DNA of 34,330 bases from Eubacteriales Family XIII. Incertae Sedis bacterium (lineage in GTDB: Bacteria; Bacillota; Clostridia; Peptostreptococcales; Anaerovoracaceae). The position numbers and the translations under genes are program-made. The stretch lies in the NCBI GenBank assembly GCA_031266515.1, contig JAISAW010000102.1:1-34330 (forward strand). The letters are read 5' to 3'. Below, in pieces: positions 1 to 34,330 of this stretch. Every line of letters starts with the position of its first letter. Within the stretch, counting starts at the first letter, position 1. The notes beneath the pieces are model-generated. The model did no database searches. It saw only the letters and a list, made by a program, of their open reading frames with translations, and had not been told where the DNA came from.

Positions 1-93
1 TGTGATAATTTCATGCCGCATGACGGTGAAAGGGCAAGTGAAAAATTGCATGTTATTGTTCGGCAAGTCCTAAACACCCGGTGGGACAAATGA
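1..93 (+). CDS. Possible 3' end of an unidentified gene (partial)
   Basis: Frame 1 is open from the window edge to a TGA at 91-93, about 30 codons. That stop overlaps the preferred lysS start at 90-92 in an ATGA arrangement, which is typical of translationally coupled neighbours. This overlap is the only support. The visible C-terminal residues do not match the usual upstream neighbours of lysS (GreA or DusB) as far as I can tell. The stretch is short enough to be open by chance, so it could equally be non-coding DNA. Confidence 0.3.
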   Translation, partial: CDNFMPHDGERASEKLHVIVRQVLNTRWDK

Positions 94-1637
94 CGGAAAA
101 AAACAACAACCCCAATACAATTGAAGAAAAGAGTGCCGGCACACAGGCTCCCGAAGAGGAACTTACAGGCGAGCAGCTGAATGAACTGATGCTTATACGC
201 AGGGAGAAGCTCGCAAACCTCGTCAAAGCGGGAAGGGATCCCTACCTGAACGAGACTTGGGACGTGGACAGCTACAGCGCCGGCATCAAGGAAAGATTTG
301 AGGCCTTCGAAGGGAAAAATGTTTCCATAGCGGGGCGCATCATGGCGAACCGCCATATGGGCAAAGCTTCGTTTATCGATGTGCAGGACAGCGAGGGGCG
401 TATACAGGTTTATGTGCGCAGCGACGCCATAGGCGATGAAGAGTATTCCTGGTTCAAGACCTATGACATAGGGGATATCATAGGGGTCAAAGGAGAGGTA
501 TTCAAGACGAGGCACGGGGAGATCAGCGTCAAAGCCCGGCTCGTCTCGCTGCTTTCGAAAAGCCTTCAGATACTCCCAAACAAGTGGCAGGGACTGAAAG
601 ACCCCGAGCTCCGTTACCGCAGGCGCTACGTAGACCTTATCGTCAACCCCGAAGTGAAAGAGGTTTTCCTCAAACGGGCTTCTATTATAAGGGAGATCAA
701 ACGGTATTTGGAAGAAGACGAGGGTTTCATCGAAGTGGATACCCCCGTCCTCACAGTGATAGCGGGCGGTGCCAACGCAAGGCCGTTCGAAACTCACCAC
801 AATACGTTGAGCCTCGACATGAAGCTGAGGATCAGCAATGAACTGTACCTGAAGCGCCTCATCGTCGGCGGTTTTGACAAAGTCTACGAACTTGGCAAGA
901 TGTTCAGGAACGAGGGTATGGACAGAAACCACAACCCCGAATACACTTCAATGGAGCTTTACCAGGCGTTTGGCAACATGGAAGACGTGATGAGGCTGAC
1001 TGAAGAAATAGCTGCGCGCGCGGCTATGGCGGCGACGGGTTCCATGAAGATCATTTATCAGGGCAAGGAGTTTGACCTGACTCCCCCGTGGGAACGCATA
1101 TCCATGCAGGACGCCGTGAAGCGCTTCGCGGGCGAAGACTTTGACGCCATCGAGACCGATGAGGAAGCGAGGGCCACAGCCAAAAAACACGGTATCGAAA
1201 ACGCAGAGAAGCTTACGAGAGGAAAAGCTATAGCTGAACTCTTCGAAAGATATTGCGAAGAACATTTGGATGGGCCGGTTTTCATCACGGGACATCCTGT
1301 GGAGATAAGCCCTCTCGCGAAAAAAGATCCGGCGGACACGCGGATCACGAGACGTTTCGAGGCTTACATCAATACATGGGAGATAGCCAACGGGTTCTCG
1401 GAACTGAACGACCCTATAGACCAGCTCGCGAGATTTACCGCGCAGCAGGCTGAACTCGCGGCCGGCGACGACGAGGCCCACCCAATGGACGAGGATTTCG
1501 TAAATGCGCTTGAGGTAGGCCTGCCGCCTACGGGAGGCCTTGGAGTAGGGATTGACCGCCTCGTGATGCTCGTCACCGGAGCGGCATCGATCAGGGACAT
1601 CATACTTTTCCCGACGATGAAGCCGATCGATGAGTGA
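90..1637 (+). CDS. lysS: Lysyl-tRNA synthetase, class II
   Basis: Charges tRNA-Lys with lysine in the cytoplasm using ATP. An N-terminal OB-fold anticodon-binding domain lies at about residues 75-150. The class II catalytic core has motif 2 near residue 271 (FRNEGMDRNHNPEYT) and motif 3 near residue 484 (GVGIDRLVM). The length of about 515 residues is normal for bacterial LysRS, with a slightly long, polar, Asn-rich N-terminus. A GTG at 81 is in frame, but the ATG at 90 is preferred because GGTGGGA lies just before it and it overlaps the upstream stop as ATGA. The ribosome-binding site is weak, so coupling to the upstream frame is plausible. No clear terminator follows; the next gene is 389 bases away. 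Confidence 0.96.
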   Translation: MTEKNNNPNTIEEKSAGTQAPEEELTGEQLNELMLIRREKLANLVKAGRDPYLNETWDVDSYSAGIKERFEAFEGKNVSIAGRIMANRHMGKASFIDVQDSEGRIQVYVRSDAIGDEEYSWFKTYDIGDIIGVKGEVFKTRHGEISVKARLVSLLSKSLQILPNKWQGLKDPELRYRRRYVDLIVNPEVKEVFLKRASIIREIKRYLEEDEGFIEVDTPVLTVIAGGANARPFETHHNTLSLDMKLRISNELYLKRLIVGGFDKVYELGKMFRNEGMDRNHNPEYTSMELYQAFGNMEDVMRLTEEIAARAAMAATGSMKIIYQGKEFDLTPPWERISMQDAVKRFAGEDFDAIETDEEARATAKKHGIENAEKLTRGKAIAELFERYCEEHLDGPVFITGHPVEISPLAKKDPADTRITRRFEAYINTWEIANGFSELNDPIDQLARFTAQQAELAAGDDEAHPMDEDFVNALEVGLPPTGGLGVGIDRLVMLVTGAASIRDIILFPTMKPIDE

Positions 1638-1690
1638 GGAGATCGGAAGCCGCATAGTGACTTTTAGAGGTTCCCAATATATAGTTACAA

Positions 1691-1720
1691 TTCACATATG
1701 TTGGATTTTCTCTAAACGTT
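1691..1720 (-). repeat. Dispersed short intergenic repeat, copy 1
   Basis: Read on the minus strand this begins AACGTTTAGAG, then six bases, CAAC, a short spacer and ATGTGAA. The same arrangement occurs on the plus strand at 13359-13387. The core is extended by a perfect 12-bp palindrome, CTAAACGTTTAG, at 1712-1723. The rest of 1638-1795 holds no gene or other motif that I recognise. Confidence 0.5.
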
Positions 1721-1795
1721 TAGGTTTAGCTAAAATTCATCTCATAAATTACGTAGGAGCGAGACGCAATTGTCCCGCTTCGGCGTATAGGTAAA

Positions 1796-1824
1796 TTGTA
1801 ACAATAAATAAAAAACAATAATAT
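1796..1824 (+). promoter_or_regulatory. Candidate promoter for the EF-G-like gene
   Basis: TTGTAA at 1796-1801 and TAATAT at 1819-1824 are separated by 17 bases in an AT-rich stretch. Transcription would begin near 1831, giving a leader of about 195 bases before the start codon at 2027. Confidence 0.45.
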
Positions 1825-1830
1825 GAAAAA

Positions 1831-2026
1831 TAGTAAAGACAAATTCTATACGCCCCGATATCATGCATGATAATATATCGGGGCGAAATACTGTTACCCC
1901 GGCGTTCAGTTGCAGGGGTAATACCATAGGCCGGCGTACTGCCTGCGGATAGCGGGCGGTTGATCGCAATAAAAGTATAGAGAGACGAAGTTTTATCCAT
2001 TTACGCCAACGGGCAAGGAGAAGCAG
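1831..2026 (+). promoter_or_regulatory. Structured 5' leader of the EF-G-like gene (three hairpins)
   Basis: Three consecutive hairpins can be drawn. The first is a perfect 11-bp stem, CGCCCCGATAT (1851-1861) with ATATCGGGGCG (1875-1885). The second is a perfect 7-bp stem, TTACCCC (1894-1900) with GGGGTAA (1915-1921). The third is a 6-bp stem with one G-U pair, GCCTGC (1941-1946) with GCGGGC (1952-1957). None is followed by a T-run, so they are not ordinary intrinsic terminators. AAGGAG just before 2027 is the ribosome-binding site. The sequence does not match a riboswitch class that I can recognise. Confidence 0.5.
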
Positions 2027-3967
2027 ATGAAAGGTTACATCGGAGAACAGATCAGAAACGTACTTTTACTCGGACACGGAGGGAGCGGAAAGACGACGAT
2101 AATCGAGGCCGCTCTTGCGAATACAGGTGCCATCAGCCGGATGGGCGCAGTCGATGCGGGCAATACTGTATCGGACTACGAAAAGATAGAAATCGACAGA
2201 AAATATTCGATCCAGACCACGATTGTCCCCGTCGAATACTCCAATGTGAAGATAAATTTCATCGATACCCCCGGAACCTTTGATTTTGCGGGTGAGATAA
2301 GCTCCGCTATACGCGTGGCAGACGCCGCAGTCATCGTTGTGGACGCTTCGGCGGGTGTGCAGGTTGGCACCGAAAAGGCCTGGGCGGCCTGCAAAAAAGA
2401 AGGGATCGCAAGGCTTTTCCTCATCAACAAGACAGATAAGGAAAACGTGGATATCCCTAAGGTCATAGCGGATTTGAAAGCGAAATTTGGTACGTCTGTC
2501 GTGACACTCGATGACACCGACTCGTTGAATGAGGCGATAGCCGAAACCGACGAAGAGCTTCTCGACAAATTCATGGGCGACGAAGCGTTCACCGAAGAGG
2601 AATTTGCCCGTGGCCTTACGACGGGGATAACGACTGGCGACATAGCCCTTATTTCATCTTTGAGCGCCGCATCCGGCGAAGGAGTAAGGGACTTCCTCGA
2701 CTTCATCATCAGGTACGTGCCGGCACCGACCGCGCACAGCCCTTATCCTGCAAAGACCGCCGCAGGCGAAGACGCCGAGGTCGCCCCGGATCCTGACGCG
2801 AAGGCCACAGCTTTTGTATTTAAGACCCTTGAGACGCGGAGCGGCAAAGTGTCGCTTATAAAGCTCGTGTCTGGCAAGATCGCCAAGGGGCAGGAAATTT
2901 ACAATGCCCGCGCAGAGAAGCCCGAAAAGCTCGGCTCCATCTCGTTCATGAGAGGCAAGAACCAGGAGGATACGTCGGAAGTTAACGCAGGCGATATCTT
3001 TGCGGCGACAAAGCTTCAATTCACCCACACCGGGGATACGCTCTGCGACAAATCCGCAATAGTGGTATTTCCCACCATCGATTTCCCATCGCCCACGCTC
3101 TTTACCGCGATTGAGCCCAAAGACAAAGGCGACGACGAGAAGGTCGGTACGGGGCTCAACCGCATCAGGGAAGAAGACCCTTCCTTTAAGATCGAACGCA
3201 ATGCGGAGACTTCCCAGACGCTCATAGGAGGACAGGGCGAAATGCAGATCGGCGTCATCACAGCCAAGCTGAAGGAGCGCTTCGGCGTGGACGCAGTACT
3301 GAAGGACCCAAAAGTCCCCTACCGCGAGACTATCAAGGGGGCAAGCGATGTCCAGGGCAAACACAAAAAGCAGTCCGGAGGCGCCGGCCAGTACGGCGAT
3401 GTGCACATAAAGTTTTCCCCGACCACCGAGGATTTCGAATTTTCAGAGGCATTGTTCGGCGGAAGCGTACCGAAAAACTATGTGCCTGCCGTCGAAAAAG
3501 GGCTGCGCGAATGTCTGCTCAAGGGCCCGCTTTCAGGGTCGCGCGTGACTGGCATCAAAGCCGTGCTTTACGACGGCTCTTACCACGATGTGGACAGCAA
3601 CGAAATGGCTTTCAAGATCGCGGCCTCTCTTGCATTCAAAAAGGGCATTGAAGAGGCAAAGCCAATCCTCCTCGAACCCATCATGCACGTAGAGGTGTTT
3701 GTCCCCGATGAGTACACGGGCGACGTCATGGGCGATATGAACAAACGCAGAGGCAAGATCCTGGGTATGGAGCCGCAGGGCGGCGGCATACAGAAGCTTA
3801 TCGCCGAAGCGCCGCAGGCAGAACTGTTCAAATATGCCATCAACCTGCGCAGTATGTCCCAGGCGAGGGGCAGCTTCACCATGGCTTTCGAGCGCTACGA
3901 GGAAGTGCCGGGAAACCTGTCGCAAAAGATAGTCGCCGACTACAAAGCGTCACAGGCCGAAAACTGA
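2027..3967 (+). CDS. EF-G-like translational GTPase (non-canonical EF-G paralogue)
   Basis: A GTPase of the elongation factor G family, 646 residues against about 690 for housekeeping EF-G. The P-loop is GHGGSGKTT (16-24) rather than the AHIDAGKTT of true EF-G. G3 is DTPGTFDF (80-87), G4 is NKTD (134-137), and a SALS-type G5 lies near residue 208. Domain IV and V sequences continue to the end, including a GGAGQYGDVHIKF stretch. In canonical EF-G the G3 motif is DTPGH, whose His positions the catalytic water; here that position is Thr84. This fits the EF-G-2/FusA-like subgroup, whose role is poorly defined, so it is not called fusA. A good ribosome-binding site (AAGGAG) precedes ATG 2027. The gene stands alone behind its own promoter and leader. 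Confidence 0.88.
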   Translation: MKGYIGEQIRNVLLLGHGGSGKTTIIEAALANTGAISRMGAVDAGNTVSDYEKIEIDRKYSIQTTIVPVEYSNVKINFIDTPGTFDFAGEISSAIRVADAAVIVVDASAGVQVGTEKAWAACKKEGIARLFLINKTDKENVDIPKVIADLKAKFGTSVVTLDDTDSLNEAIAETDEELLDKFMGDEAFTEEEFARGLTTGITTGDIALISSLSAASGEGVRDFLDFIIRYVPAPTAHSPYPAKTAAGEDAEVAPDPDAKATAFVFKTLETRSGKVSLIKLVSGKIAKGQEIYNARAEKPEKLGSISFMRGKNQEDTSEVNAGDIFAATKLQFTHTGDTLCDKSAIVVFPTIDFPSPTLFTAIEPKDKGDDEKVGTGLNRIREEDPSFKIERNAETSQTLIGGQGEMQIGVITAKLKERFGVDAVLKDPKVPYRETIKGASDVQGKHKKQSGGAGQYGDVHIKFSPTTEDFEFSEALFGGSVPKNYVPAVEKGLRECLLKGPLSGSRVTGIKAVLYDGSYHDVDSNEMAFKIAASLAFKKGIEEAKPILLEPIMHVEVFVPDEYTGDVMGDMNKRRGKILGMEPQGGGIQKLIAEAPQAELFKYAINLRSMSQARGSFTMAFERYEEVPGNLSQKIVADYKASQAEN

Positions 3968-3990
3968 CCGGCGCGGGCTTGGCTGAGTCT

Positions 3991-4132
3991 CATCCTATGG
4001 GGAGATTCGTAGCCTGGGTCTCGCTTGCTGCGACTCCGCTTCGTGCTACTGCGTGCGCACTCACTCCGCGCAGACGGCGCGAGACCCAGGCTACGAATCT
4101 CCCGCGTTGTCTTGACAGTGGCGTATAGGATG
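3991..4132. repeat. Large palindromic element between convergent genes
   Basis: The inner arms are perfect 25-bp inverted repeats, 4000-4024 and 4079-4103, around a 54-base loop. A second perfect 8-bp pair lies outside them, CATCCTAT (3991-3998) with ATAGGATG (4125-4132). It fills the space between the stop codons of the convergent EF-G-like and radA genes. There is no T-run on either side, so simple bidirectional termination is not obvious. The size and palindromy suggest a REP- or MITE-like intergenic element, but only this copy lies in the window. Confidence 0.7.
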
Positions 4133-4136
4133 GCCT

Positions 4137-5498
4137 TCAGCTGAGCAGGGCTTCTATCGCCTCATTCAAAGACGATACGCCCAGGACCGAAAGCCCGCGA
4201 GGGGCCTCCACTTTCAGGGCGGCTGTCTTGGGGAGTATGGCTTTTGAGAGTCCGAGCCTTGCGGCTTCGGACACGATCCTGTCGAGCCCTCTGACGGGGC
4301 GCACTTCGCCGGCGAGGTCGATTTCGCCCACGGCAAGGGTCCCTGGCTGTATCTCCAGGCTTCTGGCGGAAGACCAGATGGCCAGGGCTGCGGCAAGGTC
4401 TGTGGATGCGCTGCCGGGCTTGAACCCTCCGACGATATTTATGAAAACGTCCTTTGCCGCCAAATCGAGGGAGAGCTTCTTTTCGAGCACTGCAAGCAGC
4501 ATCGCAAGCCGCGCCCCGTCCACTCCTATGGAAGTCCTGCGGGGGAAGCTGAGGGCGCTCGATGCGGTCAGCGCCTGTATTTCCATGAGAAGAGGGCGGG
4601 TGCCCTCAAACACCGCTCCGGCGATAGTCCCTTCGGCGGGGTTTGTGATGCCCCCGAGCAGAAGCCCTGAAAGGTCGTCTATGCCCGAGAGCCCTTCTTC
4701 CTTCATTTCGAAAGCGCCCGGTTCGTTCGTGTTTCCAAAACGGTTTTTTGAAGCGGTAAGTATGCGGTAGTCCTTGTCCTTTTCCCCGCTGAAATCCAGT
4801 ACGCAGTCGACCAGGTGCTCGATGATCTTCGGCCCTGCCACTTCACCTGATTTTGTGACGTGGGCCACGATGAAGACAGGTATGCCCTGCGCCTTGCCGA
4901 TCCGCATCAGGGCGTCTGCGCATGCCCTGATTTGGGATACTCCTCCGGCCGTCGACGGTATCTCCGCAGATCGCATGGTCTGGATGGAGTCAATGATGAG
5001 CAGAGAAGGGGAAATCCCACGCGCCGCCTCCGCGACCGACGAGATATCGGTTTCCGGGAATATGTACAGGCTCTCAGGGATATTGTCCCCGCTGAGCCTG
5101 TCTGCACGGAGCCTTATCTGCTCAGCTGACTCTTCGCCGCTCGTATACAGCACGGCGAGCCCTCGCCCTGCGAGCGCCAGCGCGGATTGGAGGATGAGCG
5201 TGGATTTGCCGATGCCCGGCTCCCCGGCGATGAGCGTCAGTGAGCCGGGGGTCAGCCCTCCGCCAAGCACACGGTTCAGTTCTGGCAATCCAGTGTCCAG
5301 GCGGTTGCTCCCCGCAGATATGACGTCGCGCAGGCGGAGCGGCTTTGAAGGGCTTTGCGGCAAGGCGTTGTGGGCTGAGGCCGGGCTTTGCTTTATTTCT
5401 ACGAAGCTGTTCCATGCGCCGCAGATGCACTGCCCCATCCATTTGGGGCTTTCGTAGCCGCACTCACTGCACATGAAAATGACGTTGCTTTTAGCCAT
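4137..5498 (-). CDS. radA: DNA repair protein RadA (RadA/Sms)
   Basis: A RecA-like ATPase that processes recombination intermediates by driving branch migration. Its 453 residues are normal for the family. The order is an N-terminal zinc finger (Cys10, Cys13, Cys24, Cys26), Walker A GEPGIGKST near residue 95, the RadA-specific KNRFG motif near residue 252, and a C-terminal Lon-protease-like domain. The second cysteine pair is C-x-C here, where I would expect C-x2-C. The start codon ATG at 5498-5496 overlaps the histidine kinase stop by 8 bases, so radA is the last gene of a response regulator-kinase-radA operon. In other Firmicutes radA more often sits by clpC or disA, so this linkage is worth noting. 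Confidence 0.95.
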   Translation of the reverse strand: MAKSNVIFMCSECGYESPKWMGQCICGAWNSFVEIKQSPASAHNALPQSPSKPLRLRDVISAGSNRLDTGLPELNRVLGGGLTPGSLTLIAGEPGIGKSTLILQSALALAGRGLAVLYTSGEESAEQIRLRADRLSGDNIPESLYIFPETDISSVAEAARGISPSLLIIDSIQTMRSAEIPSTAGGVSQIRACADALMRIGKAQGIPVFIVAHVTKSGEVAGPKIIEHLVDCVLDFSGEKDKDYRILTASKNRFGNTNEPGAFEMKEEGLSGIDDLSGLLLGGITNPAEGTIAGAVFEGTRPLLMEIQALTASSALSFPRRTSIGVDGARLAMLLAVLEKKLSLDLAAKDVFINIVGGFKPGSASTDLAAALAIWSSARSLEIQPGTLAVGEIDLAGEVRPVRGLDRIVSEAARLGLSKAILPKTAALKVEAPRGLSVLGVSSLNEAIEALLS

Positions 5499-7170
5499 CG
5501 GTGTTTTCGCCTTTCATTTCAAACCAAAAAGTGCTGCCGCTTCCTGGAACGCTTTCCACCCCGTACTCCGCACCGTGGAGCAGCAGTATTTCTTTGACTA
5601 TGGACAGGCCGAGCCCGGTGCTGTTGTCGTCAGTGCGCCTGTAGTTTGAGCTTGCTTTGTAGTATCTCGTCCATATGTGGGCCAGCTCTTCTTTTGGGAT
5701 GCCTATCCCGTGGTCCGAGACTTCGACCCTTACGATGTTTTCGCCTGGTTTTTCGATCACTGCAATCTCGATCGATTTGTTTTCGCCTCCGTACTTCATC
5801 GCGTTTGACAACAGGTTGTTCAGCACTTGTGCGATACGGTTCTCATCCCCGTTGACAAAGCCCCTCCCGCCAAGCTTCACGCCGAGTGTGTACCCGTTTT
5901 GTTCGGCAAAGCTGCGGTAGTTATTCGCAGTCGATTCTGCCAGGCCGCTCATTGAAAATACGGTGAAAACCCCTTGCGCCTCGCCGCTTTTCAGTTTCGA
6001 TATATCCTGGAACTCGGTTATCAGGAGGTTCAGGCGCTCGGTTTCGCTTATTATGACAGCCAGATGCTCGTTCCTCTTTTCCGGGTCGTCCCCCGAAATG
6101 TCCTGGATCATCTCCGCGTACGACCTTATCATCGTAAGAGGGGTCTTGAGGTCGTGGCTCACGTTCGCTATGATGTCTCGCTGTGCATTGCGGGCGTGCT
6201 CGACTTCAATTGAAGCCGTCGCCAGCGTGTTTGCCAGGCTTTTCACCTCCGTGTAGTGCTTCCCTACAAATCCGATGCCAAACTCCCCGTCAGCCATCTT
6301 TTTTGCCGAATTGGTGATCTCTGTTATCGGGTTTGTTATCGTCGCGGACAGGTAATATGAAAGCGCGAACGCTGCAAGCAGTGAAATTATTGTCACGCAG
6401 AGGAGCTGTTTCGTCAGTATGCTGAGCGTCGTGTGCATCGGGTAGAGCGGTGAAAGTATGTAGAGGAAATCCCCGTTGTCCAGGAAGGCGGCATATTCCG
6501 AGATTTTTAGCATGGTGGCGGGGTTTGTCGATATCCGGGTGATATTTTTCCCGCCGTTTGCGATAAGCGCGCCCTTGAGCAGGGCGATTTCTTCGTCGAA
6601 GACGGTAATGTGTTCGGGAGCCTCTGTCAATGCCGCCGCGTCTTCCGAAGGGGCGTCTTGCCGTATTTCAGCTTCGCTTTCCCCTGTAGCGATCCCTTCC
6701 TCGCTGCCTGCCGCTTCAGCATCGCCATCCGCAGTATTCCCATCCGCGCCATCCCCTGTGGCAGCCTCTTCCGTGCCGCCACCCGCATTCTGGTTGTCTA
6801 CGCTGTAGGATATATACAGAGGCTTCCCATCCTTTGAGTCGATCTGTATGTAGATATCGTCTCCCTGCCGCAGTCCGGTGATGAGGCTTGTAAGCTGCGA
6901 CGGGGTGGTATTCGGGGAATAGGATGACTCTATCTTATCAGCTATCTTTTCCGTCTCACTGGCTTTCATGGCTTCATAGTAATTCGAGAGGAACAGCACT
7001 TGAAGCGCCCAGATTGTCAGCATGATGAAAAGGGCGAAAAGGCCGAAATACATCCAGAGCTTGAACTTGACGCTGCCGAAATCCAAGCTGAGGTGTCTTC
7101 GGGGCTGCCGTGCGGATCTGCGTACACCGCTTCTTTTGCCCGCTCCCCCTTTGTCAGCGCCGGAAAACAT
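5491..7170 (-). CDS. Membrane sensor histidine kinase
   Basis: The sensor half of a two-component system with the response regulator just upstream. From the chosen ATG at 7170 it has a basic cytoplasmic N-terminus, TM1 at about 41-63, an extracytoplasmic region of about 200 residues, TM2, a HAMP linker and a HisKA domain with phospho-acceptor His339 in SHDLKTPL. A HATPase_c domain follows with its N box (NNLLSNAMKYGG), G1 (DHGIGIP) and G2 (STGLGLSIV) motifs. The extracytoplasmic region contains a long Ala/Gly/Glu/Asp-rich low-complexity stretch, roughly residues 125-185. The frame also allows a TTG start at 7188, which would overlap the regulator stop by 11 bases. I prefer ATG 7170, although neither start has a strong ribosome-binding site. 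The signal sensed cannot be read from the sequence. Confidence 0.93.
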   Translation of the reverse strand: MFSGADKGGAGKRSGVRRSARQPRRHLSLDFGSVKFKLWMYFGLFALFIMLTIWALQVLFLSNYYEAMKASETEKIADKIESSYSPNTTPSQLTSLITGLRQGDDIYIQIDSKDGKPLYISYSVDNQNAGGGTEEAATGDGADGNTADGDAEAAGSEEGIATGESEAEIRQDAPSEDAAALTEAPEHITVFDEEIALLKGALIANGGKNITRISTNPATMLKISEYAAFLDNGDFLYILSPLYPMHTTLSILTKQLLCVTIISLLAAFALSYYLSATITNPITEITNSAKKMADGEFGIGFVGKHYTEVKSLANTLATASIEVEHARNAQRDIIANVSHDLKTPLTMIRSYAEMIQDISGDDPEKRNEHLAVIISETERLNLLITEFQDISKLKSGEAQGVFTVFSMSGLAESTANNYRSFAEQNGYTLGVKLGGRGFVNGDENRIAQVLNNLLSNAMKYGGENKSIEIAVIEKPGENIVRVEVSDHGIGIPKEELAHIWTRYYKASSNYRRTDDNSTGLGLSIVKEILLLHGAEYGVESVPGSGSTFWFEMKGENTDG

Positions 7171-7177
7171 CCGCTTC

Positions 7178-7843
7178 TCAGCCTTCAAACTTGTAGCCGA
7201 CTCCCCTCAGCGTGACTATCTTGTTCCTGTATTTGCCTATGGCGTTGCGGAGGTTCTTGATATGGGTGTCTATCGTCCGGACATCGCCGAAGTCATATCC
7301 CCAAATATCCGCAAGCAGGGTTTCCCTGGAGAGGGCCGTGTTTTTGTTTTGCACCAGATAGACGAGGAGTTCGTATTCCTTTGGCGTGAGGTTCACAGGC
7401 TTCCCGTCAACGAGGATCTCCCTTGCAGGCAGGTTGATCACGAGGTCGTCAAAGACCATTTTGTTCTGGTTGTTTTTCTGCGCGTCGACTCTGCTCAGCA
7501 CAGTCCCTATGCGCGCGAAAAGCTCTCTCGGTGAGAAAGGCTTCACCATGTAGTCGTCCACGCCGACTTCAAACGCGAAGAGTTTGTCGTACTCTTCGCC
7601 TCTGGCTGAAAGCATGATGACGGGTATGTCTTTGCTTTTCTTGATCTCTTTCACGACCGAAAAGCCGTCGAGCTTGGGCATCATTATGTCCAGGACGATG
7701 AGGTCGAAGTCGTTTTCTTTTGTCAGGGCTATTGTCTCCATCCCGTCGGTGGCTTCGACAACTTCATAGTCGTTGAACTCCGCATATTCCCGGATGACCT
7801 CGCGTATTTTTTGTTCATCGTCTACTATCAACAGTTTTGGCAT
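7178..7843 (-). CDS. OmpR/PhoB-family response regulator
   Basis: The receiver domain has the acidic pair Asp8/Asp9, phospho-acceptor Asp52 (LDIMMP), switch residue Ser79 and Lys101. A C-terminal winged-helix DNA-binding domain ends in the family-typical RGVGYKFE. At 221 residues it is normal in size. The frame is open upstream to 7918, but ATG 7843 is chosen because GGAGGTG lies at 7861-7855 and because MPKLLIVDD is the usual start of the family. It is the first gene of an operon with the kinase and radA, transcribed away from carD. A promoter is proposed at 7936-7909. Confidence 0.95.
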   Translation of the reverse strand: MPKLLIVDDEQKIREVIREYAEFNDYEVVEATDGMETIALTKENDFDLIVLDIMMPKLDGFSVVKEIKKSKDIPVIMLSARGEEYDKLFAFEVGVDDYMVKPFSPRELFARIGTVLSRVDAQKNNQNKMVFDDLVINLPAREILVDGKPVNLTPKEYELLVYLVQNKNTALSRETLLADIWGYDFGDVRTIDTHIKNLRNAIGKYRNKIVTLRGVGYKFEG

Positions 7844-7908
7844 CAGGCTTGTTTCACCTCCTTGTCCAGCTGGAAATAATCGTGAAATATATGTACATCG
7901 CGCACATA

Positions 7909-7936
7909 ATAATAACATAAATCCATGATTTGTGAA
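7909..7936 (-). promoter_or_regulatory. Candidate promoter for the two-component/radA operon
   Basis: On the minus strand TTCACA (7936-7931) and TATTAT (7914-7909) are 16 bases apart. This lies upstream of the response regulator ribosome-binding site and predicts transcription from about 7902. Confidence 0.4.
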
Positions 7937-7982
7937 GAATTAGTTGTTATCGGCTGAATGAGGCGTGCAGAAAAATTATTCA

Positions 7983-8010
7983 TGATATAATATTGATAAT
8001 TAATTATCAA
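7983..8010 (+). promoter_or_regulatory. carD promoter with overlapping 18-bp palindromic operator
   Basis: TGATATAAT at 7983-7991 is an extended -10 element with a perfect TATAAT; no good -35 is visible. Transcription should begin near 7998, inside the perfect palindrome TTGATAATTAATTATCAA at 7993-8010. That is the position expected of a repressor operator. The ribosome-binding site GAGAGGAG follows at 8011-8018. Confidence 0.55.
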
Positions 8011-8026
8011 GAGAGGAGTTCCGATA

Positions 8027-8518
8027 ATGCTGTATGCCATAGGCGACAAAATAGTGTGCCCCATGCACGGGGCGGGGACTATTGAGGCCATAGAAGAGAG
8101 AACTGTCCGGGATGTATGTGTGAATTATTTTGTTTTCACCGCTGCGAGAGGCACTATGAAAATCCTGATCCCATGCGACAACCCAACGTCGATAGGCGTC
8201 CGCAGCATTATCAAAAAGTCCGAAGTGATCAAAGTCAAGGAAATCCTCAAAGCGACATCGTCAGAAATGACAAAGATCTGGAACAGAAGGTATCGGGACA
8301 ACATGGAAAAGCTCAAGACCGGCAGCATCATGAGCGTCTCAGAAGTGGTGAGGGACCTGATGAGGGTCGATTGCGAAAAAAAGCTTTCAACCGGCGAGAA
8401 AAAGATGCTTTTGAACGCCAAACAAATATTGATAAGCGAGCTTTCATTGGTCATGCAGAAGGAAGAATCAGAGCTCTGCGACCTGATTGAACGCAATGTT
8501 ATGAGTGTAGGGAAATAA
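8027..8518 (+). CDS. CarD/CdnL/TRCF-family RNA polymerase-binding regulator
   Basis: 163 residues. The N-terminal RNA polymerase-interaction domain (about 1-65) has the typical opening pattern Y-x-I-G-D-K-I-V-C-P-x-H-G-A-G. The remainder is helical and would form the CarD DNA-contacting domain. Family members bind the polymerase beta subunit and stabilise open promoter complexes, often at rRNA and housekeeping promoters. GAGAGGAG lies 8 bases before ATG 8027. The neighbours yacL and ispD are the usual clostridial context of carD. The palindrome over its own promoter suggests that its expression is controlled. Confidence 0.9.
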   Translation: MLYAIGDKIVCPMHGAGTIEAIEERTVRDVCVNYFVFTAARGTMKILIPCDNPTSIGVRSIIKKSEVIKVKEILKATSSEMTKIWNRRYRDNMEKLKTGSIMSVSEVVRDLMRVDCEKKLSTGEKKMLLNAKQILISELSLVMQKEESELCDLIERNVMSVGK

Positions 8519-8543
8519 AGGAGGCGAACCGGAAAAAGACGAA

Positions 8544-9680
8544 ATGTTAAAAAATTTAATTAGGATCCTGCTTACTTTCATAGGATTCTGGCTCGGATTC
8601 GGCCTTTTCGAATTCGTGAGGCTGCTCTCTCGAAAGACTGAGCTTTTTACTCTCCCGGATTTTTCGAACGTTGAGCTGAATGTACTGAGAATTGTATTCG
8701 GACTTATCTTCGCAATATTATTATTTTTATTTACTCCGGCGTTGACGAGACAGAGTTCCAGAATAGCCAAAGGGATCGAAAAAGAATTAAAACAGGTATC
8801 CGCGCATTACCTGATGGGAGGTATCGCGGGGGTCATAATAGCGTTGCTTGCAGCCTTCCTGATAAGCCCTGTAATGGGCAATATACAAAACCCCACTCTC
8901 GGGGCGGTGCTCTCTTTCATGCTTTACGCGATATTGATATGGGTAGGCTTTGTCGTAGGCACGAGGCGCATCAGCACGATATTCGCGGGCATGGTGGACA
9001 CCCGCATGAAGCTTGCGGACCGCGCGGAACGCCCGCAAAGCCCCCCTCCGCAGGGAGGCAAGAGGGCGGCACCGAAGATACTCGACACAAGCGTGATCAT
9101 AGATGGACGCGTGGCGGATATCCTCAAAACCGGGTTCGTCGAAGGCAAGATAGTCATTCCCGACTTCGTGCTTGTGGAGCTGCGCCATATCGCGGACTCG
9201 TCGGACGCACTCAAGCGCAACAGGGGCCGGCGCGGCCTTGACATCCTGAACAGGATACAGGAGGAGTTTGGCATTGAGATCCTGAACACGTCAAACGACA
9301 AAGGGCTGAAGGAAATCCCCGAGGTAGATGTCAAACTTCTGAAACTCGCGAAAAACATGAAAGGCGCCGTCGTGACCAATGACTTCAATTTGAACAAGGT
9401 CGCAAAGATACAGGGCGTCGGGGTCCTGAATATCAACGAGCTTGCGAATACCCTCAAGCCCGTGGTGCTGCCTGGCGAAGAGATGACCCTCTTCCTCGTG
9501 AAGGAAGGCAAGGAGCAGGGACAGGCTGTCGCTTACCTGGATGACGGGACCATGATAGTCGTAGAGGACGGCAAGCCGGAAATAGGAAAAGAAACGAGGG
9601 TCTCCGTGACAAGCGTCCTTCAGACTTCAGCCGGCCGCATGATATTTGCCAGGCTCAAACCTCATCATGCACGGAGATAA
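8544..9680 (+). CDS. Membrane PIN-TRAM domain protein (YacL-like)
   Basis: 378 residues. About four hydrophobic segments lie within the first 150 residues, followed by a PIN nuclease-fold domain starting near residue 180 (ILDTSVIIDGR, with a conserved acidic residue) and continuing through FVLVELRHIAD and VVTNDFNL. A TRAM RNA-binding domain spans about 315-375. The closest well-known relative is Bacillus YacL, whose substrate is not established; the PIN fold suggests an RNase. The best Shine-Dalgarno match, AAGGAGG at 8517-8523, is about 20 bases before ATG 8544, unusually far. No other in-frame start lies nearer, so initiation may be weak or depend on folding. It sits 25 bases after carD and its end overlaps ispDF. 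Confidence 0.9.
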   Translation: MLKNLIRILLTFIGFWLGFGLFEFVRLLSRKTELFTLPDFSNVELNVLRIVFGLIFAILLFLFTPALTRQSSRIAKGIEKELKQVSAHYLMGGIAGVIIALLAAFLISPVMGNIQNPTLGAVLSFMLYAILIWVGFVVGTRRISTIFAGMVDTRMKLADRAERPQSPPPQGGKRAAPKILDTSVIIDGRVADILKTGFVEGKIVIPDFVLVELRHIADSSDALKRNRGRRGLDILNRIQEEFGIEILNTSNDKGLKEIPEVDVKLLKLAKNMKGAVVTNDFNLNKVAKIQGVGVLNINELANTLKPVVLPGEEMTLFLVKEGKEQGQAVAYLDDGTMIVVEDGKPEIGKETRVSVTSVLQTSAGRMIFARLKPHHARR

Positions 9681-10998
9681 ACGCGTAACGGCCATCATAG
9701 CCGCAGGCGGGACAGGATCCCGGTTTGGCGCAGGCCAGCCCAAGCAATACCTGAAGGTTGGGCAGGTCAGCATCCTCGGGCGCTCACTTTCCGCATTTTT
9801 GGATGGCCGTGTGACAGATGCCGCAGTCATAGCCGTCCCTGAAGGGCTGGTCGGGTTTTCGGCGGACGTACTCCTTGAGGATTTTGGCGACGCATTTGTG
9901 GCCGGGCAAAAAAATGCCGGGCGAAAAGCGGGAGAAGCTGCGGAAACCATCCTTTCCGCCAAATGTTTGTACCTGGCTGCGGAGGATATGGCAAAGCCTG
10001 TGCTGATAGTCCCGGGCGGCAGCGACCGCACCGCTTCGGTGAAGGCCGCTTTAGACGCCCTGCGGGATGAAAAGGCTTTCCTCGCGGCGGGTGGCTCTTC
10101 CCCGTCTGACGGCTATGTGCTGATACACGACGCGGCGAGGCCGTACGTGAGCGAAGAGCTTATAAACAGCGTGGCTGACGCGGCGAGCATGTACGGTGCC
10201 GCAGTACCCTGCGTGGCTTTGAGGGATACCGTGTACAGAGCCTCCGAAGAAGGCTTTCCCGCATCGGTAGATGAGCTGTGCGACAGGAAAAGGCTTGCGG
10301 CTGCCCAGACGCCTCAGGGTTTCGCTTTCAGTGTCATAAGCGAGGCGCTGGACAGAGGGGCGGCGGAAGGCAAGGGTTTCACAGACGAAGGGTCTGCAGT
10401 GATCGAGTACGGAGGCCTCGTCAAGCTCGTTGAAGGCGACAGCGCAAATACCAAGATAACTACGGCCGATGATCTGGCGCATTCGGGCGGGGAGTACAGG
10501 GCTGGCATCGGGTTTGACGCCCATGCGTTCGGCCCCGCTGGTCTCGCCGATGCAGCCGATGTAAGTGAAGGCTTGATCCTCGGAGGGGTCGAGATCCCTT
10601 TCGAAAGACGGTTGGTAGGGCATTCCGATGCGGACGTACTGGCCCACGCCCTGATGGACGCCATCCTGGGCGCTGTGTCAAGGGGGGACATCGGATTGGT
10701 TTTCCCGGATACGGACGACCGTTACCTCGGCGCGTCGAGCATGGGCTTGCTGGACAAAACGCTCTTAATAATGAAGGAAGAGGGCTATTCCCTGGTAAAC
10801 GCGGATTTGACGCTTGTCGCGGAAAAACCCCGGCTCGCCCCTTATCGGCGTGAAATTATCGAAAAATTGGCCGCGGCGCTGGATGTCGACCCGAAAGCGG
10901 TGTCGATAAAAGCGACCACCACTGAAAAGCTTGGCTTTACAGGGCGGGAAGAAGGCATAGGCGCGCAGGCGGTCGTCATGCTCAGGAAAAGCAGATGA
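9667..10998 (+). CDS. ispDF: Bifunctional IspD-IspF (MEP pathway)
   Basis: A fusion of two non-consecutive enzymes of the methylerythritol phosphate route to isoprenoids: 2-C-methylerythritol 4-phosphate cytidylyltransferase (IspD, about residues 1-255) and 2-C-methylerythritol 2,4-cyclodiphosphate synthase (IspF, about 277-443). IspD shows the nucleotide-binding AAGGTGSRFG and the PKQYL motif. IspF shows the metal-binding GFDAH and HSDAD motifs and a C-terminal KATTTEKLGFTGR segment. The frame is open from 9646, but ATG 9667 is preferred; it overlaps the yacL-like stop by 14 bases and has only a weak ribosome-binding site, so coupling is likely. The IspD part carries short insertions relative to compact homologues, near residues 80-105 and around 140. 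Confidence 0.93.
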   Translation: MHGDKRVTAIIAAGGTGSRFGAGQPKQYLKVGQVSILGRSLSAFLDGRVTDAAVIAVPEGLVGFSADVLLEDFGDAFVAGQKNAGRKAGEAAETILSAKCLYLAAEDMAKPVLIVPGGSDRTASVKAALDALRDEKAFLAAGGSSPSDGYVLIHDAARPYVSEELINSVADAASMYGAAVPCVALRDTVYRASEEGFPASVDELCDRKRLAAAQTPQGFAFSVISEALDRGAAEGKGFTDEGSAVIEYGGLVKLVEGDSANTKITTADDLAHSGGEYRAGIGFDAHAFGPAGLADAADVSEGLILGGVEIPFERRLVGHSDADVLAHALMDAILGAVSRGDIGLVFPDTDDRYLGASSMGLLDKTLLIMKEEGYSLVNADLTLVAEKPRLAPYRREIIEKLAAALDVDPKAVSIKATTTEKLGFTGREEGIGAQAVVMLRKSR

Positions 10999-11020
10999 AG
11001 TTGTTGAAAGGAATGAATAT

Positions 11021-12766
11021 ATGAGAATGTCGGCAATGCACCTGAATACGCTTAGAGCGGCACCGGGCGACGCGGAAATCCCGAGCCACATCTGGTTGCT
11101 CCGCAGCGGGATGATCAGGCAGACAGTATCGGGAGTATATGCGTTCATGCCGCTCGGGTGGCGCACCGTCAGGAAGATAGAGCAGATCGTGAGGGAAGAG
11201 ATGGATCGCGCAGGCGCGCTTGAGCTTTCGACTTCCCCTGTGCAGCCCGCCGAGCTTTGGCATGAATCCGGCAGATGGCCGGTCTATGGCCCCGAGCTTT
11301 GGAGGCTGAAAGACAGGCATGGCAGAGAATTCGCCCTGGGGCCGACCGCTGAGGAAATAATGACCGATATCGTAAGAAGCGATATCACGTCATACCGGCA
11401 GCTCCCAGTCAACTTCTACCAGATCCAGCTGAAATACCGCGATGAGGCGAGGCCGCGCTACGGCCTCATCCGCAGCCGCGAATTCATAATGAAGGACGCC
11501 TATTCCTTTGACCGGGACGAAGCAGGGCTCGATGAGAGCTATCGGCTCATGAGGGACGCCTATACAAGGGTTTTCGAAAGATGTGGATTGGAGTTTTGGC
11601 CTGTGGCCGCCGACAACGGCCCCATCGGTGGAAGCGGCAGCGAAGAATTCATGGCGATAAGCGACGTTGGCGAAAGCGATATCATTTACTGTGACGCCTG
11701 CGATATGGCCGCCACCTCTGAGCAGGCCGTCGTCAAGGACGCCCCGGCGGAGACGGAGGCCGAGCTCGAACTGGAAGAAGTGCCGACCCCGGGTAAGAAA
11801 ACCATCGCTGACGTTGCGGGATTTTTGGAATTGCCCAGGGAAAAAACCCTGAAAGCGCTGCTCTTCCAGGTCTATGAGGACGAACCCGACGAAAGGGGCG
11901 AATACAGAATCAAAGAATACCTGGCGGTTTTCATCAGAGGCGACCGGGAGCTCAATATGGTGAAGCTCAGGAATGCCCTCGGCGGCATAGGCGAGCACCT
12001 CCTGGAGTTTGCCGACGAAAAGCTCATCGGAGAGGCTACCGGCAGTGTCGGAGGGTATACGGGGCCTGTGGGGCTGCACGATATACGCGTCATAGCCGAC
12101 AGCGAGGTCCCCGGGCTGAAAAACCTCTGCGCGGGCGCACTGCGGGAAGGCTTCCATTTAAAGAATGTGAACTACGGGCGCGACTGGACGGCTGAGACAG
12201 TCGTGGATTTGAAGCTCGCTTCAGCCGACGACGTATGCCCGGTTTGCGGAGCGCCCTTGAAGCAGGCAAAAGGCATTGAGGTCGGGCAGATATTCAAACT
12301 GGGCACCAGGTATTCGGACGCTATGGGTGCCTGCTACACCGATGAGAATATGAAGGAGCATCTTGTTTGGATGGGTTGCTATGGCATCGGCGTCACGAGG
12401 ACTATGGCGGCTGTGGCCGAACAGTCCCACGACGACAGGGGTATCATTTGGCCGCTGTCCGTCGCTCCCTGCCACGCGATAGTGCTGACGGCCAAACAGG
12501 GCGATACGGCGCAGGCTGAGTTGGCTGAGCGGATCTACAGCGAGCTGTCCGCCTCCGGTGTGGAGACGCTCCTGGACGACCGGGACGAACGGTTTGGCGT
12601 GAAGGCAAACGACGCCGATATTCTTGGGATACCTATCAGGATTACGGTAGGGAAGAAGGCCGAGGAGGGTGTGGTCGAGTATAAGCTGCGCACACAGGGC
12701 GGATTTGAAGAGGTTTGCCCCGAAGAGGCGATAGAAAGGGCAAGAAATGCCGTCGCATCCATATAG
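11021..12766 (+). CDS. proS: Prolyl-tRNA synthetase, bacterial type
   Basis: Class II synthetase for tRNA-Pro, 581 residues. The catalytic core has [11 protein letters not shown] near residue 105, a motif 2 region [18 protein letters not shown], and motif 3 near residue 470 ([15 protein letters not shown]). The insertion (YbaK-like) editing domain found in bacterial-type ProRS lies at about 235-385, and a C-terminal anticodon-binding domain follows. GAAAGGA is spaced correctly before ATG 11021. It begins 22 bases after ispDF, as part of the carD-yacL-ispDF-proS run. Confidence 0.96.
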
Positions 12767-13262
12767 CCTCAGAGAGGACCGCCGGACCTGGGCCGGAGGG
12801 GTACGCGCCATCATCCCCGACGGGGACGGCAGGATACTGATGATAAGACAGAAGGTCAGGGGTCTTGACATATGGCTGCCGCCGGGCGGTTATGTGGATC
12901 CGGGGGAAACGTCAAGAGCCGCTGCGGTGCGCGAAGCCAAAGAGGAAACAGGCCTTGATGTACGGGTGAAGAGGCTGCTCTGGCACGTTGAAGACGTGGA
13001 AGGCGACGACCAGTTTTTCGTGATTTACTATCTGGCGGAAGCGACAGGCGGCGAACTTGCCCTTGGCAGCGACCCGGAGTTTGACGCGGAGCACCAGATA
13101 CTGAATGGCATAGGCTTTTTTTCAAGGGAAGAGCTTGGAGCACTGGAACATGTATATCCGCATTTTCTGGCAGAGGGCCTTTGGGAAGAGCTGGAAAGAG
13201 CCGATGCGGCAGATTGTTACCGTGAAGGCTCAAAAATGGTCGAAAAAGGGACGCAATTTTAA
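12747..13262 (+). CDS. NUDIX hydrolase
   Basis: 171 residues with a complete Nudix box at 48-70: Gly48, Glu54, Arg62-Glu63, Glu66-Glu67 and Gly69. The family hydrolyses nucleoside diphosphates linked to another moiety; the substrate cannot be told from this sequence. The start ATG at 12747 lies inside the proS 3' end, a 20-base overlap, with AAAGG about 9 bases before it, so it is likely co-translated with proS. It is the last gene of the carD-proS run and is followed by a terminator-like hairpin that begins within its final codons. Confidence 0.88.
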
Positions 13263-13279
13263 ATAATTACGTCCTTTTC
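13242..13279 (+). terminator. Terminator-like hairpin after the NUDIX gene
   Basis: GAAAAAGGGACG (13242-13253) pairs with CGTCCTTTTC (13270-13279), with two single-base bulges and an AT-rich loop. The stem begins inside the coding region. The A-run on one arm and T-run on the other are typical of intrinsic terminators that can work in both directions. Confidence 0.5.
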
Positions 13280-13303
13280 AGGTTAAAAAGCTCACATTTT
13301 CGA

Positions 13304-13325
13304 TTGTATACAAATTCACATTTGT
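13304..13325. promoter_or_regulatory. Overlapping palindromes, possible operator
   Basis: TTGTATACAA (13304-13313) is a perfect 10-bp palindrome. It overlaps the inverted repeat ACAAAT-TCAC-ATTTGT (13310-13325). They lie about 90 bases upstream of the proposed -35 of the NlpC/P60 gene. Confidence 0.3.
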
Positions 13326-13358
13326 CTCCGTTGTGCCCATGGGTTTCGTTTAAAATTC

Positions 13359-13387
13359 AACGTTTAGAGGGTTTTCAACTATGTGAA
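13359..13387 (+). repeat. Dispersed short intergenic repeat, copy 2
   Basis: AACGTTTAGAG, six bases, CAAC, one base, ATGTGAA. This matches the minus-strand sequence at 1691-1720 in order and almost in spacing. It lies just upstream of the promoter of the NlpC/P60 gene. Confidence 0.5.
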
Positions 13388-13414
13388 GCCTGTGCGAAAA
13401 CGTCTGCGCTTTCA

Positions 13415-13444
13415 TTGACCGGCTCTGTAGCGGCAATGTAACAT
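13415..13444 (+). promoter_or_regulatory. Promoter of the NlpC/P60 gene; start at the ATG predicted
   Basis: TTGACC (13415-13420) and TAACAT (13439-13444) are separated by 18 bases. The first transcribed base, normally about 7 bases past the -10, falls on A13451 of the start codon, so the mRNA would have no 5' untranslated region. Confidence 0.5.
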
Positions 13445-13450
13445 TAGCCC

Positions 13451-15121
13451 ATGCATAGTTCTGACGAAACTGAAAACAAAATCAATGCGCGCAAGGCTCT
13501 GGCCGAGAGACGCGCGAGACGCAGGGCGAACGCCGGGGTTGAGCCCTTATCTGCGTCCAAAGCTGTTCCCGTTCCTGAAAAAGCCGAGAGCAAGGGCGAT
13601 GCCCCTGTTGTCGTTGCGGCCGTTTTGGATGAGAGGGAAGCCGTTTCAAAGAAACCTGGACGCAAACCCGGCCGCAGGGAAAAATCCATCATCAAGAGCG
13701 AAAAAAGCAAAAATAGGCCTGGAGGGCCAAAGGCCCGTATATCCCGCAAGACCAAGTGGATCGGTTCGGCTACCGGTGTGGCTGTCGCCGCAGTGGGGCT
13801 TGCGCTGTTTATTTCCATAGGGCAGCCGGCTGTCGCCGTCATAATGGATGGCGAGGTCATCGGCTATGCGGAAGACGAAGCACAGTACAACAGCATACTT
13901 GAGCGCGCCAGGACGAGCATCTCAGAGGAAAGCTACGGCGCGGACATAAATATTGACCAGAATAAGATAGAAGTAAAAAATACGTACGTCACCAAGGCGC
14001 GCGCTCTGGATAAGGTCGAGAATGACGAGCTTGTCAATGCCCTCAAACAAAACGACGCCGTCGAGGCTGATGCCTATGTCATAGAAGTCAACGGAAAGCC
14101 TCTCGCCACACTGGCGAAAAGGTCGGACGCCAATTCTGTCCTGAGCGACATCAAGGAGAGGTACAAGAGCGACGATCCGAAAGCCACCGGCGATTTCCGC
14201 GAAGAGATACTCGTAAAGAACGAAGCGTCTGATATCACTGAAATATCTGACGTGAGTTCGGCTGTCGATTATCTGCTGACCGGCGGCAAGGAATCGGATA
14301 AGTACGTGGTGGAATCAGGCGATACTGTTTGGGGCATTGCGAATGAAAAGGGCATCGCGGTCGAAGATATCGCGGCGACAAACCCGGACATAGATATAAG
14401 CAATATACATCTGGGGGACGAACTGCTTTTGGCCAAGGTAGAGCCGATCGTCCACTATGAGTCGACCGGCGAGGAAACCACTGTTGAAGCGATCCCGTTT
14501 GAGACTGTCAACCAGGAGAGCGCAGACATATATGAGGGCGAAACCAAAGTGGCGCAGGAAGGCGTGAACGGCGAGAAAAGCGTGACGAAAACCGTCGTCC
14601 GTGTGAACGGCGAGGTCGCGTCAGCCGAAGTCATAAGCGAGGCCATCGTCTCCGAGCCCACGCAGAAGATAGTGCAGGTTGGTACGAAGAAAAAGCCTGT
14701 GGCGTCGGTCCCCTCGCAAAAGGCCCCGTCCACAGGGGGAAGCAGCACGTCCAAAGACTATAACGTAGCGCTCGGGAATGGCGTTGTAGCCGATGTACAG
14801 AAATTCATCGGAGTCCCGTACGTATACGGAGGCAGCACCCCGTCCGGCTTCGATTGCTCGGGGCTTGTCCAATATGTGTACAGGGCGAACGGCATAAGCA
14901 TACCCAGGACTGCTGCGGCGATAAGCGGGCAGGGCAGCTATGTATCGCTCGACCAGGCCCAGCCCGGCGATATCCTCTGCTGGGGCGGCAAGGGGAGTTC
15001 ATACCACGTCGCCATCTATATTGGAGGCGGCACATACGTACACGCTCCCGAACCGGGGACTTCAGTGAGATACCAAAATCTGAGCTACGGTACCGGGCCC
15101 AAGTTCGCAGTAAGGTTCTAA
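13451..15121 (+). CDS. Membrane-anchored cell-wall hydrolase, LysM-G5-NlpC/P60
   Basis: 556 residues. A basic cytoplasmic N-terminus of about 95 residues precedes a single membrane segment at about 100-122. An extracytoplasmic region of repeated V-I-x-G-Y-x-x-D-E type follows, then LysM (about 288-335, starting KYVVESGDTVWGIA), G5 (about 335-412), and a C-terminal NlpC/P60 peptidase. The catalytic triad is Cys469 (FDCSGLV), His519 (SYHVAIYIG) and His531. NlpC/P60 domains cut peptidoglycan stem peptides; LysM and G5 bind glycans. No Shine-Dalgarno sequence precedes ATG 13451, and the promoter places the transcript start on the ATG. The next gene has the same architecture with a different catalytic domain. 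Confidence 0.93.
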   Translation: MHSSDETENKINARKALAERRARRRANAGVEPLSASKAVPVPEKAESKGDAPVVVAAVLDEREAVSKKPGRKPGRREKSIIKSEKSKNRPGGPKARISRKTKWIGSATGVAVAAVGLALFISIGQPAVAVIMDGEVIGYAEDEAQYNSILERARTSISEESYGADINIDQNKIEVKNTYVTKARALDKVENDELVNALKQNDAVEADAYVIEVNGKPLATLAKRSDANSVLSDIKERYKSDDPKATGDFREEILVKNEASDITEISDVSSAVDYLLTGGKESDKYVVESGDTVWGIANEKGIAVEDIAATNPDIDISNIHLGDELLLAKVEPIVHYESTGEETTVEAIPFETVNQESADIYEGETKVAQEGVNGEKSVTKTVVRVNGEVASAEVISEAIVSEPTQKIVQVGTKKKPVASVPSQKAPSTGGSSTSKDYNVALGNGVVADVQKFIGVPYVYGGSTPSGFDCSGLVQYVYRANGISIPRTAAAISGQGSYVSLDQAQPGDILCWGGKGSSYHVAIYIGGGTYVHAPEPGTSVRYQNLSYGTGPKFAVRF

Positions 15122-15140
15122 CAGAAAAAAAACGGACAGG

Positions 15141-15166
15141 AGAGGATGCGGTTTGGCATCCTCTTG
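15141..15166 (+). terminator. Weak terminator-like hairpin between the two hydrolase genes
   Basis: AGAGGATGC (15141-15149) pairs perfectly with GCATCCTCT (15156-15164) around a six-base loop. Only a short, interrupted T-stretch follows, so it may attenuate rather than fully stop transcription into the next gene. Confidence 0.45.
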
Positions 15167-15231
15167 TATAGAGGTGGCTATTCAGGCAAACGCAGTATTT
15201 TTTTTCGAGTAGGCACATAAAGAGTGGAAGT

Positions 15232-16695
15232 ATGAAACTGAAGATTACCCGCAGCAAACAGCGAGCTCTTCGCAGAAAAAAAGAATACATAAAGACCTTC
15301 CCCGAGAGGATGCGCTACAGGCGCCTGCGTCTGAAAAGGTCTCTGCTCCTTTCCCTTTTGAGGACTCTTGAGAGCCCGAAGAGGCTTATCCTGAGCCTTG
15401 GCGGCATAACGGCCGTGTCTGCCGGAGCCGTAGCGATAGCGCTTTTCATCATCGGTTCGCAGTATCTCGCGGTTTCCTTCAACGATAAAGTGATCGGCTA
15501 TGTCAAGGATGAAGCCGAGTACAATGCGGTGCTCGAACAGGCAAAACAGAGCATATCCAGGGAGTACGGAGACGCTGAAGTAGTGCTCGAAGCCGACGTG
15601 CAGCTCAGGAGGGAATTCATCCCCGTCAAGGATGATGTGACGCCGCTCGTAGATGAAGACGTGAAAGGCATCCTCGAAGAGACGAGCAGCGTACTCGCGA
15701 ATGCCTGGTTTGTCAGGGTTGACGACAATGTCCGCGTGAAGGTTGCGACGGAGGACGACGCAAAAGCCTTGACAGAGGCGATCGAGGCAAGATTTGCCCC
15801 CGCCGATCCGAAGGCCGAAAAGGCATTTTTTGAAAAAATTGACTACGAGGCAGCCCAGACGCGGATCTCGGAGCTGAAGACAGTCGACGAGGCTGTGGAG
15901 GTGCTGCTCAGCGGAGGCGTACAGCAGGAGCTTTACACTGTCCAGGAGGGGGATACTGCGTGGGATGTCGGACAGGCGCAGGGCCTGTCCCAGGAACAGC
16001 TCGCGGAAGCGAACCCCGGGCTGGATCTGGAGAGCCTTTACCCCGGCGACGAACTCAAGCTCAAAGTCATCACGCCTTTTGTGCATTATCAGACAAAGGG
16101 TATAGAGGAAGGCTTCGAGCCGATCCCCTTCGAGGTGATAGAGGAGAAGGCCGGTACTCTCTATGAAGGGCAGAGCCGGACGAAGACCGAAGGCGTCCAG
16201 GGCGAGCGCTATGTGACGAGAGACGTGACGCGGGTCAACGGGGAAGTCACGGAAGCGGCCGAGCTGGCTTCCTCTGTGACGAAAGAGCCGTCAGCAAAAG
16301 TGGTGCAGATCGGTACGAAGAAAAGATACGGGGCCACGGGCAGGCTCGGCAGGCCGCTGAACTCATATACCCTCACGCAGGCGTACAGAGGCGGCGGGCA
16401 CAGCGGCCTTGATATGGCCGCGCCGACAGGGACCCCCATCTATGCCGCAGACGGGGGCATCGTCTCTTTCGCGGGCAGCTCGGGTTCCTACGGCAACTAT
16501 ATAACGATAAACCACGGAAACGGCATGACGACTTCTTACGGCCACTGCAATTCTATCAATGTAAGATCCGGCCAGACGGTCGCAAAGGGGCAACAGATAG
16601 GCACGGTCGGGTCTACCGGCCGGTCAACAGGTCCTCACCTGCATTTCGAAGTGACTGTAGGCGGAAGCTACGTCAACCCCGCAAATTATATTTAA
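15232..16695 (+). CDS. Membrane-anchored cell-wall hydrolase, LysM-G5-M23
   Basis: 487 residues. A basic cytoplasmic N-terminus leads to one membrane segment at about 62-85, then an extracytoplasmic spacer, LysM (about 233-280, LYTVQEGDTAWDVG), G5 (about 280-362) and a C-terminal M23 metallopeptidase (about 375-487). M23 zinc ligands are visible as H-x3-D in GHSGLDMA and in the HLHFE motif, with a further His in SYGHC. M23 enzymes are endopeptidases on peptidoglycan cross-bridges or stem peptides. The gene follows the NlpC/P60 paralogue by 110 bases. The ribosome-binding site (GAGTGGA) is weak. The two genes look like a duplication in which the catalytic domain was exchanged. Confidence 0.94.
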   Translation: MKLKITRSKQRALRRKKEYIKTFPERMRYRRLRLKRSLLLSLLRTLESPKRLILSLGGITAVSAGAVAIALFIIGSQYLAVSFNDKVIGYVKDEAEYNAVLEQAKQSISREYGDAEVVLEADVQLRREFIPVKDDVTPLVDEDVKGILEETSSVLANAWFVRVDDNVRVKVATEDDAKALTEAIEARFAPADPKAEKAFFEKIDYEAAQTRISELKTVDEAVEVLLSGGVQQELYTVQEGDTAWDVGQAQGLSQEQLAEANPGLDLESLYPGDELKLKVITPFVHYQTKGIEEGFEPIPFEVIEEKAGTLYEGQSRTKTEGVQGERYVTRDVTRVNGEVTEAAELASSVTKEPSAKVVQIGTKKRYGATGRLGRPLNSYTLTQAYRGGGHSGLDMAAPTGTPIYAADGGIVSFAGSSGSYGNYITINHGNGMTTSYGHCNSINVRSGQTVAKGQQIGTVGSTGRSTGPHLHFEVTVGGSYVNPANYI

Positions 16696-16896
16696 GCGGA
16701 CTTAGGGACTGTTTGGAAATAACCTTTACATCTTGCTTGCCTTTTAATCACTACGAAAACCTACGAAAAGATTTTAGGACAAAAATGGCAGATTTATGTT
16801 TATTCATGAAGAAAAGAGAGTAAAATAGCCATATGGTGAAATAAAGCTTGAAGCAAAATGATAACCGCGAAACCTTGAGGGACAGGGAGAGGGCGC
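16696..16896. other. Intergenic region with short repeats upstream of the giant gene
   Basis: This stretch has no gene. It holds AGGGACTGT plus 11 more bases (16704-16723) resembling 29023-29042, and ACCTACGAAAAGATTT (16759-16774) identical to 25822-25837. TTTAATCACT (16743-16752) also recurs at 25835-25844. A poor promoter-like TAAAAT lies at 16821-16826. GGGAGAGGG just before 16897 is the ribosome-binding site of the giant gene. Confidence 0.5.
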
Positions 16897-19800
16897 ATGA
16901 AGGCTGCATATAAGTCACGGGGACAGGGGAAACCCAACCATATAAGTATTTTGACGGCTTTGGCTGTGGCCTTGTCCATGGTGCTGATGCCCGTGATGTC
17001 CGCAGGGGATACCGACGGCAGTGTAGTGCCGCCCGCGGAGTTGACGGAACCTGTTGATACGCTGGCGACGGAGCCTGCAGGCCTGGCGCCGACAGAAGAG
17101 CTTTCCGATTTGCCCCCCCCCGTTCAGATAGAGGATGGGCAGGCTGGGGAACCTTCGCCTGATACAGATGGCTCTGCGGGAAACCCCGCAGTGAGTGAGG
17201 CGGCTGACACAGACACATCCGAAACCCCGCCGAAACCCGTGCCTGCCGGGGAAAGCGTGAAGGGTACGTCCGGATCTACACTGCCTGTGATAGCCCGGCT
17301 CAGCCTGGCGTCAATCAAGCCGATGTCGGACACTCCCGTCCCCATCACTGAAGGCCAGAGTGTCAGTACTATCCAAACCAACATCCAAAATGCGCTGAAC
17401 AGCGCGGGCAGCGGCGATACAGTCACCGTCACCGGCAGCAAGACCGGCGTGACTACCACGCTCAGGCTGGATATCCCGGCGGGCGTCAAGGTTCTCTGGA
17501 AAGCCAGGTACACAGGCACTGTAGGCGCCGCAGAGGCTCTGATTACGGCCTATGGCTATGTAGGAAACGCTTTTGAAGTGGGCGATGGCGAAGTCAGCAC
17601 AACTGAAGGCAGTGCCATCTACTACACCGCCGGACTGGTTTCCACTATCACTGTCAGCGGCGGCGTAGTAAGCGCCACGACAGGCAGTGCAATCTACACC
17701 ACCGGGATAGATTCCTCTGTCACGGTCAGCGGCGGCACGGTCAGCGCCACGACAGGTACGGCCATCTACGACGCCGGAGCAATTTCCCCTGTCATTGTCA
17801 GCGACGGCACGGTCAGCGCCACGACAGGCAGTGCAATCTACACCACCGGGATAGATTCCTCTGTCACGGTCAGCGGCGGCACGGTGTCAAATACGGCCAC
17901 GGCGCCATCATCCCCTGTCATCTATATGGGCAATGCCGGCAACACCGGCCGGAATGTCACCGTGTCCGGCACCGGCACGGTAAAGGCGATGGGGGCTGGC
18001 GGCACTGCCATACAGTCGCCCGGAGAGGTAGCAGTCACCGGCTTCGGCACGGTAAGCGCCACGACAGGAATTGCCATAGAGGGCACCGGGACAGGCTCCA
18101 AAGCCACGGTCAGCGGCGGCACGGTGTCAAATGCGGCCACGGCGCCATCATCCCCTGTCATCTATATGGGCAATGCCGGCAACACCGGCCAGAATGTCAC
18201 CGTGTCCGACATCGGCACGGTAAAGGCGATGGGGGACAGCGGCATAGCTATACAATCGCCCGGCAATGTGTCAGTCAGCGGCGGCGTAGTGAGCGCCACG
18301 ACAGGCATAGCTATACAATCGCCCGGCAATGTATCAGTCACCGGCGGCACGGTGAGCGCCACGACAGGCATCGCCATCAATGCTACCGGCAATGTGTCAA
18401 TCGAAAGAGGTTCCGTGCGCGCCACGGCAGGCATCGCCATCAATGCCGCAGACCCGTCCTGTACCGTCACCGTCAATGCGGGACGGGTAGAGGCGACGGG
18501 AGGCATGGGCATGGCTGTAGCCATACAGACAGCCGGCAATGTCAGAGTCAACGGCGGCGAGGTCAGCTCAGAAGAATATGCAGCCATACTATCTACCGGG
18601 GACCAATCCGTTGTCACTGTCACCGGAGGGAAAGTCTCCTCTCTGGGATATGGTATCTGTATGCAAAACCAGTCCAATACAGGCCTGAATGTCACGGTGG
18701 GCGGAACTGGACAGGTAGAGGCGGAATCCGCTTCTACTATCTTGACTTACGGGGATGTAACTATTGGGGGCCAGCCTCCAGCCATTGACCGCGCCAGAGT
18801 CAGCGCCAAATCGAGCTGTGCAATTGATGCAAGAGGCCGTACCTCCGCCGTTACGGTAAGTGGCGGCCTTGTAAGCGCAGAAGGCGGCCATGCCATTGAA
18901 GCCTTAGGCGAGGCGGCTAGAGTCACCGTCAACGGTGGCCTTGTGTTTGCCTATGGCAACCTTATAAACGGCAATCCAGGCACGGCGGTCTATATAGAAA
19001 ATGCTGACGGGTTTGCCGGCCCGACCGCTTTGGGCGGCATGGTCATATCGTGGAGCGATTGGACTTGGCATTGGCAACCCGGGGACAGTACCTATCTATA
19101 CGGCACAAAGGCCGGCATCGACATTCTGCCCACCACCTCCGCTACGGCAGTGTGGGATGAGCGGGATGGCCTGAGCGGCATCGCTTATAAGGGCCTTGCC
19201 AATGAGGGCTTTATCCCGATAGCGGGTGTGGCGCTGAGGTCCGAAGCTGCTGTGGGCGATGTGACTGTCAGCGGCAAAGTCGGCGCGCCGCTTGCGGATT
19301 CGCAGACGGCGACCATCAAGCTCGTCGGCGATACGGTGAAGGATTCGTTTACGGGCAAAGATGTCTCTGATTGGTTTTACAATGATTGGAACCCCAACAC
19401 CCTGCCCACGGGCGTGACTGTTGCCGCTACAGCACAGAAGGGCAGCGACAGTATCAAGCTCACATTTGGCGGCGTGCCTGCGAGGACGTGGTGGATGTGG
19501 GACGACATCAAAGAACGCTTGGATATCACTATCCCCGGAAGCGTCCTCGCCCACGGCGAGGATGTCCCCGTGACGCCAAACGACAACGCGTTGTTTGATA
19601 TCGCCCTGGAGCCTTATGCCTTGACGGCCGTAAACGGCAGGCCTGTCAACGGCCAGGACGCCTCTCCGCCGGGGAGCAATATGTATCTGCCGGGGACAGG
19701 GGTTGACATCATGGCGGACGTCCTGGATTGGCTGGAGTTTGTCGAATGGGTGGGCAGCGGCGGCGTTAGTTTCAATTATGGCGCCGGCAGCCCATCTAAC

Positions 19801-22800
19801 TCATTCGAAATGCCGGCCAACGATGCCACTGTCACGGCGAGGTACCGGTATGAAAGGCCATACTACATAGAGGTCAACTACTTTGACGAAACGCTTACGG
19901 GGTTCATGCCGGGAAGCTACTCGTTTCGCAGGCCTTGGAGCGGGGAACCGGCTATAACAGTTACGGTATCGGGAACGGCCTTCCCAATCGAGGAAGGGTG
20001 GATGGACTGGTACTATCTTTCCATCGTAAGGGAAGGCGAGGGGGATATCGGCGGCAGTGAGGCCTTTGAAGATATTTTTATCCCCGAGCGGCCCCCCGCC
20101 CCCGAGCATATAGAGGGCGAAAATGAAACAGTCGCCGGCCTGTCCGACGGCCGGATCACCGGCGTGGACGGATCTATGGAGTATAGCCCGGATGGCGGGG
20201 CCAGCTGGAAGTCCTGCACTGGCAATTCTGTCGAAAACCTTGCGCCCGGCAGCTATCAGGTGCGGTACGCAGCTGCGCAGGGCTCGTTCCGAGGCCTTCC
20301 TGCCACGATAGAGGTCGGGCAGGGGGCGCCGCAGACATATGCCCTGAAAGTGGAAGCGCCCTCGTTTGCCGATGTGACGGCAGGCTACGTGCAGCCCGAT
20401 GCAAAGGCCATCACGATCACGAACACCGGGAACAGCCCGGCGACGATAGAAAGCGTCACCGTATCGGGGGAAGCTTTTGTGATAAGCGGCTCCGGCGGGA
20501 CGGTCGCCCCGGACGGCGGAAAGACCGAGACATGGAAGGTCCAGCCGGAAGCCGGATTGGGCGTGGGCAGGCATAATGCTGTCATCACCGTGGGCTACGA
20601 TGATGGCGGCACCACTGCGTCTGTCGTGGCAGGCGTCACGTTCACGGTAAACGCACAGACAAACGCCTTGACGGTCGTGCACGGCTCGGGCGGCGGCGGG
20701 GCATATGCGGAAGGGGACAAGACAGGCATCACTGCGGACAGCGCCCCTGAAGGGCAGGCATTTGACAGGTGGGTCAGCGATGGCGGCGGGGCCTTCGCGC
20801 CCGGCCACACCTCATCCTCGGCTGTATTCACCATGCCTGCAGGCGCGGCCACTGTCACCGCGAAATACAGGTATGCCACCCCCAGCGTATACATCAGCTT
20901 TATCGGGGAGGTATTGACGGGGTTCACGCCGGGGAGGTATTCGTTCAATGGCGGGACGCCTGTCCTGGTCCCTGGGGCCACCCATGTGGTCGAGGAAGGG
21001 TGGATGGACGGCTCGCCGCTCTCAATAGTGAGGGAAGGCGAGGGGGATGTCGCGGACAGTGCTCCGCAAGAACTCCTTGTCCCCGCGCGGCCTGCCGCCC
21101 CCATCAGCATAGGAAAGACAGATGAAACGGTCACAGGCCTGCATGACGGCACGATTACGGGCGTGGGCACGGATATGGAGTACAAGGCGGATGGCGGGGC
21201 CACATGGACGGCCGGCACAGGCTCGGCTGTCACAGGGCTTGCGCCCGGCGTGTACCAGGTGCGCTACAGGGCCGCCGTCTCCGCATTCTACGGCCAGCCA
21301 GCCACTATAACGGTCAGGGAAGGCGAAGCGCAGGCCCGCGAGCTCCAGGTGGCGGCGCCGTCATTTGGCGCGGCAACGGAAGGCTACGGCAGCCCGCCCG
21401 CTGCGGAGCCCATCATCATCACGAACAACGGGAACAGCCTGGCGTCGATAGGAAGCGTCACGGTATCGGGGGAGGCTTTTGAGGTCAGCGGCTCCGGCCC
21501 TGCGGTCCAGCCTGAAGGGGGTACGATAGATACATGGAAGATCCGGCCGAAAGCCAAGCTTGGCGTGGGCACATACACGGCGACTGTCACTGTCGCCTAT
21601 GACGGGGGCGCGCAGGCAACCGCAAATGTGGGCTTTACGGTGAATGCGCGGAAGTACGCATTCACAGTGGCAAACGGCACGGACACGGCGGGCGAGGGCC
21701 CGTATGCGGCGGGGGCTGCCGTGAAGATAAGGGCGGGCGTGGCCCCGCCAGGGCAGGTGTTCAACGTTTGGGAGAGCAGCGGCGGGGGCACTTTCCTGCC
21801 TGATACAAGCATCTCCACCACTTTCATCATGCCGGATGGCGACGTCACGGTCACGGCGAAGTACAGGTATGCCACGCCTGAAGCAGATATAGATTTCAGA
21901 AGCGAAACCTTGACGGGCCTTGTGTCCGGAGGGACGTATTCGTTTAATGGCGCAGGGCCTGTCGTCGTTTCGGAGGCGGCCTATGCGCTTGCCGAAGGAT
22001 GGATGGCGGGCTTGCCGCTCTCCGTCGTAAGGAAAGGCGAGGGACATGTCGCCGACAGCGCTGCGCAGACCATCCCTGAAATCCCGGCGCGGCCTGCCGC
22101 CCCGGACAGCGTAGGAAAGACAGATGAGACTATCGCCGGCCTGGCTGACGGCCGGATCGCCGGCGTGGACGGATCTATGGAGTATAGCCCGGATGGCGGG
22201 GCCAGCTGGAAGTCCTGCACTGGCACTTCTGTTGACGGCCTTGCGCCCGGCAAATACCAGGTGCGCTACGCAGCTACGGGCTTCTCGTTCCACAGCCTTG
22301 CCGCCACGATAACGGTCGGGCCAGGGGTGCCGCAGACATATGCCCTGAAAGTGGAAGCGCCATCATTTGCCGATGTGACGGCAGGCTACGTGCAGCCCGA
22401 TGCAAAGGCCATCACGATCACGAACAATGGGAACAGCCCGGCGACGATAGAAAGCGTCACCGTATCGGGGGAAGCTTTTGTGATAAGCGGCTCCGGCGGG
22501 ACGGTCGCCCCGGACGGCGGAAAGGCCGAGACATGGAAGGTCCAGCCGGAAGCCGGGCTGGGCGTGGGCAGGCATAATGCTGTCATCACCGTGGGCTACG
22601 ATGATGGCGGCGCCACTGCCTATGTCGTGGCAGGCGTCACGTTCACGGTAAATGCACAGACATATGCCTTGACGGTCGTGCGCGGCTCGGGCGGCGGCGG
22701 GAGCCATGCAGAAGGGGACAAGACAGGCATCACGGCGGACAGCGCCCCTGAAGGGCAGATATTCTACAGGTGGGTGAGCGATGGCGGCGGGGCCTTCGCG

Positions 22801-24192
22801 CCCGGCGACACTTCATCCTCGGCTGTATTCACCATGCCTGCGGGCGCGACCACCGTCACTGCGAAGTACCGGTATGCCACGCCAGACGCAGAGGCCGGCT
22901 TCACGGATGAGACCCTGACGGGGCTTGTGCCGGGAGGGGTGTATTCGTTTAATGGCGGGGCGCCTGCCGTCGTTTCGGGGGCGGCCTACGCCATCCCTGA
23001 AGAATGGATGGACGGCTCGCCGCTCTCAATAGTGAGAAAAGGCGAGGGGGATGTCGCCGACAGTGCAGCGCAGGCCATCCCTGAAATCCCGGCGCGGCCT
23101 GCCGCCCCCATCAGCATAGGGAAGACAGACGAAACGGCCGAAGGCTTAAATGACGGCACCATCATCGGTGTAGACACAGATATGGAGTACAAGGCGGAAG
23201 GCGGGGCCATATGGACGGCCTGCCCCGGCCCGGCCGTCACAGGCCTTGCGCCCGGCATGTACCAGGTGCGCTACAGGGCCACGGCCTCATCATTCCACAG
23301 CCATCCAGCCACGGCGACGATTGGCAAAGGGGCGGAACGGACGTATGCCCTCACAGTCGTAAACGGCACGGACAAGACGGGCGGCAGCCCGTATACGGCT
23401 GGCACTATAGTTGACATCGTTGCGGACGGCGCCCCGGCGGGCAAGGTGTTCGACAAGTGGGCGGGCGGCGCCGGCGGGGCTTTCGGCGATGAAAGCAGCC
23501 CATCGACCACATTCGCCATGCCTTCGAATGCGGCGACGGCCACTGCGACATATAAAGATATCGAAGAAAATGAAGAAAAAGGCGTCAAGCCCGTCGAGAA
23601 AGACTTCGGGGCATATACGGGCAGCGGGGACGTCACGGCGAAAGTGGACGCGGACTATACTACGTTTGTACGCCTGCTGCTTGAGGGCGAGGAAGTGGAT
23701 GCCGAAAACTATACGGTCACACAGGGGAGCACGGCCATCACGCTTAAGGAGGGCTACCTGAAGACGTTTGGCGACGGGACGTATCTGTTCGTCGCTGAGT
23801 TTTCGGATGGCGTAAGCGGGAATATAAAGCTGTCCATAGGCCAGGCGGGCGACGGCAAATACCCTGGCGACGGCCCTCCAGGGCAAGACACAGATAAGCC
23901 AGGGGGCAGCGCAGGCAATAGTACGGGCACATCATCCAGTGGCTGGCCAATCGGAGGCGCCGCAACAACAGCAAGCGTCGATCAGCCCGCAGCAGGCGAG
24001 GCCACCACAGGTAGCACATCGGATCAAGATGAGGCAAAGGCAGGCAGTGGGGCGGCTGAGGCCGCTGTTGGCGACAGCACAGCAGGCAAAGGCATTTCCC
24101 CTCTCGCCTTATGGCTCGCTGTCATCGCCGCGCTCGGGGCGGCCCTCATCGTGGTTATAAGCATGAACGCTCGCAGGAAGAAGGCGCAATAG
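16897..24192 (+). CDS. Giant repeat-rich surface protein (adhesin-like), 2431 residues
   Basis: A signal peptide spans about residues 1-36 (hydrophobic core, then a probable cut after MSA), followed by a Pro/Glu/Thr/Asp-rich stretch to about 140. Residues about 150-700 are short VTVSGGTVSATTG-type repeats expected to form a right-handed beta-helix. From about 905 to 2220 there are five InlB B-repeat-like modules (pattern A-L-T-V-x-N-G ... F-x-x-W ... T-x-F-x-M-P ... V-T-A-x-Y). These alternate with beta-sandwich-like segments and three ASPM/SPD-2/Hydin-like modules. Residues about 2228-2320 resemble an X2-like Ig module. A Gly/Ser/Thr/Ala linker leads to a membrane segment at about 2401-2423 and a basic tail (RRKKAQ). 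No LPxTG-type sortase signal is visible, so membrane anchoring is inferred. Function is probably adhesion or surface structure; the ligand is unknown. The ribosome-binding site is good. Confidence 0.9.
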   Translation: MKAAYKSRGQGKPNHISILTALAVALSMVLMPVMSAGDTDGSVVPPAELTEPVDTLATEPAGLAPTEELSDLPPPVQIEDGQAGEPSPDTDGSAGNPAVSEAADTDTSETPPKPVPAGESVKGTSGSTLPVIARLSLASIKPMSDTPVPITEGQSVSTIQTNIQNALNSAGSGDTVTVTGSKTGVTTTLRLDIPAGVKVLWKARYTGTVGAAEALITAYGYVGNAFEVGDGEVSTTEGSAIYYTAGLVSTITVSGGVVSATTGSAIYTTGIDSSVTVSGGTVSATTGTAIYDAGAISPVIVSDGTVSATTGSAIYTTGIDSSVTVSGGTVSNTATAPSSPVIYMGNAGNTGRNVTVSGTGTVKAMGAGGTAIQSPGEVAVTGFGTVSATTGIAIEGTGTGSKATVSGGTVSNAATAPSSPVIYMGNAGNTGQNVTVSDIGTVKAMGDSGIAIQSPGNVSVSGGVVSATTGIAIQSPGNVSVTGGTVSATTGIAINATGNVSIERGSVRATAGIAINAADPSCTVTVNAGRVEATGGMGMAVAIQTAGNVRVNGGEVSSEEYAAILSTGDQSVVTVTGGKVSSLGYGICMQNQSNTGLNVTVGGTGQVEAESASTILTYGDVTIGGQPPAIDRARVSAKSSCAIDARGRTSAVTVSGGLVSAEGGHAIEALGEAARVTVNGGLVFAYGNLINGNPGTAVYIENADGFAGPTALGGMVISWSDWTWHWQPGDSTYLYGTKAGIDILPTTSATAVWDERDGLSGIAYKGLANEGFIPIAGVALRSEAAVGDVTVSGKVGAPLADSQTATIKLVGDTVKDSFTGKDVSDWFYNDWNPNTLPTGVTVAATAQKGSDSIKLTFGGVPARTWWMWDDIKERLDITIPGSVLAHGEDVPVTPNDNALFDIALEPYALTAVNGRPVNGQDASPPGSNMYLPGTGVDIMADVLDWLEFVEWVGSGGVSFNYGAGSPSNSFEMPANDATVTARYRYERPYYIEVNYFDETLTGFMPGSYSFRRPWSGEPAITVTVSGTAFPIEEGWMDWYYLSIVREGEGDIGGSEAFEDIFIPERPPAPEHIEGENETVAGLSDGRITGVDGSMEYSPDGGASWKSCTGNSVENLAPGSYQVRYAAAQGSFRGLPATIEVGQGAPQTYALKVEAPSFADVTAGYVQPDAKAITITNTGNSPATIESVTVSGEAFVISGSGGTVAPDGGKTETWKVQPEAGLGVGRHNAVITVGYDDGGTTASVVAGVTFTVNAQTNALTVVHGSGGGGAYAEGDKTGITADSAPEGQAFDRWVSDGGGAFAPGHTSSSAVFTMPAGAATVTAKYRYATPSVYISFIGEVLTGFTPGRYSFNGGTPVLVPGATHVVEEGWMDGSPLSIVREGEGDVADSAPQELLVPARPAAPISIGKTDETVTGLHDGTITGVGTDMEYKADGGATWTAGTGSAVTGLAPGVYQVRYRAAVSAFYGQPATITVREGEAQARELQVAAPSFGAATEGYGSPPAAEPIIITNNGNSLASIGSVTVSGEAFEVSGSGPAVQPEGGTIDTWKIRPKAKLGVGTYTATVTVAYDGGAQATANVGFTVNARKYAFTVANGTDTAGEGPYAAGAAVKIRAGVAPPGQVFNVWESSGGGTFLPDTSISTTFIMPDGDVTVTAKYRYATPEADIDFRSETLTGLVSGGTYSFNGAGPVVVSEAAYALAEGWMAGLPLSVVRKGEGHVADSAAQTIPEIPARPAAPDSVGKTDETIAGLADGRIAGVDGSMEYSPDGGASWKSCTGTSVDGLAPGKYQVRYAATGFSFHSLAATITVGPGVPQTYALKVEAPSFADVTAGYVQPDAKAITITNNGNSPATIESVTVSGEAFVISGSGGTVAPDGGKAETWKVQPEAGLGVGRHNAVITVGYDDGGATAYVVAGVTFTVNAQTYALTVVRGSGGGGSHAEGDKTGITADSAPEGQIFYRWVSDGGGAFAPGDTSSSAVFTMPAGATTVTAKYRYATPDAEAGFTDETLTGLVPGGVYSFNGGAPAVVSGAAYAIPEEWMDGSPLSIVRKGEGDVADSAAQAIPEIPARPAAPISIGKTDETAEGLNDGTIIGVDTDMEYKAEGGAIWTACPGPAVTGLAPGMYQVRYRATASSFHSHPATATIGKGAERTYALTVVNGTDKTGGSPYTAGTIVDIVADGAPAGKVFDKWAGGAGGAFGDESSPSTTFAMPSNAATATATYKDIEENEEKGVKPVEKDFGAYTGSGDVTAKVDADYTTFVRLLLEGEEVDAENYTVTQGSTAITLKEGYLKTFGDGTYLFVAEFSDGVSGNIKLSIGQAGDGKYPGDGPPGQDTDKPGGSAGNSTGTSSSGWPIGGAATTASVDQPAAGEATTGSTSDQDEAKAGSGAAEAAVGDSTAGKGISPLALWLAVIAALGAALIVVISMNARRKKAQ
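17640..18380 (+). repeat. DNA-level repeats encoding beta-helix coils
   Basis: Near-identical coding repeats are visible as DNA. The block beginning GTGCAATCTACACCACCGG at 17687 recurs at an offset of 144 bases. A longer block starting at 17881 (ACGGTGTCAAAT) recurs at 18121, exactly 240 bases later, and stays nearly identical for over 100 bases. The shorter unit GCGCCACGACAGG recurs many times. All offsets are multiples of three, so copy-number change would keep the frame. Confidence 0.8.
19612..23555 (+). repeat. About 1-kb tandem cassettes in the giant gene
   Basis: The protein pattern P-A-R-P-A-A-P ... G-L-x-D-G-x-I recurs near 20085, 21081, 22088 and 23095, a spacing of 996-1007 bases. 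Cassettes 1 and 3 match each other much better than their neighbours and stay aligned at a constant offset of 2,001 bases from about 20120 to 20880. Over about 360 bases (20332-20690) I count roughly 15 differences by eye. Cassettes 2 and 4 also resemble each other. The last cassette lacks the Hydin-like module. Confidence 0.85.
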
Positions 24193-24245
24193 CCGTCGGC
24201 GTTTCCCGGTTTCCCGACGTTCAGGTACGAAGAAGAGTACTTAGC

Positions 24246-24274
24246 TTGTAATGACATAGCTCGCTGACTATAAT
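24246..24274 (+). promoter_or_regulatory. Promoter of the MNT-HEPN pair; start at the ATG predicted
   Basis: TTGTAA (24246-24251) and a perfect TATAAT (24269-24274) are 17 bases apart. Transcription should begin about 24281, which is the A of the start codon. There is no Shine-Dalgarno sequence between the -10 and the ATG. Confidence 0.65.
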
Positions 24275-24280
24275 AGAGCC

Positions 24281-24649
24281 ATGATAAATGTTATTGAAAA
24301 CGCTAATATTTTTACAGATGCTGAGATAGAGGCTATTATGGAAGAGGTCGTCAAGGCTGCGGAAGCTGAGCTTGGCGACAGGCTTTCTGATGTCATATTG
24401 TATGGCTCATACGCGAGAGGCGACAACAGAGAGTGGTCAGATATAGATGTGATGGTTCTCGTTGAAACGGACGACTTTGAAGCAAACTATATCAAGAATA
24501 TTTTGATGGACAGGCTTTGGCGCTTGATCTATGAAACGAATCTACTTCTGTCCATCATCGTCGTCAGTGCTTCACGGTATGAACAATACAAGGATATTCT
24601 TCCGTTCTACACAAATGTGGCGAGAGAAGGCCGGCGCGTCTATGCCTGA
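24281..24649 (+). CDS. MNT-family minimal nucleotidyltransferase
   Basis: 122 residues of the DNA polymerase beta-like nucleotidyltransferase fold. The signature GS-x10-D-x-D is exact: Gly42-Ser43, then Asp54 and Asp56. The third acidic residue of the catalytic set is not evident in the strand around LLLSIIVVS. Such proteins are usually encoded beside HEPN proteins, and in the MntA-HepT toxin-antitoxin system the nucleotidyltransferase is the antitoxin that AMPylates the HEPN toxin. Here the HEPN gene overlaps the 3' end by 8 bases. Translation must start at ATG 24281, as no other start or ribosome-binding site is available, and the promoter predicts a leaderless mRNA. The toxin-antitoxin role is an inference from family and context. 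Confidence 0.87.
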   Translation: MINVIENANIFTDAEIEAIMEEVVKAAEAELGDRLSDVILYGSYARGDNREWSDIDVMVLVETDDFEANYIKNILMDRLWRLIYETNLLLSIIVVSASRYEQYKDILPFYTNVAREGRRVYA

Positions 24650-25055
24650 ATACAAAGAAGAGCAATCCATTCTGGCCATGCTGCGCATTGAGAATGCAAA
24701 AGAAGATTGCGAGTCGGCGGCGCTTGAGTTCGGTCAAGCTCATTATAAAGCGGCAAACAACAGGGCATACTACAGCATATTCCACGCGATCCGCGCCGTT
24801 CTCGCGCTCGAAAGCAAAGACTTCAAATCGCATGGGCAGTTGCTGGGATACTTCAATAAGAACTATATTCATAAAGGCAAATTCGATATATCGCTTTCAA
24901 AAATAATCAGCAATGCGAATGGTCTTCGTACAGACAGCGATTACAATGATTTTTTCATCGCTACGGCTGAAGAGTCTGAAAATGCGCTGGAGGGCGCGAG
25001 GACATTTCTCGACGCCGTCACGGTTTATCTTGCGAATGAATTGAACGGGCTATAA
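24642..25055 (+). CDS. HEPN-domain protein (probable partner of the MNT protein)
   Basis: 137 residues from ATG 24642; the frame is open upstream to 24531, but that part lies inside the MNT gene. The HEPN R-x4-6-H motif is present as Arg41-x6-His48 in NRAYYSIFHAIRAVL, in a helical background. HEPN proteins are often metal-independent RNases and toxins. The motif form fits the general HEPN family (HI0074-like) rather than the HepT subfamily, whose R-x4-H-x-Y with the modified Tyr near the C-terminus is not seen. GAGAAGG lies about 11 bases before the start. Overlap with the MNT gene implies joint translation. Whether it is toxic or an RNase is not shown by the sequence. Confidence 0.85.
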   Translation: MPEYKEEQSILAMLRIENAKEDCESAALEFGQAHYKAANNRAYYSIFHAIRAVLALESKDFKSHGQLLGYFNKNYIHKGKFDISLSKIISNANGLRTDSDYNDFFIATAEESENALEGARTFLDAVTVYLANELNGL

Positions 25056-25162
25056 CCAACTAAAGAGCAGATGGATACTGGTAAATGGCGATCAGAGCGC
25101 TTGATATTTTACCGGTAGACTACTTCAAAACGATTTTTAAGGTTTACTTGAAAATTTAATAG

Positions 25163-25363
25163 ATGGCTAAACAATATAACTACGAAGAGAAATTGGATAT
25201 TTCCTGAGAGAAAAGCGATGGCCAGTCCAGTACGGAAAGAATAAATTCCCGGATTCTATTGATTCGGTATTTCGAGTACGATTTCGAGGAAAGAAGCCTC
25301 TACAAGTTTTATGAAAGGATTGGCGATCCGGCAGCATTCATGCATAGGTACATAAGGTTTTGA
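25163..25363 (+). pseudogene. Short ORF interrupted by an in-frame TGA
   Basis: From ATG 25163 a frame runs 14 codons to TGA at 25205-25207 and then stays open for another 51 codons to TGA at 25361-25363. The second part is protein-like (charged and aromatic, with YFEYDFEERSLYKFYERIGD) and its stop overlaps the TTG start of the GIY-YIG gene. A TGG-to-TGA change would explain the interruption. I do not recognise the protein. No clear ribosome-binding site precedes 25163. The 107 bases between the HEPN stop and this ATG show nothing else. Confidence 0.35.
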
Positions 25364-25593
25364 ATTATGTTTATATAGCCAGGTGCGCGGACGGGACGCT
25401 CTATACAGGCTATACAGTGGATATCTCAAAACGTGCAAAAGCCCACAACGAAGGAAAGGGTGCCAAGTACACGAAATCGAGACGGCCGGTCAAGATCGTC
25501 TATTCGGAAGAATTCAATTCAAAGAGCGAAGCGCTCAAGAGGGAAGCGGCGATCAAAAAACTCAGCCGGGAAGAAAAATTGGCATTGATTTAG
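25360..25593 (+). CDS. GIY-YIG nuclease-fold protein (UPF0213/YhbQ-like)
   Basis: 77 residues, essentially one GIY-YIG domain: YVYIARCADGTLYTGYT at the N-terminus supplies the two halves of the signature, followed by KRAKAHNEGKGAKYT with the conserved Arg and His, and a C-terminal Glu in the KREAAIKKL helix. This matches small YhbQ/YazA-type proteins, whose cellular role is not settled. The start must be TTG 25360, because an in-frame stop lies just upstream and no ATG is near. AAGG at 25354-25357 is too close for an ideal ribosome-binding site. The start overlaps the stop of the interrupted upstream ORF (TTGA), so coupling is possible. Confidence 0.85.
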   Translation: MNYVYIARCADGTLYTGYTVDISKRAKAHNEGKGAKYTKSRRPVKIVYSEEFNSKSEALKREAAIKKLSREEKLALI

Positions 25594-25868
25594 AGAGCAC
25601 TGGAGATGAAGAGCGGCCTGCATTGTTTATATTTGACAGACCACTTCGACTAATTCGATTCGCTTTTTGCAATTATTTTTGGATTGCCCAGACTTAATCG
25701 AGCGGGCGACGCAGATCGTTTGGCTTTTTCAGTCTGTGCCGCTGGTAAAACCGGTCATGCCCTGTTGCGAAAACCGGGCAGCTTACAGTAAAATTTTCGT
25801 AGGCACTTTTGGTAAAGATGGACCTACGAAAAGATTTAATCACTGGGACGGGTATTGGAGAATTTAGT
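25594..25868. other. Intergenic region with two hairpins and a dispersed repeat
   Basis: There is no convincing gene here. One hairpin uses GCTG (25741-25744) with CAGC (25779-25782) outside CCGGT (25751-25755) with ACCGG (25773-25777). A second is a perfect 10-bp inverted repeat, TTTTCGTAGG (25794-25803) with CCTACGAAAA (25823-25832). The second belongs to a small repeat family also seen at 16759-16774 and, degenerate, at 31917-31953. The AT-rich part 25594-25740 shows nothing that I recognise. Confidence 0.5.
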
Positions 25869-25898
25869 TTGCGTATACCGCTGTGATTAAGGTATAAT
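25869..25898 (+). promoter_or_regulatory. cysS promoter
   Basis: TTGCGT (25869-25874) and a perfect TATAAT (25893-25898) are 18 bases apart. Transcription is expected near 25905, giving an 85-base leader that contains a short upstream ORF. Confidence 0.65.
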
Positions 25899-25918
25899 CG
25901 TCCCGAGGCGCGAGGCAA

Positions 25919-26011
25919 ATGAATGCAGGCGCCGATACGGCAGTCGTGAACGTGCGGGAGATACTCAGGCACACAAAAAAGAAGCTTATATGCGAGTCTA
26001 CAACACTCTGA
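25919..26011 (+). CDS. Short upstream ORF overlapping the cysS start (30 codons)
   Basis: ATG 25919, with AGG four bases upstream, opens a 30-codon frame ending at TGA 26009-26011. It covers the cysS start codon (25990) in another frame and overlaps cysS by 22 bases. It contains one Cys codon (TGC at 25991-25993) exactly over the cysS start. This could be a leader peptide linking cysS translation to the ribosome's passage, or a chance ORF. There is no T-box-like sequence in the short leader. Confidence 0.3.
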   Translation: MNAGADTAVVNVREILRHTKKKLICESTTL

Positions 26012-27396
26012 CCAGAAAAAAAGAAGAATTCATACCTCAAAGGGACGGCGCGGTAGGGATGTATGTCTGTGGGCCGACGGTCTACAATTACTTCCATATT
26101 GGCAACGCCAGGCCTTTTGTCGTCTTTGATACCCTGCGCAGATACCTTGAATACAGAGGCTATGACGTCAACTACGTCCAGAACTTCACCGACGTTGACG
26201 ACAAGATACTGAACAGGGCTGCGGAAGAGGGCATAAGCTCGCTGGAAGTCGGCGAGAAATACATTGACGAGTATTTCAAGGACGCGCGGGCGCTCGGAGT
26301 GCGCCCCGCTACAGTCCACCCGAAGGTGACTGATAATATCGAAACCATCATCGCGCTCGTCCAGAAAATCATCGCGAATGGCCATGCGTATGAAATAGAC
26401 GGCGACGTGTACTTCGATACGGCATCATACCCCGGGTACGGCAAGCTTTCGGGGCAGAACATAGACGAGCTGAGAGCCGGTGCGCGCGTGGATCCTGACG
26501 AGAGGAAGAAAAACCCGCTCGATTTCGCTTTGTGGAAAAAAGCCAAGGAGGGAGAAGACCTCAGCTGGGATTCGCCCTGGAGCGCGGGCCGTCCGGGATG
26601 GCACATAGAGTGCTCGGCGATGAGCAACAGGTATGTGGGCGAAACCCTCGATATACACGGAGGCGGGCAGGACCTGATTTTCCCGCACCACGAAAACGAA
26701 GTCGCCCAGTCGGGTGCGGCTACGGGGAAAAAGCTCGCGAATTATTGGATGCACAACGGCTATATCACCATTGACGATGAAAAGATGAGCAAGTCGAAAG
26801 GCAATTTTTTCACGGTCAGGGATATACTGAAAAAGTATGACGGGGAAGTCATACGATATTTCCTCCTTGCCGGCCAGTACAGGACCCCCATCAATTTCTC
26901 CGAGAAACTGATGGAGCAGAGCGGCCAGGCGCTTGCACGGATGCACAACGCGAAAATCAATCTGGAGTTCCTCTCCGAAAAATCAGGCGTGCCCTTCACT
27001 GACGACGAGAAGGCTGCGCTCGAAGGGCTCGGCGTCTACAGGGAACGGTTCATGGCCCATATGGACGATGATCTGAACACGGCTGACGCCATCTCCGATA
27101 TTTTTGAGTTGATAGCCGCCGTCAATACACAGATAAAGGATGGCGCTTCTGCGGAGTATGCAGAAGGCGCTCTTGATATCCTGCTCGAACTCAGCCATGT
27201 GCTGGGCCTGCTCGAAGCTGATGAGAAGGGAGGCGAGGGCGAAGAATCGCCCGAGATACTCGCACTCATCGAGGAGAGACAGGTCGCGCGCGCAGAAAAG
27301 AACTGGACGAGAGCGGATGAGATCAGAGATCTCCTCAAAGCTCAGGGTGTCACCCTGAAGGATACGCCTCAAGGCGTACAAATCATCAAAGAATAA
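25990..27396 (+). CDS. cysS: Cysteinyl-tRNA synthetase
   Basis: Class I synthetase that charges tRNA-Cys, 468 residues. The HIGH-type signature is HIGN starting at His36, after the zinc-ligand Cys in YVCGPTVY. Further ligands lie in WHIECSAM and HHENEVAQ. KMSKS is at 265-269. A C-terminal helical tRNA-binding domain completes a normal-length protein. The ribosome-binding site (AGAAG) is weak for a housekeeping gene, and a short upstream ORF overlaps the start. It leads the cysS-eamA-mrnC-thyA-folA-rlmB-sigH group; cysS near mrnC and rlmB is the classical Firmicutes order. Confidence 0.96.
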   Translation: MRVYNTLTRKKEEFIPQRDGAVGMYVCGPTVYNYFHIGNARPFVVFDTLRRYLEYRGYDVNYVQNFTDVDDKILNRAAEEGISSLEVGEKYIDEYFKDARALGVRPATVHPKVTDNIETIIALVQKIIANGHAYEIDGDVYFDTASYPGYGKLSGQNIDELRAGARVDPDERKKNPLDFALWKKAKEGEDLSWDSPWSAGRPGWHIECSAMSNRYVGETLDIHGGGQDLIFPHHENEVAQSGAATGKKLANYWMHNGYITIDDEKMSKSKGNFFTVRDILKKYDGEVIRYFLLAGQYRTPINFSEKLMEQSGQALARMHNAKINLEFLSEKSGVPFTDDEKAALEGLGVYRERFMAHMDDDLNTADAISDIFELIAAVNTQIKDGASAEYAEGALDILLELSHVLGLLEADEKGGEGEESPEILALIEERQVARAEKNWTRADEIRDLLKAQGVTLKDTPQGVQIIKE

Positions 27397-27404
27397 TAAA
27401 GGTG

Positions 27405-27547
27405 ACTATTCAGACATACTTGTCTTTTTTCCGAATAGCACGCACTTTTGAACAGAACCCGTGCTCACATACTTCAAGTATGCTCCGCGCGGAACCTGTC
27501 CAAAAGCACGTACTCTTCAAAAAAAATCCTGCGCATATCCGAATAGT
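27405..27547. repeat. 143-base imperfect palindrome between cysS and the EamA gene
   Basis: The whole interval folds on itself around C27475. The centre is CATACTT (27468-27474) with AAGTATG (27476-27482). Middle arms CAG and CTTTTG around 27446-27455 pair with 27496-27505. The T-run 27426-27430 pairs with the A-run 27522-27526. The outer ends ACTATTC (27405-27411) and GAATAGT (27541-27547) pair perfectly. Most mismatches on this strand are A-C, which become G-U on the opposite strand. It ends 34 bases before the next start codon. Confidence 0.7.
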
Positions 27548-27581
27548 TATCCAAATCCAATTCACCGTTAGGGGGTCGTTC

Positions 27582-28550
27582 ATGCTGCGCGAAGAGCGGA
27601 GCGAGAAAACCGCGTATATACTTATGATTTCGGTCATATTCCTTTGGGGTTTCGAATATGTCGTGGCAAAAAGGGCACTGATCGAAATCTCGACAATGTC
27701 GCTTGTCTGTCTCAAATATTCAATAGGCGTCATCTCTTTGCTGTGCCTGAAATTTGCGACGAGGACGAAGTTCAAGTTCAGGAAAAAGGATATATTTACT
27801 CTCATAGCCTGTGCGGTCTTCGGCGATATACTTTACTTTGCCTGCGAATACAAGGCTATGAGCTATCTTCCCGTCTCTGTCATCACTGTGATCCTCGCCT
27901 TTGTCCCCGCAGTCTCAGTGCTGTTTGAAAGGTTTGCCTACCACCGAAAAGCCAACGCCAGGATTTATGGAGGGATAGCGGCGGGGATCGTGGGCGTCGC
28001 TCTCGTGATAGGCGTCAACCTGGGGCTGTTTTTCTCAGGAGCGGTACTCGGGTATGTGCTGACCATATCGGCGGTCTTCCTGTGGAATATCTATAACTTC
28101 TTTACTGCAAAACTCGTAAGGGACTATCAGCCTCTTGACCTGGCTCTGTACCAGACGGTCTGCGCCGCGTTGCTCTCATTGCCTTTCCTCCTGCGCGACC
28201 TGCCGCCACTGTCGGTATTCACCGGCGAGGTCCTGGCCTCTGTGCTCTACCTTGGGGTCATCAGCGAAGGGCTGTGCTTCATCATCTATGTCTACAGCAT
28301 CAAGGCGCTCGGCCCGACGAGAGTGAGTGTATTTTCAAATATGCTCACGATCACATCGACGTTTTTCGGGTGGCTCATGCTCGGCGAGCAGATAAAGGCT
28401 CTTCAATTGGTCGGCGCCGGCGTTGTAATCGTTTCGGCGTGCGTGGTAATATTGGAAAAAGGCAAGCTGATGAAACAGTACGGCCCGGAGACTTACCCCG
28501 TAGGAAGGCCCGGGCACCCAAGCTCAGGGCCGGAAGACGATCAACGGTGA
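27582..28550 (+). CDS. EamA/DMT-family membrane transporter
   Basis: 322 residues with about ten hydrophobic segments in two EamA halves (about 10-150 and 160-295). Family hallmarks are the first-helix pattern FLWGFEYVVAK and a similar helix in the second half (GPTRVSVFSNMLTITSTFFGWLMLGE, quoted here only as a landmark near residues 245-270). The superfamily includes exporters of amino acids and other metabolites; the substrate is unknown. The frame is open to 27402, but that part lies in the palindromic element. ATG 27582 has AGGGGG six bases before it and starts at a sensible cytoplasmic N-terminus. The C-terminal 30 residues are hydrophilic. It interrupts the usual cysS-mrnC order, so it may be a later insertion. 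Confidence 0.9.
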   Translation: MLREERSEKTAYILMISVIFLWGFEYVVAKRALIEISTMSLVCLKYSIGVISLLCLKFATRTKFKFRKKDIFTLIACAVFGDILYFACEYKAMSYLPVSVITVILAFVPAVSVLFERFAYHRKANARIYGGIAAGIVGVALVIGVNLGLFFSGAVLGYVLTISAVFLWNIYNFFTAKLVRDYQPLDLALYQTVCAALLSLPFLLRDLPPLSVFTGEVLASVLYLGVISEGLCFIIYVYSIKALGPTRVSVFSNMLTITSTFFGWLMLGEQIKALQLVGAGVVIVSACVVILEKGKLMKQYGPETYPVGRPGHPSSGPEDDQR

Positions 28551-28615
28551 GTATTGGTTTGAAAGAAGAGTTCGGTTTAGTTGGCGGAGCAATAATTGAT
28601 TGATGAAAGGCATCG

Positions 28616-29023
28616 GTGGATCAAAGCTACGAAGGGTATGAAGAACTGAGCGTTTCCGCGCTCGCCTTTATCGGCGACGGCGTATGGGAAATTTTTGTGA
28701 GAAAACTTTCTCTGTCGCACGTGCCTGCAAGGGCAGCGTCGGCAAGCGAAAAACTGCACGCTGAAACCGTGAAGTATGTGAAGGCTTCGGCACAGGCAAA
28801 AGCCATATTGCGGATGAAAAGCTCGCTTGATGGCGAAGAGGCTGCACTTGTGAGGCGGGCGCGCAACAGGAAACCAAGGTCTCTTCCCAGGAACGCAGAT
28901 CTCATGGAATACAAATGGGCGACAGCGTTTGAGGCTTTGATCGGCTACTTGTATCTGGCCGGGCGAAAGGAAGAATTGGCGGAGGCCATGGCGGCCGCCG
29001 CGAAGATCATAGAGGAAGGGTAA
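28616..29023 (+). CDS. mrnC: Mini-ribonuclease III
   Basis: 135 residues, a lone RNase III catalytic domain without the double-stranded RNA-binding domain, as in Bacillus MrnC, which matures 23S rRNA. The signature near the N-terminus is IGDGVWEIFVRKL, containing the catalytic Asp, and the second is ATAFEALIGYLYL with a conserved Glu. The start is GTG 28616; AAAGG five bases upstream and a stop codon just before it in frame exclude earlier starts. The position between cysS and rlmB is classical for this gene. Confidence 0.92.
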   Translation: MDQSYEGYEELSVSALAFIGDGVWEIFVRKLSLSHVPARAASASEKLHAETVKYVKASAQAKAILRMKSSLDGEEAALVRRARNRKPRSLPRNADLMEYKWATAFEALIGYLYLAGRKEELAEAMAAAAKIIEEG

Positions 29024-29042
29024 GGGACTGTCGGGAAAGAAC
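29023..29042 (+). repeat. AGGGACTGT short repeat, second copy
   Basis: These 20 bases, starting at the mrnC stop codon, match 16704-16723 at 17 positions. The shared AGGGACTGT-x-x-GGAAA pattern recalls transposon termini, but no transposase or matching opposite end is visible. Confidence 0.35.
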
Positions 29043-29105
29043 TGATAAAAATCATTTTTTTCGTCCCTGCCTGTATTCGCAGTTTGTTGCGGGATGGAGG
29101 TTAAA

Positions 29106-29936
29106 ATGAGTAAAGCTGACGACCTGTTCATACGCATGTGCAGCGAAATCATCGAAGAAGGGTGGTCCTCCGAAGGGCATGAAGTAAGGCCCCGCTGGGA
29201 GGATGGCTCGCCAGCGCACACTATCAAACGTTTCGGGGTGGTGAACAGATACGACCTCGCAGACGAATTTCCGGCGTTGACGCTTCGCCCGGTCTCGCTG
29301 AAGCTGTGCGTCGACGAACTGCTCTGGATATGGCAGAAAAAATCCAACGATATCCACGAACTCGGGAGCCGCATTTGGGACAGTTGGGCTGATGAAAACG
29401 GTCTCATAGGAAAGGCGTATGGATATCAGATGGGGCTCAAATATGCTTTTGGGCAGGGCGAGATGGACCAGGTTGACAATGTGCTGTGGCAGCTCAGGCA
29501 CAAGCCATTTTCAAGGCGGATACTGACAAATATATTCAATTTCGCGGATCTTGCCGAGATGGGTTTGGAGCCCTGCGCATATTCGATGACGTTCAATGTG
29601 GCAGGAGGCCGGCTGAACGCCATCCTCAACCAACGGAGCCAGGATGTGCTTGCTGCCAACGGCTGGAACGTGATGCAGTACGCCGTCCTCGTGCATATGC
29701 TCGCCCAGGTGAGCGGCCTGAAGCCGGGGGAATTCGTGCATGTGATAGCGGACGCGCATATTTATGACAGGCATGTGGATATCGTCAGGGAGCTGATCGC
29801 AAGGCCGGCTTTCCCCGCGCCGAAGTTCCACCTGAATCCGGATGTGAAGGATTTTTATAAGTTCACGCCTGATGATGTGAGCTTTGAGGATTATGAAACG
29901 GGCCCACAGGTCAAAGGCATCCCGATAGCGGTATGA
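29106..29936 (+). CDS. thyA: Thymidylate synthase (ThyA)
   Basis: Methylates dUMP to dTMP with methylenetetrahydrofolate. The catalytic Cys157 lies in EPCAYSMTF, and the substrate-binding LNQRSQD and DAHIYDRH motifs are present. The protein belongs to a clostridial variant: the N-terminal phosphate-binding loop is not RTGTGT but DGSPAHTIKRFG, and the residue after the Cys is Ala rather than His. The variant is familiar from Lachnospiraceae-type sequences, so it should be active. An ATG at 29094 is in frame, but GGAGG (29096-29100) lies between it and ATG 29106, which is therefore the start. It precedes folA, which regenerates the folate this reaction oxidises. Confidence 0.93.
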   Translation: MSKADDLFIRMCSEIIEEGWSSEGHEVRPRWEDGSPAHTIKRFGVVNRYDLADEFPALTLRPVSLKLCVDELLWIWQKKSNDIHELGSRIWDSWADENGLIGKAYGYQMGLKYAFGQGEMDQVDNVLWQLRHKPFSRRILTNIFNFADLAEMGLEPCAYSMTFNVAGGRLNAILNQRSQDVLAANGWNVMQYAVLVHMLAQVSGLKPGEFVHVIADAHIYDRHVDIVRELIARPAFPAPKFHLNPDVKDFYKFTPDDVSFEDYETGPQVKGIPIAV

Positions 29937-30031
29937 AGGCGGAGGCCCTGGCCTTTTTGGCTCGTGCAGGATTAGTCGTAAGGGGTTGAAAAAGCGGTGT
30001 CACGCCAGAGTAGTTTACAGGAGAAATGAAA

Positions 30032-30517
30032 ATGATAGCAATAGTCGCCGTTGAGAGGAACTGGGGGATCGGCAAGGATGGTGATTTGCTCGTTCGCCTT
30101 CCGAAAGACCTTGCATTTTTCAAGGAAAGCACAATGGGGAATATCACTGTGATGGGAAGGCGGACGGCGGAGTCGCTGCCCGGAAACAGGCCGCTCCCCG
30201 GGCGAGAAGCGATAGTGCTCACGCGGAAAACAGGATATGCGTTTGGCGATGCGAAAGTCGTGCGGTCGGCGGAAGAGCTCCTCTCCGTCGTGTCCGGGTC
30301 GGAAAAGGACGTGTACGTCTGCGGCGGCGGACAGATTTATGAGATGCTGCTCCCTTATTGCGACAGATGCCTCGTCACGCGGATAGATGCTGATATAGCC
30401 TCTGACACGAGTTTCCCCAACCTTGACGCCATGGAAGAGTTCGAAGTCGAAAGCAAGGGGGAGCCTGTGTCCGAAAACGGGTTTACTTACAGGCTGTTTG
30501 TATACAGGAGAAAATGA
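30032..30517 (+). CDS. folA: Dihydrofolate reductase
   Basis: Reduces dihydrofolate to tetrahydrofolate with NADPH. 161 residues from the chosen start. The N-terminal AIVAVERNWGIG, the active-site acid Asp26 in LPKDLAFFK, the NADPH-binding MGRRTAESLP and the VYVCGGGQIYE segment are all present. ATG 30026 is in frame, but CAGGAG at 30018-30023 is correctly spaced only for ATG 30032. It lies about 95 bases after thyA and overlaps rlmB by ATGA. The thyA-folA pairing makes functional sense because ThyA produces dihydrofolate. Confidence 0.94.
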   Translation: MIAIVAVERNWGIGKDGDLLVRLPKDLAFFKESTMGNITVMGRRTAESLPGNRPLPGREAIVLTRKTGYAFGDAKVVRSAEELLSVVSGSEKDVYVCGGGQIYEMLLPYCDRCLVTRIDADIASDTSFPNLDAMEEFEVESKGEPVSENGFTYRLFVYRRK

Positions 30518-31260
30518 TCGGTTCCATGAAAGAAGGGCAAGGGCTTATTTACGGAAGAAACCCGGTGACGGAAGCAATAGCCTCCGGCGCGGGAATTGAA
30601 AAAATACTTATTCAGCGCAATATCGAAGGTGCGGGAAAGAAAATATTTTCACTTGCAAAAAAGGCGGGCATAGCTGTCCAGGGCGTCGACAAGGCCGCGC
30701 TCGACCGCATCACAGGCGGCGTCTCTCACCAGGGCGTCGCCGCTTACGTGAGCGGCTTTGAGTATTCGGATATCGAGTCGATGCTCTACCTTGCGGAAAG
30801 CAGGGGCGAGAAGCCTTTCATCGCTGTCCTCGACGGGATAGAGGACCCGCACAATCTCGGGGCCATCATCAGAAGCGCCGAAGGTGCCGGCATCCATGGG
30901 GTGGTCATCCACAAAAGCAGGGCTGTCTCCATGACCCCTGCAGCGGTCAAAGCGTCGGCGGGCGCTTCCGCCCATATGAAGGTGGCGAGGGTCGCAAACA
31001 TCAAAGCGGCCCTGAACACGCTTCAGGGGAAAGGGCTCTGGGTCTATGGCCTCGACATGGGCGGCAAGCCTTATAAGGAGGTCGACTATACAGGGGGCAC
31101 CGCTTTAGTCGTGGGTTCGGAAGGAAGCGGCATGAGCCGGCTGGTGAAGGAAACCTGTGACGTGTTGGTATCGATACCGATGAAGGGGAAAGTCGGTTCC
31201 CTGAACGCGAGCAATGCGGCTGCGATAGTTTTTTTCGAGGCGGCAAGCACAAGGGGATGA
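30514..31260 (+). CDS. rlmB: 23S rRNA 2'-O-methyltransferase, TrmH/SPOUT family (RlmB-like)
   Basis: 248 residues: an N-terminal RNA-substrate-binding domain beginning GLIYGRNPVTEAI, then a SPOUT domain with the three motifs NLGAIIRSAEGAG, LVVGSEGSGMS and IPMKGKVGSLNAS. These form the trefoil knot that binds S-adenosylmethionine. Family members methylate ribose in 23S rRNA (G2251 in E. coli RlmB) or tRNA; the position next to mrnC and sigH supports the RlmB orthologue. The start ATG 30514 overlaps the folA stop (ATGA), with AGGAG three bases upstream; an alternative ATG at 30526 lies further from the ribosome-binding site. Confidence 0.92.
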   Translation: MIGSMKEGQGLIYGRNPVTEAIASGAGIEKILIQRNIEGAGKKIFSLAKKAGIAVQGVDKAALDRITGGVSHQGVAAYVSGFEYSDIESMLYLAESRGEKPFIAVLDGIEDPHNLGAIIRSAEGAGIHGVVIHKSRAVSMTPAAVKASAGASAHMKVARVANIKAALNTLQGKGLWVYGLDMGGKPYKEVDYTGGTALVVGSEGSGMSRLVKETCDVLVSIPMKGKVGSLNASNAAAIVFFEAASTRG

Positions 31261-31264
31261 ATGG

Positions 31265-31891
31265 ATGACGACCACAGACAAACCCGGGAAAAAAGAAATG
31301 AAGATCAACAGCCTTGCTGTCGCCGCAGCAGGCGGGGATGAACCGGCGATAGAGGAGTTGTTTGTATACTTCAGGCCTATGCTGAAAAGCTATTCAAACC
31401 TCTACTACATGGTCGGCGCGGACCGCGACGATGTGATGCAGGAGGGGATGGTCGGCCTGTTTCTGGCTATCAAGGGATTCAGCCAGGAAGGCGGGGCGTC
31501 CTTTGCGACCTTCGCTGAGATCTGTATCAAGCGCCAGATACTAAACGCCGTGAAGGCGTCAAGCCGAAAGAAGCACAGCCCTCTGAATGAGTCGGTATCG
31601 TTTGTCTCTTTTGCGAATGACGACGAAGGCGACCCCGCCCCGGAAAACGTGCCTGCGCCTTCGGGGGAGGACGACCCGGAAGAGATGGCAATCTTTTTTG
31701 ACCTGCTCAAGTATTTGAGCGAGGCGGCCCACGAGGTATTCAGTAGATCCGAACTGGGGGTCTGGCGTCTATATGCGAGAGGCCTGTCCCCCGCCGAAAT
31801 CTCTGCGAGGCTCGAAAAGACCCCGAAGCAGATCGACAACGCCCTTACCCGTATCAAACGAAAAATAGAAACCCTCGTCTCCGCATATTGA
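31265..31891 (+). CDS. sigH: Sigma factor of the SigH (Spo0H) type
   Basis: 208 residues. Region 2 is clearly SigH-like: YYMVGADRDDVMQEGMVGLFLAI followed by the FATFAEICIKRQI helix (these are landmarks near residues 48-95). Region 4 is a helix-turn-helix near the C-terminus (GLSPAEISARLEKTPKQIDN). The gene follows rlmB as in Bacillus, although the NYN-domain gene (yacP) usually lying between them is absent. AAGGGG lies eight bases before ATG 31265. An acidic linker of about 30 residues separates regions 2 and 4. SigH controls early sporulation or competence genes in relatives; whether this organism sporulates cannot be judged here. Confidence 0.9.
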   Translation: MTTTDKPGKKEMKINSLAVAAAGGDEPAIEELFVYFRPMLKSYSNLYYMVGADRDDVMQEGMVGLFLAIKGFSQEGGASFATFAEICIKRQILNAVKASSRKKHSPLNESVSFVSFANDDEGDPAPENVPAPSGEDDPEEMAIFFDLLKYLSEAAHEVFSRSELGVWRLYARGLSPAEISARLEKTPKQIDNALTRIKRKIETLVSAY

Positions 31892-31916
31892 AAGCGTTAC
31901 TGCCCAGATAAAAGCG

Positions 31917-31953
31917 AAAATTTTTGTAGAACTTTTAGGATCTGACTCGGCTA
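31917..31953 (+). repeat. Degenerate copy of the TTTTCGTAGG repeat
   Basis: AAAATTTTTGTAG, then ACTTTT and, further on, CTACG follow the same order as 25790-25828. Just after it, GGCTACGTCTCCC resembles the arm end GGCTACGAATCTCCC at 4089-4103. Together with TTGCAATTTTGCAA near 32014-32027 this is all I see between sigH and the rimP promoter. Confidence 0.35.
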
Positions 31954-32035
31954 CGTCTCCCCATCTCCGGCGTATGCCTTAGCAGAGAACGATTTTTTTG
32001 AATGGCGCAGGTTTTGCAATTTTGCAATCAGTCTA

Positions 32036-32064
32036 TTGCGCGACAGATAGTTTTATAGTATATT
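32036..32064 (+). promoter_or_regulatory. Promoter of the rimP-nusA-infB operon
   Basis: TTGCGC (32036-32041) and TATATT (32059-32064) are exactly 17 bases apart. Transcription is expected near 32071, giving a leader of about 73 bases. Confidence 0.6.
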
Positions 32065-32087
32065 TAGTGAGAAATAAGTTGTCGCTT

Positions 32088-32111
32088 GAGAGTGGGAAGA
32101 TTCCCGCTCTC
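32088..32111 (+). promoter_or_regulatory. Hairpin in the rimP leader
   Basis: GAGAGTGGGAA (32088-32098) pairs with TTCCCGCTCTC (32101-32111) over 11 positions, one of them a T-G wobble, leaving a tight loop. A loosely T-rich stretch follows. Its place right after the transcript start and before the rimP ribosome-binding site suggests an attenuator or autoregulatory site. Confidence 0.5.
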
Positions 32112-32143
32112 ATTGTTTGTGAGGACGCATACAGGGATAGGGC

Positions 32144-32629
32144 ATGGCAAATGCAAACCTTAAAGGAAAATTGACAGAACTGCTTGAAAGGGTCACCGGC
32201 CCCCTTGCGGTCGAGATTTGGAATATCGAGATCGTGAGACAGAAGGACACGTCGGAACTGAGGGTCTTTCTCGACAAGGAAGGCGGGATATCGCTTGACG
32301 ACCTTGAGAAGGCCAGCAGGCAGTTTGAGGCGGAGCTTGACGGCAGTGAAATCATGCAGGACAGCTATACGCTCATCGTCAGCTCTCCTGGCATGGACCG
32401 CTCGCTGCTCACCGACGCGCACTACGGCAGATATGTTGGGGCTCCGGTCGAAGTGAGCCTTTTCAAACAATTTGAAGGGAGAAAAAAATTCCCTGCGGTA
32501 CTCGGCGAAAGGACGCGGACAGTCACTGCGTTCAAGCCGATAGACAGGGATTCGCTCGAAAAGAGCGGCGAAGAACTCGCCGTGCCGAACGAAATGATAA
32601 GCAAAGTCAATCTCATGGTCGTTATATAA
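32144..32629 (+). CDS. rimP: Ribosome maturation factor RimP
   Basis: 161 residues. The N-terminal alpha-beta domain includes DTSELRVFLDKEGGISLDD, and the SSPGMDRSL motif of the family marks the domain junction near residue 87. A C-terminal SH3-like domain follows. RimP binds the 30S subunit during late assembly. GGATAGGG precedes ATG 32144. It is the first gene of the classical rimP-nusA-rnpM-infB operon, and nusA follows after 25 bases. The leader hairpin may adjust its expression. Confidence 0.93.
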   Translation: MANANLKGKLTELLERVTGPLAVEIWNIEIVRQKDTSELRVFLDKEGGISLDDLEKASRQFEAELDGSEIMQDSYTLIVSSPGMDRSLLTDAHYGRYVGAPVEVSLFKQFEGRKKFPAVLGERTRTVTAFKPIDRDSLEKSGEELAVPNEMISKVNLMVVI

Positions 32630-32654
32630 TAAAGTAGAACGAAAGGGAACGAAG

Positions 32655-33818
32655 ATGAACAAGGAGTTTATATCTGCGCTCGACCAGATCGAGAAGGAAA
32701 AGAACATTCCAAAGTCGTTGCTGCTCGATGCCGTATCCAGAGCGCTTATTTCTGCGTACAAAGGAAAGAACAAGGCAAACGACGAAGAGCTCAGGGTCGA
32801 GATTGACGAAAAGACAGGCGTTATCGATGTGCTCCGGATCAAGACAGTGGTCGAGGAGATCACCGACCCGGAAAACGAAGTTTCGCTGGAGGAGATGCGC
32901 GAGTACGACGACAGCTACGAAGTGGGAGACCAGGCGGAGTTCCCCTACCCGGTCGAAGAGTTCAGCCGCATAGCCGCCCAGACCGCAAAGCAGGTGGTCG
33001 TCCAGGCCATAAGGGATGCGGAGCGCAGCATGATCTTCGAAGAATACAAAGACCGGCAGGGCGAGCTTATCACCGGGACGATCCAGCGGGCAGGCAGCGG
33101 CCCTGTGTACGTGACGCTCGGCCGCACAGAGGGGATAATGCCACTCAACGAACAGATACGCGGCGAGAAATACACGCAAAACGCGAGGATGAAGTTCTAC
33201 ATCCTTGAAGTCAGGAACGTGCCAAAGGGCCCGCAGATATTCCTTTCAAGGACCCATCCAAACCTCGTCAGGAAGCTGTTTGAGCTGGAAGTGCCCGAGA
33301 TAAGGGAAAACATCGTGAGCATCGAAAGCCTGGCGAGAGAGGCCGGGAGCAGGACCAAGATGGGCGTACTTTCGACGGACGAGAGCGTTGACCCGGTCGG
33401 GGCTTGCGTAGGCAACAGGGGCAACAGGGTCCAAGCCGTCGTGGAAGAGCTTGGCTATGAAAAGATAGACATTATCCCGTGGGTCCCGGACAACGATGAA
33501 GCGAATATCAACAGCGCGCTGGCACCCGCAGGAGTGGAAAAAATAGTTTTTGACTCCGAGGAAAACAAGGCTACGGCTATAGTCCCCGACTACCAGCTGT
33601 CGCTTGCGATAGGAAAAGAAGGGCAAAACGTCCGCCTGGCTGCAAGGCTGTGCGGCGTCAAGATAGACATCAAGAGCCATACGCAGTACTACGGCGACGG
33701 CGAAGCCTTTGAAAATGAGGCCTTCGGCGTGGAGCTTGATGAGGAAGGTTTCTACAAGACGGACAGCATAGAAGACACCAGGGAAACAGCGGAGAGCGAT
33801 GGGCAAAGCGAACAGTAA
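32655..33818 (+). CDS. nusA: Transcription termination/antitermination factor NusA
   Basis: 387 residues: an N-terminal RNA polymerase-binding domain (about 1-125), an S1 domain (about 132-200, GTIQRAGSGPVYVTLG), then KH1 and KH2 (about 225-345) with the hallmark GACVGNRGNRVQAVVEEL and the AIGKEGQNVRLAA helix. The C-terminal tail of about 35 residues is acidic and lacks the extra repeats of proteobacterial NusA, as is normal for Firmicutes. AAAGGGAACG lies before ATG 32655. Its 3' end overlaps the next gene by 20 bases. It modulates pausing and termination. Confidence 0.96.
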   Translation: MNKEFISALDQIEKEKNIPKSLLLDAVSRALISAYKGKNKANDEELRVEIDEKTGVIDVLRIKTVVEEITDPENEVSLEEMREYDDSYEVGDQAEFPYPVEEFSRIAAQTAKQVVVQAIRDAERSMIFEEYKDRQGELITGTIQRAGSGPVYVTLGRTEGIMPLNEQIRGEKYTQNARMKFYILEVRNVPKGPQIFLSRTHPNLVRKLFELEVPEIRENIVSIESLAREAGSRTKMGVLSTDESVDPVGACVGNRGNRVQAVVEELGYEKIDIIPWVPDNDEANINSALAPAGVEKIVFDSEENKATAIVPDYQLSLAIGKEGQNVRLAARLCGVKIDIKSHTQYYGDGEAFENEAFGVELDEEGFYKTDSIEDTRETAESDGQSEQ

Positions 33819-34095
33819 GCACACACCCATGCGGCGGTGCAACGGATGCATGAAATCGTTTCCAAAGAAGGAACTGCTGCGACTGGTCGTGGCCGACGAC
33901 AAGGTGGTCGTCGATCCCGGCGGGAAGACCGAGGGCAGGGGGGCGTATCTATGCAGATCGGAAGACTGCCTGAGCAAAGCTCTCAAGAAAAAAAGATTCA
34001 CAAACGTGATGACAAGAAAATTGACGGAAGATGAAGCCGAAGCTGTAAAAGCGGCGATCGGGGTGGCGGAAGGCCGCTCGGAGGTAAGTGAATGA
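33799..34095 (+). CDS. rnpM: RnpM/YlxR family RNA-binding protein
   Basis: 98 residues with the family signature PMRRCNGCMKSFPKKEL near the N-terminus and the GGKTEGRGAYLC motif about 30 residues later. YlxR, renamed RnpM, binds RNase P RNA in Firmicutes. The start ATG 33799 lies inside the nusA 3' end; GGAGAG is very close (two bases), so coupling to nusA is likely. The L7Ae-like ylxQ gene that often follows is missing; infB begins directly with an ATGA overlap. The C-terminal 25 residues are acidic and variable. Confidence 0.9.
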   Translation: MGKANSKHTPMRRCNGCMKSFPKKELLRLVVADDKVVVDPGGKTEGRGAYLCRSEDCLSKALKKKRFTNVMTRKLTEDEAEAVKAAIGVAEGRSEVSE

Positions 34096-34330
34096 AAGTA
34101 TCCGAACTTGCAAAAGAACTGAAAAAGACAAACAAAGAGATCATCGAGAAAGCGAATGAGCTCGGCATACCCGCAAAGGGCGCCACGAAAAATCTCGATG
34201 ATATCGAAGTGTCTCGAATCCGTTCAAGTTTTGAAAGCCATGAGAAAGAAGCGGCTGAGGAACAGAAAAGCCGCTTGATGCCGAGGCGAAAACCGAAAGC
34301 CATCGTCGAGGAAGAAAAGAGGCAGGCTGA
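34092..34330 (+). CDS. infB: Translation initiation factor IF-2, N-terminal part (runs off the window)
   Basis: The first 79 codons are present. The opening residues KVSELAKELKKTNKEIIEKANELG form the IF2_N domain (the helical module at the N-terminus of IF-2), followed by charged linker sequence. The GTPase and C-terminal domains lie beyond the window. GGAGG (34080-34084) is well spaced before ATG 34092, and the start overlaps the rnpM stop as ATGA. The rimP-nusA-rnpM-infB order confirms the identity. Confidence 0.93.
   Translation, partial: MKVSELAKELKKTNKEIIEKANELGIPAKGATKNLDDIEVSRIRSSFESHEKEAAEEQKSRLMPRRKPKAIVEEEKRQA

Follow-up and report, generated by a model that had tools for sequence, protein, structure and literature searches.

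Mosaic cassettes in a giant gene of a Family XIII bacterium point to gene conversion within a domain array

Here, we describe a repeat-rich giant gene in which two non-adjacent stretches of the domain array are 91.7% identical over 747 ungapped bases, while adjoining domains of the same array follow conflicting histories. We moderately favour the explanation that ectopic gene conversion placed a tract of three domains (Y-H-I) onto an older array, over that of a single recent duplication. The gene lies in the window, i.e., the whole 34,330-nucleotide stretch of DNA that was analysed, which is an entire contig (C110) of a 1.79 Mb genome in 147 contigs with 81.6% completeness.

The giant gene (16897-24192, plus strand) is an open frame of 2,431 codons without internal stop, and its translation (2431 aa) suggests a secreted, membrane-anchored surface protein. 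From the N-terminus, this protein comprises a hydrophobic signal, a beta-helix region, the domain array, a CBM_X2-like domain (23617-23823; Pfam PF03442, E 6e-4, under its cut-off) and a C-terminal membrane segment with a basic RRKK tail (24085-24192); no LPXTG was seen in the translation. The N-terminal region is predicted with good confidence to be a right-handed beta-helix. In an AlphaFold2 model of 17344-19614, most blocks as far as residue 530 or so have a pLDDT of 70-95, and the nearest solved folds are beta-helix proteins, every match being weak; together with DNA repeats, these place the region at approximately 17407-18978. The repeats, located in 17605-18400, are 63, 72 and 240 bases long and share up to 71 identical bases (17671/17815). 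Judged by this architecture, the protein is probably an adhesin composed of a beta-helical head and a stalk, and may work like a fibrillar adhesin. Just downstream (24281-25055), overlapping genes for a nucleotidyltransferase-domain and a HEPN-domain protein were found, as in MNT/HEPN toxin-antitoxin pairs.

Pfam detects HYDIN-type Ig domains (H) and five InlB B-repeat-like stretches (I) in the protein. The latter reach 106.1 bits (E 9e-31) for PF18998 (Flg_new_2, InlB B-repeat) and exceed the gathering cut-off of 23.6 bits, so that the protein qualifies as an InlB B-repeat protein. Between I and H lie two more repeated domains, X and Y, with the family of X1 and Y1 left unassigned. According to profiles built from the window, complemented by alignments, the array reads I1-X1-Y1-H1, I2-X2-Y2-H2, I3-X3-Y3-H3, I4-X4-Y4, I5, that is, three times I-X-Y-H followed by I-X-Y-I, all on the plus strand. 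Cassette 1 consists of I1 (19615-19860), X1 (19861-20103), which is the most divergent X, Y1 (20104-20337) and H1 (20338-20661), a HYDIN/choice-of-anchor-D Ig-like domain (Pfam PF22544; NCBIfam choice_anch_D under cut-off). It is followed by I2 (20662-20883), X2 (20884-21102), Y2 (21103-21336) and H2 (21337-21654), the last being about 68-69% identical to H1 and to H3. Cassette 3 comprises I3 (21655-21879), X3 (21880-22104), Y3 (22105-22338) and H3 (22339-22662), which is 96.6% identical to H1. In cassette 4, I4 (22663-22884; 89% identical to I2) precedes X4 (22885-23109) and Y4 (23110-23343), which carries no H domain after it, and the array closes with the terminal I5 (23344-23556). A structure model of the cassettes was poor (pLDDT 60), and its cadherin-like and HYDIN-like fold matches faintly hint at an Ig-like nature of the domains; no solved structures related by sequence to the array were found.

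The matching block extends over 20134-20880 (Y1-H1-I2) and 22135-22881 (Y3-H3-I4), at a constant offset of +2,001 with no gaps and 62 differences in 747 bases. This bears out the original prediction, which had described a match of cassettes 1 and 3 at this offset for about 760 bases; over the span it had given, 20120-20880, 67 of 761 bases differ. With an identity of 0.917, 2,001 is unique among the ungapped offsets of the whole window, the next best reaching 0.48 and the mean being 0.26 +/- 0.02. The rate of about 15 differences per 360 bases, estimated by eye, holds in the best part of the block (14 differences in 20338-20697, 96% identity) and is too low at its start, where 30 differences occur in 360 bases (20152-20511). 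As had also been proposed, the cassette in between has diverged much further: it is only about 48% identical at fixed register and, once aligned, 47-89% identical per 45-base window, mostly 60-70%. The cassettes of that earlier reading cut across the domain units. The block links the last domains of one cassette with the first domain of the following one, beginning about 30 bases inside Y, spanning the cassette borders and ending abruptly at the I/X junction.

Identity at the 2-kb offset changes in steps, from 0.56 before 20134 to about 0.92 up to 20847-20877, where it drops to about 0.63-0.79. Past the block, at offsets of 2,001-2,007, it amounts to 79% up to 21303 and to 0.60 thereafter, and BLAST returns a weaker, extended pairing of approximately 20017-21305 with 22018-23312 (84.7% over 1,301 columns). 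Change-points fall at 20133/20134 and 20847-20877, the BIC decreasing from 1771 for one segment to 1621 for three (a gain of about 150), and finer models add a dip to 76% at 20224-20328. A GENECONV-like permutation test of cassettes 1 and 3 yields p < 0.001 with 20326-20839 as the best segment; this test and the change-point scan were picked with the block already known, and all of the tests for one duplication were run at that stage, on four units only. Such a sharply bounded high-identity tract between non-adjacent repeats is one mark of a gene-conversion mosaic.

The other mark, conflicting histories of adjoining segments, was found as well. In a sliding quartet analysis, I pairs cassettes 1 with 3 and 2 with 4 (bootstrap 1.0), X and the 5' end of Y pair 1 with 2 and 3 with 4 (0.95), and the rest of Y returns to 1 with 3 and 2 with 4 (1.0). 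The A-B-A'-B' pattern put forward earlier is therefore true for Y, H and I, and untrue for X. The turning point lies within Y3, a mosaic whose first 30 bases or so are Y4/Y2-like and whose remainder is Y1-like. Over the 60 bases preceding the 5' edge, cassette 3 shares 83% identity with cassette 4 and 57% with cassette 1; over the 90 bases that follow the edge, the values are 69% and 97%, respectively. In addition, X1 and X2 share a form one codon shorter, which X3, X4 and a paralogue from the same genome do not have. The likeness of cassettes 2 and 4, another part of the original prediction, exists in a weak form (X 73.7%, Y 78.3% identical). Y2 and Y4 are mutually closest, with a bootstrap of 0.95 for 2-4 being closer than 3-4, whereas X of cassette 4 is nearer to that of cassette 3 (77.2%).

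Silent divergence is likewise unequal. Inside the block (the A part) dS is 0.154, versus 0.489 for X2-Y2 against X4-Y4 (the B part; permutation p 0.002); the corresponding bootstrap intervals, obtained on closely similar column sets, are 0.105-0.216 and 0.342-0.701. An equal divergence among all cassettes, named beforehand as an outcome that would speak against the pattern, was thus not seen in either the offset scan or the substitution analysis. A dS of about 0.15 exceeds the expectation for within-species variation, and for this reason it is doubtful that the copying was recent, as first supposed.

From these observations, we infer conversion, as opposed to duplication followed by other exchanges. 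The ancestor would have been a single I-X-Y-H-I unit from which the array grew, and the single I-X-Y-H(-I) unit of the nearest relatives of other genera counts in favour of this scheme. In the older array, cassettes 3 and 4 would have been alike in sequence as well as adjacent in place. Roughly 750 bases, covering most of Y, the whole of H, and I, would then have been copied from the 1/2 position onto the 3/4 position by intragenic homologous recombination across 2,001 bases, leaving X on either side unchanged, probably in one conversion-like event with small changes afterwards. Parsimony suggests this direction of transfer: the 3/4 copy is the likelier recipient because both of its flanks group with the neighbouring cassettes and have thus kept the local type. 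Divergence inside the block is uneven, with dN/dS pairs of 0.017/0.088 in H and 0.066/0.286 in I and the above-mentioned 76% dip, which suggests that more than one exchange is likely to have taken place there.

A donor outside the gene was also sought. No close DNA match to the block occurs elsewhere in the genome, nor in phages, and plasmids and phages gave weak protein matches only; from an assembly that is 82% complete, a donor may be missing.

Some observations count against conversion. Y2 and Y4 form the closest pair, as a two-cassette duplication predicts, and the 79% similarity at offsets of 2,001-2,007 runs on beyond the block. A unit of 2,001 bases, Y-H-I-X-Y-H-I-X, might therefore have been tandemly duplicated by unequal crossing-over, the H of the last cassette being lost and the match in X and Y being eroded later by small exchanges or diversifying selection. 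The constant offset over 747 bases and the pairing of I2 with I4 are in agreement with such a history, and domain repeats usually grow by multi-domain expansion (PMC1553488). Nevertheless, every domain should then pair at distance two and silent divergence should be equal across the unit. Instead, X pairs at distance one, the one-codon-shorter form is common to X1 and X2, dS differs threefold between the halves of the supposed unit, and no counterpart of H2 follows Y4. Since the segments are not equally old and X is not paired at distance two, a single two-cassette copy does not fit, and the sharp edges within the array speak against duplication alone as well. A two-cassette duplication is possible if exchanges in X followed it; overall, we regard the duplication scheme as a serious but rather unlikely alternative. 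Of the two options offered by the original prediction, gene conversion is the better reading in view of how sharply the block is bounded, of the disagreement between domain histories and of the unequal silent divergence. It also accommodates the likeness of Y2 and Y4 with no need for a unit duplication, since the original Y3, before its replacement, would have been of the 2/4 type.

A short-read assembler that mixed repeat reads or reads of two strains could create a false pattern or copy number. The window is indeed a contig of a fragmented genome, and related metagenome bins have contig names in k119_, in MEGAHIT style. Against this, exact repeats within the gene reach 96 bases at most and no 97-mer recurs, so that typical assembly k-mers span it; moreover, the 62 differences between the copies are scattered, the frame stays open over 2,431 codons, and a chimera is not expected to yield a mosaic that agrees with the domain-level history. 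We therefore consider an assembly or binning artefact, which had been named as a possible source of the pattern, improbable. The copy number of four cassettes, as read from an assembly contig, is provisional. It is very improbable, in our judgement, that Y-H-I modules are moved blockwise between X "sockets" by a continuing programmed or selected reshuffling which makes the stalk switchable between cells; if it were so, the surface stalk would differ among cells within one population. Finally, strong shared selection on Y-H-I instead of recombination, to which dN below dS in H and I might point, hardly deserves credence and is rejected as the sole source of likeness on silent sites, which are also near-identical in the block (dS 0 across its first 25 codons and 0.088 in H, exact runs of 96, 66 and 61 bases), while H2 at the corresponding position has a dS of about 0.75 to both H1 and H3.

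The nearest proteins of like domain arrangement were found in the Clostridiales Family XIII metagenome bins Gx485_bin216 and Gx485_bin78 (L081, L082, L084), Family XIII corresponding to Anaerovoracaceae. Genomes that gave matches fall within the family of the window, which makes this family its probable origin. In the scan of named genomes, an alignment of the cassettes and relatives as query found relatives, whereas a single query made of the entire array gave no match. The proteins of the two bins show the same domain order, I-X-Y-H(-I), with one cassette each instead of three and a half, and are about 44-48% identical to the giant protein; the paralogue from the genome of the giant gene, on contig C95, holds a single I-X-Y. 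Because these relatives carry so few units, the growth of the array from one cassette to three and a half is probably lineage-specific. In a wider set of loci, I or X-Y arrays are common and have internal DNA identities of 66 to 98%; genes of this kind generally undergo repeat turnover. In Paenibacillus lycopersici (L089), a 1925-aa open frame contains a related X-Y-X-Y-I array; its internal repeat of 431 bases, 98.4% identical at an offset of 450 bases, looks like a younger case of such copying within an array.

Pieces of the giant gene and of its surroundings recur in the same genome. A copy of its 3' end including the stop codon (window 24013-24196; 184 bases, 95% identical) lies with sharp edges directly after an aminotransferase-like gene on contig C60 (7078-7261; L003:1494-1677), and is either an exchange tract or what remains of a deleted paralogue. 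Contig C10 (approximately 9557-9772; L005:1440-1655) holds a collapsed copy with two internal deletions: about 100 leader bases (like 16795-16895) are followed by 83 CBM_X2 bases (like 23617-23699) and then by sequence resembling the final 36 bases of the gene. BLAST matched the 83-base piece and 34 bases of the leader, and the remainder was read by eye. The short sequence at 16700-16745 recurs on at least five other contigs (C29, C134, C46, C35, C65), on C35 in both orientations, and is possibly a dispersed palindromic element or a terminator.

In domain repeats, expansion commonly takes in more than one domain per step (Bjorklund et al. 2006, PMC1553488). The giant gene resembles such proteins in that its top similarity is internal, between units two apart, and in its mid-array expansion, and it departs from a clean unit duplication in that the pattern breaks at X. 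A second comparison concerns Periscope Proteins, i.e., length-variable stalk proteins such as SasG, Rib and Sgo_0707 (Whelan et al. 2021, PMC8201768). Secretion, an N-terminal folded head (here a confidently predicted beta-helix, a candidate for the ligand-binding part), a beta-rich array, a C-terminal anchor (here a membrane segment, with LPXTG not seen) and intragenic recombination are features that the giant protein probably shares with these and with fibrillar adhesins. Periscope Proteins, however, have tandem, highly identical folded domains, whereas the giant gene has multi-domain cassettes and its adjacent units are mostly 60-70% alike; because of this divergence, we do not file it among them. 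In giant surface genes of Apilactobacillus kunkeei, which encode very large extracellular proteins, diversification occurs mostly by short intragenic recombination (PMC12863079); there, exchange takes place between strains and no recent paralogue conversion was seen, while here it would take place between repeats of one gene. In this company, the giant gene is one more instance, ordinary in kind, of concerted evolution in surface proteins rich in repeats and leaves the general understanding unchanged. It adds a probable lineage-specific cassette expansion in an uncultured Clostridia family and cautions that an A-B-A'-B' appearance alone is no proof of unit duplication. Its value lies in a clear, well-bounded case in which repeats of one bacterial surface-protein gene appear to have exchanged sequence across domain borders.
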